Shown one piece after another: positions 1 to 64,000 of a stretch of 64,000 bases of DNA. Origin of the DNA: Hydrogenobaculum sp. 3684. GTDB taxonomy: Bacteria > Aquificota > Aquificia > Aquificales > Aquificaceae. The DNA is taken from assembly GCF_000213785.1 (NCBI RefSeq), contig NC_015557.1:558001-622000 (forward strand), read 5' to 3'. The number at the start of each line of letters is the position of its first letter. The stretch's first letter is position 1. A program made the translations under genes and the position numbers. The notes under the pieces were generated by a model. That model was not told the origin of the DNA, did no database searches, and saw only the letters and a program-made list of their open reading frames with translations.

Positions 1-127
1 TTACAAGGAAAGAGACGATGAGAAGTTTTTAAAACATTCGCTGGTACAATATAAAAATGGTGAGCTTAACTTAAGCTACAAAGAGGTAGACACAAGTATT
101 TACAAACCAGAGGAGAGGAAATATTAA
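1..127 (+). CDS. C-terminal end of succinate dehydrogenase/fumarate reductase flavoprotein (partial)
   Basis: An open frame starts at base 2 and reads 41 codons to the TAA at 125-127. The peptide contains ERDDEKFLKHSL and ends IYKPEERKY. This resembles the last 40 residues of SdhA/FrdA flavoproteins, where an RDD-x-x-(W/F)-L-x-H-(S/T)-L stretch is followed by a terminal (P/Y)-x-(K/E)-x-R-x-Y. The 5' part lies outside the window. The stop overlaps the bamA start (TAATG), so the two genes are translationally coupled, an unusual pairing of a TCA enzyme with an outer-membrane assembly gene. The assignment rests only on the C-terminal tail. Confidence 0.7.
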   Translation, partial: YKERDDEKFLKHSLVQYKNGELNLSYKEVDTSIYKPEERKY

Positions 128-2454
128 TGAAAAAAGTATTTTTATTTATATTGCTGTTAGTATCTTTTGGCTTTTCCCAAACTATATCAAAAATAGAAGT
201 TGTTGGAAACAAATATATACAATCAGGTCTCATTAAAGGGTTTATGAAGCTGCACCCAGGTATGCAATTTTCTCAAACTATGCTGGATGAGGATATAAAA
301 AGGTTATATGAAACTGGATATTTCAAAAATATAGCAGTAAAAGAAATAAAAAAGGACGATCATGTAAAACTTATATACATTGTACAAGATTTGCCAATTA
401 TATATCGTATAGAATTTAAAGGCAACAAAAGACTGAGCTCTAAAGACCTTGCCAGAAAACTTGGCATAGAAACGGAGGTAGGAAAATTTGGATTAAATCA
501 AGCTACTAGAGGTTTAACGCCATCTTCCAGCATAAATGAGAAGATAGAAATTATAAAACAATTCCAATTAGGAAAAGTCTTAAGCGAAGAACAAATCCAC
601 GAGCTTATAAACCGTATCAAAAAAGCCTATGAAGAAGCTGGATACTCTCATGTGGGTGTAACCTATAAGATAATACCAGTTAAAGGGGCATCAAGACTGG
701 TGTTTTATATAAAGGAAACAAAACCTACCTATGTGAGTGACATTCATTTTATAGGTAACAAGACTTTTAGCGACGGTAGGCTCTTGGACCATATGAAAAC
801 GCAACCCTTTAGTCTCTTGGCTTTTAGATGGCACCCCCCTTTCAACAAACATATACTCATGGATGATATAAAGAGATTGAAAAAATTTTATGAAAATGAA
901 GGTTTTTTTGAAGTCCAAATAAACAAACCCATTATTAAAAAACATGGACACTGGGTAAATATAACCATCAAAATAAACGAAGGGCCAAGGTATAAAATAG
1001 GTAAGATAGTTTTCAAAGGAAACAAAATGTATTCTGAAGATGAACTTTTAGATAAAATAATACAGCACAGAGATAGCAAAAGGTATTATAAAAAATCTAT
1101 AATAAAACTTATAGAAAAAAGAATATATGATAAATACGGCAAGATAGGTTTCATCAATGAATACACCAGCGTAAAAAAGAAACCAGATTTTAAAAATAAA
1201 ACTGTGAATTTAGTTTTTCATGTTTACGAAGGTGGTCCAGTATACGCTGGTAAAATCCATATACGAGGAAATTACGAAACAAGAGACTATGTTATAAGAA
1301 GAGAAATGAGGGTACAAGAATACGACCTTATTACAAGACACGAACTAAGTAGATCAAAGGACCGTATAATGAACTTAGGCTACTACGACAACGTACAAAT
1401 AGTACCAGTGCCAAAACCAGATAACTTTGATGATATATATACAAAAATCCAAGAAAGATATACAGGTCAGTTCTCAGTGGGTCTTGGCTACAATCAGGTA
1501 ACTGGTCTTGCTGGATTTGCATCCATTAGGAAAGGTAATTTCCTAGGTACCGGTGATATAGCTGGCGTATCTTTATCATACGGTGCTAATTATCAAAACG
1601 ACTCAATAAGCTATACACACAAATGGTTGTTTAACAAACCTATAGATGTAACTGGATCACTATACGATACAAAGATCTACTATGTAGACTACACTGTGCA
1701 AAGAGTTGGTTTTGACTTAACCTTTACGAAAGAATTTGGTGAATATTGGTATGCAAGCTTAGGCACAAGCATACAAAAAGTAACGTATTCTGACATATCA
1801 TCTTCTGCTCCGCCGGTAATCCAATCTCAAGCGGGCACTTGGCAAGCAAGAAAGTTAATATTTTCGGTTTCTCATAATACCACAGATTACTATTTGTTCC
1901 CTTCAAAGGGATCTATTCAATCTTTAACATACACAATTGCTTTACCGGTGCTTGGTGGTAGTGAAAAATTCCAGAAAATTGTGCTTTCAAACGCAAACTT
2001 TATAAAAGACCATATATTCTACACCGGTACAATATTCTCAGCGAGAGAGACTGTTGGTTGGGCTCAAGCATATTCCAATTCGGTTGTACCTTTGGATGAT
2101 GAATTTTTCGTAGGTGGTGACTATACGATAAGAGGTTATAGTTACGGTTACGCTGGTCCTCTTGACTCAGCTGATGAACCAATAGGTGCTACAAGGGAGA
2201 TTGTGTTAAACTTTGAAACGGATTATCCTCTATACAAAAACATCTTCTACGTAGACGCCTTTTACGATACTGGTAGAGGTGCGGATTCTTGGTCTGGTCT
2301 AAAACCAAGCAATTGGCTTGGAAGCTATGGTGTAGGTATAAGATTTATAACCTCTTATGCACCAGTGAGACTTGACCTTGCTTTTAAAACCAAACCAGTA
2401 CCAGGAGATACCGCAAGAGAAAAGATATCTTTTGTACTTGGATCGTTTTTCTAA
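127..2454 (+). CDS. bamA: Outer membrane protein assembly factor BamA (Omp85/YaeT)
   Basis: BamA inserts beta-barrel proteins into the outer membrane. The 775-residue protein starts with a signal peptide (MKKVFLFILLLVSFGFSQ, cleaved near residue 17). A series of POTRA repeats follows, recognisable by recurring I-x-F-x-G-N motifs near residues 23-28, 95-100, 212-216, 299-303 and 380-384. A C-terminal beta-barrel of about 330 residues with the VGGxxxxRGY motif (GGDYTIRGY) ends in aromatic FF, as expected for an outer-membrane barrel. An extra segment near residues 110-160 lengthens the second POTRA region. The ATG overlaps the upstream stop, and GAGGAG lies about 8 bases before it. Length is typical for BamA. 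Confidence 0.93.
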   Translation: MKKVFLFILLLVSFGFSQTISKIEVVGNKYIQSGLIKGFMKLHPGMQFSQTMLDEDIKRLYETGYFKNIAVKEIKKDDHVKLIYIVQDLPIIYRIEFKGNKRLSSKDLARKLGIETEVGKFGLNQATRGLTPSSSINEKIEIIKQFQLGKVLSEEQIHELINRIKKAYEEAGYSHVGVTYKIIPVKGASRLVFYIKETKPTYVSDIHFIGNKTFSDGRLLDHMKTQPFSLLAFRWHPPFNKHILMDDIKRLKKFYENEGFFEVQINKPIIKKHGHWVNITIKINEGPRYKIGKIVFKGNKMYSEDELLDKIIQHRDSKRYYKKSIIKLIEKRIYDKYGKIGFINEYTSVKKKPDFKNKTVNLVFHVYEGGPVYAGKIHIRGNYETRDYVIRREMRVQEYDLITRHELSRSKDRIMNLGYYDNVQIVPVPKPDNFDDIYTKIQERYTGQFSVGLGYNQVTGLAGFASIRKGNFLGTGDIAGVSLSYGANYQNDSISYTHKWLFNKPIDVTGSLYDTKIYYVDYTVQRVGFDLTFTKEFGEYWYASLGTSIQKVTYSDISSSAPPVIQSQAGTWQARKLIFSVSHNTTDYYLFPSKGSIQSLTYTIALPVLGGSEKFQKIVLSNANFIKDHIFYTGTIFSARETVGWAQAYSNSVVPLDDEFFVGGDYTIRGYSYGYAGPLDSADEPIGATREIVLNFETDYPLYKNIFYVDAFYDTGRGADSWSGLKPSNWLGSYGVGIRFITSYAPVRLDLAFKTKPVPGDTAREKISFVLGSFF

Positions 2455-2463
2455 GATATTATA

Positions 2464-2537
2464 CGCCCTGGGCAGGAGTCGAACCCGCAACCTTGGGATC
2501 CGTAGTCCCATGCTCTATCCAATTGAGCTACCAGGGC
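2464..2537 (-). tRNA. tRNA-Arg (anticodon ACG)
   Basis: On the minus strand the sequence folds as a full cloverleaf. A 7-bp acceptor stem GCCCTGG pairs with CCAGGGC, the D-arm is GCTC/GAGC, and the anticodon stem TGGGA/TCCCA encloses CTACGGA, giving anticodon ACG. The T-arm is GCGGG/CCTGC with the TTCGACT loop. The discriminator is G and no CCA is encoded. It lies antisense between bamA and tyrS. ACG is the usual wobble-modified (inosine) Arg anticodon in bacteria. Confidence 0.95.
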
Positions 2538-2589
2538 TAATAACATATTATAGCATATTAAAAGCCAAAAACAGGTATAATATATAACC

Positions 2590-3768
2590 ATGGATATACA
2601 GAAACAATTGGAGATTATACAAAAAGGAACCGTAGAAATTATAGAGAAAGAAGAGCTTATAGAAAAGTTAAAAAAGGGAAAGCCCCTTGTAGTAAAAGCA
2701 GGTTTTGACCCTACAGCAAAAGATTTGCATTTAGGGCACACGGTTTTGCTTCAAAAATTAAGAGACTTTCAAAATTTAGGGCATGAAATAATATTTTTAA
2801 TAGGTGATTTTACAGCGATGATAGGAGATCCAACCGGTAGAAACGAAACAAGACCCCCTCTTTCTAAAGAAGAAGTTTTAGAAAATGCAAAAACATATCA
2901 AGAGCAAGTTTTTAAGATTTTAGATAAAGATAAAACAAAAATTTTATACAACAGCGAGTGGCTATCTACTATGACAACAAAAGATATAGTCAACCTTGCT
3001 TCAAAATATACAGTAGCAAGAATGTTAGAGCGCGATGATTTTCAAAAGCGCTATAAAGAAGGCTCTCCTATACACATTCATGAGTTTTTATATCCACTTT
3101 TTCAAGGATACGACTCTGTGGTGCTAAAAGCAGACATAGAGATAGGAGGGTCTGATCAAAAGTTTAACTTGCTTGTAGGAAGGGAACTTCAAAAGGATTA
3201 CGGCTTAGAAAAACAAGTTTGTATTACTATGCCGCTTTTAGTGGGAATAGACGGTGTAAAGAAGATGTCAAAAAGCTATGGAAACTATATAGCACTAAAG
3301 GATGATCCTAAGGATATGTTTGGAAAAATTATGAGTATATCTGATGAACTTATGTACGACTATTATACTTTACTCACCGATAAGACCCCAGATGAGATAG
3401 AAAAGATAAAAGCGATGCATCCTATGGAAGCTAAAAAGCAGCTTGCATACATCATTGTATCAAGATTTCATTCAGAGGAAAAGGCCAAAGAAGCAAAGGA
3501 ATTTTTTGAATCTACTTTTTCTCAAAAAGAGTTTCCGAAGGACGCACCAGTATTTAGCTTTTCTGATAAAGATTCTTTAAAAGCTTACGAACTTATAGTA
3601 AAGATAGGTTTTGCACCTTCAAACAACGAAGCAAGAAGAATAATATCTGGAGGAGGGCTAAGAATAAACGGAGAGAAGATAACAGATCCGAACAAAGAAA
3701 TAGTTGTTGAAAATGAGCTAAGAGTACAAGTGGGTAAAAAACATTTTGCAATAATCAAAAAAGCATGA
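2590..3768 (+). CDS. tyrS: Tyrosyl-tRNA synthetase
   Basis: TyrRS attaches tyrosine to tRNA-Tyr in the cytoplasm. The 392-residue class I enzyme shows the HIGH-type motif HLGH (residues 47-50) and a KMSKS loop near residue 225. It also has the tyrosine-binding stretch GSDQKFN and a C-terminal S4-like RNA-binding domain over roughly the last 65 residues ([18 protein letters not shown]). The length and KMSKS sequence fit the TyrZ-like bacterial branch. The stop overlaps the next start by 4 bases (ATGA), so it is cotranscribed with the dehydrogenase downstream. I see no clear T-box or other leader before it. Confidence 0.95.
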
Positions 3769-5075
3769 TAAACATAGAAGATTTTCTAAACAAAAAAGAG
3801 TCAATATGCGTAGTAGGGCTTGGGTATGTAGGGCTTCCATTGGCTGTAGCGTTTGCAAGACATTTTAACGTAATAGGTTTTGATATAAACCAAATAAGGA
3901 TAAACGAATTAAAATTAGGTATAGACAGGACAAAGGAAACTACTCCTGAAGAACTTCTAAATAGCAATATACTTTTTACAGCCAACGAAGAGTATATAAA
4001 AAAATGTAAATTTATTATTATTACAGTACCAACACCTATAGATAAACACAAAGTACCAGACCTAAAACCTATATTTAGTGCATCTACTATAGTTGGAAGA
4101 AATTTGCAAAAAGACAGTATAGTAGTTTATGAATCTACAGTATATCCTGGTCTAACGGAAGAAGAATGTGTACCTATATTAGAAAAAGAATCAGAACTTA
4201 AATGGAAAAAAGATTTTTTTGTGGGTTATTCACCAGAACGCATAAATCCTGGTGATAAAATACACAGGTTTGAAAATATAGTAAAAGTAGTTTCTGGAGA
4301 CAGTGAATATAGTCTTAATATAATAAGCGAAATTTACTCTAAGGTTGTAAAAGCTGGAATATTTAAAGCAAAATCTATAAAAGTTGCAGAAGCCGCTAAA
4401 GTTATAGAAAACACCCAACGAGATATAAACATTGCGCTTATGAACGAACTATCGATGATATTTCATAAAATGGGTATAGATACAAAGGATGTATTAGAAG
4501 CCGCTTCTACCAAATGGAATTTTCTCAAATTTGAACCAGGCTTGGTAGGAGGGCATTGCATCAGCGTAGACCCTTACTATCTAACATTCAAGGCTCAAGA
4601 GTTAGGCCACCATCCAGAGGTAATTCTTTCTGGTAGAAGAGTAAACGACAATATGCCAAACTTTGTAGTACAAAACGTTTTAAAGCTTTTAATAAAAGCA
4701 AAAAAACAGATAGAATCCTCAAAAATAATCATATTTGGGCTCTCTTTTAAAGAAAACATTCCAGACATAAGAAACTCAAAAGTAGTAGATATATACAACG
4801 AACTTAAAGATTTTGGTATAAATACATACATATACGACCCATACGTATACAAAGATGAAGTGTTTAAAGAATATGGTATAGAACTTCTACAAGACCCTTA
4901 TGAAAAAGCACCTTACGACGCTGTAATTGTAGCGGTAAAACACAACGCTTTTGGGGAATACGATATAAGATTTTACGAAAATATTACTAAAAGCCCAAAA
5001 ATTTTGATAGATATAAAAAGCTTATACAACAAAGATATTTTCTTAAAAAACGGCTTTCTTTATTGGAGCTTATAA
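3765..5075 (+). CDS. Nucleotide-sugar dehydrogenase (UDP-N-acetyl-hexosaminuronate forming, TviB/WbpO/CapL type)
   Basis: This family oxidises a UDP-N-acetylhexosamine to the uronic acid in two NAD-dependent steps, for surface polysaccharide. The 436-residue protein has an N-terminal Rossmann fold with GLGYVGLP (residues 18-25). It also has the family stretch [11 protein letters not shown], the central dimerisation helix region, and the catalytic cysteine in [11 protein letters not shown] (Cys near 265). The C-terminal UDP-binding domain contains [14 protein letters not shown]. Sequence details resemble TviB/VipA more than UDP-glucose dehydrogenase, but the exact substrate is inferred. It overlaps tyrS by 4 bases and nusB by one, and no other polysaccharide gene is adjacent. 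Confidence 0.85.
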
Positions 5076-5494
5076 TGAAAGAAATAAGAGCAAGAGCACG
5101 AGAAATAGCATTTAGAAGCCTTTACGCTTGGGATATAAGTGGTGGAGAAATATCTAGCATAGCTCAAGAAATTATAAATATGAGCGAACCGCCACTTAAA
5201 AAAGATAGTAAAAAATATGCACTACTTATAACAAAAAAGTTTGAAGAAAATATAGAAAATATAGACAAGAAAATAGCCTCTTATCTTGAAAATTGGAATC
5301 TTGATGATTTGGGCAGCATAGAAAAAGCTATTTTAAGAACTGCTTTCACAGAATTTCTTTACATAAAACCTAAAAAAAACATACAAGCTATAATAGATTA
5401 TGTAGAAATTGCAAACAACTATGGTAATAAAAAAACGCCTTCTTTTATAAACGGTATTCTCTCCAGACTATCAAAAGACATATACAATGTATAA
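5075..5494 (+). CDS. nusB: Transcription antitermination factor NusB
   Basis: NusB binds boxA RNA together with NusE (S10) in rRNA antitermination complexes. The all-helical 139-residue product begins with [22 protein letters not shown], matching the family's R-x-x-A-R-x-x-A-x-x-x-L-Y motif. It ends with the conserved Y-x-x-(K/N)-x-(A/S)-x-x-F-I-N-G-(I/V)-L segment (TPSFINGIL). I chose the ATG at 5075, which overlaps the previous stop as TAATG, over an upstream in-frame start at 5063. hemD overlaps its 3' end by 8 bases, so the genes are translationally coupled. Confidence 0.9.
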   Translation: MKEIRARAREIAFRSLYAWDISGGEISSIAQEIINMSEPPLKKDSKKYALLITKKFEENIENIDKKIASYLENWNLDDLGSIEKAILRTAFTEFLYIKPKKNIQAIIDYVEIANNYGNKKTPSFINGILSRLSKDIYNV

Positions 5495-6173
5495 GCTGCT
5501 TCTCACAAGAGAAGAAGAGAAGAACTTAGAATCTCAAAAAATATTCTCTTCTTACAATATAAATACTATCAGCTTACCTATGATAGAAACAATACCAAAA
5601 GAGTTTGAGTTAAAAGGCTTTGACTTTGACAGTATAATCTTTAGCAGCAGAAAAGCTGTAGAAATATTTTTTAAAAATTTATATATTTGCAAAAATACAA
5701 ATATTAATATATATATTGTGGGAGAAAAAACTAAAGAGTCTTTCTTAAAATTTTACAACACAAAAAAATTAATCACTAGAGATTCAATAAAAGAAATACT
5801 ACCTATAATAAGTGGTAAAACTCTTTGGATAAGAACGGACTTTGAGCTTCCAGAAGATATAAAAAATATGGTAAAAAACAAAGATATTTTCATATTGGAA
5901 GCCTACAAAACTAAGCATAAGGTTTACGATATAGAAAAGGTATTAGAGGCTGTTAATACTATAAATGGAATATTTTTTGCTAGTCCTTCAGCTTTTTTAG
6001 GGCTTTTAAAAAATTTGCAAAATTACAAATACATTTTAAACGAAAAAGATATATTTGCCATAGGAAACACTACGGCAGATGCTATAAAAAATGAAGGATT
6101 TAACGTGACTTATGTACCACAAAAACCAAACATAGAATCTATAGCAAAATACATATCATCTATTGGCACATAA
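5487..6173 (+). CDS. hemD: Uroporphyrinogen-III synthase
   Basis: HemD cyclises and inverts hydroxymethylbilane to uroporphyrinogen III in heme and siroheme synthesis. The family has low sequence conservation. Here the 228-residue protein has the expected two-lobed layout, the SRKAVEIFF stretch (family T/S-S-x-x-(A/G)-V-x-x-(F/L)) near residue 54, FASPSAF near 167 and the C-terminal AIGNTTADAIKNEGF motif. Length is usual. It is coupled to nusB by an 8-base overlap. hemA lies on the opposite strand near the other end of the window, so heme genes are dispersed. Confidence 0.82.
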   Translation: MYKLLLTREEEKNLESQKIFSSYNINTISLPMIETIPKEFELKGFDFDSIIFSSRKAVEIFFKNLYICKNTNINIYIVGEKTKESFLKFYNTKKLITRDSIKEILPIISGKTLWIRTDFELPEDIKNMVKNKDIFILEAYKTKHKVYDIEKVLEAVNTINGIFFASPSAFLGLLKNLQNYKYILNEKDIFAIGNTTADAIKNEGFNVTYVPQKPNIESIAKYISSIGT

Positions 6174-6192
6174 TTTGCCTAGATAATTATGT

Positions 6193-7068
6193 ATGAGAAA
6201 CGAATGTTTTTTGCAAAATACCATATCTGATTCTTTTACAATAGAGGGCATTGGTATACACTCAGGTGAAATATCAAAGGTAAAGTTCCATCCAGCAGAA
6301 GAAAATACAGGCATAATCTTTATGAGGAACGCTTATAAAGTAAAAGCTCATGTGGAAAATGTAGTAGATACTTCAAATTCAACATCCATAGGAAACGGTA
6401 TAGTAACTTTTAGAACTATAGAGCACATAATGGCAGCCCTATATTTAGCGGATATAGACAATGTAATAGTGGAGTTTGTAAATTCTGATGAATCCCCTAT
6501 TATGGATGGGAGTGCTTGTGAGTTTTTCAAGCTTTTAGAAAAATACAAAGTTACTCAAGATGCTCCTAAATATTTTGGCTATCTTTCAAATATTGTAAGA
6601 GTTTCAGAGAGCAACAAATATATAATGGCAAAACCACAAAAAAGTTTGTCTATTACGTTTGAAGGATTTTTTGGAAATTTTCTAAAGCATCAAACCTATA
6701 ATTACAACTCCGAATTGGAAAAACCACACATAGATAGAAAGCTTATAAGCGCCAGGACTTTTTGTCATATAGAAGATATAGAAAAACTTAGAAAGTTAGG
6801 TCTTGGAAAAGGTGGCTCTTTAGAAAACAACATAGTGCTTACGGATACAGGCGTATTAAACCAAGGTGGACTAAGACATTCTCATGAACCTGTAAGCCAT
6901 AAAGTCCTGGACTTAATAGGAGATTTATATTTAACCGGTGTAAGATTTTCAGCAAATATATACTCTTACATGGGTGGACATAAATTAAATATTGAATTTG
7001 TAAAAGAAGCCATAAAACATATCAAAATATCTGAGCACCTATTAGAAACAGCAAAAACAGCTTCATAA
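6193..7068 (+). CDS. lpxC: UDP-3-O-acyl-N-acetylglucosamine deacetylase
   Basis: LpxC is the zinc-dependent committed step of lipid A synthesis, so its presence shows an LPS-bearing outer membrane. The 291-residue protein starts with an FTIEGIGIHSG motif. It carries the zinc ligand histidines in RTIEHIMAAL (near residue 78) and SHKVLDLIGDL (near residue 237), the aspartate of that second motif, and the catalytic GGHKLN near residue 260. Length is standard. A 19-base gap separates it from hemD. With waaA and the GT9 heptosyltransferase-like gene it forms the scattered LPS set of this window. Confidence 0.95.
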   Translation: MRNECFLQNTISDSFTIEGIGIHSGEISKVKFHPAEENTGIIFMRNAYKVKAHVENVVDTSNSTSIGNGIVTFRTIEHIMAALYLADIDNVIVEFVNSDESPIMDGSACEFFKLLEKYKVTQDAPKYFGYLSNIVRVSESNKYIMAKPQKSLSITFEGFFGNFLKHQTYNYNSELEKPHIDRKLISARTFCHIEDIEKLRKLGLGKGGSLENNIVLTDTGVLNQGGLRHSHEPVSHKVLDLIGDLYLTGVRFSANIYSYMGGHKLNIEFVKEAIKHIKISEHLLETAKTAS

Positions 7069-7131
7069 AACACTTTTAGATAATCACATAAATTTCATGA
7101 TATACTATTAAAATATTATATGGAGGTAATT

Positions 7132-7959
7132 ATGAACATTAAATTTAAAAAAGCTAAATTTTTAAAGCCAAGTTTAGTGCTTGCGTTAGCTATTTTTGGT
7201 ATTGGTTTAAATGCTTGTAGCAAACTTCAAACTACAAAATGCCCTTCTAACAACACTATAATTACAAACGTAGAGCATTTTACACCACCAGGGGCAAAGG
7301 TCCAAGTGGTAGCAGAAAAACCTTTAAAACAAATAAAAGGCCTTTGTGAAGTGGTTATAAAAATAAACGGTGGGCCACCAAATGTTATATATACTGATCC
7401 AAAAGGAAACTACTTTATAGCTGGTCAGCTTCTAAACGCTATTACAAAGCAAAATCTTACAGAAGAAACTGCGAGCCAGTTCTTAAAAGTAAGCAAAAAT
7501 GAAGAATCAGGACTAAATCAGTATGTAGCTTTTAGTTATTACAAAGGAAAATCTTATTTTGGTACAAATCCACCACCAGCAGAGAAATACATATATCTAA
7601 TTACCGATCCTAAATGTCCATTTTGCCACGAGGCAGAACCTCTTATACAAAAATGGGCAGATAAAAATGGCGTAGAAGTAAGAGTTATACTTTTCCCACT
7701 GCCAATACATCCAGGAGCTTTCCAATCAGCTGTAGGGCTTTGGTGCAACAAAAAAGGATGGAACAGCCTACACGATGCTTACAACGCAAAAGCACCTATG
7801 TCTCAATGCCCTCAAGGAGAAGCTTTTATCAAAAACTCTATGCAAGAAGCTATGAAACTTGGAGTCCAAGGTACACCCACTATTATAGGCATGGATGGTA
7901 AAATGCATCCAGGAGCCCCAAGTAGTGAAAAACAATTAGACCAGTGGTTAGGTAAATAA
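7132..7959 (+). CDS. DsbC/DsbG-like thiol:disulfide interchange lipoprotein
   Basis: The protein is predicted to isomerise or exchange disulfides in the periplasm while tethered to a membrane. GGAGGT at 7122-7127 selects the ATG at 7132 over an upstream in-frame start. The N-terminus is a lipoprotein signal with lipobox LNAC (Cys near residue 29). A DsbC-type dimerisation segment follows (GLCEVVIKINGG to NAITKQNLTEE), then a thioredoxin-fold domain with active site CPFC (residues about 162-165) and the cis-Pro motif GTPTI near the end. A single-gene unit is likely: a TATACT box at about 7101 may be its -10 element. Lipid attachment is unusual for DsbC, which is normally soluble. Confidence 0.82.
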   Translation: MNIKFKKAKFLKPSLVLALAIFGIGLNACSKLQTTKCPSNNTIITNVEHFTPPGAKVQVVAEKPLKQIKGLCEVVIKINGGPPNVIYTDPKGNYFIAGQLLNAITKQNLTEETASQFLKVSKNEESGLNQYVAFSYYKGKSYFGTNPPPAEKYIYLITDPKCPFCHEAEPLIQKWADKNGVEVRVILFPLPIHPGAFQSAVGLWCNKKGWNSLHDAYNAKAPMSQCPQGEAFIKNSMQEAMKLGVQGTPTIIGMDGKMHPGAPSSEKQLDQWLGK

Positions 7960-7987
7960 ATCATTTTATTTTCAGGCTTTTTATAGT

Positions 7988-9127
7988 GTGAATATTTTAA
8001 TAGCTAGTGAAAAGTATAAAGAGTTAAGATACCCTAAAAACCATCCCTTGAGGGTGCCTAGGGTTTCCCTTATGATAAATTACCTTAAGGCACTTGGTTT
8101 TGATGTCGATTATCTAGAAGGAAGGGATGCGTCTATAGAAGAGTTGCTTATTTTCCACACAAAAGATTATATAGAGGCTCTTATAGAAGCAGATAGAATG
8201 ATGAAAGCCACCAATTATATGAGAGAAAAATATGCCATAGGAACTATAGAAAATCCTGTATCAGCGGGTATGTGGAAAGGATCTTTGTTGGCAACGGGCT
8301 CTAGCGTCCAAGCCGTAGAATTTTATATTAAAAACCATAAAACAGAGAATGAATTTGTGGCGTTTAACCCAGCAGGTGGAATGCATCACGCAATGAAATC
8401 ACGGGCAAACGGTTTTTGTTTTTTAAACGATCCAGTTATAAGCATATTGCATCTACAAAAACATGGTTTTAAGAAGATAATGTATATAGATTTAGATGCT
8501 CATCATCCAGATGGTGTTCAAGAAGCTTTTTATAACAGCGCCGATGTGTTTTTAATAAGCTTGCATCAATCTCCAGAGTACGCTTTTCCTTTCCATGTTG
8601 GATATGCAGATGAACTAGGAGAAGGTGAAGGTTTTGGTTTTAATATGAATATACCTCTTCCAAAGGAGATTAACGATAACGATTTCTTGCATGCTTTAGA
8701 AAAAGCCATTGAAATAGCCACAAAAAAATTTACCCCGGATGCTTTTGTGATACAAATGGGTGTTGATGCTGTAAAAGAAGATTACTTATCAAAATTTAGT
8801 CTATCAAACAACATTTATATAAAAGCAATAGACATAATAAGAAAATATACAAAGAAATTTATTTTGCTTGGAGGTGGTGGATACAATCCAATAAGCCTTG
8901 CCAGAGCATGGTCTTTGATATGGCTTTATTTAGAAGGTATTGATGTAAAATCTATAAAAGTCACAAAAGAAGCAAAAACGCTTTTAGAGTCTGTAGATTA
9001 CGAAGATTTTGACGAGATTATGGAGCCACAAATATATACCAGCATACTAGATGAACCACGAGAAGGAGATGTTACCATAAAAGAATATCTTGAAAAAATA
9101 TTTTATTTGCATAAATTTAGTATATGA
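7988..9127 (+). CDS. Histone deacetylase superfamily protein (AcuC / acetylpolyamine amidohydrolase-like)
   Basis: This is a zinc-dependent deacetylase fold enzyme. The 379-residue protein shows the paired catalytic histidines in GGMHHAMKSRANGFCFLND and the zinc-binding DLDAHHPDG motif. It also has the ISLHQSP segment (family SLH), QMGVDAVKEDYL (the family QxGxD site with the third zinc ligand aspartate) and the LGGGGYNP motif. In bacteria such proteins act on acetyl-CoA synthetase, acetylpolyamines or unknown acetylated substrates. I cannot tell which applies here. It starts with GTG. A Crp-type regulator follows 52 bases later, possibly under its own promoter. Confidence 0.88.
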   Translation: MNILIASEKYKELRYPKNHPLRVPRVSLMINYLKALGFDVDYLEGRDASIEELLIFHTKDYIEALIEADRMMKATNYMREKYAIGTIENPVSAGMWKGSLLATGSSVQAVEFYIKNHKTENEFVAFNPAGGMHHAMKSRANGFCFLNDPVISILHLQKHGFKKIMYIDLDAHHPDGVQEAFYNSADVFLISLHQSPEYAFPFHVGYADELGEGEGFGFNMNIPLPKEINDNDFLHALEKAIEIATKKFTPDAFVIQMGVDAVKEDYLSKFSLSNNIYIKAIDIIRKYTKKFILLGGGGYNPISLARAWSLIWLYLEGIDVKSIKVTKEAKTLLESVDYEDFDEIMEPQIYTSILDEPREGDVTIKEYLEKIFYLHKFSI

Positions 9128-9140
9128 TGGTATAATCATA
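9123..9140 (+). promoter_or_regulatory. Candidate -10 box inside a palindrome before the Crp-type gene
   Basis: TATGAT-GGTATA-ATCATA is a perfect 6-bp inverted repeat around a 6-base centre, and it contains TATAAT at 9131-9136. It overlaps the end of the deacetylase gene and lies about 40 bases before the start of the regulator gene. It could be an autoregulatory operator over the -10 element. No good -35 box is visible, so the promoter call is tentative. Confidence 0.35.
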
Positions 9141-9179
9141 TGGTTATATCACTAATTTATATTATTTTTGGAGGTATGT

Positions 9180-9911
9180 ATGGAAACAATGGAAAAGCCT
9201 AAGAGCACCATAGATCAGAAGATAAAGTTTCTTAAAAGCGTTAGCATATTTGAGAATATGTCTAACGATGAGATAAAGGAAGTGGCAAGTCTTCTAAATA
9301 TGAGAGAATATAGAAAAAACGAATATATATTCTTTGAAGAGGAATCTGAACCTGGGCTTTTTATATTGATGGATGGTATAGTCAAGCTCATAAAAGAGAC
9401 CCAGGACGGCCGCACAATTATAGTAAGGCTCGTATTTCCAAAAGATACCTTTGGATGGATTGAGTGGGGTGGATCAAATATAAAGTCAAAAATAAAAACT
9501 ACATACACAGCTCAATCTATGACAGAATCATCTGTTTTATACCTTTCAAACCAAGACTTTATAAATTTAGCTATCAAGTATCCAGCTTTTGCTGTAAAAG
9601 TAACTTGTGATGCTACTCACAATCTTTTATACGCTTACGATATATTAAAATCCATAGCTTCTGGTAGAGTGGAAGAGCGCATAGCAAGAGTGCTACTAGA
9701 ACTAGCAAAGTCTGTAGGTGAAGAAAAAGAAGGTGGTAAAATATCAATAGAAATACCTATTACTCGTCAAGATATAGCAGAGATGACAGGCACTACTGTA
9801 GAAACAGCCATACGTATTATGAGCAAATGGAAAAAAGAAGGTATAATACATACGGAAAGAGGCTATATAGAGATACTTAAGAAAAGGGAATTAGAAAGGC
9901 TCATGATATAA
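9180..9911 (+). CDS. Crp/Fnr family transcriptional regulator
   Basis: The 243-residue protein has an N-terminal cyclic-nucleotide-binding-type beta-roll (about residues 15-130, with ENMSNDEIKEVASLLN and LFILMDGIVKLIKE). It ends in a winged helix-turn-helix (about 160-235, ITRQDIAEMTGTTVETAIRIMSKWKKEG). The recognition helix TTVETAIRIMSKW follows the Crp/Fnr pattern E-T-x-x-R. There is no N-terminal cysteine cluster, so it is not an oxygen-sensing Fnr. GGAGGT at 9170-9175 fits the ATG at 9180 better than upstream starts. The effector and regulon are unknown. The palindrome just upstream suggests autoregulation. Confidence 0.88.
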   Translation: METMEKPKSTIDQKIKFLKSVSIFENMSNDEIKEVASLLNMREYRKNEYIFFEEESEPGLFILMDGIVKLIKETQDGRTIIVRLVFPKDTFGWIEWGGSNIKSKIKTTYTAQSMTESSVLYLSNQDFINLAIKYPAFAVKVTCDATHNLLYAYDILKSIASGRVEERIARVLLELAKSVGEEKEGGKISIEIPITRQDIAEMTGTTVETAIRIMSKWKKEGIIHTERGYIEILKKRELERLMI

Positions 9912-9935
9912 GCTAAATATTATAAGGGTAAAACG

Positions 9936-11459
9936 TTGGAAGGTCACGTACTAATAGTTAGTTTTGGGTCTCAATATGTACAGCTTATAGCTAGAAAAGT
10001 AAGAGAGTTAGGGGTCTATAGCGAGATAGTTTCACCAGATATAGACATTGAGGAGATAATTGCAAAAAAGCCATGTGCATTGATATTTTCTGGAGGTCCA
10101 TATTCGGTATACGAGGAAAATGCACCAAAGCTTGACAAGAAGATTTATGAGCTTGGAATACCCATATTGGGAATATGCTACGGACATCAGTTAATAGCCT
10201 ATGATTTTGGTGGAACAGTGGAAAGATCAGATAAACACGAGTATGGTAAGGCATATTTAGATTTTAAACCTAACATCTTTTTCAAAGATATACCACAGCA
10301 TACCGTAGTTTGGATGAGTCATGCGGATAAAGTATATACTTTACCAAAGGATTTTGAGTCTATAGGTTTTTCGGATAACTCAGAAAATGCTGTTATAAAA
10401 CACAAGCATCTTGCAATATACGGTGTGCAGTTTCATTTGGAGGTTTATCATACCGAATACGGTAAAAAGATGTTGTCAAACTTCTTGTTTGATATAGCAA
10501 AATGCCAGCCAAACTGGAATATGAAAAATTTCAAAGAGCATAAAATAGAAGAGATAAAAGAAACTGTTGGCAATAAAAAGGTAATATGCGCTATATCTGG
10601 TGGTGTAGATTCTGCTGTAGCTGCTGTTTTAACCCACAAAGCTATAGGTGATAAACTAACGTGCATTTTTGTAGATCATGGGCTTCTTAGAAAAAACGAG
10701 TCAAAGGAAGTAATATCAAATCTTACAAATCTTGGTCTTAATATTGTAGCGCTTGATAGAAGCAATTTATTTTTAGAAAAGCTTAAAAACGTTGAAGATC
10801 CAGAACAAAAAAGAAAAATCATAGGAAACACTTTTATAGAGATTTTTGAAGAAGAAGCCAAAAAATACAACGCAGAGTTTTTGCTTCAGGGCACGCTTTA
10901 TCCAGATCTTGTTGAAAGCGCTGGTATTCATGGGTCAGCTAAAATAAAGTCTCACCACAACGTTGGAGGGCTCCCAGAAAAAATGAATCTAAAACTTTTG
11001 GAACCTTTAAGAGAACTTTTCAAAGATGAAGTAAGAGCCTTAGGTTTAGAACTTGGTCTTCCAAAAGACATGGTGTATAGACATCCATTTCCTGGGCCAG
11101 GGCTTGCGATAAGAATAATAGGAGATGTAAAAGAAGAAGATTTAAACATTCTAAGAGAAGCAGATGCTATTTTTATAGAAGAGTTGAAAAAGTGGGATTT
11201 ATACGATAAGACGTGGCAAGCTTTTGTTGTGCTTTTACCAATAAAATCTGTAGGCGTAATGGGAGACAACAGAACATACGAAAAGGTTTTAGCTTTAAGA
11301 GCGGTAGACAGCCAAGACGGAATGACCGCAGAACCGTCAAAGCTTCCTTATGAATTTTTAGAACATGTGATGAGGAGAATAATACAAGAAGTAAAAGGTA
11401 TCAACAGAGTGGTTTACGATATATCTTCAAAACCACCAGCCACAATAGAGTGGGAGTAG
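9936..11459 (+). CDS. guaA: GMP synthase (glutamine-hydrolysing)
   Basis: GuaA converts XMP to GMP using ATP and glutamine. The 507-residue protein has an N-terminal class I glutamine amidotransferase with the nucleophile in GICYGHQ (Cys near residue 81). The ATP-pyrophosphatase domain has the P-loop SGGVDS near residue 222, and the C-terminal dimerisation domain contains [14 protein letters not shown] and ends [13 protein letters not shown] start is used, preceded by AAGGG at 9924-9928. The length is standard. It lies just upstream of pdxJ with a 4-base gap, so the two are probably one transcript. Confidence 0.96.
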
Positions 11460-11463
11460 TGTT

Positions 11464-12186
11464 ATGAGACTAGGTGTGAACATAGATCATGTAGCCACTA
11501 TTAGAGAAGCGAGGAAAACTTTTGAACCGTCTGTATTAGAAGCCGCTTTTATAGCAAGAAGAGCTGGTGCTCACCAGATTACAATGCATCTAAGAGAAGA
11601 CAGAAGACACATAAAAGATGAAGATGTAAGGTTGGTAAGGACATTGGTGGAAATTCCGCTAAACCTTGAAATGGCTCCTACAGAAGAGATAAAAGCTATT
11701 GCGTTAGAAATAAGGCCTCAAAGAGTTACTCTTGTACCAGAAAAAAGACAAGAGATAACCACTGAAGGCGGATTAGACATATTATCAAACATAGATTATT
11801 TGAAAAGCTATATAAAAGATTTTAAAGAAAATCAGATAGAGGTATCTTTTTTTATAGACCCAGACCTTGAACAAGTAGAAGCATCGAAATTTGCAGGGGC
11901 AGATGCAATAGAGCTACACACTGGAAGATTTGCAGAGAGTTTTCATAAGAGAGATTTTAGGCTTTTAGAAGAGGAGAAAAATAGGCTAAGGAAAGCTGCA
12001 ATCTTAGCAAGAGAACTAGGTCTTAATGTTTACGCAGGGCACGGCATCACTTATCAAAATATAAACCTTTTTTTGGATTTAAAAGATCTTATAGAAGAGC
12101 TTAACATAGGACATTCTATAATATCAAATGCTGTGTTGTTTGGCTTGGAGAAAGCAGTCAAAAAAATGCTTGATATAATATCATGA
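11464..12186 (+). CDS. pdxJ: Pyridoxine 5'-phosphate synthase
   Basis: PdxJ condenses 1-deoxyxylulose 5-phosphate with 3-amino-1-hydroxyacetone 1-phosphate to make pyridoxine phosphate (DXP-dependent vitamin B6 pathway). The 240-residue TIM barrel opens with MRLGVNIDHVATIREAR, the near-invariant PdxJ N-terminus. It contains QITMHLREDRRHI, the VTLVPEKRQEITTEGGLD motif, and AGHGITYQNI near the C-terminus. It is closely spaced after guaA and overlaps the following phosphoesterase gene by 4 bases (ATGA). Confidence 0.96.
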   Translation: MRLGVNIDHVATIREARKTFEPSVLEAAFIARRAGAHQITMHLREDRRHIKDEDVRLVRTLVEIPLNLEMAPTEEIKAIALEIRPQRVTLVPEKRQEITTEGGLDILSNIDYLKSYIKDFKENQIEVSFFIDPDLEQVEASKFAGADAIELHTGRFAESFHKRDFRLLEEEKNRLRKAAILARELGLNVYAGHGITYQNINLFLDLKDLIEELNIGHSIISNAVLFGLEKAVKKMLDIIS

Positions 12187-12623
12187 GCGATTATTCTAAA
12201 AAGAGAGATTTTTCAAAAACACCAGAGCCTCAATGGAGTATAGCAAAAAGCCATGAATCCATATTTGTAGTACAAGAGCATCACGCTTCTCACCTACATT
12301 GGGACTTTAGGCTAGCTTTAGATGGTGTATTAAAATCCTGGGCTATACCAAAAGAACCACCAGTAGAAAGTGGTGTCAAAAGACTTGCCATACAAACAGA
12401 AGACCATCCTTTGGAATATGCAAACTTCGAAGGTGTGATACCAGAAGGTCAATATGGTGCTGGTGTAGTAAAAATTTGGGATAAAGGCACATTTGAACTT
12501 TTAGAACGAACGGATAAAAAATACGATTTTATACTAAATGGCAACAAATTAAAAGGTAAGTATCATCTTATAAAATTCCCCAAAGGTGGTGATAAAGCTT
12601 GGTTGTTTTTTAAATCAGATTAA
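12183..12623 (+). CDS. Stand-alone LigD-type DNA 3'-phosphoesterase domain protein
   Basis: The PE domain trims 3'-phosphate or ribonucleotide ends in bacterial end joining and is usually the N-terminal module of ligase D. Here it is alone in 146 residues. Visible family motifs are FVVQEHHASHLHWDFRLA (active-site histidines), LKSWAIPKEPP, EDHPLEYANFEGVIPEGQYGAG and the terminal KAWLFFK. No ligase or polymerase domain and no Ku gene is nearby. Stand-alone PE proteins are known from archaea and some bacteria and may act in general 3'-end repair. It overlaps pdxJ by 4 bases. Confidence 0.9.
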   Translation: MSDYSKKRDFSKTPEPQWSIAKSHESIFVVQEHHASHLHWDFRLALDGVLKSWAIPKEPPVESGVKRLAIQTEDHPLEYANFEGVIPEGQYGAGVVKIWDKGTFELLERTDKKYDFILNGNKLKGKYHLIKFPKGGDKAWLFFKSD

Positions 12624-12663
12624 TATATTGCTATATAAATAAAAATGGTTTATTATAATAATT

Positions 12664-13662
12664 ATGCCGGTAGATAAATTGACAAAAGCTCAAAAAGCTG
12701 CGGTGCTTATGATGGCTTTACCTCCAGAGGTATCTGTGGAAATAATGAAAGAATTAGATGAATCGGAGATCCAAGATATATTTATAAATATGAATACTCT
12801 TCAAGGCATTACTCTTCAGGATGTAGAGGAGATAGCTAAAGAATTTTTACAAGATTATCAAGAGACAACAATAGTATCACCAGATACCGAGCAACTCTTG
12901 GAGTTTGCAAGAAAAGTTTTACCACCAGAAAAATTTGCCAAGATATATGAATTTGTAAGTAGTTCTACTATTATAAAGAGTTTTCAGGAACTAGAAAAAG
13001 TAGATGTTAAAGTTTTAGCTTCTTTATTGGCAAAGGAACATCCTCAAACTATAGCCGTCGTGTTATCTCAATTAAGTCCAATGAGAGCGGCCGATGTATT
13101 GCAGTATTTACCAGAGAATATAGCTGTAGAAGTAACAAAAAGGCTTGCAACATTGGAAAATATATCTCCAGAGTTTTTAGGAGAGCTTATAGAAAACTTA
13201 GCAGAAGAGATAAGGGGGATAGGTTTAAGCGGATTCTCTCAAAAAACAGATGGGCTTGTATTAGCGGCAGAAGTACTAAACTTGCTCGATAAAAAAATTA
13301 CCGATAAGATCTTAAACAAAATAGAGCAAGAGGATAAGTATCTAGCAGAAAGGATAAAAGATAGAATGTTTGTATTTGAAGATATAGCAAAACTAAACAA
13401 CAGAGATATCGTAGAAATACTAAAAGCTGTAGACAAAAACACGCTTATGGTTGCCTTAAAAGGAGCCTCCGATGCCATAAAAGAAAAGTTTTTCTCAAAT
13501 ATGTCTCAAAAAGCTGCTACCATCATGAAAGAAGATATGGAAGCAATGGGTCCTGTAAGAGCCGCAGATGTAGAAAAAGCTCAAAAAGAGATTATAGCCG
13601 TTATCAAGAAGTTGGCAGATGAAGGCAAGATAGACCTATCAGGCGGTGCTTCTTATGAATGA
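12664..13662 (+). CDS. fliG: Flagellar motor switch protein FliG
   Basis: FliG is the rotor protein that couples MotA/B to the switch complex at the base of the flagellum. The 332-residue protein has the three FliG regions. The N-terminal domain starts LTKAQKAAVLMMALPPEVS. The middle domain contains the EHPQTIAVVLSQL motif. The C-terminal torque domain includes MFVFEDIAKLNNRDIVEILK and ends with a charged helix. Length is typical. It opens the flagellar cluster, 40 bases after the phosphoesterase gene, and overlaps fliH by 8 bases. Confidence 0.95.
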   Translation: MPVDKLTKAQKAAVLMMALPPEVSVEIMKELDESEIQDIFINMNTLQGITLQDVEEIAKEFLQDYQETTIVSPDTEQLLEFARKVLPPEKFAKIYEFVSSSTIIKSFQELEKVDVKVLASLLAKEHPQTIAVVLSQLSPMRAADVLQYLPENIAVEVTKRLATLENISPEFLGELIENLAEEIRGIGLSGFSQKTDGLVLAAEVLNLLDKKITDKILNKIEQEDKYLAERIKDRMFVFEDIAKLNNRDIVEILKAVDKNTLMVALKGASDAIKEKFFSNMSQKAATIMKEDMEAMGPVRAADVEKAQKEIIAVIKKLADEGKIDLSGGASYE

Positions 13663-14404
13663 TCACTTTGAAGCAATACAAAATATTGCCTTTGAAATTC
13701 AAAACAAAGAGCCTCCACCAAACAAAATACCAGAAACATCTTTTAACAAAGTTTTAGAGCTTATAAAAAAAGAAACACAAACTAAAATACTACAATACAG
13801 AAAAACTATAGAGCAATTAGAACAACAAATAACGTTAAAAGACCAAGAGATTAAAAGTCTTTTGGAAAAACACAAAAAGACTGAAGAAGAAATAGAGACT
13901 ATTAAAAAAGAATTAGAAAACATTGAACAAGAAAAAAACGCTTTAATAGCCGAAAAGGAACAATTGAAAGCTACCATAGAACAACTAAAAGAAAACGAAG
14001 CTAAGGAAGAAGCTTATAAAAATGCCGTTTTACAAAGTTTAGAAACTATCAAAAATACCATAAGCCAAAGCGAGCAATTAACCATAGAAGAGATAAGTAC
14101 ATTGATATCAACTATACTAAGTAGTTTATACGCAAAATGTAGTATAGATTTAGACTCTATAGTAAAAAAAATTTTAGAGGATAGCGGTATATTTAAACAT
14201 TTCATCATAGTAAAAGCCAACAAAACATTTATAGAAACTTTTCAAAAATATATAAAAAATCTAGATAACGTAGAAATTAAATTTATAGAGGAAAACCTAG
14301 AAAACGGCGAATTTCAAATAGAAACAGAGGACTTTATTTTGGAAAGATTTAACAAGGATTTATTAAAAGATGTTGTTGAAAAGGCCCTACAAAATATACG
14401 GTAA
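13655..14404 (+). CDS. fliH: Flagellar assembly protein FliH
   Basis: FliH dimers bind and regulate the export ATPase FliI at the cytoplasmic face of the basal body. The product is about 249 residues. A long charged coiled coil spans about residues 30-125 (TIEQLEQQITLKDQEIKSLL onward). The C-terminal domain carries the FliH pattern ILSSLYAKCSIDLDSIVKKI. Sequence conservation is low, and the assignment relies on the coiled coil plus position between fliG and fliI. I chose the ATG at 13655 (8-base overlap with fliG) over an upstream GTG. Its last 35 bases overlap fliI. Confidence 0.82.
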   Translation: MNDHFEAIQNIAFEIQNKEPPPNKIPETSFNKVLELIKKETQTKILQYRKTIEQLEQQITLKDQEIKSLLEKHKKTEEEIETIKKELENIEQEKNALIAEKEQLKATIEQLKENEAKEEAYKNAVLQSLETIKNTISQSEQLTIEEISTLISTILSSLYAKCSIDLDSIVKKILEDSGIFKHFIIVKANKTFIETFQKYIKNLDNVEIKFIEENLENGEFQIETEDFILERFNKDLLKDVVEKALQNIR

Positions 14405-15647
14405 AATAACTAAGGTAAGTGGGGTTTACATAGAAGCTTCCAACTATAGTTCTGGTGTCGGGGATGAAGTAACGATAGACGGTGGTTTCAGAGGTGAGAT
14501 CATAGGCTTTGACAAGGAAAATGCAATCATAATGTGTTTTGACAGCAATGTTAATGTAAAACCGGGCACTAAAGTGCTATATAGCGAAGAACCAGTATCT
14601 ACATATGTATCAGAAGAATTTTTAGGCAAAGTATTAGATCCTTTCGGAAACATAATATATAGTGCTAATACCAAAAGCGTAAAATCATTAAAAAAATTAC
14701 CTTTAAGTTTAGAAAACTACTCTCCTATGGAAAGAAAAAAAATATCAAAAATATTTGATTCCGGCGTAAGGACCATAAACGCGTTAACAACCATTGGTGT
14801 AGGACAGAGAATAGGTGTTTTTGCTGGGGCCGGTGTTGGAAAAACCACTACGCTTGGCATGATTATGAAGCATAGTTCTTCTGACATAGTAGTATTAGCG
14901 CTTATAGGAGAGCGTGGAAGAGAAGTTAGAGAGTATGTAGAAGATGTGTTGGGAGAGGCTTTTGAAAAATCGGTGGTGATAGTATCTACATCAGACCAAA
15001 CGCCTATAATGAAAGTCAAAGGTGCCATCAGCGCTTTAGTACATGCTAGATTCTTTGCCAGCAAAGGTTACAATGTGTTACTTGTGATGGATTCTCTGAC
15101 AAGACTTGCCATGGCGCAAAGAGAAATAGGGCTTTCTATAGGAGAGCCCCCTACACTAAAAGGTTATACACCTTCTGTATTTCTTGTTATGTCAAAGATA
15201 ATAGAAGGATGTGGGCTAGTTGGAGACTATGGTATTACTGGAATATTTAGCGTACTGGTAGAAGGTGACGATACTTCATTAGACCCTGTAGCAGATAGCG
15301 CCATGAGTTTTTTGGATGGACATATACTTTTATCCCGAAAAATAGCGGATTCGGGTATCTATCCAGCTATAGACCCACTTAAAAGCATAAGCCGTATAAT
15401 GCCAAATATAGTCTCAGATGAGCATTGGAACTACGTGCTTAAGTTTAAACAAATTCTATCTGAATATTATTCGATGGAAGATATCATAAAAGTAGGACTT
15501 TATAGGAAAGGATCCAACCCCACCATAGATAAAGTTTTAGAGCATAAATCCGATATAGATAGTTTTTTCATGCAAAATCCAAAAATTGGCATAAATTATA
15601 ATAATAGCTTACAAGAGTTAAAAGAGCTTTTAAGCAAAATAAGTTAG
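14370..15647 (+). CDS. fliI: Flagellum-specific ATPase FliI
   Basis: FliI is the F1-beta-like ATPase that energises flagellar type III export. The 425-residue protein has Walker A GAGVGKTT (about residues 153-160), ALIGERGREVREYVED, Walker B NVLLVMDSLTRLAMAQREIGL, and GEPPTLKGYTPSVF, all characteristic of FliI/YscN ATPases. It starts with ATG inside the fliH reading frame. Just after its stop lies AGGAGGTAC, which is likely the displaced ribosome binding site of flgD, now separated from it by an inserted element. Confidence 0.96.
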   Translation: MLLKRPYKIYGKITKVSGVYIEASNYSSGVGDEVTIDGGFRGEIIGFDKENAIIMCFDSNVNVKPGTKVLYSEEPVSTYVSEEFLGKVLDPFGNIIYSANTKSVKSLKKLPLSLENYSPMERKKISKIFDSGVRTINALTTIGVGQRIGVFAGAGVGKTTTLGMIMKHSSSDIVVLALIGERGREVREYVEDVLGEAFEKSVVIVSTSDQTPIMKVKGAISALVHARFFASKGYNVLLVMDSLTRLAMAQREIGLSIGEPPTLKGYTPSVFLVMSKIIEGCGLVGDYGITGIFSVLVEGDDTSLDPVADSAMSFLDGHILLSRKIADSGIYPAIDPLKSISRIMPNIVSDEHWNYVLKFKQILSEYYSMEDIIKVGLYRKGSNPTIDKVLEHKSDIDSFFMQNPKIGINYNNSLQELKELLSKIS

Positions 15648-15661
15648 GAGGTACACAACAG

Positions 15662-15690
15662 TTGCTATTTTCTGTAAAAAAGTGTAAAAT
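15662..15690 (+). promoter_or_regulatory. Promoter of the tnpB-like gene
   Basis: TTGCTA at 15662-15667 and TAAAAT at 15685-15690 are separated by 17 bases. This gives a plausible sigma-70 promoter inside the left end of the element, reading into the tnpB-like gene that starts at 15710. Confidence 0.5.
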
Positions 15691-15709
15691 AATAAACTAT
15701 GGGCGGGAA

Positions 15710-17372
15710 ATGTTGACACTTCAATGTTTACTTGAGTTTCAAAATGAAAAAGATAAAGAGATTGTATTAGATTTGATGCGTAGATTTTCATCAGCAATGA
15801 GATATGCATACAAAAGATTATTGGAAGGTGAAAAAAGAAAAGATTTAAAAAAACATTTATCAAAACTATTTAACATAAACACAAGATACTCAGATGATGC
15901 TATTCTTTTAGCACAGTCTACAATCTCATCATACAAAGAAAGAGGACAAAATCCAAAAAAGCTTGTATTTGGCTCAAGGAAATTGTTTGAGCAATTAAAG
16001 AAAAATCACTTAACAGGCAGAAGAAGAAAAGAGCTAAAAGAAAAATGGAAAGAAAGCAGACAAGGGAATTTATATTCAAGAGGAGATAAAACAAAACAAG
16101 GTAATTTGAATTTAAGATTTGAGTGGATAAATGATAAACTTTATTTAAGAATAAACACAGGAGATAGACAGTATATCTATGCAAAGGTAATTAGAAGTGT
16201 TAAAAGAGAAAAAGATAAATGGATAGAGTTTATGTTTATATTAGAAAAGGCATATCAGACAAGTGATTGGTTTCCATATAGCGTTAGATTAAAAGTAAAA
16301 ACGGTAATGTATATGCTTTCATATCTGTGGAAGAAAAATTACCACCTGTTACAATTAAAAAGATAATGGAATAATAGGCATAGATATAAACGCTTATCCA
16401 TTTCATTTAGCATTAGTAACAGTGTCAAAAGATGGAAATCTGGAAAACTATCAAGCGATAAGCTTGCATGAGTTATTGGATGTTAGCTCAGAAAAAAGAC
16501 AATATTTAGAATGGCAAATAGCACATCAAATAATAGAAATTGCTAAGAAGGAAAACAAAGCTATTGCAATAGAAAACTTAGATAAACTACCAAAAGGTAA
16601 AAGAGGAGATGGGTTTGCTAAACTAAGACAGAAATTGCAAAAGTGGATATACAAGAGATTATTAAATAAAATAGAGATTACAGCAAGAAGAAATGGAATA
16701 GAAATTAGAAAAGTAAATCCAGCATATACATCTTTAATAGGCAAATTAAAATATGCACCGCAGTTTAACATAGACAAAGATATTGCAGCAGCATTTGTAA
16801 TAGCAAGAAGAGGATTAGGATATAAGGAAAAACTACCTAAAAACTACAAAGGATTATTAAATGATAAAGATTTTCTTTTGTTTAGTGAAGCCAGTATTGA
16901 GGATAAGATCGCTAAACTCAAGAAAGAGATAAAAGAAGAGAAAAATCAGTACAAAAGAAATAAATTAAAAAGCAAATTGGTAAAATTAAAAAAGGATTTA
17001 AAAACGTTACAAAAACATTTGTCGTTTATTATAGAAAGTGAAAAGAGTAAGTCAGCTTCTCAACAACCTGTAAACCGACGGAAGGAACAGGTGAGAGGTC
17101 TACCTGTAGGTAGATACAAAAACTGGCAAGTTCTTTTCACAGCCTTTGCCTTCTCTTGCCTTGAGAGTTATAGAGACTTTTCTCCCTTGAAAAGGGTAAT
17201 GATTTCAAGGGATTGGGTAAGGATGGCAAACAGGTTAGTTCCTGTACTTGGTGCAGGGTCTATGATACTTCCAAAATACCGCCTGTTGGGGTTGGAAGTA
17301 TCTGAAATGGCGGAATACAAATACCCCAACTCAAGCTGTACAGAGCAATACAGTTTTGTACAGTTTGGTTGA
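15710..17372 (+). pseudogene. TnpB-like RNA-guided nuclease / IS605 OrfB gene with two frameshifts
   Basis: Frame one runs from ATG 15710 (GGCGGG upstream) to 16366. The frame that follows resumes at GIIGIDINAYP (from 16368) and continues to 17372. The join needs one extra A in each of two A5 runs, 16297-16301 and 16357-16361. Between them a third frame reads NGNVYAFISVEEKLPPVT. The rejoined protein carries RuvC-I (GIDINAY), RuvC-II (AIAIENLDKL) and RuvC-III (DKDIAAAFVIARRG) acidic motifs. It lacks the usual CxxC zinc finger, so it belongs to the TnpB-related accessory class. The last 110 codons cover hairpin-rich sequence and may be RNA rather than protein. It could be a true pseudogene or a homopolymer sequencing error. 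Confidence 0.75.
17030..17370 (+). ncRNA. Candidate omega-type guide RNA region at the right end of the element
   Basis: The 3' part of the element contains several nested stems. GGTCTACC is followed by a short GTAGGTAGA partner near 17097-17115. CTCCCTTGAAAAGGG lies near 17180 and TTTCAAGGGA follows it. CTGTACAG is mirrored by TGTACAG near 17335-17365. Known TnpB elements make an omega RNA from their right end overlapping the tnpB 3' end. Assignment here is by analogy, and no covariance data are available. Confidence 0.35.
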
Positions 17373-17383
17373 CCAGGTACATA

Positions 17384-18088
17384 ATGAGTACGATAAATAG
17401 CTCAAACTTGATAGGTGGATTAACAACTGGACAGAGTATATCGTCACCATCTTGGCTTCCAAAAGTAAATGTTGTACCCCCTGGTACCCAGCAAAGTCTC
17501 ATGAATCTTAGTGCAAGCGCTTACATGGAAATTTACACCACTGAACTAAAGTATCAAGACCCGACATCCTCAAGCGGTAACGATGTAACGTCTATGATAA
17601 ACGCTACAGTACAACTTCAGCAAATAGGTTATTACAGTATGGCCCAGCAACAAACCCAAGCCCTAGAGGCGCTTTTATCGCAGATGACTATGCTCAATTC
17701 AGTGAATATGATAGGAAAAGAGTTTGTGTTTAGTACAAGTGGCATAGATACTACAAAAAATGTCAGTTATTATCTTGATGCTCCCACAAGCATGTCCAGC
17801 GTAACTGTTGAAATAATGAACGGTAATACACCTGTAAAAACAATCACAATGAGCTTAACAGCAGGTTTAAACCCCTTAAGTCTGTCTGGATTGCAACCTG
17901 GCCAATATGGAGTGCAAATATTATCAAACGGTATTCCAAACCAAAATGTAAAACTTGGCTTAGCTGATATAGTTCAATCTGTTAATCTAAGTGGTACAAA
18001 TTTGGAACTCACTCTTCAGTCAGGTTTGTCAGAACCAGCGTCAAACATAATATACGCTGGGGCAATACCTAACTCAAGTACAATTTAA
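17384..18088 (+). CDS. flgD: Flagellar hook assembly (capping) protein FlgD
   Basis: FlgD forms the scaffold cap for hook polymerisation. The protein is about 234 residues from the ATG at 17384. It shows the N-terminal FlgD segment MEIYTTELKYQDPTSS with NDVTSMINATVQLQQIGYYS, then the loop region MIGKEFVF and a C-terminal tudor/FnIII-like part. A start 15 bases upstream lies inside the inserted element and is less likely. The native ribosome binding site appears to have been moved away by the insertion. The element's own end supplies only a weak CCAGGTAC nearby, so translation efficiency may be altered. Confidence 0.88.
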   Translation: MSTINSSNLIGGLTTGQSISSPSWLPKVNVVPPGTQQSLMNLSASAYMEIYTTELKYQDPTSSSGNDVTSMINATVQLQQIGYYSMAQQQTQALEALLSQMTMLNSVNMIGKEFVFSTSGIDTTKNVSYYLDAPTSMSSVTVEIMNGNTPVKTITMSLTAGLNPLSLSGLQPGQYGVQILSNGIPNQNVKLGLADIVQSVNLSGTNLELTLQSGLSEPASNIIYAGAIPNSSTI

Positions 18089-18099
18089 GGAGGTGTTTT

Positions 18100-19851
18100 A
18101 TGTTACCAAGCTTTTACAACGCGGTTTCTGGTCTTGATGCTTTTAACAACTATCTAAGTATAGTATCAAACAACATGGCAAACGCCGATACAGTAGGCTA
18201 CAAAGCTATAAATCCAATATTTGAAAACGTTATAGCCAACGTAAACGTAGGTATCAACACACTCACTGATACATTAAAATCTACAGTATACGGTGCTGGT
18301 GTTATAGTTGATTCTACACAAATAGATTGGCAACTCGGTAACTTTGAGCAAACTGGCAACAATACAGATTTGGCTATACAAGGTAATGGGTTATTTATTT
18401 TACAAGACCCAGCTAACGCTGGAAATATTTTTTATACAAGGAACGGACAGTTTACTATAAGCCAACAAGGTTATATGGTAAATCCTGATGGTTTAAAGCT
18501 TTTAGGATATAAAGTTGATCAATCTGGGTCTGTAGTGGGCACCTCTTTACAGCCTATATATATAGTACCTCAGCAACCACCAAAAGCCACAGACTTAATA
18601 ACTTATCAGCAACCTACAAATCTAAACTCCACAGCCCCAAGCATAACACAAGCTTTTAATCCTCTAAATACCGCTACTTTTAACTATCAAAACACATTGA
18701 CAACCTTTGATAGTTTAGGAAATACTATAGAAGGCGACGCATACTTTCAGAAGACGGGGCCAAACACATGGAACTATATATATGCAGAAAATGAAAAAGC
18801 AGCATATTACAGCGATACTTCTGGTAAAGTCTTGTATAGAAACGTAGCTGGTACTTGGCAAAGCACAACCATAAGCGGTGGGTCTTTGACGTGGTATAAT
18901 ATCACAAACCCACCAAATACAGCAAGCTCAAGTATTATTTCTGCTACCGTATCCCCATACTATATGATATCTGGCACAAATTCATCTGGCTCTATGGTAA
19001 CAGATTGGGTAGTAGATGTTACTACATCTTCTACTACTATAAGCTACGTAGTAAATCCAACAAAACCACCTGGCGGTACGCAAGAATGGGACACCATAGG
19101 CTCTGCAGCTGCCAACGGTTTCGTACCTTACAATCTATCTAGTAGTATAGGAGTACCTATATATACTGGAAGTAGCACAATATATGCAGCTACAGCTTTA
19201 TTAAACTTTGATCCAAACACCGGCAACATTACAACAAGTTCAACAATAGGCGTATATATTTATCCTACATCTTCAAGTTACGAATATTTTATAGGCACTC
19301 AAAACGCTCTTGTGCTAGGAGATGGAAACATAATAGGAAACTTAAACTCAGCCAGCTCTCAATCCACAGGAGGATTAGCCTTCGGACAACTAATAGGATC
19401 TAAACCCACAACAAGCATAAGCGCAGGGATAATCGACAATTCATATATAACTCAGGATGCATCTGATTTTACTATCACCGCTTCTCAAGATGGTTATAGC
19501 CTTGGAAACCTTGTAAATGTCTACGTGCTATCAAGCGATGGTACAGTCGTTGGGGTTTATTCCAACGGCCAATCAACGCCTCTTTATAGAGTTGCCCTTG
19601 CTCAATTCCAAGACCCTAACGAGCTAATAGAAAAAGGTTCCAATCTATATACGTCCATATATACACCAACGATACTGTTGCCAGGAAGTGCCGATATTAT
19701 CCAATCAGGCATGCTAGAACAATCAAACGTAGATATAGCACAAGCTTACATACAACTTGTAACTGCTGAAAGATCTTACCAAGCCAATGCAAAAGTTGTG
19801 ACATCTTCTGACAACGTATTACAATCGACGCTGAACATGGTTACAGGTTAA
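18100..19851 (+). CDS. flgE: Flagellar hook protein FlgE
   Basis: FlgE polymerises into the hook outside the outer membrane. The 583-residue protein has the N-terminal rod/hook signature SGLDAFNNYLSIVSNNMANADTVGYK and the NGLFILQDP segment. A long variable Thr/Ser-rich middle domain follows. The C-terminal heptad segment is SNVDIAQAYIQLVTAERSYQANAKVV, ending in LNMVTG. AAGGAGGTG lies 8 bases before the ATG. It is larger than the E. coli hook protein (402 residues), as is common outside the enterics. FlgF/FlgG share the termini, but position after flgD and size favour FlgE. Confidence 0.9.
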   Translation: MLPSFYNAVSGLDAFNNYLSIVSNNMANADTVGYKAINPIFENVIANVNVGINTLTDTLKSTVYGAGVIVDSTQIDWQLGNFEQTGNNTDLAIQGNGLFILQDPANAGNIFYTRNGQFTISQQGYMVNPDGLKLLGYKVDQSGSVVGTSLQPIYIVPQQPPKATDLITYQQPTNLNSTAPSITQAFNPLNTATFNYQNTLTTFDSLGNTIEGDAYFQKTGPNTWNYIYAENEKAAYYSDTSGKVLYRNVAGTWQSTTISGGSLTWYNITNPPNTASSSIISATVSPYYMISGTNSSGSMVTDWVVDVTTSSTTISYVVNPTKPPGGTQEWDTIGSAAANGFVPYNLSSSIGVPIYTGSSTIYAATALLNFDPNTGNITTSSTIGVYIYPTSSSYEYFIGTQNALVLGDGNIIGNLNSASSQSTGGLAFGQLIGSKPTTSISAGIIDNSYITQDASDFTITASQDGYSLGNLVNVYVLSSDGTVVGVYSNGQSTPLYRVALAQFQDPNELIEKGSNLYTSIYTPTILLPGSADIIQSGMLEQSNVDIAQAYIQLVTAERSYQANAKVVTSSDNVLQSTLNMVTG

Positions 19852-19862
19852 AATAGTATAGT

Positions 19863-20345
19863 ATGGCAGAGGAACAAGTAAAAGAAGAAGGTAAACAATC
19901 AGGCGGCAAGAAAAAACTAATTTTTATACTGATACCGGCGCTTCTTCTCCTGATAGGAGGAGGAGCCGGCGCTTACTTTTTCCTAACACATAAAAAAAAG
20001 GAATCAACAAAACAAATGGTTGTAGCACCACAAAAGCTTGGTGTGATGTATAACCTAGGTTCTTTTCTAGTAAACTTAGCCGATAAAAACGCAAATACTT
20101 ATGCAAAAGTATCTATTACATTAGAACTATCAAACCAAAAGGTTGAAAAAGAAGTTGTAAAACGATTACCAATCATAAAAGATGCCGTTATAAATTTGCT
20201 TAGCTCAAAAACCTACGATGAGATAAGAACTCCTGAAGGAAAAGAAGAGTTAAGGCTAGAACTCATCAAAAGAATAAATGCAATATTGGTTACCGGTGGA
20301 GTACAAAACATTTACTTTACACAATTTATAGTACAATCTATGTAG
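19863..20345 (+). CDS. fliL: Flagellar basal body-associated protein FliL
   Basis: FliL surrounds the stator units at the inner membrane and modulates torque. The 160-residue protein has a short basic, Glu-rich cytoplasmic N-terminus and one transmembrane helix at about residues 19-42 (LIFILIPALLLLIGGGAGAYF). The periplasmic domain contains the family pattern KLGVMYNLGSFLVNLADKN. Its C-terminus ends VQNIYFTQFIVQSM, resembling the FliL ending V-x-x-V-x-F-T-x-F-(V/I)-(V/I)-Q. It sits between flgE and the fliO-like gene. Confidence 0.9.
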   Translation: MAEEQVKEEGKQSGGKKKLIFILIPALLLLIGGGAGAYFFLTHKKKESTKQMVVAPQKLGVMYNLGSFLVNLADKNANTYAKVSITLELSNQKVEKEVVKRLPIIKDAVINLLSSKTYDEIRTPEGKEELRLELIKRINAILVTGGVQNIYFTQFIVQSM

Positions 20346-20349
20346 ACTT

Positions 20350-20622
20350 GTGGAAATAATCTTATTTCTAAAAACCCTAAGCGCTCTTGGTATGGTCTTA
20401 TCGCTTATAGCATTTCTGTATACGGCTTTTGATTGGAAAAAGATAATTCAAACAACTTACAACCCTAACGATATAATTAGCATATACAAAATAATACCTC
20501 TTGATAAACATTCTAAATTTATAATACTAAAAGCTAAAAACAAACTAATTTTAGTGTTTGTATCAAAAGATTATGCTAAACTTATATATGAGATGGATTA
20601 TGAGGCTAAAGACGTTAGTTAG
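20350..20622 (+). CDS. FliO-like flagellar export membrane protein
   Basis: This is a 90-residue protein with a single N-terminal transmembrane helix (about residues 4-25, LFLKTLSALGMVLSLIAFLYTAF). A short soluble domain containing IYKIIPLDKHSKFIILKAKNKLILVFVS resembles the FliO segment in which L-x-x-x-x-x-(V/I)-V-x-(V/L) strands follow the membrane anchor. It starts with GTG. Its position between fliL and fliP matches the usual fliL(-M-N)-O-P-Q-R order. Sequence similarity to FliO is faint, so the assignment is mostly positional. It overlaps fliP. Confidence 0.6.
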   Translation: MEIILFLKTLSALGMVLSLIAFLYTAFDWKKIIQTTYNPNDIISIYKIIPLDKHSKFIILKAKNKLILVFVSKDYAKLIYEMDYEAKDVS

Positions 20623-21358
20623 CATAGGTCTATGGCTTTTAATATCTATACATTTAGCAATGGCTCAAAACGAAAACCCTATCAATGTCATACCTGGAAT
20701 ACAAGTAAAGTTTAACAACGGCAACTTCACTGAAGCTATAAGGCTTATCCTGATATTAACAGTACTGAGCTTAGCGCCATCCATAATAATAATGACGACA
20801 TCTTTTATCAGAATAGTTACTGTTTTATCAGTATTAAGACAAGCTATTGGTCTCCCAAATGTTCCACCCAATCAAGTGATAACGTCTTTAGCGCTTTTCC
20901 TTACGTTCTATGTCATGTATCCTGTAATAAATCAAATAAATCAGAACGCTTTACAGCCATATCTTCAGCACAAAATTACAGATAAACAATTTATACAAAA
21001 TACAATAGAACCGCTCAAAGAATTTATGGTAAGAAACACAAAAGTAAGCACCGAAAGAACGTTTTTATTAGCTTCAAACATACCAAACAAAGATAATATA
21101 AAAAACATAAACGACCTGCCTTTAAGTGTAGTAATTCCAGCTTTTATGGTTAGTGAGCTGTCAATAGCCTTTCAAATTATATTTTTACTTTACCTACCAT
21201 TCCTAATAATAGATATGGTAGTATCTGCAATATTACTCGCAATGGGCATCATCATGATACCGCCAACCGTCATATCATTACCTTTTAAGATTATGCTTTT
21301 CGTACTTGTGAACGGTTGGGAATTAGTTATCTTATCGTTGGTGAGGAGTTACCATTGA
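20600..21358 (+). CDS. fliP: Flagellar export gate protein FliP
   Basis: FliP forms, with FliQ and FliR, the conical export gate in the MS ring. I chose the ATG at 20600, which begins a cleavable signal peptide (MRLKTLVSIGLWLLISIHLAMAQ); upstream starts in the same frame would bury it. The protein shows MTSFIRIVTVLSVLRQAIGLPNVPPNQV and the LPLSVVIPAFMVSELSIAFQI helix. It ends with the motif IPPTVISLPFKIMLFVLVNGWELV, all FliP hallmarks. About 252 residues, which is normal. It overlaps the fliO-like gene by 23 bases and fliQ by 4. Confidence 0.96.
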   Translation: MRLKTLVSIGLWLLISIHLAMAQNENPINVIPGIQVKFNNGNFTEAIRLILILTVLSLAPSIIIMTTSFIRIVTVLSVLRQAIGLPNVPPNQVITSLALFLTFYVMYPVINQINQNALQPYLQHKITDKQFIQNTIEPLKEFMVRNTKVSTERTFLLASNIPNKDNIKNINDLPLSVVIPAFMVSELSIAFQIIFLLYLPFLIIDMVVSAILLAMGIIMIPPTVISLPFKIMLFVLVNGWELVILSLVRSYH

Positions 21359-21624
21359 GCCAGGATCAAGTTTTAACCATTACAGAAAATATGATTAAGA
21401 TGACTGTACTTCTTTCAGCTCCTATCCTTATAACCACATTTTTGGTGGGACTTGTGATAAGTATACTTCAATCTGCCACCCAAATCCAAGAAATGACATT
21501 GAGCTACATTCCCAAAATACTTGCGGCGTTTTTCGTAATATTTTTGCTTGGTAGTTGGATGATGAAGCATATGGTAGATTATACAAAAGAAATCATCATC
21601 AATATACCAAACTATATAAGATAA
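21355..21624 (+). CDS. fliQ: Flagellar export gate protein FliQ
   Basis: FliQ is a small two-helix export gate subunit. A TTG start at 21355 (overlapping the fliP stop as TTGA, preceded by GAGGAG) gives 89 residues, the usual FliQ size. A longer version from 21316 would add 13 residues coded inside fliP. Helix 1 is MTVLLSAPILITTFLVGLVISILQSATQIQEMTLS, which includes the invariant Q-x-x-T-Q-(I/V)-x-(E/D)-x-T-L motif. Helix 2 is AFFVIFLLGSWMM. Confidence 0.92.
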   Translation: MSQDQVLTITENMIKMTVLLSAPILITTFLVGLVISILQSATQIQEMTLSYIPKILAAFFVIFLLGSWMMKHMVDYTKEIIINIPNYIR

Positions 21625-21625
21625 T

Positions 21626-22402
21626 ATGACACTAAGTATATCTATACCATATCTCATAACGTTCTTACTCATAACGCTTAGAATATCTTCTATAGTATTT
21701 TTAGCACCAATTTTCGAAGATTTGCCAAACGGCTTTAAAATATTTTTTGTGATAGCCTTTAGTGTATCGCTTTATTATTACAATCCCGTAAAACCAGTAT
21801 ATACAGATAGCTTTATAATATTAACACTGATGGCTTTGAAAGAATTTAGTTTAGGCTTTGTTATAACCTTGATACTAAGATTCTTAGTAGATATTTTCTT
21901 TGTTTTTGGAGAATTCGTATCTAGTTCTCTTGGATTGTCAAACGCCACTATCTTAAATCCGCTTATGGGAAATTCTACAATTTTGGGCACATACTTTAGT
22001 TATTTTTTTATGGGGCTTTTCGCAGCATCATCCGGTTTTGAATATGTTTATTTTATTTTATCAGAAAGCCTTAAAAGCATACCGCTTGGAGACTTTGACA
22101 TATACAACATGAGGCCCGAGTTTATATTAAATATCTTTTATAAAAGCTTTTATACCGCTTTTCAATTAGCGCTTCCTATAATAGCTATAGGTCTTATGAT
22201 GAATATAATTTTAGCAGCTATCAATAGGCTTATACCTCAGATAAACGTTTTCATGGTTGGCATGCCAATTCAAACATTTATAGGTATGATATTTTTGTTG
22301 CTTATTTTCCCTCTATTGGGGATACTTATGCACCAAATATTTGAACATTATTTTAAATTTATGTTAGAGTTTACAAGGGGTTATCATGGCCTCGGAAAAT
22401 AA
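21626..22402 (+). CDS. fliR: Flagellar export gate protein FliR
   Basis: FliR completes the FliPQR gate. The 258-residue polytopic protein has about six hydrophobic helices. Family features are FLAPIFEDLPNGFKIFFVIAFS in helices 1-2, KEFSLGFVITLILRF, and the AINRLIPQINVFMVGMPIQTFIGM segment (family R-x-x-P-Q-(M/I)-N-(V/I)-F-x-x-G-x-P). It starts one base after the fliQ stop and overlaps flhB by 17 bases. Confidence 0.94.
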   Translation: MTLSISIPYLITFLLITLRISSIVFLAPIFEDLPNGFKIFFVIAFSVSLYYYNPVKPVYTDSFIILTLMALKEFSLGFVITLILRFLVDIFFVFGEFVSSSLGLSNATILNPLMGNSTILGTYFSYFFMGLFAASSGFEYVYFILSESLKSIPLGDFDIYNMRPEFILNIFYKSFYTAFQLALPIIAIGLMMNIILAAINRLIPQINVFMVGMPIQTFIGMIFLLLIFPLLGILMHQIFEHYFKFMLEFTRGYHGLGK

Positions 22403-23447
22403 AACAGAAAAAGCTACACCGTACCGAAGAGGAAAACTAAGATCAGAAGGTAACGTAGCAAAAAGTCAAGAGGTTGTATCTGCCCTTTTGATGCTAGTTT
22501 CTATCGGCGCTTTATTTTTTATAGGTTATAAAATCTTTATACTATTTTCGGATTTAATTTTAGATGGTACTTTACAAGTAGATGACCCTTCCTTTACGCC
22601 TTCTGATGCTACAAAGTTTTTAGGTTTATCTTTTGAAAAGCTGTTATCAAACATTACGCCTCTTTTCATATTGGCCATTTTGATAGTTGTATTTGGATAC
22701 GTTTTACAGTTTGGTTTTATATTTACTTTTAAACCTTTAGAACCTAATTTTTCTAAACTAAATCCCATAGAGGGTCTTAAAAATCTCTTTAGCCTCAACG
22801 TACTTTTTGAGCTGGTCAAAAACTCTTTAAAAGTTATGCTTCTTTTAGTAGTATCGTTTTTTATATTGTATTTTAGTTTTCATACCCTTGTATTTTCTTC
22901 TTACATGTCTCCATCTCAAGGGCTTAGCGAAATCGCAAGGTTAATTTTTAAGCTTTTAATATCAATAGGTATAATAGGTCTAATACTTGCAGGAATAGAT
23001 TTCGCTTACAAAAAATTTGACTACGAAAAGCGTATAAAAATGTCAAAGCAAGAAGTAAAAGATGAGTTTAAACAGTTTGAAGGAAATATAGAAGTAAAAA
23101 CAAAGATAAGAAGGAGGATGATGGAATTATCAAGATCTAGAATGATGCAAGAAGTCCCAAAAGCAAGCGTAGTAATCACAAACCCAACACACTTTGCAGT
23201 GGCTTTAAGATATATACCAAAACAAGATAGAGCGCCTGTTGTAGTAGCAAAGGGTCAAGATTATATGGCTAAAAAAATCATAGAAATAGCAGAGCTAAAC
23301 GATGTTCCAGTAGTAAGAAAGCCAGAGTTAGCAAGGGCACTTTACAAAGCGGTAGATATAGAAGAAGAAATACCACCGGAGTTCTACAAAGCTGTAGCTG
23401 AAATAATAGCTTATATAGTAAAAAGAAAACAGCGTGGTCTCTTATGA
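22386..23447 (+). CDS. flhB: Flagellar export switch protein FlhB
   Basis: FlhB switches export specificity from rod/hook to filament substrates after self-cleavage. The 353-residue protein opens with ENKTEKATPYRRGKLRSEGNVAKSQE, the family N-terminus. It has four transmembrane segments over about residues 30-210, then the cytoplasmic domain with the autocleavage motif NPTH (Asn near residue 266) in VVITNPTHFAVALRY. Length is standard. It ends the flagellar run, with queE overlapping by 4 bases. Confidence 0.96.
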   Translation: MASENKTEKATPYRRGKLRSEGNVAKSQEVVSALLMLVSIGALFFIGYKIFILFSDLILDGTLQVDDPSFTPSDATKFLGLSFEKLLSNITPLFILAILIVVFGYVLQFGFIFTFKPLEPNFSKLNPIEGLKNLFSLNVLFELVKNSLKVMLLLVVSFFILYFSFHTLVFSSYMSPSQGLSEIARLIFKLLISIGIIGLILAGIDFAYKKFDYEKRIKMSKQEVKDEFKQFEGNIEVKTKIRRRMMELSRSRMMQEVPKASVVITNPTHFAVALRYIPKQDRAPVVVAKGQDYMAKKIIEIAELNDVPVVRKPELARALYKAVDIEEEIPPEFYKAVAEIIAYIVKRKQRGLL

Positions 23448-24082
23448 TAAACGAGGTTTTTTATTCTATACAAGGAGAAGGATTTTTGATAGGCACCCCT
23501 GCTTTGTTTGTGAGGTTTCAAGGATGCAATTTAAGATGCGTTTGGTGTGACGAAAAAAGCGCTTTAGATTTTGATAAAACCGCAAAATCATACATAGAAG
23601 CCTTAGAAGAAATAGAAGATATACTAGCTATCCATAATCCATCTTTAATAGTACTAACGGGTGGTGAACCTCTTTTAAACGAAGATTTTATAAATATTTT
23701 TTCTTATTTTAAAAGCCTAGATAAAACAATACAAATAGAAACAAACGCCACAATCTTAAAAGACGATATAGAAACACTTTTGAAAACCTATGCAAAAACT
23801 TACATTACGTTATCACCAAAATACATATCAAACTATAACATACATACGAAGTTTTTGGCTTTTGATAAAAACATAGAGTTAAAAATAGTTGTAGATGAGC
23901 ATTTGAATGAAGGTATTTTAGAAAGAGAGTATATTAGACCTTTTGTAGAAAAAGGTTTATTGGTACTACAGCCTCTGTGGGAAAACGGAAGCGTGAAGTT
24001 TATTGATAAAGCAATAAAGCTAGCAGAAAAATTCAACGCTAGAATAATACCACAAATGCATAAGCTTTTAGGTTTAAAATAA
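23444..24082 (+). CDS. queE: 7-carboxy-7-deazaguanine synthase QueE
   Basis: QueE is the radical-SAM enzyme that makes 7-carboxy-7-deazaguanine on the route to queuosine in tRNA. The 212-residue protein begins MINEVFYSIQGEGFLIGTPALFVRFQGC, with a CX3CX2C cluster at Cys28, Cys32 and Cys35 (CNLRCVWC), as QueE uses. LTGGEPLL is the SAM-binding GGEP motif. The protein is short but within the family range. It is coupled to flhB by ATGA overlap and to rnhA by a one-base overlap (TAATG). No other que gene is in the window. Confidence 0.92.
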   Translation: MINEVFYSIQGEGFLIGTPALFVRFQGCNLRCVWCDEKSALDFDKTAKSYIEALEEIEDILAIHNPSLIVLTGGEPLLNEDFINIFSYFKSLDKTIQIETNATILKDDIETLLKTYAKTYITLSPKYISNYNIHTKFLAFDKNIELKIVVDEHLNEGILEREYIRPFVEKGLLVLQPLWENGSVKFIDKAIKLAEKFNARIIPQMHKLLGLK

Positions 24083-24543
24083 TGGAAATAAAGATATACA
24101 CGGACGGAAGCTGTTTGGGAAACCCAGGACCAGGTGGTTATTGCGCTATATTAAAAGCTATAAAAAACGGCAAAGTAGTAAAAGAAAAGATAATAAAGGG
24201 TGTTGAGGCAAACACCACCAACAACCGAATGGAACTAAAAGCTGTAATAGAGGCTTTAAAAGCTTTAAGTAAAAAAGACCAAAAAATAACCGTATACACA
24301 GATAGCCAATACGTAGCAAACGGCATAAAGCTATGGCTAAAGAATTGGATTAAAAAAGATTTTAAAGATGTAAAAAACGAAGATTTATGGAAAGAACTTT
24401 ATGAGCTTTTAAAAAATCAAAATATAGAAGTAGTGTGGTTAAGGGGGCATCAAAAGAACAAAGGAGATGATCATGACACAAACAATTTATGTGATAAAAT
24501 AGCAAAAGAAGAGGCTATGAAGGTAAGAAAAGAGACCTCATAA
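24082..24543 (+). CDS. rnhA: Ribonuclease HI
   Basis: RNase HI cleaves the RNA strand of RNA-DNA hybrids. The 153-residue protein has all family motifs: IYTDGSCLGNPGPGGYC with catalytic Asp8, NNRMELKAVIEAL with the catalytic Glu, YTDSQYVANGI with the catalytic Asp, the basic handle region WLKNWIKKDFKDVKNEDLW, VWLRGHQKNKGDDHDTN with His and the fourth acidic residue. Length is close to E. coli RNase HI (155). Its 3' end overlaps, tail to tail, the minus-strand hypothetical gene. Confidence 0.96.
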   Translation: MEIKIYTDGSCLGNPGPGGYCAILKAIKNGKVVKEKIIKGVEANTTNNRMELKAVIEALKALSKKDQKITVYTDSQYVANGIKLWLKNWIKKDFKDVKNEDLWKELYELLKNQNIEVVWLRGHQKNKGDDHDTNNLCDKIAKEEAMKVRKETS

Positions 24544-24862
24544 AAGTTTCAGCGTATTCTACAGGCTCCCCTGGTTTTTGTATATATATATCAAAATTTT
24601 CTTCGTAAAGATAGGGAAAATCTTTTGCGTTTTCAAAATAATGTAAAGCTTGATCTTCTTGTTTTAGAGCATAGTTTATAAGCGATAAAAGTAAATATTT
24701 CTCTTTTGAATCATTGGCTAAAAGTAACCATTTGGAAGCCTCTATGTATTGAGATTTATGTATGTACTTTATGGCTCTTGCAAGGTTTTTATCTATATCA
24801 AGGTTTTCTGATACTTTGATTTTGTTCTTATCCAATATTAAAATCCTAAAGCCGGCGCGCAT
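24515..24862 (-). CDS. Hypothetical TPR-like helical protein
   Basis: This is a 115-residue soluble protein with paired helices reminiscent of a tetratricopeptide repeat (LARAIKYIHKSQYIEASKWLLLAND, LLLSLINYALKQEDQALHYFENAKD). I recognise no family. It is the last gene of a minus-strand run of very small membrane protein genes, starting 6 bases after the 48-residue gene, so it is probably cotranscribed with them. Its 3' end overlaps the end of rnhA by 29 bases on the opposite strand. A role as an assembly partner of the small membrane proteins would fit, but is only a guess. Confidence 0.6.
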   Translation of the reverse strand: MRAGFRILILDKNKIKVSENLDIDKNLARAIKYIHKSQYIEASKWLLLANDSKEKYLLLSLINYALKQEDQALHYFENAKDFPYLYEENFDIYIQKPGEPVEYAETFMRSLFLPS

Positions 24863-24868
24863 TAGGTA

Positions 24869-25015
24869 TTAGTCTTCGTCTTGTTCTTTAAGCGGTGATT
24901 CTCCTCTTTCTTGTTCTGTGATATCAACTACATAAGCTATAATGTAAGACATCGTAGCCACTACCACAAGGGCGGTGATAGCTAAAAAATCCATGTATTT
25001 CCACATTCCACCCAT
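24869..25015 (-). CDS. Small single-pass membrane protein (48 residues)
   Basis: The start at 25015 follows GGAGAAACTTAAT, a good ribosome binding site. The peptide starts MGGMWKYMDFLAITALVVV and has one hydrophobic helix (about residues 9-31) followed by an acidic tail ending in EQDED. This layout resembles small accessory subunits of terminal oxidases such as CcoQ, but no sequence signature proves it. It is part of a tight cluster of four such genes, which supports its being a real gene. Confidence 0.55.
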   Translation of the reverse strand: MGGMWKYMDFLAITALVVVATMSYIIAYVVDITEQERGESPLKEQDED

Positions 25016-25016
25016 A

Positions 25017-25178
25017 TTAAGTTTCTCCTTTTTTGTTGCCACCTTTCCATATCGGTAGTACAAAAGACACTACCATGATAGCCAGCACTCCAAAAGCTAA
25101 AAAAGCAAACCATTCTCTATCTGCTGGCGTAACTGCTTTTGCCATCACTTCATTCATTACCCTTATTGCTTCTTCCAT
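25017..25178 (-). CDS. Small single-pass membrane protein (53 residues)
   Basis: The frame starts at ATG 25178 and encodes MEEAIRVMNEVMAKAV followed by TPADREWFAFLAFGVLAIM. An amphipathic N-terminus is followed by one transmembrane helix at about residues 24-42, then a lysine-rich tail ending GGNKKGET. The start is preceded by AAAGGAGATAAG, a good ribosome binding site inside the end of the preceding small gene, which it overlaps by 29 bases. It is one base from the 48-residue gene downstream. I recognise no family. Confidence 0.55.
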   Translation of the reverse strand: MEEAIRVMNEVMAKAVTPADREWFAFLAFGVLAIMVVSFVLPIWKGGNKKGET

Positions 25179-25311
25179 TTTTCTTATCTCCTTTCATAAC
25201 ATAAAGATAAAGCACAAGACCAAAAGATATTATCATCATTATCATAACAATAGTCATGAAAATGACGTCCCATATCCTAAAGACAAACGGCACATACATG
25301 TGGTGTCCCAT
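25150..25311 (-). CDS. Small His/Met-rich membrane protein (53 residues)
   Basis: The product starts MGHHMYVPFVFRIWDVIFMT. One long hydrophobic helix, unusually rich in Met and Ile (residues about 7-38), is followed by a basic tail (KGDKKNGRSNKGNE). The paired His and several Met at the N-terminus could bind metal, but this is speculation. Its start overlaps the stop of the 37-residue gene (TAATG), and its 3' end overlaps the next gene by 29 bases. Confidence 0.55.
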   Translation of the reverse strand: MGHHMYVPFVFRIWDVIFMTIVMIMMIISFGLVLYLYVMKGDKKNGRSNKGNE

Positions 25312-25424
25312 TATTCTCTACTCTTTTGCCCTTTTTTACTAGAAAAAATACTGTACATAAATATACTAAACATAAGAAGCAAAACGAAACCAACAACACC
25401 TATCACTATAAATCTGAAAATCAT
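25311..25424 (-). CDS. Small membrane protein (37 residues)
   Basis: Starting at ATG 25424 (preceded by AAGAGGG), the peptide reads MIFRFIVIGVVGFVLLLMFS with a single helix over most of its length and a basic tail SSKKGQKSRE. It is the first of four consecutive short membrane-protein genes that overlap or abut. That arrangement would be unlikely by chance in noncoding sequence. I recognise no family. Confidence 0.5.
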   Translation of the reverse strand: MIFRFIVIGVVGFVLLLMFSIFMYSIFSSKKGQKSRE

Positions 25425-25474
25425 AAAAGCCCTCTTAATGTATTATATCACTTAATTATATAAAATATAAAAAC

Positions 25475-26833
25475 TTAAAATCCAAGACTCTTAAATTTTG
25501 ACAGCATATTCTGTTGGGCTAAGATACTTTTGTATTGGTTGAAAAGCTCTTTCGCTTTTTCATTGTTTCCAAGCTTTTTATAACAAGATATATCTTCATA
25601 AAGGGCTTTTGCCATTGTATCATATATGCCAAACTTTTCTAAATAAGGTACGGCTTCATCAAGATATACAACTGCATCTTTGCATTGATTCATTTTATAT
25701 AAGTCGTTACCTACGCTGTATAGGTCCAAATCAAGACCGTACCTAGCGCCGCCTTTTCTAGTCTTATAACCCCTTATCATAAGGGCTTGCAAGTGATACT
25801 GATAAGCTTTCTGGTAATTACCTTTTTGATAATATATATCACCAAGATGTCTTAGTGGTATAGCAGCTCCTTCCGTATCGCCGTTTTTAAGAGCTATCTG
25901 AGAAGATTCTACGTAATACTTTTCAGCATCTGGCAAATCACCTTTTTCTTCATAGGCTTGCCCTAAAAGGTTGTATAAAAGCCCAAGCGTATTTGGCTTA
26001 TCCTGACCAAGAGCTATGGCTTGTTGTAAATATTCTATAGCCTTGTCGTAATCTCCAGTTTCAAGGTAGAAATTACCAGAATAATAATATGTCGTATATA
26101 AAAGGTTGTTGTCGTTTAGAAGTTTTGCTATTTTAAAAGCTCTAGACAAATCTCTTAAAGCGAGTTGTTTTTGACCAGACTTGGCCTTGTTTAACACGCT
26201 ATTAAGAATCTTCTGAGTATATATTCTGATATCACTTATAAAACTAGATACGTTTATTCCGTTTTCTTTGGCTATCCTTATATATTTAAATACTTTATCT
26301 ATATCAAAGTATTTAGAAGCCAAAAAATCGTTGTAAGCTATATAATAAGCTGCTTCTCCAATGAGGTGTTTGTTGTTTACCGCTTTTGCAAACTCATAAG
26401 CTTTTTTTAACACTTCGTTTGCTTTTTGATATCTTTCTGACTTCATTAAGTTTATGCCTTTACTTATAATCTCTTCAATCTGCTTTGTGGGTTTTGCATA
26501 AACCTCAAATCCGTAATTTGTCTCATGTATCATGTATTCGTCTTTTGAAGAGTTGCAATATAGCCATGGACCGTTCTTTATAAAATCACCACCTTTTGCC
26601 TTGCAATAAGAAGCAGCTAAGTCTTCGTATTCTTTACGTTTTTGAGGGCTTGTAAGATGAAAGTTAAAATACATAGGTTTTTGTATCATATCAAGATAGA
26701 AAGGAATTACGCTCTCAGAGTATTCTATAAAGTTTGAATAATCTTGAAAATCTTTCTTTTGATAAACTCTTTCGCAACTAGACAGGGCTAATATGCCAAC
26801 CACCATTCCTAAATATATAATTTTTTTGTCCAT
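25475..26833 (-). CDS. TPR-repeat lipoprotein
   Basis: A 452-residue protein with a lipoprotein signal peptide and lipobox LSSC (Cys near residue 20), so it is membrane-anchored and periplasmic. From about residue 125 to the C-terminus it is built of tetratricopeptide repeats; clear examples are YYSGNFYLETGDYDKAIEYL, LLGQAYEEKGDLPDAEKYYV and HLGDIYYQKGNYQKAYQYHL. Such proteins scaffold protein complexes. It lies downstream of the polyferredoxin gene (37-base gap) and upstream of the small membrane protein cluster, so all may form one transcript and one membrane complex. That link is inference from position. Confidence 0.8.
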   Translation of the reverse strand: MDKKIIYLGMVVGILALSSCERVYQKKDFQDYSNFIEYSESVIPFYLDMIQKPMYFNFHLTSPQKRKEYEDLAASYCKAKGGDFIKNGPWLYCNSSKDEYMIHETNYGFEVYAKPTKQIEEIISKGINLMKSERYQKANEVLKKAYEFAKAVNNKHLIGEAAYYIAYNDFLASKYFDIDKVFKYIRIAKENGINVSSFISDIRIYTQKILNSVLNKAKSGQKQLALRDLSRAFKIAKLLNDNNLLYTTYYYSGNFYLETGDYDKAIEYLQQAIALGQDKPNTLGLLYNLLGQAYEEKGDLPDAEKYYVESSQIALKNGDTEGAAIPLRHLGDIYYQKGNYQKAYQYHLQALMIRGYKTRKGGARYGLDLDLYSVGNDLYKMNQCKDAVVYLDEAVPYLEKFGIYDTMAKALYEDISCYKKLGNNEKAKELFNQYKSILAQQNMLSKFKSLGF

Positions 26834-26851
26834 TTTTTCCTCTCCTTAAAA

Positions 26852-26887
26852 TTTAAAATAAGTCTTTTATTTAAAATAAGTCTTTTA
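26852..26887. repeat. Perfect 18-bp tandem duplication at the end of the polyferredoxin gene
   Basis: TTTAAAATAAGTCTTTTA occurs twice in direct succession (26852-26869 and 26870-26887). The right copy contains the last codons and stop of the polyferredoxin gene, and the left copy lies in the 37-base intergenic gap. A simple slippage duplication is the likely origin. Confidence 0.85.
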
Positions 26888-27701
26888 CATTTCCTTCATC
26901 ATCTACTCTGGATATATGTAGAGCTTGCTTTTCTTCTCCATGTTTTCTAAAATCTGTCATACAAGCGTCTACACACTTTCCACACATATAGCAAGCTTTT
27001 AATCCGCTTGTGGTATCAAGCTCGTCTTTTAACTTTCTTGGATCCAAAGCTATAGGACAAGCTCTTACGCATTCCAAACATTCTGTACATGTGTTTTTAT
27101 CATAGGTAATGCGCCATCTCATCTTTTGATTGAAAACTTCCAAATAAAGACCTATAGGACAAAAATATCTACACCACTTCTGTCTTAACCATCCTATAGC
27201 AAGATAATTAAGAGCAATAAGGCCATATGTAAGAAACGATACCCACCAAAACGCAGGATGGTATGGCTTAAACAAAACAGACAAATCCACTATCCAATTT
27301 AACAATATTAGGGTTAGTATAGCATTTAAAACGAAAACTATGATATTAAACTGCAATTTTTTGCCATGTCTATAAAGTCTATCGTATAAAACTTTTACAC
27401 CTCTTATAAGCCACCCTTCGGTACATATAAAACTACAAAAAAATCTTCCATAAAAATAGTTTATTACAAATGTAACAGTATAAAGAGCAATCCACAACGA
27501 AAAAGCCCATATGGCTGGTTTTGTCCAATTTGTGGTATAATGTCCCCAAAGATAATAGTTTCCGTTGGCAAAGTCCATCTTTATAAGATGAAAAACCGGA
27601 AATATAACAAGAGTAATGGCAGATATAACGTTGAAGGCAAACCTTACTTTGGTATATTTAGTAGTGTAGGGATACTCCCCTAAAAGTTCTAAAAGCGCCA
27701 T
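26871..27701 (-). CDS. NapH/CcoG-like membrane polyferredoxin
   Basis: A 276-residue membrane iron-sulfur protein. Four or five transmembrane helices occupy residues 20-200. Between them are the paired motifs FCSFICTEGW and KWCRYFCPIG (CxxxC and CxxxCP), typical of the NapH/NosR/CcoG family. The C-terminal cytoplasmic domain has two 4Fe-4S sites, CTECLECVRACP (near residue 210) and CYMCGKCVDAC (near 243). Such proteins pass electrons from the quinol pool or assist metal-centre assembly in terminal oxidases. TAGGAGGTTGCT before the ATG supports the start. The neighbouring TPR lipoprotein and tiny membrane proteins suggest a respiratory assembly operon. Confidence 0.82.
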   Translation of the reverse strand: MALLELLGEYPYTTKYTKVRFAFNVISAITLVIFPVFHLIKMDFANGNYYLWGHYTTNWTKPAIWAFSLWIALYTVTFVINYFYGRFFCSFICTEGWLIRGVKVLYDRLYRHGKKLQFNIIVFVLNAILTLILLNWIVDLSVLFKPYHPAFWWVSFLTYGLIALNYLAIGWLRQKWCRYFCPIGLYLEVFNQKMRWRITYDKNTCTECLECVRACPIALDPRKLKDELDTTSGLKACYMCGKCVDACMTDFRKHGEEKQALHISRVDDEGNVKDLF

Positions 27702-27795
27702 AGCAACCTCCTATCCTAAAAAGTTAATCATATCTTACTAATATATAAAGCTAGTATAGCATAAGACATAAAAGCTTTGCGTAATTTTAGAAAAA

Positions 27796-28194
27796 TTATA
27801 TATCTCTATTCTTCTTATCCTCTTCTAAAAGTTCCACCGGTTTGCGGCCCATAAATCCTTCTTCAATACCGTGCCAGTGGCTTATCTCCTCTTCTCCTTC
27901 TAACCAACAGAGCCATATATCCTGATTTCCCTTTTTAGATAGAAAGTCAAGAAGCAATGGGTTTAAACCCTTAACAACGGCACCGCTAGAAGATATTTCA
28001 TATATGAGTTCGTTTACCTCTTGCTTTTTCTCTTCTAAGACGCTTTCCATATATAGCTTTTCTAGCTCATCTTCTATGGTAGATATACGCTCTATGACAT
28101 CTACTATCTCATCCCTTTTTTCTATAAAATCATATATAAGGGGTTTTATAGATTCTAAAACTTTATTAGCCTCTTCTAAATCAAAGTATCTCAT
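27796..28194 (-). CDS. DUF2203 family protein
   Basis: A 132-residue soluble protein. The N-terminal half is a charged helical pair (YFDLEEANKVLESIKPLIYDF onward), and the C-terminal half contains GAVVKGLNPLLLDFLS and IWLCWLEGEEEISHWHGIEEGFMGRKPV. The segments L-x-x-G-L-(V/N)-D-F and W-x-x-G-E-x-x-I-x-x-(W/H)-H are those I associate with the uncharacterised DUF2203 family. No function is known to me. It stands 94 bases upstream of the polyferredoxin gene on the same strand, and the gap holds a TATACT-like box. Confidence 0.75.
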   Translation of the reverse strand: MRYFDLEEANKVLESIKPLIYDFIEKRDEIVDVIERISTIEDELEKLYMESVLEEKKQEVNELIYEISSSGAVVKGLNPLLLDFLSKKGNQDIWLCWLEGEEEISHWHGIEEGFMGRKPVELLEEDKKNRDI

Positions 28195-28241
28195 AACACT
28201 ATAAAAGTAATTCTCTATATATGCTTTTACTATGAAAAATA

Positions 28242-29156
28242 TTAGCCTAATAGCATCATCGCTTTGTCAAATATAAGCTTAGGCTCTATTTCAAAACAAG
28301 GATAATCTCCATACTTACAAACTCCTTTTCCATGTAAATCACAAGGCTTACAGGGCATATCTTTTGATATTGTAATACCCTCATCTGGTTTTGGAGCAAA
28401 GCCAAAACACGGATGTGTCCCACCAAATATCGTAATCACCTTAACTCCAACAGCCCTTGCCATGTGAGTTATAGAAGAGTCGTTTGCTATTACAAGTTTT
28501 GAGCTTTTTATACAAGCTAACGTATCTATAAGAGAAAGTTTTCCTATATAACTAACACCTTTGGCATCGGTATCATCGTTTTTATCTCCTAAAAGCCTAA
28601 CTTCAAAACCACTATTTAAAAACAACTCTGATAATTCTTTGAAATACTTATATTTTTTCTTATGGTATCTTGCCCCTACTCCTAGACTTATAACAGGCTT
28701 TGAAGAAACAAACCTTTCAAGCCTCTCATCTTTTACTTCCAAATAAGGTTTTGGATTTTTTATATCAACAATAGGTTTTACAGCGTTAGCATATTCATCT
28801 GTTATATAAAATATATTGTTTTTAAAAGCCTTAAACCAAACACAAAATCTTCTTTGAATAGATTTTTTATCGTAAGAAAACCATTTTGCCTTTAAGATAT
28901 TTTTCAATATAAAAGTCTTGATATTTTTATGAAGGTCTATTACTATATCCGGTGTTAGGCTTTTAGCCACATCAAACATATTTGATTTATCAACAGATAA
29001 AACGTTTACAAAAGAAGAGTCTTCAAATATAGAAGCAAACCCTTTATAAGTCATAAGGTATACACCAAAACCAGCATCGTGAAGGGGCTTAAGAATAGAA
29101 CTTGTAAGTATTACGTCTCCAAGGGAAGAAAATCTAAGGACGAGGACTTTAGCCAC
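28242..29156 (-). CDS. Glycosyltransferase family 9 (ADP-heptosyltransferase-like)
   Basis: GT9 enzymes add heptose to the LPS inner core from ADP-heptose. The 304-residue protein begins MAKVLVLRFSSLGDVILTSS, the typical GT9 N-terminus with acceptor-site S-x-L-G-D. It has VIDLHKNIKT, a C-terminal nucleotide-sugar domain with ASKLVIANDSSITHMARAVGVKVITIFGGTHP (family (T/S)-(N/D)-D-(S/T)-x-x-x-H-x-A), and a CxxCDLHGKGVC patch. Whether it acts as WaaC, WaaF or another heptosyltransferase cannot be decided. It overlaps the MoaD-like gene by 8 bases. Confidence 0.85.
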   Translation of the reverse strand: MAKVLVLRFSSLGDVILTSSILKPLHDAGFGVYLMTYKGFASIFEDSSFVNVLSVDKSNMFDVAKSLTPDIVIDLHKNIKTFILKNILKAKWFSYDKKSIQRRFCVWFKAFKNNIFYITDEYANAVKPIVDIKNPKPYLEVKDERLERFVSSKPVISLGVGARYHKKKYKYFKELSELFLNSGFEVRLLGDKNDDTDAKGVSYIGKLSLIDTLACIKSSKLVIANDSSITHMARAVGVKVITIFGGTHPCFGFAPKPDEGITISKDMPCKPCDLHGKGVCKYGDYPCFEIEPKLIFDKAMMLLG

Positions 29157-29370
29157 CGCTTACCGGAGGGATGGCGAATACGGTGTCGGAGTTTTTAAAC
29201 TCTTTCACATATTCGTTTTCTTTGGCAAACCTAGAAGATTTTATAATGTCGCATAAGTGCGGATATTTGTTACATAAATATGCCTTAAGCTCTTCTTCAG
29301 TACCATCGAATTCAAACTCTTCAAAAGCACCAATCCTTTCTTTTAATATTGAAAAATAAACTATTTTCAT
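29149..29370 (-). CDS. moaD: MoaD/ThiS-family sulfur carrier protein
   Basis: This small beta-grasp protein supplies sulfur for molybdopterin synthesis once its C-terminal glycine is thiocarboxylated. The 73-residue product opens MKIVYFSILKERIGA and ends FAIPPVSGG. The opening K-(I/V)-x-(Y/L)-F-(S/A)-x-L-(R/K)-E and the terminal P-P-V-(S/A)-G-G are both MoaD hallmarks. Length is a little under the usual 80. It overlaps gltX by 4 bases and the GT9 gene by 8, so all three are translationally coupled, an odd functional mix. Confidence 0.85.
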   Translation of the reverse strand: MKIVYFSILKERIGAFEEFEFDGTEEELKAYLCNKYPHLCDIIKSSRFAKENEYVKEFKNSDTVFAIPPVSGG

Positions 29371-30761
29371 ATGTATCTTGACAACCTTTTCAACACTTCC
29401 TCCTTAGGTAAAATAGAAGCTATTACATCTATAGCTATACCCTCTAAAGAGCCTGTTAGAGCTATTCTTAAAGCATGCCATATATCTTTTGGTTTTAAGC
29501 CAGTTGATTTCTGAATATTTTTCACAACTCCTTTAAGATTTTCTGGTTTAAGTTCCTCTAAAGATTCTATTTCTTGTTTTAAAAGCTCAAAAACTTTTCT
29601 ATCTATTTTTGAAAGCTCTTCTTTTGCAGCTTCATCTGGTTCTCTTTCTTCAAAAAACGGTCTTAGCTTTTCCACAGCCTCTAAATATGTGTTGTATTCT
29701 TTTCTAGTGGCTTTTACTATCTTTTTAAGATACTCTATATCAACTTTCCCATAAGCTTTTTCTAAGAAAGGAAGCAAATCCTCTAACAACCTCTCCTCTG
29801 GCAAGATTTCTCTTATATAAACACCATTTAACCAATAGAGCTTATCATGGCTAAATACAGCCGGAGATAAATTTATATCTTTTATATCAAAATATTTTAT
29901 GGCTTCTTCTTTTGATATAACTTCTTTACCTACTTTTTCACTAGACCATCCTAAAAGACATAGATAGTTAAAAAGAGCCTCAGGGCAGTATCCATTTTCT
30001 TTGTAAAATCTAACCGAAACCCCGCCGTGTCTTTTTGAAAGCTTTGTTCTATCCTCACCAAGAATCACTGGTAAATGAGCAAATTCTGGAGGTTTAAATC
30101 CAAGGGCCTCATATATTAGTATCTGCTTTGGAGTATTTGATATATGGTCTTCTCCTCTTATAACGTGTGTTATCTTCATAAGGGCATCGTCTATAACCAC
30201 TACAAAATTATAAACTGGACTACCGTCGCTTCTTACTATTACAAAATCCCCAAAATCATCAACGTTTATACTTATATTGCCCCTTATCATATCTTCAAAA
30301 CTAACTATTTGTCCATCTGGCACTTTAAACCTTATAACGTAAGATTCACCGCTTTTTAGTCTATTCTCAACATCTTCTTTAGAGAGATGTCTACAAGTAC
30401 CAGGATACCTATATGCTTTTCCCTGAGCGTAAGCTTCTTCTCTTTGTTTTTCTATATCTTCTTCTTTGCAAAAGCAATAATACGCATGGCCTGAATCTAT
30501 AAGCTTTTTAGCGTATTCTTTATATATATCAAATCTTTCTGATTGCCTATAAAATTCATCCCATTCTATGCCTAGCCATTTCAAATCCTCTATTATAGAA
30601 TTCTCAAACTCTTTAGTAGATCTTTCCCTATCTGTATCTTCAATTCTCAACACAAATGTTCCATTTTGGTGTCTTGCAAAAAGATAGCTAAATATTCCAG
30701 TTCTTGCGTTACCAAGATGCATGTATCCTGTGGGGCTTGGAGCAAACCTTGTTCTAACCAT
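29367..30761 (-). CDS. gltX: Glutamyl-tRNA synthetase
   Basis: GltX charges tRNA-Glu, and in many bacteria tRNA-Gln as well, for later amidation. It also supplies Glu-tRNA for heme synthesis with HemA. The 464-residue class I enzyme begins MVRTRFAPSPTGYMHLGNART with the HIGH-type HLGN, has the YCFCKEED zinc-like region and the KMSKS variant KLSKRHG near residue 240. I chose the ATG at 30761. An in-frame start 72 bases upstream would add a hydrophobic, unrelated 24-residue N-terminus. The gene borders the accessory island. Confidence 0.95.
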   Translation of the reverse strand: MVRTRFAPSPTGYMHLGNARTGIFSYLFARHQNGTFVLRIEDTDRERSTKEFENSIIEDLKWLGIEWDEFYRQSERFDIYKEYAKKLIDSGHAYYCFCKEEDIEKQREEAYAQGKAYRYPGTCRHLSKEDVENRLKSGESYVIRFKVPDGQIVSFEDMIRGNISINVDDFGDFVIVRSDGSPVYNFVVVIDDALMKITHVIRGEDHISNTPKQILIYEALGFKPPEFAHLPVILGEDRTKLSKRHGGVSVRFYKENGYCPEALFNYLCLLGWSSEKVGKEVISKEEAIKYFDIKDINLSPAVFSHDKLYWLNGVYIREILPEERLLEDLLPFLEKAYGKVDIEYLKKIVKATRKEYNTYLEAVEKLRPFFEEREPDEAAKEELSKIDRKVFELLKQEIESLEELKPENLKGVVKNIQKSTGLKPKDIWHALRIALTGSLEGIAIDVIASILPKEEVLKRLSRYI

Positions 30762-30791
30762 ATTATTATTATAAAGCAAAAACAACCATTT

Positions 30792-30833
30792 GTATAAGTT
30801 CAGATAGACTATGAACACAGAGTGGTTTACCAT
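30792..30833 (+). repeat. IS-like terminus, type 1 (left copy)
   Basis: The segment begins GTATAAGTTCAGATAG and continues ACTATGAACACAGAGTGG. An inverted near-copy lies at 34272-34314, where about 37 of 42 positions agree. The core TATAAGTTCA-n-TGAACA is shared with the other termini in this island (34175, 32980 and 41695 ends). It starts about 30 bases upstream of the gltX start, so it marks the left edge of the island. Confidence 0.7.
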
Positions 30834-30879
30834 GTTTCAAATGTCTGTCTTCTTAAAAGATACTTTACTCACGATGTAA

Positions 30880-31030
30880 AAATGCTTCCAGCACACTAGA
30901 GCGATAGAATCGCATTTTACTTCGAGGCAAGATGAAAGAACAGGCACATACAATGTAAGAAATGCTAAAGCACACTAGAGGGGCATCAGTGTATTTTAGA
31001 GCTAAAGAACAAACAAGTCTGCCACGATTT
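30880..31030 (+). repeat. Two tandem structured repeat units and an 18-bp dispersed repeat
   Basis: The unit pattern is hairpin GCGATAGAATCGC (30901-30913), then CATTTTA, then GAACAGGCACA, then TGTAAGAAATGCT followed by AAAGCACACTAGAG. A second, degenerate unit follows at once (TATTTTAGAGCTAAAGAACA) and ends in the 18-bp repeat ACAAGTCTGCCACGATTT (31013-31030). Near-copies occur at 32651-32785 and 41161-41480. The repeat region runs into the 3' end of the coiled-coil gene on the other strand. Confidence 0.7.
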
Positions 31031-31417
31031 ACAAGTAGATTTTCCTCTACCGTTGGTCATCCTCTCATACTGCTCTATCTTGAATTGTTCCAAACTTGTT
31101 TGGAGTATTTCAACCTTGTTTTGTAGTTCAAGCATGTCCTTCTTCAAGGCTGGTATCTGATCTGTTTGGTTCTGGATTGGCTTTAACAGGTTTGGAATAC
31201 TCAACGATGTATTGGTCTCTACTTTCTGGATTACAGACTTGAATGCATCCAAACTGTTTTTGATATCAACAAGCGTGGTTTCCATCTCTGCTATGGTATC
31301 CCCTTGCTTGAGCACTCTGTCCATCAATGAATGAATAAGAAAGGCTTGACTCTCATTGATGGTAGCACTGTGTTGTTGGTTTCCACCATCAATTTGGTTT
31401 CTTAATCTTTTCAGCAT
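30986..31417 (-). CDS. Coiled-coil hypothetical protein, 3' end replaced by repeat sequence
   Basis: A 143-residue product from ATG 31417, with GGAGGACAAAAC just upstream. Residues about 30-125 form a heptad coiled coil (MDRVLKQGDTIAEMETTLVD; MLELQNKVEILQTSLEQF). No family is recognised. The last 20-25 codons are encoded by repeat sequence: the 18-bp dispersed unit lies at 31013-31030 and the hairpin-unit sequence just beyond it. The natural C-terminus has therefore probably been lost by insertion. A start 18 bases upstream is possible but lacks a ribosome binding site. Confidence 0.5.
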   Translation of the reverse strand: MLKRLRNQIDGGNQQHSATINESQAFLIHSLMDRVLKQGDTIAEMETTLVDIKNSLDAFKSVIQKVETNTSLSIPNLLKPIQNQTDQIPALKKDMLELQNKVEILQTSLEQFKIEQYERMTNGRGKSTCKSWQTCLFFSSKIH

Positions 31418-32087
31418 GTTTTGTCCTCCACACATAAAGATAATATAGCAGAAAATGATTACATCGTCAATATAGGTATAATTTTATGACTTATATTGTA
31501 TGATGAGTATGACTGGTATGACTGGTATGACAATTGTTTTGGAAATATGGCTGAAATATACCCCATACAAAAAAATGAACAAGGTTTGCAAGTTATCACA
31601 TAAAAATAGCGTTTTGTCAAGTAAAAAGCACTCATAAATTCAAACAATACTGCATTATGTAAGTTATTGATAAAACTTAGTTTTTTAAAGATTTGATAGT
31701 AAAATAGTAGTTTATAGAAAGGCAAAAAATTTTAGAAAATCTGCCATTTTGCTGATAAAAATCATAAATAAGCTGAAAATTTACCAATCTGTATCATTGC
31801 AAATAAGAAAATTTACGTGATTTGATGTATAATATGATTGGTATAGTTATTATGATTATTGTGATTAATATGATTAATATTAATTGTATGCATTATTAAA
31901 CTATACAATATTTCTAAAATCATTGTTATACAAGAAAATACTGACAAAACACTATTTATATCAACATACCATGTAAACAAATAAATCTTATTTATATCAT
32001 TGCAAATAATAAAGTATGTTTCTTTATATATGATAAACAGCATAGATGAAGCTATAGAAAAAGCTAAGAAAATGTAATATATTATAT
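31418..32087. other. AT-rich intergenic stretch with short tandem repeats
   Basis: I see no credible gene in these 670 bases. It is strongly AT-rich. Short imperfect tandem units occur at 31500-31532 (TATGACTGG repeated about three times) and at 31833-31880 (units of TGATTA, TGATTG and ATTAAT). Open frames on the minus strand here are low-complexity (Ile, Asn, His and Tyr runs) and have no ribosome binding sites. It may be promoter and decayed sequence before the cytochrome pseudogene. Confidence 0.5.
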
Positions 32088-32347
32088 ATGAGAAACTTAG
32101 CATTGACTTTAGTGGTTTTGATGACGGTGAGTTTCGGGGCTTTTGCCGCGACACCACAAAATACATTTGAAATGCACACTATGCAGTGTCACAACGGCAA
32201 AAGAGAGCCCCATCTGCTAAAGAGCTTCACACAAAGTTTGCTGGCAAGAAGCTTCAGCTTGTAGAAGCTTTGTATCATTGCAAACCAGCCATGGCTTTGC
32301 CGCCAGCTGAAAGAAAAGCTATAATAAATTGACTTTCTTCGAAGTAG
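32088..32347 (+). pseudogene. Small c-type cytochrome-like protein, inactivated
   Basis: From ATG 32088 the frame gives a clean signal peptide (MRNLALTLVVLMTVSFGAFA) and then FEMHTMQCHNGK. The last part looks like a heme motif whose first Cys is lost (TMQCH instead of CxxCH). A two-base excess in AGAGAG near 32203 shifts the frame. Continuing in the new frame gives SAKELHTKFAGKKLQL and ALYHCKPAMALPPAERKAI, then an in-frame TGA where Trp is expected, then LSSK and TAG. This C-terminus resembles small periplasmic cytochromes. A frameshift plus a nonsense codon plus a lost ligand indicates a pseudogene. Confidence 0.65.
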
Positions 32348-32491
32348 TATAAAGGCGGTATAGCTGTTACAACTTGTATAGTTTGTCAGTCTAATTGATG
32401 AATATTTTTTGATTATTTTTCACTTAATCTAACTTATATCATTGTAAAAACTAAATAAAGTGTTATATTACAAATACGCTGAATAACAACA

Positions 32492-32980
32492 AGACTTGTC
32501 AATAACTTTTTGTGTCTCATAAAAAAATATCCTACTGAACATTTGCAAAACTTCATATGAGGACCCTTTTAATGCAGGAACTGGCTTACTCCACTTATTG
32601 TTCTTTAAAATATCTCTCTGGACAAGGATATTTATTTCAAGAATCTCAGCAGAGCGGTTGGACCGCATTTTACTATTGCGTGGCATACTTGTCGTGGGTT
32701 GACAAGGGAACAGGTACTGGTAGTGTAAGAAATGCTACAAGCAAAACGATGTAAGAAATGCCTTTGGCACACTAGCCTCTTGAAGAAGTACATAGAAAAA
32801 TATAACTTTGTAAGACCTCATTGTTCGTTAGGTTATAGAACACCTGCTGAAGTAGCTTACAGATATGCCACGGTTCGTGGTAATAGTGGAAAGAATTCCG
32901 AGGTGGTCCTAGATAATGTGTTATAATTTTTTTGTATGTATGTGTTCACGATGTAGTGAACTTGTACAACTTATACAATT
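32492..32980 (+). mobile_element. DDE-transposase IS remnant, copy A
   Basis: The segment from GACTTGTCAATAA to the terminus near 32980 is repeated in the same orientation at 41010-41696 (copy B). Near its 3' end, 32783-32926 encodes LLKKYIEKYNFVRPHCSLGY followed by RTPAEV, the conserved C-terminal signature of integrase-core (IS3/IS481-like) transposases. The 5' part holds no open transposase, only repeat units and dispersed 18-bp copies, and is in pieces. It ends with GTTCAC-GATGTA-GTGAAC, a perfect 6-bp inverted repeat shared with copy B. Confidence 0.7.
32783..32926 (+). pseudogene. Transposase C-terminal fragment
   Basis: About 47 codons in one frame read LKKYIEKYNFVRPHCSLGYR and then TPAEVAYRYATVRG. 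N-F-x-R-P-H-x-(S/A)-L-G-Y-x-T-P-A-E is the end of the rve-type DDE transposase domain. No start codon or upstream catalytic domain is in frame. The tail AYRYATV is encoded by a copy of the 18-bp dispersed repeat (32859-32876), so even this fragment carries an insertion. Confidence 0.7.
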
Positions 32981-32995
32981 CGGATTAAAATATGC

Positions 32996-33135
32996 TATAA
33001 TATTTACATAGCCATTAGGGCTTATTGAGCTTCTTAAGTTTTTCTTAAGAGCTGGCCGTACTTCAATAGCTGAATAAGTGTAGAGAGTTTTTACATACTT
33101 TTGATAACCCCACGGCATTTTTAACTTTTTTAATT
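32996..33135 (+). ncRNA. Possible small structured RNA before the CRISPR array
   Basis: TATAAT at 32996-33001 is followed by sequence with a strong hairpin, AGCTTCTTAAG-TTTTT-CTTAAGAGCT (about 33030-33054). GCC/GGC pairing brackets it, and then CCCC/GGGG flank a T-rich stretch (33107-33140) that could terminate a transcript. No reading frame is convincing. No -35 box is obvious. It could instead be part of the right flank of the IS remnant. I tested it for an anti-repeat and saw none. Confidence 0.25.
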
Positions 33136-33190
33136 AGGGGTTTTAGTGAATTGTTTATACAAAAATAAGTTTTATTATCCTTCCAACTTA

Positions 33191-33285
33191 TTGTCTGACA
33201 AGCAATTAATTTTGCCGTAAAACCGTAATTACATAAAACCGTAAAACCGTAATTACGGCAAATTTGTCAAAGGCTTGTTAGACAA
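33191..33285. repeat. Long nested inverted repeat with internal short tandem repeats
   Basis: The outer arms TTGTCTGACAAGC and GCTTGTTAGACAA pair with one mismatch. The inner arms TTTGCCGTAA and TTACGGCAAA pair perfectly. Between them the unit AAACCGTAATTAC and its short form AAAACCGT are repeated. The whole 95 bases could form a cruciform or a long RNA hairpin. It lies about 130 bases before the CRISPR array. It could be a tiny transposon end pair, a recombination site or a terminator. Confidence 0.6.
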
Positions 33286-33369
33286 TGATTTAAACTTGAT
33301 AACGGTACACTAAACTTTGCAGAATCTGGCATTTTCGGAAAATTACCTTCATTTGCGAGGGGTACCCCC

Positions 33370-33398
33370 TTGACGAAACCATTGATACACTATATAAT
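33370..33398 (+). promoter_or_regulatory. Consensus sigma-70 promoter facing the CRISPR array from the left
   Basis: TTGACG (33370-33375) and TATAAT (33393-33398) are separated by exactly 17 bases. A transcript would begin near 33405 and enter the first repeat at 33419. This is the best promoter in the array region, but it reads the repeats in the direction opposite to that expected from their GATGAAAC end. Confidence 0.6.
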
Positions 33399-33418
33399 TT
33401 TAGGAGTAGTGATTTCTG

Positions 33419-34105
33419 GTTTCATCTGAACCGTGTGGGATATAAATAACAAAAGCAGAATCATAGGGCTTCCAGCGAACCCTGGTTTCATCTGAACCGT
33501 GTGGGATATAAATATAAGTATGAAGCGTATGAATATATTATACCTGATACGTTTCATCTGAACCGTGTGGGATATAAATAGTCTCTTCCTCTTGTTGTTT
33601 GAAGCTGATTGAAGCCAGTTTCATCTGAACCGTGTGGGATATAAATGAATACAGAGTTTGGGTTGCTAAGGATTTGCTTTCGGGTTTCATCTGAACCGTG
33701 TGGGATATAAAGTATTGACCTGGATTCTTTTCAAATGTGGTGAGTATGGGTTTCATCTGAACCGTGTGGGATATAAAGTGCTTTCTTGGATCCAATGTTA
33801 CTTCAAAATTAAATTGTTTCATCTGAACCGTGTGGGATATAAAGTATAGTAATTCTTCAGAGTTTGAAATTTTCTCTGACGTTTCATCTGAACCGTGTGG
33901 GATATAAAGTTCAATTTTTGGTGTAGTTACTGATGCTTTAAACTTTGTTTCATCTGAACCGTGTGGGATATAAAGTCGCTTTGTGATTTTTGTATTCCTG
34001 CGATATCTCCATGTTTCATCTGAACCGTGTGGGATATAAAGGATTTTGGATCTGATGTATGGCAATTTATAGATCAGGTTTCATCTGAACCGTGTGGGAT
34101 ATAAA
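33419..34105 (-). CRISPR. CRISPR array, 11 repeats and 10 spacers
   Basis: The 28-bp repeat begins GTTTCATCTG and ends GGGATATAAA as written on the plus strand. All 11 copies are identical over 28 bases. Starts are 33419, 33485, 33551, 33618, 33684, 33750, 33816, 33881, 33947, 34013 and 34078. Spacers are 37-39 bp. The base following the repeat is T after repeats 1-4 and 11 and G after 5-10, so the true unit is probably 29 bp. On the minus strand the repeat ends AGATGAAAC, the usual 5'-handle type of type I-B repeats, so I assign minus as the likely crRNA strand. The cas operon lies immediately to the right. Confidence 0.97.
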
Positions 34106-34138
34106 TTATATATACCTCCCAAACTTGCGTTTATATTT

Positions 34139-34167
34139 AAAATACTACAACACAATTAACTTGACAA
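34139..34167 (-). promoter_or_regulatory. Candidate leader promoter on the minus strand
   Basis: Reading the minus strand, TTGTCA (34162-34167) and TATTTT (34139-34144) are 17 bases apart. They would drive transcription into the array from its right end, with an AT-rich leader of about 30 bases before the first repeat. It is weaker than the plus-strand promoter at the other end but agrees with repeat polarity. Confidence 0.4.
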
Positions 34168-34174
34168 TGCTTTT

Positions 34175-34314
34175 TATAAGTTCAATATATCGTGAACACA
34201 TAAACCTTGCTTATAAAACGTGGCATGCTCGTCATATGATAAGTATTTGTTAAAAAGATAGGTATCTGAAAAGTGGTAAACCACTCTGCATTCATAGTCT
34301 ATCTGAACTTATAC
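34175..34314. mobile_element. MITE-like 140-bp element between array and cas6
   Basis: The left end TATAAGTTCAATATAT (34175 onward, with CGTGAACACATAAACC) and the right end, read on the minus strand from 34314, GTATAAGTTCAGATAG, share the TATAAGTTCA-n-TGAA core in inverted orientation. The interior has no gene but contains an inverted copy of the 18-bp dispersed repeat (34215-34232). It looks like a non-autonomous element or two IS ends left after deletion. It separates the array leader from the cas promoter. Confidence 0.6.
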
Positions 34315-34321
34315 ATACTGT

Positions 34322-34351
34322 TTGATTAGCTTTTATGGTTTTTATTATAGT
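34322..34351 (+). promoter_or_regulatory. Candidate promoter of the cas operon
   Basis: TTGATT (34322-34327) and TATAGT (34346-34351) are separated by 18 bases and lie about 45 bases before the cas6 start, downstream of the MITE-like element. GGGGGA at 34384-34389 is the likely ribosome binding site. Confidence 0.45.
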
Positions 34352-34398
34352 CAAATAAATTATTCACGTTACTATTAGTAAAATGGGGGATCTATAAA

Positions 34399-35196
34399 AT
34401 GAGGGTAAGAATAGTGCTTAAAACAGATGAAATGCCACTTTTATATAGGCATAGGATTATATCTTTAATTAAAGAGGCACTTATGAGGTCCGATAAGGAT
34501 TATAAGGAATTTTTGTACGATGGTAAGATAACAAAACCCTTTACCTTTAGCTTGATGTTTCCTAGAACAAAAGAATTTGTAAATAAAAAGGTTATTATAA
34601 ATAGAAATTTTGAAATAGAGGATAAAGTAGCTTTAATAAAGGATGGGTTTGTAAGCCTTTTTATATCTTCATCAGATTATAGGTTTATGATATCTCTTTT
34701 TACCGGATTAAAAAAGATAGGGAGTTTTGATTTTAGCTATGGTGATTGCATGCTCGTTGATGGGAAATCTATTAATCTTGAAGTAAAATCTATTAGCGTA
34801 TTAAATGAAAAAGTGATAAATAATAACTTTGCTGTGTTTAAAACAATGTCTCCAATAGTTTTAGAAGACAAGGATGATAAACCTATAATATTTTTAGATG
34901 ATAATTTTGAAAAAGAGTTAAATGAAATAATGGATAGAATATTAAGAAGTCAAATTATCAGAGGTTTTGGTCTTAAAAGGCATTTGGAGTTTGAACCTAT
35001 AAAAATGTCGAAACAGGTTATAAAGCATACCCTGAAAGATTTTAGGGAAAAAACAGGAAAACCTATAATGTATATAACTGGAAATACTGGAATTTTTAAG
35101 CTTTCAGGAGATGCTGAGGACTTGAATATGCTATATAAAATAGGTATAGGCAATAGAACAGGCCAAGGCTTTGGAATGTTGGAGATCTTGAAATGA
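34399..35196 (+). CDS. cas6: CRISPR repeat endoribonuclease Cas6
   Basis: Cas6 cuts the pre-crRNA within each repeat, leaving the 8-nt 5' handle. The 265-residue protein has the two ferredoxin-like (RAMP) folds expected. The C-terminal glycine-rich loop GIGNRTGQGFGML matches the Cas6 pattern G-x-G-x-x-x-x-x-G-(F/L)-G. A candidate general-base histidine occurs at about residue 30 (LLYRHR). The first ATG at 34399 has GGGGGA upstream. It opens the cas operon and overlaps cas8 by 4 bases. Gene order cas6-cst1-cst2-cas5-cas3-cas4 is the Tneap-type I-B order. Confidence 0.9.
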   Translation: MRVRIVLKTDEMPLLYRHRIISLIKEALMRSDKDYKEFLYDGKITKPFTFSLMFPRTKEFVNKKVIINRNFEIEDKVALIKDGFVSLFISSSDYRFMISLFTGLKKIGSFDFSYGDCMLVDGKSINLEVKSISVLNEKVINNNFAVFKTMSPIVLEDKDDKPIIFLDDNFEKELNEIMDRILRSQIIRGFGLKRHLEFEPIKMSKQVIKHTLKDFREKTGKPIMYITGNTGIFKLSGDAEDLNMLYKIGIGNRTGQGFGMLEILK

Positions 35197-36860
35197 GGTA
35201 CTCGTTGATAGGTAGTTTTCAATACGATTTGGGAATATATGGTTTGAAAAAGATATTAGATTTTTTTGAAGAGCGCTATGCTACCGATGGCAATTTTTAT
35301 ATAGAATTAGATAAGGATCCTGAACAGATACTGGAACTAGTAATATTAAGACTTGTATATCTTAATGAACCAAAGTATTTCCTGGACAAAATAATTGACG
35401 AATTTTCTAAAAATAAAAATAAAAAGATTAAAGAAAAATTTGAAGAATCAAACGAATATATTGACGATAAACTAAGAAAATACAAAGAGAAGTTTGATAA
35501 ACTTATAAAGGAGCAAAAATCTCTGAAGAAGATCTTAGAAGAAGAAGATAATCTTTCTGATTTTATTTTTAATATTTTCCAAGAAGTGCTTGGTGAAAAA
35601 GTTGCTTATAGAAAAGAAGACATCAAGGATATATTGTATAGTAAGTCGGTACGTCTTTTAAACAATATAATTTTAAACTTTCAAGCTGATATGAGAGCCA
35701 AAGGTGAGAAAGTTCTAGAAAAAGCCCGTCAAAAGCTAAAACTAAGCGAAGATGCAGACAAAGAGCGCATTTGCTCTTTTTGTGGGCAAAAAGGGGCATT
35801 TAGTATAGCTAGGGATAGGTTTTTCTTTGCTCCTTCCCATTTTAATGCTTTCTGGGAAGATAACCCAAGTATATATGCGTGTCCTTATTGTATTGTTTGC
35901 AGCTTTGCTATTTTTGAGTCATTTACATTTTTGAATAGTAAAAACGCCATAGTAATTTATAAACCAAACTTAAAAGACTTAGAGCAACTTAACGATATTT
36001 TCTTAAAAAAGAGACTTGAGAAAAACAACATTGCTTTTGGGGATGTAGTTGAAAACATAATAGAATATGAGAAAATGAAATTAAAGAAAGATTTAATACC
36101 TGAAGAAATTCAGGTGATAGAATTTAACCTTGATAGTAAGAACCCTAGCATTGAGTTCTATATTCTAATGGACAAAACTATAGAGAATATTATTGCTATA
36201 GAACGACAGCTGAAAAATTTGTATGAAAATCACAGAGATGCCTTATATGGGTCAATAAAACAAGGTGACACAGAATATAAGATAGATTTATCAAAAGAAA
36301 TCATAAAATATATAAGTCAAAATCAAAAGCTTATATATTTAGTACAACGGTATTCAAGACTTGGAATAATGGCTGAGATATATAGACAAAAGGAGGATGA
36401 AAATCCACCAATTAAGGGGTTTTATATAAATGTGTTGCTTAAGATTTTGGAAATGCACTTTAAGTTGGAGGGTATCGGTATGAACTATTATGAAGTTTCT
36501 AAGGAGTTTGGGCAGTTGCTAAGAGGAAAAGTAAAGAAAAAAGTAACAAAAGTAAACGACGAGACTAAGCAGGAGAGTATAGACTGGAACACGTTTGGCA
36601 ACAGAATAATACAACTGTCAAACTCATTTTTAGATGCATCAAAAGGCAACTTTCAACAGTTTATGGAGACTTTATCTAGGGTGATAATAAGTTACGATGT
36701 AGATATTGACAACAGCTTGCTTAAGGTATTAGACAAAACTAACTATAAAGAGATAGCCACAACTATAGCCTTGAGTTTGCTTGTGAGAAAAGAAAAAGAC
36801 GAAAGAGTGAATAACTCTAATAACTCTAATGAAAGAGTGGTTGCTGAAACTACACTTTGA
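35193..36860 (+). CDS. cas8: Type I-B Cascade large subunit, Cas8/Cst1 (CXXC-CXXC type)
   Basis: The large Cascade subunit recognises the PAM and helps recruit Cas3. The 555-residue protein is a highly diverged member. It carries CSFC near residue 190 and CPYC near 228, which together give the CXXC-CXXC zinc motif of the Cst1 branch. A coiled, lysine-rich stretch occupies residues 85-120. The middle section RYSRLGIMAEIYRQK and a helical C-terminus follow. Assignment rests on the paired CXXC motifs and on position between cas6 and cas7. It is coupled to cas6 by ATGA overlap. Confidence 0.82.
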   Translation: MRYSLIGSFQYDLGIYGLKKILDFFEERYATDGNFYIELDKDPEQILELVILRLVYLNEPKYFLDKIIDEFSKNKNKKIKEKFEESNEYIDDKLRKYKEKFDKLIKEQKSLKKILEEEDNLSDFIFNIFQEVLGEKVAYRKEDIKDILYSKSVRLLNNIILNFQADMRAKGEKVLEKARQKLKLSEDADKERICSFCGQKGAFSIARDRFFFAPSHFNAFWEDNPSIYACPYCIVCSFAIFESFTFLNSKNAIVIYKPNLKDLEQLNDIFLKKRLEKNNIAFGDVVENIIEYEKMKLKKDLIPEEIQVIEFNLDSKNPSIEFYILMDKTIENIIAIERQLKNLYENHRDALYGSIKQGDTEYKIDLSKEIIKYISQNQKLIYLVQRYSRLGIMAEIYRQKEDENPPIKGFYINVLLKILEMHFKLEGIGMNYYEVSKEFGQLLRGKVKKKVTKVNDETKQESIDWNTFGNRIIQLSNSFLDASKGNFQQFMETLSRVIISYDVDIDNSLLKVLDKTNYKEIATTIALSLLVRKEKDERVNNSNNSNERVVAETTL

Positions 36861-36897
36861 AGATAGAGCAGTTTGTAATTTGATAGGAGGTTAAAAA

Positions 36898-37884
36898 ATG
36901 AAGCTAACAGGTGTTTTTGTGATTGAAACTGGTGTAGTGAACAGGGGAGATGGCATAGGCAATATTGCCACTGTTAAAAAGATAACGACTCCCGAGGGTA
37001 TAAAGGTTTTCTTCTCACCTGTATCTTACAAGAGGGCTCTTTGGAGATCTCTGCAACAAAATAAGCATTGGAAAGAACCAATGGTGTCTAGGGAAGGTGG
37101 TGTTGTTCAGAGAACGGGTACTGTGATAGACAGCGAGGAGTTTGATTTTGCAGGAACCATGATTGCAAAACCAAAGTACGAAAGAGAGTCTGTTTTGCTT
37201 ATAGATAATGGCATCTCTGTAAACAACTATTTTGGAGACATGGAGTTTATGACTAACGCAGCTATAGCAAATCTATATGGAGAGAATGAAACTAATATTA
37301 TAAACAAAGAAATTTTCTACGGTATTTACATAATGCCATTTGGTATAGAAGTGGATAGAATAGGAGTTCAAGAAATAAAAAATTTGGATACTGAAATAAA
37401 CGATTCAGATAGCGTTGAAGATAAGATAAAGAAAGTGTACGAAGCTTTTAAGAAAGTGGACAAAACTTTGAAGATTGATAATATTGATACTCGTATAAAA
37501 GAGTGGGTAAATATAGTAGAAAGCATAGAGTATGATAAAGGTAAAAAGGTTACTAAGATAGTTTTGACAAAAGAAGAAAGGAAAAGAAGGTTAAAAGATC
37601 TTTTGGAGGGTATGGGAGAGCTTAGTAGAAGGATGGAAGGCTCTGAGAGAAATTTAAGCCCATGTTTTTCAGTGTTTTCACTTGAATATGCGTCACCTAA
37701 GTATATGTTTTTGATAAAAGACTACATAAACAAAAAAATTTTAGAAGGCGGGTATTTGGATTTTAACGAACTAAAAGAAGAGCTTGAAAATCTTGCGAGA
37801 CAAGAACAAAAAACTCTAAAGATAGCGGATTATAAAAACTATAGGATTGTGGTAAACGAGATTGTAAAAGATATTTTTGGTTAG
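36898..37884 (+). CDS. cas7: Cascade backbone protein Cas7/Cst2/DevR
   Basis: Cas7 forms the helical backbone on the crRNA. The 328-residue protein starts MKLTGVFVIETGVVNRGDGI, the DevR/Cst2 opening in which a strand is followed by N-(R/V)-G-(E/D)-G. It continues with SPVSYKRALWRSLQ and the NAAIANLYG segment. The RAMP-fold core is followed by a helical C-terminus. ATAGGAGGTT lies ahead of the ATG. It is 37 bases after cas8 and 7 bases before the cas5 ATG. Length is usual for Cst2. Confidence 0.9.
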   Translation: MKLTGVFVIETGVVNRGDGIGNIATVKKITTPEGIKVFFSPVSYKRALWRSLQQNKHWKEPMVSREGGVVQRTGTVIDSEEFDFAGTMIAKPKYERESVLLIDNGISVNNYFGDMEFMTNAAIANLYGENETNIINKEIFYGIYIMPFGIEVDRIGVQEIKNLDTEINDSDSVEDKIKKVYEAFKKVDKTLKIDNIDTRIKEWVNIVESIEYDKGKKVTKIVLTKEERKRRLKDLLEGMGELSRRMEGSERNLSPCFSVFSLEYASPKYMFLIKDYINKKILEGGYLDFNELKEELENLARQEQKTLKIADYKNYRIVVNEIVKDIFG

Positions 37885-37891
37885 ACTAAAG

Positions 37892-38563
37892 ATGCTTAGG
37901 TTAGAAATACGTCAAGAGAGTGCACACTTTAGGATCCCTACTGTAGGTAATCCTTTTTTAAGCTATCCTTTGCCTCCTCCTTCAACAGTTTATGGTTTTC
38001 TAAGAGCTATTACAAACTATGAAAGTATAAATTTTGAAAATACAAAACTTTCTATTCAAGGAACTTACAAAGGTGTCTCTTTTGAAAAGGAAAGGCTTGT
38101 TTTGCGAACTAAAACTGAAACAAAAACAAATATAATACCAATACAAAAACTTCACCAATGCAGTTGGGTAGTGCATATCAAGTCTTCTGAAGAGTTTGAA
38201 AACAAGATAATAAACGCTCTTAAAAACACTTCAAGGATTTTAAGCCTTGGAAGAAGAGAAGATTTAATAATAGATTTTAACGCCTTTAGAGTTGAAGAAA
38301 AACCGCTTGATAAATCAAAGAAAATAGCACAAAAAACTACAAAAATTTATAAAGCATGGAATGAGAATGAAGATATAAAAGAAGGTAGTATCTTCAGGAT
38401 GGCTTTAGACACCATTGTAAATGAAAACAAGGAAATAATTGCTTATAAACAAATAAGTTTAATTTATATGGGTGTAAAAAATTTAATTCCATCTCAATTT
38501 TACGATAAGAAACAACATTCTAAGACCTACGATGGGGAATATTTGATCGAGTGGATAATTTAG
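37892..38563 (+). CDS. cas5: Cascade subunit Cas5 (Cas5t type)
   Basis: Cas5 caps the 5' handle of the crRNA. The product is about 223 residues from the ATG at 37892. An upstream TTG at 37877 would overlap cas7. The N-terminus LRLEIRQESAHFRIPTVG leads into PLPPPSTVYGFLRAITNY, the Cas5 signature (P-(P/S)-x-(S/T)-x-x-x-G-x-L-x-(A/R)). The following G-rich ILSLGRREDLI segment is also typical. The stop overlaps the cas3 GTG start by 13 bases. Confidence 0.9.
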   Translation: MLRLEIRQESAHFRIPTVGNPFLSYPLPPPSTVYGFLRAITNYESINFENTKLSIQGTYKGVSFEKERLVLRTKTETKTNIIPIQKLHQCSWVVHIKSSEEFENKIINALKNTSRILSLGRREDLIIDFNAFRVEEKPLDKSKKIAQKTTKIYKAWNENEDIKEGSIFRMALDTIVNENKEIIAYKQISLIYMGVKNLIPSQFYDKKQHSKTYDGEYLIEWII

Positions 38564-40842
38564 AAAATTCCTTGAAAGAACATCTCAAAAATTATTTTGC
38601 TAAAAGCGATAGGGAAACAACTTTAGAAAAACATATAAATGACTTACTTGATCAATTTAGGATATTTTTGGATAGATATCCAAATGTATTAAATGAAAGA
38701 GAGAAAATGTTGTTAGAAAAAGCTATTGAATATCATGATTATGGTAAGTTGAATAAACTATTTCAGGATAAAATGAAACAACCTACTCGACGCGACGATA
38801 TAGTACCGCATCAATTTTTGTCCCCTTTATTTTTGATATCCCGTGAAAATAAGTTAAGTGACAAAGACTTACTTATAATAGTATATTCTATTGTTAATCA
38901 CCACCAACGGGGACAAGATAAATATTTAGAAAAAATAGAGAATGGTGTAAATCGTTTATTTACGGAAATGGAGAGTTGTTTTTCAATGTTTTTTCAACAT
39001 ATAGGTTTTAAAGGATTATCTAAAGACACAAAAGAGCGATATAAAGATTGTCTTCACGAAATAGCGACAAACATAAAACCTATAGAAATCTTAAACAAAA
39101 TGCTTTATGAAGGTAATGAATTTATAAAAACTCTGATAAAAGTAAGCGGGCTTCTTATAAGAATAGATCATGCTGCATCTGGTGATGGTATGGAAATAGA
39201 GGAACCTTGTTTAGAGGGTGATAGAGAAGAGATATTCTTAAACTATCTTAAAAAACTTAAAAAAGATAACAATGTTTCACTAAAAAGATTTCAACAACGT
39301 TTTAAAGACTGTGAAAATACAGTTTTAGTAGCAGATACTGGGCTTGGGAAAACTGGTCTAGCTTTTCTCTGGTCAAGGAGAAAAATGTTTTATGTGCTGC
39401 CAAATAGAACTTCCACAAATGCAATGTATGAAACTTTTAAGCAAATAGCTGGAGAAGATAAGGTAGGACTTTTACACTCTACAAGTATGTTTTATATTTA
39501 TGAGAAAAGTAAAGAAGATGTGGATTATACAATACTTAGAGATCATGACAATACAAAGAATCTTTCAAAGCCTATTACAGTCAATACAGCGGATCAACTT
39601 TTTGAAGCGGTTTTTAAATACCCTACCTATGAGAAAATCTATGCTACTTTAAGCTATTCTGATGTAGTAATAGACGAAATTCAAGGTTTTGATCCTGCAC
39701 AAATTGTTCCAATTATAAAACAAATAAAAGAAACAACCAAGTTAGGCACCAGATATCTTATAATGACCGCAACGCTTCCTGGAATAGTCAAAGAAAAATT
39801 TGAAGAATTAGGCTTTAATGTGGTAGTAGACGATCCCGATACCATAGATAAAACAAAAAGGCATAAAGTATGTTTTGTAGAGAAAAGCATACTTTCGGAT
39901 ATTGAGAGTATTGTTAAAAAGGCTAAAGAGAATAAACACGTTTTAGTTATACTTAATACGGTAAGTGAAGCGCAAAATATTTATAAGAAGTTAAGAGATT
40001 CTTATGAGAATGTAAAGCTATTGCACAGCAGATTTATATGGAAAGACAGAATTGAAAGAGAGCAACAAATTCAAAAAGACTATAAACATAATGAAGGTGT
40101 AATATGGGTTACTACGCAGTTGGTAGAGGCGTCCCTTGATATAGATTTTGATGTGCTCTTTACCGAGATTGCACCGGCAGATAGCCTTATTCAAAGAATG
40201 GGAAGAGTACACAGGCACAAAAAACATGATTACTTGGGAGACTACAACGTTTATATTTATACAGAAGTTGATGAGAAGAAAACGTCTCGTATATATGAAA
40301 AAGTGTTAAGAGATAAAAGCATAGAGCTTATAAAAGAAAATTTAGACAAGGAAGATTATCTAAACTCCTATTCAAAAAGGAAAATAGTGGAAACTTTATA
40401 CTCAGAAGAGTTTTTGAAAAGAATAAATAGCAAATATCTTGAAAAATGGAAAAGGATTGAAGAAATCCTTAATTCTAAATGGGAAAATGTATTCAAGACA
40501 GCTCAAGAGATGTTTAGAGATATATTTACCGTTGAGGTTGTTCCATATATGTTTAAAGAAATTGTACAGGGATTGGAAAAAGATTATTATAATACAAAGA
40601 AAATAAATGATGAACAAAAAAGAAAGATAGAAAGAGTAGGTATCCTAAAACAAATTAACGATTACAAGGTTCCTATACCACTATATTGGTGGCTTTCACA
40701 GAATAAATCTAAATTCGAATATTATTCTAGATTAGGCATAAAAATATTGGGTAAGGAATTTGAATATGACTCTGACTTAGGCATAATAATAAATAAAGAG
40801 ACTTTGCAAAACTCCTATGTCGATGAGGATATTTTTATATGA
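38551..40842 (+). CDS. cas3: CRISPR effector nuclease-helicase Cas3
   Basis: Cas3 unwinds and degrades DNA marked by Cascade. The 763-residue protein fuses an N-terminal HD nuclease to a superfamily 2 helicase. HD motifs are AIEYHDYGK (near residue 65) and IVNHHQRG (near 113), with IRIDHAASGD near 207. Helicase motifs are ADTGLGKTG (motif I, near 265), VVIDEIQGFD (DEIQ form of motif II), MTATLPG (motif III), and TQLVEASLDIDFD with LIQRMGRVHRHK (motifs V-VI). All key residues appear present. It starts with GTG in an overlap with cas5, and it overlaps the cas4 fragment by 4 bases. Confidence 0.95.
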   Translation: MDNLENSLKEHLKNYFAKSDRETTLEKHINDLLDQFRIFLDRYPNVLNEREKMLLEKAIEYHDYGKLNKLFQDKMKQPTRRDDIVPHQFLSPLFLISRENKLSDKDLLIIVYSIVNHHQRGQDKYLEKIENGVNRLFTEMESCFSMFFQHIGFKGLSKDTKERYKDCLHEIATNIKPIEILNKMLYEGNEFIKTLIKVSGLLIRIDHAASGDGMEIEEPCLEGDREEIFLNYLKKLKKDNNVSLKRFQQRFKDCENTVLVADTGLGKTGLAFLWSRRKMFYVLPNRTSTNAMYETFKQIAGEDKVGLLHSTSMFYIYEKSKEDVDYTILRDHDNTKNLSKPITVNTADQLFEAVFKYPTYEKIYATLSYSDVVIDEIQGFDPAQIVPIIKQIKETTKLGTRYLIMTATLPGIVKEKFEELGFNVVVDDPDTIDKTKRHKVCFVEKSILSDIESIVKKAKENKHVLVILNTVSEAQNIYKKLRDSYENVKLLHSRFIWKDRIEREQQIQKDYKHNEGVIWVTTQLVEASLDIDFDVLFTEIAPADSLIQRMGRVHRHKKHDYLGDYNVYIYTEVDEKKTSRIYEKVLRDKSIELIKENLDKEDYLNSYSKRKIVETLYSEEFLKRINSKYLEKWKRIEEILNSKWENVFKTAQEMFRDIFTVEVVPYMFKEIVQGLEKDYYNTKKINDEQKRKIERVGILKQINDYKVPIPLYWWLSQNKSKFEYYSRLGIKILGKEFEYDSDLGIIINKETLQNSYVDEDIFI

Positions 40843-41054
40843 ATGATATTGATGCAATGAGTTTTGATTATGAAGGATTGAAAATATTTAGGCTAAACGG
40901 TACGAAGGTGAACTATTATATTATATGTAAGAGAAAGCTTTGGCTTTTTCATAGGGGACTGACTATGGAGAATGGTTACAACAAGGTTAAGCTCGGTCAA
41001 ATTCTTCAGAGACTTGTCAATAATTTTGTGTCTCATAACAAAATCTCCTGTTGA
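40839..41054 (+). pseudogene. cas4: Truncated cas4 (N-terminal fragment)
   Basis: Cas4 is a RecB-family iron-sulfur nuclease that trims prespacers during adaptation. The frame begins normally, coupled to cas3 by ATGA overlap. It reads LNGTKVNYYIICKRKLWLFH then RGLTMENGYNKVKLGQIL, which is the Cas4 N-terminus with the first cluster cysteine in ICKRKLWLF. At about codon 58 it runs into the left end of IS remnant copy B (41010) and stops after 71 residues. The nuclease core and the three C-terminal cysteines are absent. No cas1 or cas2 follows anywhere in the window. Confidence 0.88.
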
Positions 41055-41160
41055 ATATTTGTAAAACTTCATATGATAACCTTTTAAATGTAGAAACTGG
41101 TTTACTATACTTATTATTCTTTAAAATATCTCTCTGAACAAGGATATATTATTTCAAGAA

Positions 41161-41480
41161 TCTAAACAGAGCGATAACATCGCATTTTAATTCTAATAAA
41201 CAAAACAGTCGCTCAGAAACTATGAGAAATGCCTTTAGCACACTAGAGCGCTATAGGGGCGTGGCATACTTGTCGTGGGTTGATAAAAGAACAGGCACAC
41301 ACGATGTAAGAAATGCTACGCACACTATAATGGAAGTGAATTTATGGGAGAGTTTGACAAATACTTGCAAGAAATAGGGATAGAACAGAGCGCTATTAGC
41401 GCATTTCAGAGCCAAAGAACAGGACAAGTCTGCCACGGTTTCAAAGCCGCTCAGGAGATGTGAGAAATGCTAAAGCACGC
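41161..41480 (+). repeat. Cluster of hairpin repeat units inside IS remnant copy B
   Basis: Two complete hairpins, GCGATAACATCGC (41171-41183) and GCGCTATTAGCGC (41390-41402), are each followed by CATTT(T/C)A. Downstream come the shared pieces GAGAAATGC, GTAAGAAATGCTACGCACAC and GAGAAATGCTAAAGCACGC (41224, 41307 and 41462 regions). Matching hairpins elsewhere are GCGATAGAATCGC (30901) and GCGGTTGGACCGC (32654). The stem base pairs differ but remain complementary in each copy. Confidence 0.7.
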
Positions 41481-41511
41481 TTGCTATAGCTATCCAAGGA
41501 CCCTAAGACCT

Positions 41512-41529
41512 ACAAGTATGCCACGGTTT
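41512..41529 (+). repeat. 18-bp dispersed repeat, type copy
   Basis: ACAAGTATGCCACGGTTT. Other copies lie at 31013-31030, 32859-32876, 41424-41441, 41570-41587 and 41651-41668 on the plus strand. Inverted copies lie at 32679-32692, 34215-34232 and 41260-41273. In this copy it sits between AAGACCT and CATTATTCG, which are contiguous (AAGACCT-CATTGTTCG) in IS remnant copy A at 32812, so the unit looks inserted. Confidence 0.8.
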
Positions 41530-41702
41530 CATTATTCGTTAGGTTATAGAACGCCTGCTGGAGTAGCTTACAAGTATGCCACGGTTAATGGCAATGGTAT
41601 AAAGAATTCCGAGGTAGTCCCATGATAATGTGGTATAATTTTTTTGTGGGACAAGTATACCACGGTTTATATGTTCACGATGTAGTGAACTTATACAGTT
41701 AC

Positions 41703-41731
41703 TTGACAGATCATCAGTTTCGTAGTATAAT
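41703..41731 (+). promoter_or_regulatory. Consensus promoter of tnpB
   Basis: TTGACA (41703-41708) and TATAAT (41726-41731) are both perfect consensus boxes with a 17-base spacer. The expected transcription start is only 1-3 bases before the tnpB ATG (41740), so the mRNA would be practically leaderless. No ribosome binding site is visible. Confidence 0.8.
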
Positions 41732-41739
41732 AAGTATAA

Positions 41740-42960
41740 ATGCTAAAAGCATATAAATACCGCATATATCCAAATGAAGAGCAAAAGACAATCTTTGCTA
41801 AAACTTTTGGCTGTGTTAGATTAGTATGGAATCTAATGCTTAATGAGAAGCTTACTGCATATAACAATAAAGAAAAAATACCACAAGTTACACCTGCCAA
41901 ATACAAATCAGAGTATCCATTCTTAAAGGAAGTAGATAGCTTAGCGCTTGCTAACACGCAACTAAACTTAGAAAAAGCATTTAAAAATTACTTCAAAAAT
42001 CCAAAACATTTCGGACTTCCTAAGTTCAAGAAAAAGAAAAACAAACAAGCATATACAACAAATAATGTAAATAACAATATTAAAATAGATTTTGAAAATG
42101 GATTGTTATACCTTCCAAAAATCAAAAACGGGATAAAGATAAAATTGCATAGAAAATTTGAAGGAAAAATAAAATCCGTTACCATAGTAAAAACAACATC
42201 TGGCTCATATTACGCTTCTATATTGGTAGAAACTGAAAATGTTAAGAATAAAGTAAAAGAACCTAAAAATAAAACTTGTGGAATAGACTTAGGATTAAAA
42301 GATTTTGCAATAATAACAAATGACACAGGAATACATAAAATAGAGCATCCAAAATACTTAAGAAAAGCTGAAAAGAGATTAAAGAGATTACAGAGAGCAT
42401 TATCAAGAAAACAAAAAGACTCTAAAAACTTTGAAAAGGCAAGAAAAAGATTAGCCATTCAGTATGAATATGTTTCAAATGCAAGGAATGACTTTCTACA
42501 TAAACTATCCAAAGCCATTATTGACGATAACCAAGTCATAGTGGTGGAGGACTTGAATGTTAAAGGCATGCAAAAAACAGACCTTGCCAAGCCTGTATCA
42601 GACAGCGGATTTGGAACATTTGTTAGATATCTGGAATACAAAGCAGATTGGTATGGTAGACAGCTTATAAAGGTGGATAGATTTTACCCATCATCAAAGC
42701 TTTGCAACGTCTGTGGATACAAACACAACGAATTAAAACTGTCTGATAGATATTGGCAATGTCCTATATGTGGAACATACCACGATAGGGATATAAACGC
42801 ATCTATAAATTTATACAAGGTAGGGTTGGAACGACCCGATTTCAAGCCTGTGGAGCATGCTCTGGTGGATGACCGTATCTCGAAAAGATACCTAAAAAGC
42901 CATCATGTGATGAAGCAGGAAGCCACACCTTCTATAAGGTGGGGTAGTTCACCGTTATAA
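41740..42960 (+). CDS. tnpB: TnpB RNA-guided nuclease (IS200/IS605 family OrfB), intact
   Basis: TnpB uses an omega RNA from the element's right end to cut DNA and promote transposon retention. The 406-residue protein is complete. The N-terminal helical and wedge part begins MLKAYKYRIYPNEEQK. RuvC-I is GIDLGLKDFA (near residue 182), RuvC-II is VVEDLNVKGM (near 269), the zinc finger is CNVCGYKHNELKLS with CPICGTYHD, and RuvC-III is DRDINASINL. The last 40 codons overlap the presumed guide RNA. No TnpA gene is near, so mobility would need a TnpA in trans. It lies between the cas-adjacent IS remnant and the VKOR gene. Confidence 0.95.
   Translation: MLKAYKYRIYPNEEQKTIFAKTFGCVRLVWNLMLNEKLTAYNNKEKIPQVTPAKYKSEYPFLKEVDSLALANTQLNLEKAFKNYFKNPKHFGLPKFKKKKNKQAYTTNNVNNNIKIDFENGLLYLPKIKNGIKIKLHRKFEGKIKSVTIVKTTSGSYYASILVETENVKNKVKEPKNKTCGIDLGLKDFAIITNDTGIHKIEHPKYLRKAEKRLKRLQRALSRKQKDSKNFEKARKRLAIQYEYVSNARNDFLHKLSKAIIDDNQVIVVEDLNVKGMQKTDLAKPVSDSGFGTFVRYLEYKADWYGRQLIKVDRFYPSSKLCNVCGYKHNELKLSDRYWQCPICGTYHDRDINASINLYKVGLERPDFKPVEHALVDDRISKRYLKSHHVMKQEATPSIRWGSSPL
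42820..42960 (+). ncRNA. Presumed omega RNA at the right end of the tnpB element
   Basis: The 3' end of tnpB is a chain of hairpins: GTATCT-CGAAA-AGATAC near 42874, CATCA-TG-TGATG near 42901, and CCACACCTT-CTAT-AAGGTGG near 42923-42942, followed by GGTAGTTCACC. This terminal architecture, with a stable hairpin followed by GGTAGTTCAC, is what I know from the right ends of IS605/IS1341-type elements that make omega RNAs. The guide segment would be the DNA just beyond 42960. Exact ends are not determinable here. Confidence 0.5.
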
Positions 42961-42968
42961 TTATCAAT

Positions 42969-43748
42969 ATGAGCATATTTACAAAAATATCAACCTTGGG
43001 TGCTGTATGGGTGGCGCTAGAACTCGTAATGGGGGTTTTCCATAAAAGCGTATGCACAAGCTCAGGATGTACAATAGCAGCTTCTTACAACAGATATCCA
43101 GAATTTATAATGCTTACAATAGGACTTTTGCTTTTTATAGTTTTGGGGATTTTAAAAGAAAAAAAGAAAGAAAAACTATTAGACATCATATTAATAGGAG
43201 CTTTGGCTTCTGAGGGCTATCTGCAGGGCTTTGAAATATTTGTAGCTCATACATTTTGTATATTTTGCACAGTAACATTTTTAATAATACTTATTCTTTT
43301 TATAATAAGAGTAAAGGAAAACAAAGATATACTCTTGAAAGGGCTTAGTGCTTTTTTATTTGTATTTGTAACGGTTTTTTTAGTCAACAACCCCACTTTA
43401 GAGATAAAACACCAATACACGCTCTTATACCTTCCAGGGTGTCCTCATTGTGAACATACAGAAAAGTTTTTAGACGATATACACGTTAAATACGATAAGA
43501 TAAACGCTTCTCATCACAAAGGACTTATCATGTCTATGGGTATAGATGAAGTACCGGTGCTTTTTGTAAGAGAGCCTTACGGTTATAAAATACTTGTTGG
43601 TTCAGATAGCATAGAGTCGTTTTTTAAAAATCCTACAAAAAGCCTACAAAACCAAATAGCCAACCCACCTACTTCAAATAGTAACAGCTTTAACATAGGA
43701 GGTGGATGTCAGTTAAATAGTATATTTGGAAGTAATTGTAGCAAATAA
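42969..43748 (+). CDS. VKOR-family membrane oxidoreductase fused to a thioredoxin-like domain
   Basis: Bacterial VKOR proteins re-oxidise periplasmic thiol oxidases, replacing DsbB. The 259-residue protein has about four transmembrane helices. The loop cysteine pair VCTSSGC (residues about 31-36) is followed by a conserved S-Y, and the quinone-side CXXC is CIFC (near 98-101). After the membrane part, LYLPGCPHCEHTEKF provides a thioredoxin-type CXXC (near 158-161), followed by a cis-Pro-like EVPVLFV. It probably handles disulfide formation together with the DsbC-like lipoprotein at 7132. It starts just beyond the tnpB right end. The last 30 residues are low-complexity with two Cys. Confidence 0.78.
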   Translation: MSIFTKISTLGAVWVALELVMGVFHKSVCTSSGCTIAASYNRYPEFIMLTIGLLLFIVLGILKEKKKEKLLDIILIGALASEGYLQGFEIFVAHTFCIFCTVTFLIILILFIIRVKENKDILLKGLSAFLFVFVTVFLVNNPTLEIKHQYTLLYLPGCPHCEHTEKFLDDIHVKYDKINASHHKGLIMSMGIDEVPVLFVREPYGYKILVGSDSIESFFKNPTKSLQNQIANPPTSNSNSFNIGGGCQLNSIFGSNCSK

Positions 43749-43773
43749 ATTTAGCAAGATATTATCAAAAAAC

Positions 43774-43801
43774 TTGACATAAGTTTACTAAAGATTATAT
43801 T
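43774..43801 (+). promoter_or_regulatory. Promoter of clpB
   Basis: TTGACA (43774-43779) and TATATT (43796-43801) are 16 bases apart, followed after about 18 bases by AGGAGG and the clpB ATG at 43829. I see no CIRCE or other heat-shock operator. Confidence 0.65.
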
Positions 43802-43828
43802 AATAACATAACACGTTAGGAGGTAATT

Positions 43829-46777
43829 ATGTATAGCGAAAACATGTGGAGCAAAAAAGTGAAGGACTACGTAGAGCAAGCGTCTTCTATTGCAAGGTCT
43901 TTAGGAGATACGAAGGTAGATACGGACCATCTTCTTTTGGCACTTTTAAAAGATCAAGATTCAGCACTTTCAAAATATGTATCCAAAAAAGGCGTAGACG
44001 TCAAAGAACTATACCAAAAATTAAAAGAACACATAAACAGTATAGACAATCAGCTTAACAAAGCGGCAGAATCGGAAGCCAGTCATCTTATAGACTTAAG
44101 AAGCAAGATAATTCAATTAAAATCTGATATATCAAACATCCAAAATGAGTTATCCGAGATAAGAGAAGCCAAAAGACGCATAGAATATGAGTTAGAAAAA
44201 GCAAGAAGGTACGATCTTTGGGGCGCAAGACAATTGGAGTTAGAACTAAGACAGTTAAACGCCGAAGAAGAACATCTAAGAAAAGAGCTTTCAAGGGTAG
44301 AACAAAACCTATCTACGGTTTTTGATAAAAGTGCCGTAAGAGATTTTCTTGAAAACAAGATATCAATAGATGCTTTGGTAAAAACCGCTCTAAAAGAAAG
44401 CCACTACAAGGATCAGCTAAAAGAGATAGGAATATCTTTTGATAGATATCAAGACAAAGTATTAAAAAGATTTATAGGAAAGACCCCAGAGTTTGGATAT
44501 GCTAAAAACCTTGAAAAGGTATTTGAAATGGCTCAAGAAAAAGCCGTAAGAGATGGTGTAGCAGAAGTATCACCAGCTCACCTTGTTTCAGCGCTTTTAG
44601 AAGCAAAAGATTTTATAGCAGCAAAACTTTTAGATCAAATCATAGGAGGTAAAAGCATGGACACAGAAAAAGAGATCCAAGAAGAGGAAAAGTCTATCCT
44701 AGAACGCTACGGAGTAGATCTTACCCAAAAGGCAAGGGACGGTAAGTTAGATCCGGTCATTGGAAGAGAAAAAGAGATAAACCAAACCATAGAAATATTA
44801 CTAAGACGTAGCAAAAACAACCCTGTTTTAGTAGGAGATCCCGGTGTTGGTAAAACAGCTATAGTAGAAGGTTTAGCCCAAAGTATAGTCAACAAAGAAG
44901 TACCCCCAGAACTTCAAGATAAAAGCATCATAAGTATAGACATGGGTTCATTGGTAGCTGGCTCTAAGTATAGAGGAGAATTTGAAGAAAGGGTTAAAAA
45001 GCTTTTGGAAGAGCTTAAAGAAAAACCAGAGGCAATACTTTTTATAGATGAAATCCATACCGTCATAGGAGCAGGAAAAGGCGAAGGATCTTTGGATGCC
45101 GGCAACATGTTAAAACCGGCTCTAGCCAGGGGTGAAATAAGGCTGATAGGTGCCACAACCGTAGATGAGTACAGAAAATACATAGAAAAAGACTTAGCCT
45201 TAGAAAGAAGGTTTCAACCAGTTTATGTAGACGAACCTACTATAGAAGAAGCTATAGAGATACTAAACGGCTTAAGACCAAAATTAGAAGACTTCCATAA
45301 AGTAAAGATAGAGGATGATGCAATAGATAGCGCTGTAAAACTTACACACAGGTATGTAACTTTTAGAAAACTCCCAGATAAAGCAATAGATGCCCTAGAT
45401 CAAGCTTGTGCTCGTAAAAAACTAGCATCTGTAAGCGTACCCCCAGAACTTCAAGAAATAGAAAGAAAACTAAGAGCTTTAGAAGAGCAGATTATAAATG
45501 CAAACTTGTCTGGGGATTATGAAAAAGAAGCAGAACTCAAGATTCAAAAGGTTAACCTAGAAAAGCAAAAACAAGATATTATAAATAAGCTTGATATGGT
45601 AGATATGAAGATAAACCAACTCAAGAAAAAGCTTGAAGAACTAGAGCAACAGATTATAAAAGTTGCTGAGAAAGGAGACTATGAGAAGGAAGCAGCGCTT
45701 AAGATAGAGATGGTAAATACAGAAAAAGAGATAAAAGCCTTAGAGTCAAAAAGAGCAAAAACTTTAAGTGTAACATCAGATGATATAGCTCAAGTAGTAT
45801 CCGATTGGACTGGTATACCTCTTAACAAGTTAAAAGAAGAAGAAATGGAAAAACTCCTTCACTTAGAAGAAGAGCTACACAAAAGAGTTATAGGACAAGA
45901 TGACGCTGTGGTAGCTGTAGCAGAAGCCATAAGAAGGGCAAGAGCAGGCTTGAAAGATCCAAAACGCCCAATAGCTTCTTTCTTGTTCTTAGGACCAACT
46001 GGTGTAGGTAAAACAGAGCTATCAAAAGCCTTGGCTGAGCTTTTATTTGGAGAAGAAGACGCCCTTATAAGACTTGACATGTCAGAATTTAAAGAAGAGC
46101 ACACCGTATCAAAGCTTATAGGTGCACCTCCTGGATACGTAGGTTATGAAGAAGGTGGCAAATTGACAGAGGCAGTTAGAAGAAAACCCTATAGCGTAAT
46201 ACTTCTAGACGAAATAGAAAAAGCACACCCAAGGGTATTTGACTTATTCTTGCAAGTGCTTGATGACGGAAGGTTGACTGATTCTCATGGAAGAACTGTG
46301 GATTTCAGAAACACCGTTATCATTATGACTTCTAATATAGGTAGCACATACCTTCTAACGTTGCCTTTGGAAGGAGATTCTGAAGAGATAAAGAAAGAGT
46401 TTGAAAAAGCTAAAGAAAAGGTGTTAGGAGAGCTCAAACACTTCTTTAGACCTGAGTTTCTAAATAGAATAGATGATATAATAGTATTCAAACCTCTTAC
46501 CATGGAACAACTTATACAAATAGTAGACTTGTTATTAGACGATCTAAACAAACGTCTAAAAGATAAGGGTATAAAAGTAGAGCTCACTTTAGAAGCCAAG
46601 AAAGAACTTGCCAGAAGAGGGTATGAACCAGCTTTCGGTGCAAGACCTTTAAAACGTACAGTACAAAAACTGTTAGAAACACCTTTAGCCAACAAGATGA
46701 TAAAAGGCGAGATAAAGGAAAACTCTACTGTAAAAGTAGATATAAAAGACGGAGAGTTTGTGTTTGAAACTACCTAA
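43829..46777 (+). CDS. clpB: ClpB-type AAA+ chaperone with extended N-domain and UVR-like middle repeats
   Basis: ClpB disaggregates proteins with DnaK. The 982-residue protein has two AAA+ modules. NBD1 has [13 protein letters not shown] and [15 protein letters not shown]2 has [14 protein letters not shown] and [10 protein letters not shown], and the sensor motif [10 protein letters not shown] follows. The N-domain holds two Clp repeats, [21 protein letters not shown] and [24 protein letters not shown]. An inserted coiled coil of about 95 residues separates them. The middle domain contains two UVR-like units, [12 protein letters not shown] (near 559) and [12 protein letters not shown] (near 612). 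I see no ClpP-binding IGF loop after TSNIGS, so ClpB is preferred to ClpC. AGGAGGTAATT precedes the ATG. A strong terminator follows. Confidence 0.85.
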
Positions 46778-46792
46778 CAAATATTTCTGATA

Positions 46793-46820
46793 ACGGCGGG
46801 AGAATAACCCGCCGTTTTTT
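46793..46820 (+). terminator. Intrinsic terminator after clpB
   Basis: ACGGCGGG and CCCGCCGT form a perfect 8-bp GC-rich stem around a 7-base loop (AGAATAA), followed by six T. It is the clearest rho-independent terminator in the window, 16 bases after the clpB stop and 15 bases before the next gene. Confidence 0.95.
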
Positions 46821-46834
46821 GCTATAATACTTCA

Positions 46835-48025
46835 ATGAAAAAGCCAGAAATACTATCTCCAGTAGGTCATTTTGAAGGATTGATGTCCGCAATAAAAGCC
46901 GGCGCTGATGCTGTATACATGGGACTTGAAAAACTAAATCAAAGAGCTGGAAAAGGCGGTTTTTCAAAAGAAGATATAAAAGAAATTAGGCTTATAACCA
47001 AAGACCACGGCATAAGGCAATATATAACGCTAAATTCTATAGTGTTTGATGAAGATTTGCCTTATTTGGAAGATGTACTTGATTTTTTAAAAGAAATAGA
47101 AGTTGATGCAGTTATAGCTTGGGATTTCTCGGTAGTGCTTGGAAGTATAAAAAGAGGTTTAGAAACACATATCTCTACAATGGCATCGGTATCAAACCAC
47201 ATATCTGGTAAATTCTATAAAGAACTTGGTGTAAAACGAATAGTTCCGGCAAAGGAGCTAGATTTAAACTCCATTAAAAGCTTAAAACAAAATACCGGAT
47301 TAGAAGTGGAGGTTTTCGTCCATGGATCTATGTGTATGGCTGTATCCGGTAGATGTTTTTTGAGTCATGAGGTTTTTCAAAAATCCGGAAACAGAGGAGA
47401 GTGCTATCAAGTCTGTAGACACGAGTTTGATATAAAGGTAATATCGAAAAACTCTGGCACAGAGTATTACCTTGGTAGCGATTATGTTATGTCAGCCAAA
47501 GATCTTCTTACTATAAACTTTGCGGATAAGCTTATATGGGCAGACGCTTGGAAAATAGAAGGAAGAAACAAAAACCCAGATTATGTTTATATGACCACAA
47601 AAGCTTACAGAGAAGCCAGAGAACGTATATTAAACAACGAATGGTCACAAAAAGGCTATCAAGACCTTATAGATATGTTAGAAAGAGTATATCATAGGGA
47701 ATGGGACGGTGGTTTTTACTTCGGCGAGGCTTCCTTTGGCATAAACTCATCTATAGCAAAAGAAGAAAAAATATACGTAGGAGATGTTTTAAAATTTTAT
47801 CCAAAGGCTTCTGTGGCAGAGGTAAAAATAGTAGCACATCCTTTAAAAGTAGGCGATACCATACATATAATAGGAAAAACCACGGGCCTTGTAAGACAGA
47901 GAGTAGAATCCATGGAAATAGAAAATCACCGTATAGATCAAGCAGAAAAAGGCACAGTTATAGGTTTAAAAGTGAACGAAAAAGTAAGAGAAAAAGATAA
48001 AGTTTATATTGTAAAAGAAAAATAG
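46835..48025 (+). CDS. Peptidase U32 family protein (TrhP/YegQ-like)
   Basis: U32 proteins of this class (TrhP, RlhA) act in hydroxylation of tRNA or rRNA bases; some relatives were named collagenases. The 396-residue protein begins KKPEILSPVGHFEGLMSAIKAGADAVY, the family opening. It holds the U32 signature EVFVHGSMCMAVSGRCFLS and the cysteine cluster GECYQVCRHEF, which can bind an iron-sulfur cluster. The C-terminal domain (VGDTIHIIGKTTGL) is a barrel. The layout is closest to TrhP (tRNA U34 hydroxylation), but substrate choice is inference. It starts 15 bases after the clpB terminator. Confidence 0.85.
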   Translation: MKKPEILSPVGHFEGLMSAIKAGADAVYMGLEKLNQRAGKGGFSKEDIKEIRLITKDHGIRQYITLNSIVFDEDLPYLEDVLDFLKEIEVDAVIAWDFSVVLGSIKRGLETHISTMASVSNHISGKFYKELGVKRIVPAKELDLNSIKSLKQNTGLEVEVFVHGSMCMAVSGRCFLSHEVFQKSGNRGECYQVCRHEFDIKVISKNSGTEYYLGSDYVMSAKDLLTINFADKLIWADAWKIEGRNKNPDYVYMTTKAYREARERILNNEWSQKGYQDLIDMLERVYHREWDGGFYFGEASFGINSSIAKEEKIYVGDVLKFYPKASVAEVKIVAHPLKVGDTIHIIGKTTGLVRQRVESMEIENHRIDQAEKGTVIGLKVNEKVREKDKVYIVKEK

Positions 48026-48038
48026 TATAATATTTTTT

Positions 48039-49364
48039 ATGAAAGAGTACGCTTTAGAAATAGCAACAAAAGCAAGAGCTGTATTGCCTAAACTTTCAAG
48101 TTTAAACCCAGGTGTAAAAAATTCTATTCTTATAAGAGTATCTCAACTTTTAAAAGAAAACAAAGAGCTAATACAAAAAGAAAACGAAAAAGACATAGAG
48201 TTTGCAAAGTCCATAAATCTTTCAAAGGCAATGATAGACAGGCTTAAAGTGGGAGAAAAACAAATAAACAGCATGATAAAAGTATTGGAGGACGTGGCAA
48301 AGCTAAAAGATCCGGTGGGCGAAATAACCTCTATGTGGACGGTAGACAACGGCCTTAAAATAGGTAGAATGAGAGTTCCCCTTGGCGTTATTTTTATAAT
48401 ATACGAATCGAGGCCAAACGTTACTATAGAAGCAGCTAGTTTGTGCTTTAAATCTTCCAATGCTGTTATCCTAAGAGGTGGTAAAGAAGCTATTCACACA
48501 AACAAAATACTTTCAGATTTGTTTAGACAAGCTATAAAAGAGCACGTAGAGGGTTTAGAAGATGCTGTTTGCTTTGTAGATAAAAGGGAAAGAGAAATAG
48601 TTACAGAACTTTTACAGCTAGAGGGTTTAGTAGATGTAGCCATACCAAGAGGAGGAGAAAGCCTTATAAAGGCTGTATCAGAAACTGCCAAAATACCTGT
48701 TATAAAACATTATAAAGGTGTTTGCAGTATATATGTAGACAACGAAGCAGATCTTAAAAAAGCTTACGATATCGTGTACAACGCAAAGGTACAAAGGCCA
48801 TCAGTTTGCAACGCCATAGAAAACCTTTTTATACATAAAGATCTTTTACAAGATTTTTGGCCCAAAATGGCTATGGTGCTTTTAGAAAGCGATGTTGAAC
48901 TAAGGTGCGATGAAGATAGCTATGAGATATTGCAAAATAAGGATTTTGAGGCTTTTAAAAGCAAAATAAAAAAAGCAACTGAAAAAGATTACTACGAAGA
49001 ATTCTTAGATCTCATATTGGCTGTTAAAAAGGTGAACTCTTTGGAAGAGGCAATGCAATTTATAGAAAAATACGGCTCTAAGCATTCTGATGCCATTATC
49101 ACCGAGAACCATACAAAAGCTATGAGATTTTTGCAAGAAGTAGATTCAGCAGCAGTTTACGTAAACGCTTCTACAAGGTTTACGGATGGCAACGAGTTTG
49201 GCTTAGGAGCTGAAATGGGTATTTCTACAGACAAAATCCATGCAAGAGGACCGATGGCTTTAAGAGAACTTACAATAGAAAAATTTATAATCTTTGGAAA
49301 CGGACAACTAAGAGAAAATGTAGGCATACCAAAAGAACTAAAACAAAAGCTTCAAATAGATTAA
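48039..49364 (+). CDS. proA: Gamma-glutamyl phosphate reductase
   Basis: ProA reduces gamma-glutamyl phosphate to glutamate semialdehyde in proline synthesis. The 441-residue aldehyde-dehydrogenase-fold protein shows GVIFIIYESRPNVTIEAASLC, ILRGGKEAIHTN, the catalytic Cys in RPSVCNAIENLF (near residue 259) and DSAAVYVNASTRFTDGNEFGLGAEMGIST near the end. Length is slightly above E. coli ProA (417). No proB is adjacent. It is convergent with waaA, 1 base apart. Confidence 0.96.
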   Translation: MKEYALEIATKARAVLPKLSSLNPGVKNSILIRVSQLLKENKELIQKENEKDIEFAKSINLSKAMIDRLKVGEKQINSMIKVLEDVAKLKDPVGEITSMWTVDNGLKIGRMRVPLGVIFIIYESRPNVTIEAASLCFKSSNAVILRGGKEAIHTNKILSDLFRQAIKEHVEGLEDAVCFVDKREREIVTELLQLEGLVDVAIPRGGESLIKAVSETAKIPVIKHYKGVCSIYVDNEADLKKAYDIVYNAKVQRPSVCNAIENLFIHKDLLQDFWPKMAMVLLESDVELRCDEDSYEILQNKDFEAFKSKIKKATEKDYYEEFLDLILAVKKVNSLEEAMQFIEKYGSKHSDAIITENHTKAMRFLQEVDSAAVYVNASTRFTDGNEFGLGAEMGISTDKIHARGPMALRELTIEKFIIFGNGQLRENVGIPKELKQKLQID

Positions 49365-49365
49365 T

Positions 49366-50433
49366 TTAGTTTTTAAGATTTTGATGTTGTAAAACAAAAG
49401 CTTCTACGTTTTTCAAATAGCAAGCCTTGATAGAATCTGTATAATCTATAAATTTTGTTAGCTTATCTATGCTCAAGGGGTTTTGCAAACATAGTTTTAC
49501 AGTGTCCAATACATTTTTCTTATCCACTCTAAAGCCAATACCCATTTTTTCTAAGATAGCCGCTACATCTTTTATTTTATCTATATGCTCTCCGTAAATA
49601 GAATAAGAACAAAAACCAACTGGCTCCACTATATTATGCCCACCATAACCTTTTACAAAAGACCCTCCCACTATACTAACAATGGCTCTTTTATAATATT
49701 CTTTTAGCTCACCAAGCGTATCCAAAACCACAACCCTTGAGTATTTTTTTTGAGTTTTAAGATAGGCGTCTATACTATTTTGTCTTAACAACTTTAACAC
49801 TTCAGAAGCTCTATCTATATGTCTTGGAGCCAATATAACGTTGTAATCTGTAAATTTTATTATCCACTTTACGGCATCTATTAAAATCTCTTCTTCTTTT
49901 TCGTGGGTACTTCCTATTACTATACTATCCTTTTTTATAGGTTCACAGTTTACATCGATACAGAGCTTTAGATTACCACATAAGACTATATTTTTGTTTA
50001 TAGCATTTAAAAGCTCAAAACTATTTTCATCTTTTGGTAAAATTTTGTCAAAAAATCTTATCAGAAACCTTTCAAGCATATTTTTAGGAGCCCTTGCATT
50101 TAAAAGCATTTTTGGTATATCTGATTTTATTAGAAACGGCCAAAACTCTTTTTCCACAGTGATAAGACAGCAAGGCTTTGCGTTGGCTATAAATTTATTC
50201 CATATTATCGGCAAATCCAAAGGCAATGGTAGTGTAGGATAATCTAAATTCAAAAAGAAGCGTTTAGCTCTTGGAGAAAAGTATGTTATAAATACGGGGA
50301 ATTTAGAACTAATATAATCTATTATAAACTTAACGCTGTTAAACTCACCAACGCTTGCAGCATGAAACCAAACGGCATTTTTTGGTAGATTTACATCTTC
50401 TATTAAAAGCCTTTTTGAAAGCTCTAGCGTCAA
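49366..50433 (-). CDS. waaA: 3-deoxy-D-manno-octulosonic acid (Kdo) transferase
   Basis: WaaA adds Kdo from CMP-Kdo to lipid A precursor at the inner membrane. The 355-residue protein starts close to the conserved WFHAASVGEFNSV motif, whose Glu is the catalytic base. It includes LITVEKEFWPFLI and IVIGSTHEKEEEILIDA, APRHIDR and a C-terminal GGSFVKGYGGHNIVEPVGF. It lacks the N-terminal membrane anchor of enterobacterial WaaA (about 60 residues). This matches the short form I know from Aquifex. It starts directly after the ino1 stop on the same strand. Confidence 0.9.
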   Translation of the reverse strand: MTLELSKRLLIEDVNLPKNAVWFHAASVGEFNSVKFIIDYISSKFPVFITYFSPRAKRFFLNLDYPTLPLPLDLPIIWNKFIANAKPCCLITVEKEFWPFLIKSDIPKMLLNARAPKNMLERFLIRFFDKILPKDENSFELLNAINKNIVLCGNLKLCIDVNCEPIKKDSIVIGSTHEKEEEILIDAVKWIIKFTDYNVILAPRHIDRASEVLKLLRQNSIDAYLKTQKKYSRVVVLDTLGELKEYYKRAIVSIVGGSFVKGYGGHNIVEPVGFCSYSIYGEHIDKIKDVAAILEKMGIGFRVDKKNVLDTVKLCLQNPLSIDKLTKFIDYTDSIKACYLKNVEAFVLQHQNLKN

Positions 50434-51531
50434 TTAGCTGTCTATTTCTCCAGCTATAAACTTGTTAACAAGCTCTTTAGCCTTGTAGTCTGGATATTGT
50501 ATAGGTGGATGCTTCATCGTATAAGCACTAATAGAATAAAGTGGACCTGATATGCCTCTGTCTTTCGCAAGTTTTGCACATCTTATAGCGTCTATAGCAG
50601 AACCAGCGCTATTTGGTGAGTCTTCTACGTCAAGCCTTGCTTCTACATGCATAGGCACGTCCCCAAAAAGCCTACCCTCCATTCTTATATAAGCAACTTT
50701 CCTATCTTTTAGCCAAGGTACCCAGTCTGAAGGTCCTATATGTATATTACCATATCCTAAATCGTAATCTATGAGAGAGCTAACAGCTTTTGTTTTAGAC
50801 TCTTTCTTTGTGTCAAGTCTTTTTCTTTCTAACATATTTAAAAAGTCTGTGTTGCCACCTACGTTTAACTGATATGTTTTGTCTATTTTTACGCCTCTAT
50901 CTTTGAATAGTTGTGCTATTGTTCTGTGGAATATAGTAGCTCCGAGTTGAGATTTTATATCATCCCCTACTACCGGTATGCCAGCCTCTTTAAAACGCTT
51001 AGCCCATTCGTTATCAGAGACTATAAAGGTAGGCATAGCATTTATAAAAGCAACACCAGCTTTAAGAGCACATTCGGCATAAAATCTAGCAGCTTGTTCT
51101 GAGCCGACAGGTACATAGTTTATTAGCACGTCTGCATTGGTTTCCTTCAACACGCTTATTATGGTATCCATATCATCTTCTTTTTCATCGGCTTTTACAA
51201 AGGTAAGATCTTCAGGGTAGTTTGACATGTGGTCTGCAAAACCATCTAAGACTTTGCCCATTCTAACTTTGCAGCCTAGATTTGGCACGTTTGGCTCAAA
51301 AACCGCAGTGCAATTTGGCTTTGCGTAAATGGCTTCTGAAACGTCTTTACCGACTTTTCTTTTGTCTATATCCCAAGCAGCCACAACCTGTATGTCGTAA
51401 GGCTTGTATCCCCCGATATCATCGTACATAAGTCCGCTTACGTCTTTTAAATTATTTTTCCTGTAGTAAAATATGCCTTGTATAAGAGCGCTAGCACAAT
51501 TTCCCACTCCAACTACAGCAAGCTTTATCAT
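50434..51531 (-). CDS. ino1: Myo-inositol-1-phosphate synthase
   Basis: The enzyme converts glucose 6-phosphate to inositol 1-phosphate with NAD, for inositol lipids or compatible solutes. The 365-residue protein begins MIKLAVVGVGNCASALIQGI (Rossmann motif). It contains LINYVPVGSEQAARFYAECAL and the catalytic region VPVVGDDIKSQLGATIFHRT, then LNVGGNTDFLNM, all typical of the prokaryotic Ino1 branch. It ends DYKAKELVNKFIAGEIDS. Presence in a bacterium is limited to a few groups, including Aquificae and Actinobacteria. It lies between coaE and waaA with gaps of 2 and 0 bases. Confidence 0.93.
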   Translation of the reverse strand: MIKLAVVGVGNCASALIQGIFYYRKNNLKDVSGLMYDDIGGYKPYDIQVVAAWDIDKRKVGKDVSEAIYAKPNCTAVFEPNVPNLGCKVRMGKVLDGFADHMSNYPEDLTFVKADEKEDDMDTIISVLKETNADVLINYVPVGSEQAARFYAECALKAGVAFINAMPTFIVSDNEWAKRFKEAGIPVVGDDIKSQLGATIFHRTIAQLFKDRGVKIDKTYQLNVGGNTDFLNMLERKRLDTKKESKTKAVSSLIDYDLGYGNIHIGPSDWVPWLKDRKVAYIRMEGRLFGDVPMHVEARLDVEDSPNSAGSAIDAIRCAKLAKDRGISGPLYSISAYTMKHPPIQYPDYKAKELVNKFIAGEIDS

Positions 51532-51533
51532 TG

Positions 51534-52427
51534 TTACCCACCGCCGTATTCTGATTGTTCGATTTCCATCATGAAATCTTCTACATAATGAGTAATTTGA
51601 TCAAAAAGCTCTTGGTCTGGAAGGTCAAAATAATGATCAAAAAGTTCTATCCTTCTCTCATGACATTTGTTATCTTCTAAGCAAAATTTTATTAAAACCA
51701 ATGGCCTTTTACAATCGGGGCAGCAATCGTTCCCAGGCATACAAAGTTCTACTATCGTTTCTACCTGATCAAAGCTGCTATTCAAAAACTCCTCTAACCT
51801 CTTAATCTTATCCAAATGCTCTTTCCATTTTTCCATACCTAATATTTTAGCATACCTGATCTTGTTGTATATATTTTTTACCTGTTTCATAGTAAACTCT
51901 TTGCCATCTGTATTGTCTATCACAAAATCTGCGTATTTTATTTTTTCTTCTATTGGCATTTGTCTTGATAATCTTTTTTCTATCTGCTCCTCTGTATAGC
52001 CTTTTTTAATAAGCCTTTTTTTTGAAGTCTCCTTGTCAGCATAAACCACTATTACAATATCGTAATCTTTATAAGTACCATTTTCTACAACAAGAGAAGC
52101 CTCTAATGCAAACATATCACAATCTAAATTTTTCATTAAATTATCTAGATATTCGTAAAGGGCTTTGTGAACTATTTTCTCTAAAGACAAGAGCTTTTGT
52201 TTATCGTTAAAAACAATATCTGCAACTTTTTTCCTGTCTATATTTCCATTTTTCAATATATCTTCTCCCAGAAGCTTCACGACATCACGCTTTAACTTTT
52301 CATCGTTTTCGTAAAGCTCGTGGATTATAGCATCTGCATCGTAAACACAAACTCCCAAGTCCTTAAATAAAGACGATACAAAAGATTTGCCTACACCGAA
52401 ATTTCCAGTAATAGCTATTTTTATCAC
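51534..52427 (-). CDS. coaE: Dephospho-CoA kinase fused to a cysteine-rich C-terminal domain
   Basis: CoaE phosphorylates dephospho-CoA in the last step of CoA synthesis. Residues 1-195 are a normal CoaE: P-loop [24 protein letters not shown] and the [21 protein letters not shown] lid. The protein continues in frame for another 100 residues starting at [12 protein letters not shown]. This part includes a cysteine cluster [11 protein letters not shown] with later Cys residues and an acidic, Met-rich end. I do not recognise this second domain. A separate gene starting at that internal Met is possible, but there is no stop between the parts. It overlaps typA by 4 bases. Confidence 0.85.
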
Positions 52428-54208
52428 TTTTTCTTCTTTCTTATCCTTATGGCATCTGGTGTAACTTCTATAAGCTCATCTTGAGTGATCCACTCCATCG
52501 CTTGTTCAAAGTTCATTTTTCTGGGAGGGGTAAGTCTTACATACTCTTCTGCCGCAGCGGCTCTGTTGTTGGTTAATTTTTTTTCTTTAGTTATATTTAC
52601 ATAAAGATCGTTGTCTTTGTTGTGCTCTCCTATCACCATACCTTCGTAAACTTCTGTACCTGGTTCTATGAAAAATATACCCCTATCTTCAAGTCCAAGC
52701 AAAGCGTAAGGAGTAGCCACACCTTTTCTATCTGCTACTATTGCCCCGTTTATACGGCTTTTAATTTCACCCTGCCAAGGTTCATAGCCTTCTAAAACCG
52801 TATTTATGAGACCTTCCCCTCTTGTATCTGTCTTAAACTCTGATCTATACCCTATTAAACCTCTGGAAGGTACAATAAATTCCAACCTTACTCTGCCAAA
52901 ACCATGGTTTATCATATTCACCATACGCCCTTTCCTAGAACCAAGCTTTTGAGATACTATTCCTATATGTTCTTCCGGTATGTCTAAAATAACCTTTTCT
53001 ATAGGTTCTAATTTTTTACCGTTTTCTTCTATAGTCACCACATCTGGTTTTGACACTTGGAATTCGTAGCCTTCCCTTCTCATAGTTTCTACTAAAATAG
53101 CCATTTGAAGCTCGCCTCTTCCCATAACCAAAAAAGAATCTGTAGAATCTGTATCTTTTACCTTTATAGCCACATTCATCAAAGTTTCTTTATAAAGCCT
53201 ATCTCTTAGATGCCTTGAAGTCACATATTTCCCAGATCTTCCAGCAAAAGGAGAATCGTTAACAGAAAATGTCATGAATATAGTAGGTTCTTCAACTTTT
53301 ATAGAAGGTAATGGCGCAGGATTTTCCACGTCTGAAATAGTTTGACCTATGTTGATATCATCAAAACCAGCTACAGCCACTATATCACCAGCAAATGCTT
53401 CTTTTGTTTCCACTCTTTTTAGTCCTTCTATTGTGTATATGGCTTTTATGAAACCAGTTTTAACAACACCCTCTTCTGGTGAGACTATGGATACTTGTTG
53501 ATTTTGCCTTAATGAGCCATTTTGTATACGCCCTATGGCCAATCTTCCTAAAAAATTATCGTAATCTAAAGATGCTACTAAAAGCTGTAAAACTTGATTC
53601 TCATCGTATTTTGGAGCTGGAATAGTATTTATAATGGCTTCAAACAAAGGTTCTAAAGAAGATGATTCTTCTTCTAAAGAAAGCTTAGCTATACCTTTTT
53701 TGGCTATGGCGTATAAAACTGGAAAATCCAGTTGGTCTTCTGTAGCATCAAGGTCTATAAAAAGGTCGTATATTTCGTTTAAAACCTCTTGCGGTCTTGC
53801 ATCTTGCCTGTCTATTTTATTTATTACCACTATAGGCACAAGCTTTGCTTCAAGAGCTTTTCTCAACACAAACCTAGTTTGAGGAAGAGGTCCTTCGGCA
53901 GCATCCACAAGAAGTATTACCCCATCTACCATATTTAGAACGCGCTCCACTTCACCACCAAAATCAGCGTGTCCAGGAGTATCCACTATGTTTATCTTTA
54001 TGCCTTTATAGTTCACAGAGGTGTTTTTTGCTAAAATCGTAATACCTCTTTCTCTCTCAAGCGCATTGCTATCTAAAATACGCTCTTGTACCTCCTCATT
54101 TTGTCTAAAAGTACCACTTTGTTTTAGAAGTGCATCCACCAATGTGGTTTTACCATGGTCTACGTGAGCAATAATTGCTATATTCCTAATATCTTCTCTA
54201 ATCTTCAT
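52424..54208 (-). CDS. typA: Ribosome-associated translational GTPase TypA/BipA
   Basis: TypA is an EF-G-like GTPase involved in 50S assembly and stress growth. The 594-residue protein has the G1 motif [15 protein letters not shown] (near residue 15), the switch motif [37 protein letters not shown] and, after two beta-barrel domains, the TypA-specific C-terminus with [18 protein letters not shown] and [19 protein letters not shown]. Length is normal. It starts 10 bases after rho ends and overlaps coaE. Confidence 0.95.
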
Positions 54209-54218
54209 CTATCATCCT

Positions 54219-55538
54219 TTAAGCGTTCATCGCTTTCAAAAACTCTTGATTCGTTTTAAACTTTTTGAGCTTATCAAGTAAAAACTCCATCGCTTCTACA
54301 TCATCCATAGAAGAGAAAAATTTCCTAAGAACCCATATACGCTGCAACTCCCAATCTGACAAAAGTAGCTCCTCTTTTCTGGTACCGGATTTACTTATGT
54401 TTATAGCTGGGAATATACGTTTCTCTGTTAGCCTTCTATCAAGGTGTACTTCCATATTACCAGTGCCTTTAAACTCTTCATATATAACATCGTCCATACG
54501 AGAACCAGTTTCTATTAGCGCTGTAGCTATGATGGTTAGACTTCCGCCATCTTCTATATTTCTAGCGGCTCCAAAGAATTTCTTGGGTCTTTGTAAAGCT
54601 GTAGCTTCTATACCACCTGAAAGCACCCTACCTGTTGGTGGTGTTACAGCATTAGAAGCTCTTGCAAACCTTGTCATAGAATCAAGAAGTATTACCACGT
54701 CATTTCCAAGCTCCACGAGTCTTTTGGCTTTTTCTATAACAAGCTCAGCTACTTGCATATGTCTTTCTGGTGGTTCATCAAAGGTAGAAGCTATAACCTC
54801 TGGTTCATGATCGGCATTGTCTGCATTTGACATCACTATACGCCTCATCTCAGTAACTTCTTCCGGTCTTTCATCTATTAACAAAATAATTAAGTATACT
54901 TCTGGATGATTGGTAAGGATAGCCTTTGACAGGCGTTGAAGAATGACAGTTTTACCAGCTTTTGGCGGTGCTACAATAAGCCCCCTTTGACCTTTACCAA
55001 TAGGGCTAACCAAACTAAGTACCCTTGTAGCATAGTCCGATGGATCGTATTCTATATTAAGGCGCTCCGTAGGATGGTACGGCACCAGCTTATCAAAAGA
55101 TGGCCTACTCCTTAGTTCCAACGAACCTATAGGCAATCCGTTTACTGATTCTATCTTTATAAGAGCGTAATATTTTTCGTTGTCCTTTGGGGGTCTTGAA
55201 AAACCTATTATGGTATCACCGGTCCTTAAATAGAGTTTTTTTATCTGAGACGGAGATACGTATATATCGTCTGGATTGGGCATATAGTTGTTGTTTGGAC
55301 TTCTTAAAAACCCATACCCGTCTTGCAAAACTTCTAGTACTCCTCTTACAAACCTTAGACCCTTTGTTTTACCGTAAGCTTCAAGAATATTTTCTATAAG
55401 CTCTTCTTTTCTTATACCAGTGATCCTTTTTAAATCAAACTCTTTACCGAGTTTTTGTAACTCGGACATTGTCATTTTTTTAAGTTCCTCTAGCGATAGC
55501 TCTTTGTTGGTTTCTTTAGTCGTAATGTCTTGTTCCAT
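54219..55538 (-). CDS. rho: Transcription termination factor Rho
   Basis: Rho is the hexameric RNA helicase that ends untranslated transcripts. The 439-residue protein has an N-terminal Rho-N helix ([20 protein letters not shown]), an RNA-binding cold-shock fold with GYGFLRSP (RNP1-like), Walker [28 protein letters not shown] and [12 protein letters not shown]. The R-loop region [23 protein letters not shown] follows. I chose ATG 55538, preceded by AGGTGGGATTG; a GTG 12 bases further upstream would overlap that ribosome binding site. A hairpin lies just upstream. Confidence 0.95.
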
Positions 55539-55574
55539 AGTCAATCCCACCTAATTAAACGCTGGTATTTGTAT

Positions 55575-55612
55575 AGCGGGTTTATGGCCATCCAGCTCCC
55601 GCTTATGGCCTA
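55575..55612 (-). promoter_or_regulatory. Hairpin between mnmE and rho
   Basis: On the minus strand GCGGG (55602-55606 region) and CCCGC enclose GGCCATAA-type sequence, and GGCCATAA itself occurs twice. No T-run follows, so it is not a standard terminator. rho genes are often autoregulated in their leader, so it may be a leader structure. This is only positional. Confidence 0.3.
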
Positions 55613-55620
55613 TTGAAATA

Positions 55621-56937
55621 TCATTTTCCAATACAAAATGTAGAAAATATCTCATCCAAAACGTTTTCATCTGTAATAAGTCCAAGAATTTCCTCAAGAT
55701 AATCTAGAGCCTCCCTTATATAAAGCATCATAACTTCCGTTTTATCTTGCAAAACAGCTTCTTTTAAAGAGCCTAAAGCTTTAGCTACCAAAAACTTATT
55801 CCTTTTTGAAACATAAATACCATCTTCAGCTAAATCCAACATATGTAAAACTTTATTTTTCAAGTGTTCAACATTTTCTTGGTTTCTTATAGAAATAATT
55901 ATAGCATTATCTTTGAAAAAATCAAGGGTTTTGCTATTTATCCCCAAATCGCTTTTGTTTAAAACAACCAAAGTATTTAGGTTTTTAACAATATCATAAA
56001 TAAAGTAATCTTCTTCCTCGAGCTCTTTAGAACCATCCACCATAAAGAGCACAACATGGGCTTCTTTCATGTGTTCAATCGCTATATTTATGCCTTCTTT
56101 TTCTATTGGATCATCGGTTTTCCTAATACCGGCAGTATCAACAAGTTTAACAGGAAAACCGTTTATTTCCAACCTATCTTCTATATAATCCCTTGTAGTC
56201 CCAGGTATATCAGACACTATAGCCCTTCTTTTTTGTAAAAGCGTATTAAACAACGAAGACTTACCAACATTTGGCTTGCCAACTATAGCTATTTTTATTC
56301 CATCGTATAAGTAAGACTGTTCTTTTAGCTTTTTATGAAACTCTTCCAACCTACAAATTAGATTATTGATTTCTTTTTTTGTTTCGTTTACATCAAGGGG
56401 TTCTATATCTTCATAACCAAACTCTATATCTGCTTCTATGTTAGCAATGATCCTTATAAACTCTTTTCTTAGTTCTTCAATGAAAGAAGAAAATCTACCT
56501 TTTAACATGTTTAAAGCGTTTTCTACGGCTTTTTCGGTATTGGCGTTTATTAAAAGCTCCACACTTGAAGCTTCATCCAATGTCATTTTACCATTTAAAA
56601 AGGCTCTTTTTGTAAACTCTCCAGGCGAAGCAAAGGAGCACCCGTAATCTACCAAAGCTTCTATAGCTTTTTCTACAATAATAGGATTTCCGTGGAAAAA
56701 AATTTCAAGCATATCCTCCCCGGTATAAGAGCGTGGGGCTTTATAGTATATAGCTACAACATCGTCAAGTTCTTTATCGTTTATATAAAAAGATGTACGA
56801 TAGGCATACCTTGGCTTTGGATTTTCAATATGCAAAAACCTATTGGCTACATCTATACAGTTTAATCCAGATAACCTCAATATGGAAATAGCCGATTTTA
56901 AAACAGGAGTTGCTGGGGCTACAATAGTATTATTCAT
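55621..56937 (-). CDS. mnmE: tRNA modification GTPase MnmE
   Basis: MnmE with MnmG adds the 5-aminomethyl or carboxymethylaminomethyl group to U34 of tRNAs. The 438-residue protein has the N-terminal tetrahydrofolate-binding domain (APATPVLKSAISILRLSG; SYTGEDMLEIFFHGNP; FASPGEFTKRAFLNGKMTLDEA). The inserted G domain has GKPNVGKSSLFN (near 220), DIPGTTRDYIED, DTAGIRKT and LNKSD. The C-terminus ends with the catalytic FCIGK. All critical motifs are intact. Two tRNA genes lie immediately upstream. Confidence 0.96.
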   Translation of the reverse strand: MNNTIVAPATPVLKSAISILRLSGLNCIDVANRFLHIENPKPRYAYRTSFYINDKELDDVVAIYYKAPRSYTGEDMLEIFFHGNPIIVEKAIEALVDYGCSFASPGEFTKRAFLNGKMTLDEASSVELLINANTEKAVENALNMLKGRFSSFIEELRKEFIRIIANIEADIEFGYEDIEPLDVNETKKEINNLICRLEEFHKKLKEQSYLYDGIKIAIVGKPNVGKSSLFNTLLQKRRAIVSDIPGTTRDYIEDRLEINGFPVKLVDTAGIRKTDDPIEKEGINIAIEHMKEAHVVLFMVDGSKELEEEDYFIYDIVKNLNTLVVLNKSDLGINSKTLDFFKDNAIIISIRNQENVEHLKNKVLHMLDLAEDGIYVSKRNKFLVAKALGSLKEAVLQDKTEVMMLYIREALDYLEEILGLITDENVLDEIFSTFCIGK

Positions 56938-56949
56938 AAAAACCTAAAG

Positions 56950-57023
56950 GGAGGATGACGGGGGTCGAACCCGCGACATAGGGATCCACAATCCCTCGCT
57001 CTGCCAGCTGAGCTACATCCTCC
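56950..57023 (-). tRNA. tRNA-His (anticodon GTG)
   Basis: The acceptor stem GAGGATG pairs with CATCCTC. An additional encoded G at the 5' end (57023) faces a C discriminator (56950), the G-1:C73 pair that identifies tRNA-His. The anticodon stem AGGGA/TCCCT holds TTGTGGA. The T-arm is GCGGG/CCCGT with TTCGACC. CCA is not encoded. It is 18 bases from tRNA-Gln and likely cotranscribed with it. Confidence 0.95.
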
Positions 57024-57040
57024 TAAGAAAGTTTGTAAAA

Positions 57041-57113
57041 CTGGGGTGCCTGGATTCGAACCAGGAACCCTCGGATCCAAAATCCGATGCTCTGCCAGTT
57101 GAGCTACACCCCA
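57041..57113 (-). tRNA. tRNA-Gln (anticodon TTG)
   Basis: The acceptor stem TGGGGTG pairs with CACCCCA, with a G discriminator. D-arm GCTC/GAGC, anticodon stem TCGGA/TCCGA enclosing TTTTGGA (anticodon TTG), and T-arm CCTGG/CCAGG with TTCGAAT. A weak U1-A72 pair is typical for tRNA-Gln. CCA is not encoded. If the organism lacks GlnRS, it would be charged by GltX and amidated, but this cannot be judged from the window. Confidence 0.95.
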
Positions 57114-57156
57114 TGAGAATATTTATTATAGCAAAATTCATTTGAAAAATCAAGGA

Positions 57157-57501
57157 TTATCTAAAATTAAAAGAAGAACCACATTTACAAGATTGCTTTA
57201 TGTTTGGGTTGTTGAAGATAAAGTTGTTGGTTTTCATAAGATTTTCTATATAGTCTAGCTCTGTACCCTTTAGATAATCGTAAGAGTACTTGTCTATGGC
57301 AAGCTTAAAATCACCGTAATCTATTACTATATCGCTGTCTTTTACAGCGTTATCAAATTCGGTATAATATTTATACCCTGCACATCCTTCTTCTATAAGA
57401 CTTACCCTAAAAACTGGGTTTGTAAGTTGTTTTTTAGCGGCCAGCTTTTTAATGGCCTTTATAGCTCTATCTGTCAATGTAAACTCTACCATAGTTTCCA
57501 T
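57157..57501 (-). CDS. IscA/ErpA/SufA-type iron-sulfur cluster carrier
   Basis: A-type carriers hand clusters to apo-proteins. The 114-residue protein has the A-type fold with the first cysteine in EEGCAGYKYY (family (G/E)-G-C-(S/A)-G-(Y/F)-x-Y) near residue 41, and the C-terminal pair in SCKCGSSFNF (family C-x-C-G-x-S-F), so all three cluster ligands are present. GGAGGTAATATT precedes the ATG at 57501. Whether IscA, SufA or ErpA cannot be told. It follows the tRNA genes' upstream side and appears to be a single transcription unit. Confidence 0.88.
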   Translation of the reverse strand: METMVEFTLTDRAIKAIKKLAAKKQLTNPVFRVSLIEEGCAGYKYYTEFDNAVKDSDIVIDYGDFKLAIDKYSYDYLKGTELDYIENLMKTNNFIFNNPNIKQSCKCGSSFNFR

Positions 57502-57611
57502 AATATTACCTCCTTCAAGGTGTTTATTCTAATATACTTATAAATCTAATTTTTTCTATATAAAATCTTAATACTATAAAATAAACATTAAATTACTAAT
57601 ATGATTATATA

Positions 57612-58439
57612 TCATAATATAACTCTTTCAAGAGTTTTTGGGTCTATAAAATAATTTTCTTTTATTTTAAATACCTTATGTTCTTTACCTGTATCTTCTG
57701 TTATAACATCGTAAGAGGTAAGCTCTATCTCTATTTTTTTAGAAAGATCCCATATATATTCTGGCAATACCGATATCTCAATGTGTCCAAATCTATCTTT
57801 AAGCACATCTATGAAAGCGTTGATGATGCTATCTTTGGATAGGTTTAATCCCTCCTTTCTTAACGTGGTGATGTTTTTCTCCAAAAGCTCTTTAAAAGAT
57901 TTTTTATCTTTTACATAGGATATTATATTTGCCATCATATCAAAATCAAAATCCATAAGTATGTTTCCTACAAACACAAGCATATTTTCAATATCCCCAG
58001 CCCCTTGACCGGATATTTTTTTATCGTTTAGGGTTATATCTGCTATAGGTTTGTAGAAAGCGTTTATACCCAAAGACTTGTAAACTTCTATTATGATATT
58101 TGAAAAATACTTGTAAACATTCTCCATTTTAAAAGGAATTGTTTTGTTGCTTTTAGAAAAAATAAATTGATAAAAAATTTGGCCTGGATGAAGAAGCACA
58201 GTCCCGCCACCGGTATATCTTCTTATAATTGGTATGTTGTTGGTTTTGCAGTAGTTAAAATCTAAAAAACGATTCGCGTTGTCAAAATATCCAAGGCTAA
58301 CACAAGTATCAGATGGTTCTGTTATAACAATACATTCTATCTGTTTTTTTGCCAATGCATGAAACAAAGCCACGGAGGTAGTAGCTTTTAAATACGGTAC
58401 TACAAATACTATCAAATATCTTTTACCATCCTTACCCAA
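57612..58439 (-). CDS. Lipoate-protein ligase A / octanoyltransferase LipM-like protein
   Basis: Members attach lipoate or octanoate to lysines of 2-oxoacid dehydrogenase and glycine-cleavage proteins. The 275-residue protein has the conserved IIRRYTGGGTVLLHPGQ motif (near residue 70) and DITLNDKKISGQGAG with the catalytic lysine (near 140). A C-terminal extension (EHKVFKIKENYFIDPKTLE) resembles the accessory region. LplA, LipM and LipL share these motifs, so the exact activity is open. Its start lies inside the end of the GNAT gene (28-base overlap). Confidence 0.82.
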   Translation of the reverse strand: MGKDGKRYLIVFVVPYLKATTSVALFHALAKKQIECIVITEPSDTCVSLGYFDNANRFLDFNYCKTNNIPIIRRYTGGGTVLLHPGQIFYQFIFSKSNKTIPFKMENVYKYFSNIIIEVYKSLGINAFYKPIADITLNDKKISGQGAGDIENMLVFVGNILMDFDFDMMANIISYVKDKKSFKELLEKNITTLRKEGLNLSKDSIINAFIDVLKDRFGHIEISVLPEYIWDLSKKIEIELTSYDVITEDTGKEHKVFKIKENYFIDPKTLERVIL

Positions 58440-58870
58440 AAGTTGTATTGGCCATCTTTTCTAAAACCAAATTTTTCATAGAACTTCATAGCTTTTTCGT
58501 TTTTGTCTCCTACCCAAAGCTCTATAAGGTCAAGATTTCTTTGCTTAAAATACTCTATAGCCTTTTCCATCAACATAGACCCTACGCCCTTACCAAAATA
58601 ATCTGGGTCTACAAATATTTCGTGTATTGCTCCCACTACCTTGTTGTATTTTTTACTATACCAATTGCCATCTATAGCCATAAAACCTACAATTTTATCA
58701 CCGTCTTTTACTACGAAAAGTCCAGCTACATCTCTTCTTAAAAGCCAGTTTATATAGACTTTTACATCTTCTTCGTGAGTATATGAATATTCTTCTAAAT
58801 TTTTGTAACTTTTAAGATATAGTTTTGCTACTTCGTCTATATATTTTATATCAAAAGGATGTATTTCCAT
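58412..58870 (-). CDS. GNAT-family N-acetyltransferase
   Basis: A 152-residue GCN5-related acetyltransferase. The acetyl-CoA-binding motif A is IHEIFVDPDYFGKGVGSMLMEKAIEYFK (R/Q-x-x-G-x-G/A form, near residues 87-114), with motif B LIELWVGDKNEKAMKFYEKFGFRKDGQ near the C-terminus. The fold is complete. The substrate is unknown; possibilities include proteins, amines or antibiotics. It lies between the AsnC-domain gene and the lipoate ligase gene in one minus-strand run. Confidence 0.9.
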   Translation of the reverse strand: MEIHPFDIKYIDEVAKLYLKSYKNLEEYSYTHEEDVKVYINWLLRRDVAGLFVVKDGDKIVGFMAIDGNWYSKKYNKVVGAIHEIFVDPDYFGKGVGSMLMEKAIEYFKQRNLDLIELWVGDKNEKAMKFYEKFGFRKDGQYNFWVRMVKDI

Positions 58871-58876
58871 TCAATG

Positions 58877-59179
58877 TTATATTCTAACTACCACACAGGT
58901 GATAGCTTCTTTCACTCCCTCTAACGTATGAATCTTTGTAATAACAAGCCTTCCAAGCTCATCCTGATTTTTTAGCTCTGCAAATACGATTATGTCGTAA
59001 GGGCCTGTTACTACGTCTGCCGTTCTTATACCGTCAAAAGTAGAAAGTGCTATCATAATAGAAGGTATCTCTTTTGGATCCGCTTTTATCATAATATAGG
59101 CTTTTATAGAGCTTTCCGACTCTAACTCCATCAATTCTGTAATGGATACTGGAAACGCCTTATCGTTCAATAAATCCAT
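58877..59179 (-). CDS. Stand-alone Lrp/AsnC ligand-binding (RAM) domain protein
   Basis: A 100-residue protein corresponding to only the C-terminal ligand-binding domain of Lrp/AsnC regulators: SIKAYIMIKADPKEIPSIMIALS with FDGIRTADVVTGPYDIIVFAELKN and a final strand AITCVVVRI. There is no helix-turn-helix. Such stand-alone domains can oligomerise with full-length Lrp proteins or sense amino acids. The start codon lies inside the end of hemA (20-base overlap). That coupling to hemA could hint at a role in heme-precursor supply, but this is only positional. Confidence 0.85.
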   Translation of the reverse strand: MDLLNDKAFPVSITELMELESESSIKAYIMIKADPKEIPSIMIALSTFDGIRTADVVTGPYDIIVFAELKNQDELGRLVITKIHTLEGVKEAITCVVVRI

Positions 59180-60356
59180 AATCTATCTCCTTTTCCTTAG
59201 ATTTTATACCTAAAAGCTCAAAAACTAAAGGTGTATACTCTTTGTTTTCCCTAATTAGTTTTATTGCTCTATACACTATTTTTTTACAATCTTTTGAACC
59301 ATTTTTAGTATAATCTAACATATTTATAATTATAGGCTCTAACTCAAGATTTTCAAGCCATTTATAAAATTTATCAGCTTCGTCTAGTATTATAAATTCA
59401 CCTTTTTTAGCTTCTTGAATCCTATTGGATAAGTTATTTTCTACTACTTCTTTTAAATCATCTACATTGTATAAAAAAACGCTGTCCAAATCAGCACAGG
59501 ATGGCTCTATGTTTCTTGGCACAGATATATCTATTAAAAATATAGGCTTATAATACCTTTTTTTCATAGCTTTTGATACAACATCTTTCGTAATAACGTA
59601 CCCTTGAGCACCGGTAGAAACTAAAACTACATCAAACTCGTATAAAAACCGTTCTATTTCATCGAATCTTATTACATTAGCTTTTATCCTCTCTGCCAAA
59701 CTTACCGCCCTTTCATAAGTCCTATTTGATATATATATACTAGCTCCAGAGCGTTGAAGGTATATAGCTGCAAGCTCCCCCATCTCTCCAGCACCTATCA
59801 AAAGCACCTTGTGGTTTTTAAGCTCACCAAAAATACGTTTTGCAAGCTCTACCGCAGCATAACTAACAGATACCGCACTTTTGCTTATGCCGGTCTCGTA
59901 TCTCACCCTTTTAGAGGCATGTAGAGCGTTTTGGCATAGCCTATTCATAACTTTGCCAGTGGTTCCTAAAGCTTTTGCCTTAAAAAACGCCTCTTTGAAC
60001 TGCGCTACTATTTGAGGCTCTCCTATAACCATAGAATCAAGACCAGAGGCAACTTTAAATATATGAGCCACCGCCTCTTTTCCAGCTTTTAAGAAAAAAT
60101 GAGAGTTGTCAAAATGCTGGTTTTTTATTTCGGCGTATCTTCTAAAAGCTTCAAAAACTTGTTTTTCATCAGAAGCGTAAGCGTAAAACTCAAGCCTGTT
60201 ACAAGTAGACAAAAGCATAAACTCTTTAACGTTGGTAGAAGCCTTTAATATATGTAAAATAGAATCTAGCTCTGAAGTGTTGCAACTTAATTTTTCCCTA
60301 AGTTCTACCGAAGCGGTCTTGTGGTTAAGCCCAATAGCGTATATATCACCTGCCAT
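59160..60356 (-). CDS. hemA: Glutamyl-tRNA reductase
   Basis: HemA reduces Glu-tRNA to glutamate semialdehyde, the first step of heme synthesis by the C5 route. The 398-residue protein has IYAIGLNHKTASVELREKL at the N-terminus, the catalytic cysteine in LLSTCNRLEFYA (Cys52), and GEPQIVAQFKEAF. The NADPH-binding GAGEMGELAA motif (near residue 192) and a C-terminal dimerisation helix are also present. It overlaps proS by 11 bases upstream and the AsnC-domain gene downstream. With gltX and hemD it represents tetrapyrrole synthesis here. Confidence 0.96.
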   Translation of the reverse strand: MAGDIYAIGLNHKTASVELREKLSCNTSELDSILHILKASTNVKEFMLLSTCNRLEFYAYASDEKQVFEAFRRYAEIKNQHFDNSHFFLKAGKEAVAHIFKVASGLDSMVIGEPQIVAQFKEAFFKAKALGTTGKVMNRLCQNALHASKRVRYETGISKSAVSVSYAAVELAKRIFGELKNHKVLLIGAGEMGELAAIYLQRSGASIYISNRTYERAVSLAERIKANVIRFDEIERFLYEFDVVLVSTGAQGYVITKDVVSKAMKKRYYKPIFLIDISVPRNIEPSCADLDSVFLYNVDDLKEVVENNLSNRIQEAKKGEFIILDEADKFYKWLENLELEPIIINMLDYTKNGSKDCKKIVYRAIKLIRENKEYTPLVFELLGIKSKEKEIDYGFIER

Positions 60357-62043
60357 TTACATTCAAAATATCCTTTATGTAATCTAATACCTTATCTATT
60401 GGAACATCAACGGCTTTTAAAGTATGTCTATCTACCACTTCCACAAGACCATCTTTTACCTTTTTACCCACTACAATCCTATAAGGTATACCTATTAAAT
60501 CTGCATCGTTAAACTTTACCCCAGGTGATACATCCCTATCATCAAAAAGCACTTCTATACCCTCTTGTGTTAGGCTTTTGTAAAGATGCTCCGATGTGCT
60601 ATATTGAAGCTCATCTGAAGTATTTACACAACTAATAAGCACTTGAAATGGAGCCACAGGCAACGGCCACTTTATACCCTTTTCATCGTGATACTGCTCT
60701 ACAATAGCTGCTATAAGCCTTGATATACCTATACCATAGCATCCCATTACAACAGGTTTTTCAGTACCGTCTTTATCTGTAAAAAACGCCTTCATAGGCA
60801 AAGAGTATCTGGTACCAAGTAAAAACGTATGTCCAAGTTCAAGACCTTGAGCTACCTTTAAAGGAGCACCGCATTCTGGACAAGGATCATTTTCTTCTAC
60901 TTGGGCTACATCTACAAAGTTTTCAAAATCGATATTTGCATTTTTATAATGATAATGAGGCTTGTTGAAGGCCACTACCATATTTGAAGCGTTGTACAAA
61001 GAGTTATCCACTATTATCTCTATATCTTTACCTTCTACAAAAGGACCTATAAAACCTTTTTCTGTGTTTAAAAGCTTTAAAACCTCTTCATCTTCTGCTA
61101 ATCTAAACTCATCTGTACCAAAAAGCCTTTCAAGTTTTTTCTCGTCTATCTTCTTATCCCCTCTTATAAGCACCATCACGGGTTTATTTTCTTTTATATA
61201 AAGTACAGATTTTATAATTTTGCTTTTAGGCACATTTAAAAATAAAGAGAGTTCTTCGATGGTTTTAACGTTTGGAGTATATACCTCTTCTAAAACTAAC
61301 GGTGGTTCTTTTTCTACGTTTGGTTTTTTTAATTCCACTATCTCGGTGTTGGCCGCATAGCCACAGTTTTCACAATAAGCTATCAGCGCTTCACCATATT
61401 TTGTAATAGCCACAAACTCATGAGAGCTTTTTCCACCTATTTGACCAACATCAGCTTTTACCATCAATACATTTAAATTTAGTCTTTTAAAGATGTTTTT
61501 GTATGCTTTTACCATGATATCGTAAGAGTTCTTGGCACTTTCTTCGTCTGTATCAAAAGAATATGCATCTTTCATAATAAATTCTCTTCCTCTTATAAGC
61601 CCATAACGAGGTCTTTTCTCATCTCTAAACTTTGTATGTATCTGATATAGGTTTAAAGGAAGTTGTTTGTAAGATCTTACGGTTTTTCTTACCAAATCTG
61701 TAATCTCCTCTTCATGGGTAGGACCAAGACAGTAATCCCTATCGGATCTATCCTTTAGCTTAAAAAGTTCGTTGCCGTAATAATCCCATCTTCCGGTTTC
61801 TTTCCAAAGCTCCGCTGGATTTAATATAGTAAGTAGTAGCTCCTGAGCCCCAGCTTTATCCATCTCATCTCTTACTATATTTTCTATTTTCTTAAGCACT
61901 CTAAAGGCTATGGGTGTAAGCTCGTATATACCAGAAGCCACTTGCTTTATAAAACCTGCTTTTGTAAGAAATCTATGAGAAGCTGCCTCTGTTTCAGAGG
62001 GTTCTTCTTTTGTGGTGTATAAAAAATATCTACTCCATCTCAT
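60346..62043 (-). CDS. proS: Prolyl-tRNA synthetase (bacterial type)
   Basis: ProS charges tRNA-Pro. The 565-residue class II enzyme starts MRWSRYFLYTTKEEPSETEAASHRFLTKAG. Motif 2 is FRDEKRPRYGLIRGREFIMKDAYSF. An inserted YbaK-like editing domain spans about residues 230-380. Motif 3 is GCYGIGISRLIAAIVEQYHDE, followed by the anticodon-binding domain with DDRDVSPGVKFNDADLIGIPYRIVVG. The insertion domain marks the bacterial form. It starts 53 bases from the tRNA-Leu gene and overlaps hemA. Confidence 0.96.
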   Translation of the reverse strand: MRWSRYFLYTTKEEPSETEAASHRFLTKAGFIKQVASGIYELTPIAFRVLKKIENIVRDEMDKAGAQELLLTILNPAELWKETGRWDYYGNELFKLKDRSDRDYCLGPTHEEEITDLVRKTVRSYKQLPLNLYQIHTKFRDEKRPRYGLIRGREFIMKDAYSFDTDEESAKNSYDIMVKAYKNIFKRLNLNVLMVKADVGQIGGKSSHEFVAITKYGEALIAYCENCGYAANTEIVELKKPNVEKEPPLVLEEVYTPNVKTIEELSLFLNVPKSKIIKSVLYIKENKPVMVLIRGDKKIDEKKLERLFGTDEFRLAEDEEVLKLLNTEKGFIGPFVEGKDIEIIVDNSLYNASNMVVAFNKPHYHYKNANIDFENFVDVAQVEENDPCPECGAPLKVAQGLELGHTFLLGTRYSLPMKAFFTDKDGTEKPVVMGCYGIGISRLIAAIVEQYHDEKGIKWPLPVAPFQVLISCVNTSDELQYSTSEHLYKSLTQEGIEVLFDDRDVSPGVKFNDADLIGIPYRIVVGKKVKDGLVEVVDRHTLKAVDVPIDKVLDYIKDILNVNGR

Positions 62044-62095
62044 TCTATTTATTATATCTTAAAAGCTATATACAAGAAGATATTTTATATTTATA

Positions 62096-62178
62096 TGGGG
62101 ATGGAGGGACTTGAACCCTCACGGGATTGCTCCCTGCGGATTTTAAGTCCGCTGCGTCTGCCATTTCGCCACATCCCC
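62096..62178 (-). tRNA. tRNA-Leu (anticodon TAA)
   Basis: An 83-base class II tRNA on the minus strand. The acceptor stem GGGGATG pairs with CATCCCC, and the discriminator is A. The anticodon stem GCGGA/TCCGC encloses CTTAAAA (anticodon TAA). A long variable arm (about GGGAGC...ATCCCG) marks a Leu tRNA, and the T-arm carries TTCAAGT. CCA is not encoded. Confidence 0.95.
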
Positions 62179-62205
62179 GCGACTAATTATATTATATCAC
62201 AACAT

Positions 62206-64000
62206 TTAAACTTTTAACTGAGTTAAAACATACTCTATCATATCTATTCTAAAATCTTGTCTGTAGTAGTTTAATACTATATTTCTTAGTTCTTTTATCA
62301 AGGATTCTCTTTCTTCTTCATGGGAAAGATAATAATCTATCTTTTTAATGGCATCTTCGATATTTTTATAAGTGATTTCTTTGTAATGCTCTTTGAATAG
62401 TATCATCGCTTCTTCTTTGTAATCCACAATAGGCAAGCTATGATATATTGGTGGTTCGTATATCATATCATGCACAGCACTAAAACCTTGAGAGTGTATA
62501 TAAAATGTGATCTTTGAAGAAGATACTATATATTTTAGCCTTGAATAGGGTATTTTTACAACATCTGTTGTGAAAAATCTATCCTTGTAATAATCTTTCA
62601 ATGCGTTTGTAGCATAAGCCCTCACATAAGACATAACACTCGTTGATATATCAAAAAATTCTTGGTTAAAAAATCCGTCTTTTATACAAGGTATATCAAG
62701 ACATTTTCTTATATCAGATACATCCTTTTTATAACACTCTATATAAGAAGCGTATTTTTTGTAAAAATCTTCATTTGGTTTATGAACACTGCCAGGGAAG
62801 ATAACATCAAATATTTTTTTTTCTTTTGGTATATCATCATCTTGGGTGGATAAGTTTAGATTGCTCATAATAAAGCCGTTTGAGTTCCACCAATAGGCTT
62901 TTATACCGAGGGTTCTAAAGCACTCTGTTAAAAATTTATCGTGATGGATTATGGCGAACTTATGCTTGTATTTTCTTAGTATCTCAAGCCCTTCTCTTGT
63001 TAGACTGTATCTATTTATGCTTGGTGTATCCACTTTTAAAGCTATTATCGGAACATCAAAGTTTTTAAACCAAAAATCTCTTGTCTTATAATCCCAAGAG
63101 GTTTCATTTCTCATGAAAAATAGATCACCGTAAAATCCAAAAAACATAAAATCTGGATTAAAAGCCTTTACTTCGTTTTTAAGCCTATCAAGGTTTAGAG
63201 GTATATCTTTTCTTAAAACCCCCACCGTATAGCCTTTTGATGCAAAAAGCTCCGGATAGTTTGATATAAGCTCCCAGTGATCCGTGATAAGCACCTTGCC
63301 TTTTGGACCTTTGGCGTAGATCTCTATGTAAGGTTCATTTTCTGAAAGCCTATTTGTCATATGAAACTTAAACACAGATTTTTCATACATATTCCACTTT
63401 GAGTAGTCTATTGACCTTTGGGAGTTTTGATGTATGGGAAAAGAGCTTCCATATATGTATGTGCCGTATTTGGCTTTTAGCTTATAAAAATTCTCATGCT
63501 CAAAAAGAGATAAGCTTATGCCGGTTGATAAAGTAAGTATATTTGAGAAAAACTCCCCAAAGTACTCGCTGTTTTGAGAAAGCTCATTGGAACTATATAA
63601 AAACAAATCCTTTCCAAGGTGTTTGAACAAGTTTATAAAAGCTTTTGGTGTAAGAGAAGATTTAAAAGATGATTTGTATCTTCCAAGCGTATTTAGGATG
63701 CTTTCTTTGTTTGGAGCACCTATTAGTATGTGTTTGTCTTTGAAGATTTTTAGCAATCCTGTATCGATAGTTCTTATATCTGGTATAAGCACAATATCTA
63801 TATCACTAAGTATATCTTCTATAGCCCCATCGTAATATTTTGTCCCAAAGAGCACAAAACCTATTTTCTTCAGTTCCTTATCTTCTTCAACATTTACAGT
63901 CTCATAACCAAGATAGTTTAAAAGATGGGATATCTCTCCGTTAAAAGCCCTGTAAACGAGGACACTCCCCTTTAGTTTTGAGGCTTTTAGTATATAAGCA
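62206..64000 (-). CDS. Glycosyltransferase-like protein (CgeB/DUF3880-type), 5' end outside the window
   Basis: The frame stays open to the end of the window, so the protein begins beyond 64000. At least 597 residues are present. A GTG at 63855 could be mistaken for a start, but the open frame upstream encodes convincing protein (LKGSVLVYRAFNGEISHLLN). Features include KVLITDHWELISNYPELFASKGY with a DFMFFGFYGDLFFMRNETSWDY stretch. A C-terminal part with DVIFPGSVHKPNEDFYKKY and PPIYHSLPIVDYKEEAMILF looks like the GT-B donor domain of CgeB-like glycosyltransferases. The glycan target is unknown; surface or flagellin glycosylation is possible. Confidence 0.6.
   Translation of the reverse strand, partial: AYILKASKLKGSVLVYRAFNGEISHLLNYLGYETVNVEEDKELKKIGFVLFGTKYYDGAIEDILSDIDIVLIPDIRTIDTGLLKIFKDKHILIGAPNKESILNTLGRYKSSFKSSLTPKAFINLFKHLGKDLFLYSSNELSQNSEYFGEFFSNILTLSTGISLSLFEHENFYKLKAKYGTYIYGSSFPIHQNSQRSIDYSKWNMYEKSVFKFHMTNRLSENEPYIEIYAKGPKGKVLITDHWELISNYPELFASKGYTVGVLRKDIPLNLDRLKNEVKAFNPDFMFFGFYGDLFFMRNETSWDYKTRDFWFKNFDVPIIALKVDTPSINRYSLTREGLEILRKYKHKFAIIHHDKFLTECFRTLGIKAYWWNSNGFIMSNLNLSTQDDDIPKEKKIFDVIFPGSVHKPNEDFYKKYASYIECYKKDVSDIRKCLDIPCIKDGFFNQEFFDISTSVMSYVRAYATNALKDYYKDRFFTTDVVKIPYSRLKYIVSSSKITFYIHSQGFSAVHDMIYEPPIYHSLPIVDYKEEAMILFKEHYKEITYKNIEDAIKKIDYYLSHEEERESLIKELRNIVLNYYRQDFRIDMIEYVLTQLKV

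Follow-up and report, generated by a model that had tools for sequence, protein, structure and literature searches.

A type I-B CRISPR array of Hydrogenobaculum sp. 3684 very probably carries its leader on the left and may be a hybrid of two type I-B systems

CRISPR arrays can be extended in trans by adaptation genes that belong to another system: such acquisition is known between types in Flavobacterium columnare (II-C and VI-B; available part of PMC8092290), and the feeding of type III arrays by type I modules has been inferred (available part of PMC8482600). The array described here resembles these cases in that it has no cas1 or cas2 of its own, a complete adaptation module being carried elsewhere in the genome; it departs from them in that different types are involved there, whereas here two I-B systems, seen in sequence only, share one leader and differ in repeat family. 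It lies in a window of 64,000 nucleotides (positions 558,001 to 622,000 of NC_015557.1, a single contig of 1,552,775 bp, C1 below), and coordinates are those of the window unless a contig or locus is named.

Two complete loci serve as comparisons. One, L049 of genome G052, belongs to a family that we take to be Hydrogenothermaceae-like, and has the order cas6–cas8b–(95-aa frame)–cas7–cas5–cas3–cas4–cas1–cas2, followed by leader and array, all codirectional. The window locus has effector proteins in the same order, and the same repeat family and repeat orientation: cas6 (34399–35196, 265 aa; 58% identity to L049), cas8b (35193–36860, 555 aa; 49%), cas7 (36898–37884, type I-B; 68%), cas5b (37877–38563; 56%), and cas3 with HD and helicase parts (38551–40842; 59%), all on the plus strand. 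The co-occurrence of cas8b with cas7b, cas5b, cas6, and cas3 identifies the locus as type I-B; Cas8b itself has no Pfam or NCBIfam match, its identity coming from a PADLOC Cas8b match (1.2e-16). Unlike L049, the window array precedes cas6 rather than following cas2, its leader is of another family, and the adaptation end of the locus is missing: cas4 is an N-terminal remnant (40839–41054, plus strand, with similarity to intact Cas4 stopping at about 41040), and tblastn with Cas1 and Cas2 of both L049 and the resident locus described below found neither gene in the window. A below-cut-off candidate for a cas2 remnant at 30775–30966, with two stops, was rejected, having no tblastn match with two Cas2 proteins and a translation that by eye resembles a mobile-element relic. 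The cas4 remnant is followed by a relic (41041–41697, two frames with no Pfam match) related to one on the far side of the array (32525–32968), in direct orientation and 79–84% identical in the longer segments; a 64-aa frame in the left relic scores just above the threshold for the rve_3 integrase core (27.4 bits against 26.5). A TnpB of the IS200/IS605 family is found at 41740–42960, ~0.7 kb past the truncated cas4.

The second comparison is the resident I-B locus of the same genome (C1:1075000–1094000, L017), in which a 51-repeat array sits downstream of cas3–cas4–cas1–cas2 and an interrupted cas6. It shares with the window locus a leader (91% identical over query positions 193–404) and an array codirectional with the cas genes, and differs in its complete cas4–cas1–cas2, its interrupted cas6 and its repeat, which is identical to the window repeat at 21/29 positions in the same orientation (16/29 reversed) and ends in GTTGAAAG on the strand corresponding to window plus. 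The genome has three PF01881-matching loci, of which the window cas6 alone is uninterrupted; the other two are L017:12533–13249 and L013:8429–9168. The resident locus also holds one 740-aa frame (L017:6385–8607) with Cas5b (residues 1–210) and Cas8b (375–727) matches, an apparent Cas5–Cas8b fusion. With only one cas2 above cut-off in the genome (C1:1087242), and one of two cas1 copies C-terminally short (C1:339682, L013:9671–10851, truncated at the start of an array with a third type of repeat, ...CCTATAGGGGATTGAAAC), the module beside the 51-repeat array is the one complete set of adaptation genes found in the genome.

The window array (33419–34106, plus strand) comprises 11 repeats of 29 nt (GTTTCATCTGAACCGTGTGGGATATAAA followed by G or T), starting at 33419, 33485, 33551, 33618, 33684, 33750, 33816, 33881, 33947, 34013, and 34078, and 10 unique spacers of an even 36–38 nt. 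All 11 28-mers are identical, and the repeats vary only at position 29, which reads TTTT GGGGGG T: T in repeats 1–4 (33419–33646), G, the usual form in relatives, in repeats 5–10 (33684–34041), and T again in the trailer-end repeat 11 (34078–34106). The first-pass annotation had reported the bases of repeats 1–10 as the exact 28-mer positions confirm, and had missed repeat 11. The same annotation had found the array's polarity contradictory, placing a usual crRNA handle, and hence transcription, on the minus strand from the right, with a near-consensus promoter entering from the left.

The end motif ATTGAAA(N) has been named as a direction signal (available part of PMC4869251), and orientation tools may contradict one another (available part of PMC8482600). 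The window repeat scores 5/7 against ATTGAAA on both strands, so the motif cannot decide. The proposed minus-strand handle, GATGAAAC, is present as described; its role as a handle finds no support among relatives, whose homologous repeats keep the plus-strand 3′ end AAAG and vary at the minus end (GATGTAAC, GATGGAAC, GATAAAAC, or GACAAAAC). The G form of the window repeat differs from the repeat of G001 at position 5 only, and that change turns GATAAAAC into GATGAAAC. On this comparison of repeats, GATGAAAC is a decoy, simply the complement of the repeat 5′ end GTTTCATC and not retained in relatives. A leader on the right, with minus-strand transcription from 34139–34167, the handle GAUGAAAC and spacers gained at the right end, would draw on the resemblance of GATGAAAC to ATTGAAAC and on Rfam DR43, which matches the minus strand of 6/11 repeats at 35.6 against a cut-off of 35; we set the strand of the Rfam match aside as orientation evidence.

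A right leader was also our own initial reading, the three sister arrays of this genome (repeat ...GGGTTAAGAA; C1:346962 with 3 repeats, 927966 with 18, and 930706 with 7) having sequence in common from the first nucleotides past their right ends. This right-flank conservation is real (z 2.9, 5.4, and 5.9 among the sisters), and recurs in a subset of G059 arrays (z up to 12.9) and in one G060 pair (z 28.4). The right flank of the window array is unlike those of the sisters (z 0.0 to 1.0), and none of the four family arrays of the genome has a promoter above 9/12 in that flank (best 8–9/12); because the conservation stops short of the window and no such promoter exists, we read the shared right flanks as trailers duplicated along with their arrays. 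The minus-strand promoter candidate within the window trailer (34107–34398, plus strand), TTGTCA-17-TATTTT at 34139–34167, was rejected: shuffling produced at least its 9/12 in 431 of 1000 cases for the 100 nt nearest the array and in 876 of 1000 for the whole 292-nt right flank. The earlier proposal of transcription from the right through this site finds no support, the promoter being no better than chance and the flank unlike that of the sisters.

The left flank behaves quite differently. Its core (33207–33418, plus strand) is common to the 51-repeat array of the resident locus and to two full-length sister leaders, and its upstream part (33015–33206, plus strand) recurs at three sister arrays. 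The whole stretch 33015–33418 has copies in the same genome at C1:929111–929515 (96%) and C1:346546–346959 (92%), a partial copy at C1:931130–931403 (92%, query 1–265 only), and the resident copy at C1:1088542–1088761 (91%, query 193–404), which sits directly before 51 identical repeats GTTTCTAATTAACCGTGTGGAGTTGAAAG; weaker short matches, three in this genome and three in G003, cover only parts of query 1–116. At two sister arrays and the 51-repeat array, the copies hold the same orientation and the same distance to the array within 2 nt. The promoter TTGACG-17-TATAAT (33370–33398, plus strand), 20 nt before repeat 1, scores 11/12. Dinucleotide shuffling reached this value 4 times in 1000 for the 100 nt next to the array and 17 times in 1000 for all 404 nt of the flank; all three other full-length leaders carry TTGACA-17-TATAAT (12/12). 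The near-consensus left promoter of the first reading is thereby upheld as a part of a recurrent leader, and the flank is conserved with its promoter pointing into the array. The sister array of 7 repeats (L016:10706–11130, C1:930706–931129) is decapitated: ~139 nt at the array end of its leader are gone, and the promoter with them.

Relatives point the same way, among them L049, where leader and array follow cas2 in a single direction. Among 26 arrays of the window's repeat family, drawn from 9 of 17 matching genomes (those of G059 incomplete, with C13 left out, and one array being a wholly degenerate cluster, the second of L088), the right end repeat is the more divergent in 22 and the left in none, with 4 ties; degenerate repeats at the leader-distal end have been described (available part of PMC4869251). 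An earlier count that lacked some degenerate copies (in one L016 array it registered 6 of 7 repeats) gave 21 right, 0 left, and 5 ties, to which the sign test of 9.5e-7 applies; the recount moved only G001 from tie to right, its "right end" being a run of N. Arrays of one genome are non-independent, and by genome 7 of 9 show the right end decayed, G042 having only ties. The window array is itself among the ties, with one mismatch at each end repeat, so its polarity rests on relatives, leader, and block pattern. Within genomes, left flanks are conserved (z of at least 7) in 38 of 49 array pairs and right flanks (z of at least 5) in 11 of 49, a G050 pair being excluded for N; the 11 pairs whose left flanks are not conserved involve the degenerate L088 cluster (8) or the decapitated L016 array (3). 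In GTTGAAA-type arrays, whose repeats end in GTTGAAAC/G or GTTAAAAC, the right end is more degenerate in 8 of 12 and the left in none, with 4 ties (14 loci from 4 of 30 matching genomes, counting arrays of 3 or more repeats). The leader flank common to the 51-repeat array and the 26-array comparison are what overturned the right-leader reading, against which it also stands that relatives' degeneracy accumulates at the right end and that T-G-T at position 29 would take two changes; we consider it extremely improbable.

The order of bases at position 29 carries its own polarity signal. Random assignment of the base within repeats 1–10 would give the T/G block order with a probability of 0.0095 (computed post hoc, with the pattern already seen). 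A second block is found in array L091 of G048, where position 29 reads AAAAAAAAAAAAGGGGGA (A ×12, G ×5, A; p 0.0003), again with the block on the leader side; the argument of the first reading, growth by copying an altered left-end repeat and hence a left leader, therefore holds. Repeats 1–4 would then be a block copied from an altered leader-proximal repeat, and imply about three acquisitions after the G-to-T change. In type I-E systems, the last repeat base comes from the incoming spacer. If position 29 had such an origin here, the blocks would be uninformative on polarity, and the differing base at the trailer-end repeat of several arrays would suit this; G at every interior copy in most arrays does not, and contiguous blocks in the window and in L091 fit copying. 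Because of the L091 block, we dropped this origin as very improbable. Nor do we give much more credence to a T block produced by recombination with another array instead of stepwise copying: leader and trailer sequences are indeed common to several arrays of the genome, but a search of it at up to 3 mismatches found no other ATATAAA-repeat array.

We conclude from these comparisons that the array very probably stands in ordinary orientation, with its leader on the left, its crRNA strand plus and its growth at the left end. Transcription would run on the plus strand from the promoter at 33370–33398 through the 11 repeats, in the direction of cas6–cas8b–cas7–cas5–cas3; Cas6 cleavage within the plus-strand repeats would give the crRNAs a 5′ handle near AUAUAAAG or AUAUAAAU, and new spacers would be inserted at repeat 1. 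The first repeat of the array, then some seven spacers long (losses ignored), may have mutated at position 29 from G to T, three later acquisitions copying the T to give TTTTGGGGGG, with repeat 11 probably the old trailer-end repeat bearing its own end variant. Growth end and transcription strand are separate matters, transcription towards the leader being possible in type II-C arrays (available part of PMC8092290). Transcription of both strands, in which the leader would yield plus-strand crRNAs and antisense RNA would come from the right, is unlikely: antisense CRISPR RNAs are mentioned as a subject in connection with Sulfolobales (available part of PMC4390879) and weak promoter-like matches lie on each strand, but the right end has no minus-strand promoter above chance, and the 10 promoter-like sites observed in 32500–34800 compare with 10.2 expected. 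Both-strand transcription or a reversed array, which the first-pass annotation had offered to reconcile its signals, is required by nothing in the sequence.

The leader and the repeats appear to have different affinities. Scored against 11 leaders that precede GTTGAAA-type arrays in three other genomes, the last 80 nt of the window leader reach z 1.7 to 4.8 (median 3.5), as against −2.5 to 1.6 (median −0.04) for the 20 leaders of its own repeat family that are readable outside this genome, the degenerate cluster included (median 0.04 for an earlier subset of 14); in the printed alignment, the window leader and that of G035 share a box AAATTA.CTTCATTTGCG. This contrast is modest but consistent support for a hybrid array. 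We tentatively propose, at a little under an even chance, that the hybrid arose by leader capture, Hydrogenothermaceae-like I-B repeats and effector having come under a resident, Aquificaceae-type I-B leader; the effector cassette would have been stripped of cas1, cas2, and the greater part of cas4 next to the relics, and resident Cas4–Cas1–Cas2 would still add spacers in trans through the shared leader and the repeat start GTTTC. Conversely, the two systems may be mutually dependent, since the other two cas6 copies are interrupted and that of the window is not. The false GATGAAAC handle arises from the very base by which the repeat agrees with the resident repeat start (GTTTC here, GTTTT in G001). 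In G003 and G000, an array of another repeat type has at its end a lone repeat (L047:7830–7858, minus strand; L048:7698–7726, plus strand) with a leader-like stub and a TTAAGAAG end, the 60 nt before and 71 nt after it being the same in both species; given these common flanks, the leader–repeat combination may predate both species. Among the matches listed in our literature search, no title concerned leader exchange between two I-B systems.

The spacers were examined for targets. In the 51-repeat array, the spacer next to the leader (L017:13793–13831) is self-targeting: it matches the cell's chromosome at 39/39 positions (window 20097–20135), which would fit a recent acquisition, as expected for leader-end growth. 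The gene concerned is flagellar fliL (19863–20345; Pfam FliL), and the match is flanked by GCAAAT (5′) and CAAAAGG (3′). Against 50,697 phage records, the window, 51-repeat, and two G059 arrays gave no match, and the stretch of 18 and 7 repeats only four weak ones (E 0.3 to 1); two window 24-mers had no match in IMG/VR, and virus genomes approached through PolA yielded nothing useful. The last spacer has a 20-nt match in G052 that failed on extension and was taken as chance. Among the 39 listed of 53 matches classed as non-array, the two pursued were this one and the 39/39 self match; many of the others were arrays missed by the filter (L076). Spacers of Hydrogenobaculum matching viruses have been reported (available part of PMC7689252), so data from other sources should permit a PAM test.

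Orientation decides which spacers of this array are new and which strand guides interference. We found no paper on crRNA direction for the window's repeat family, as judged in part from search listings. The usual end motif, equal on both strands, leaves orientation undecided here, and it is leader recurrence together with the end decay of relatives that decides. The window array may be extendable in trans by the resident adaptation genes; with one leader, two repeats, and a single complete module found, the genome would offer a natural test of whether Cas1–Cas2 follows the leader or the repeat.
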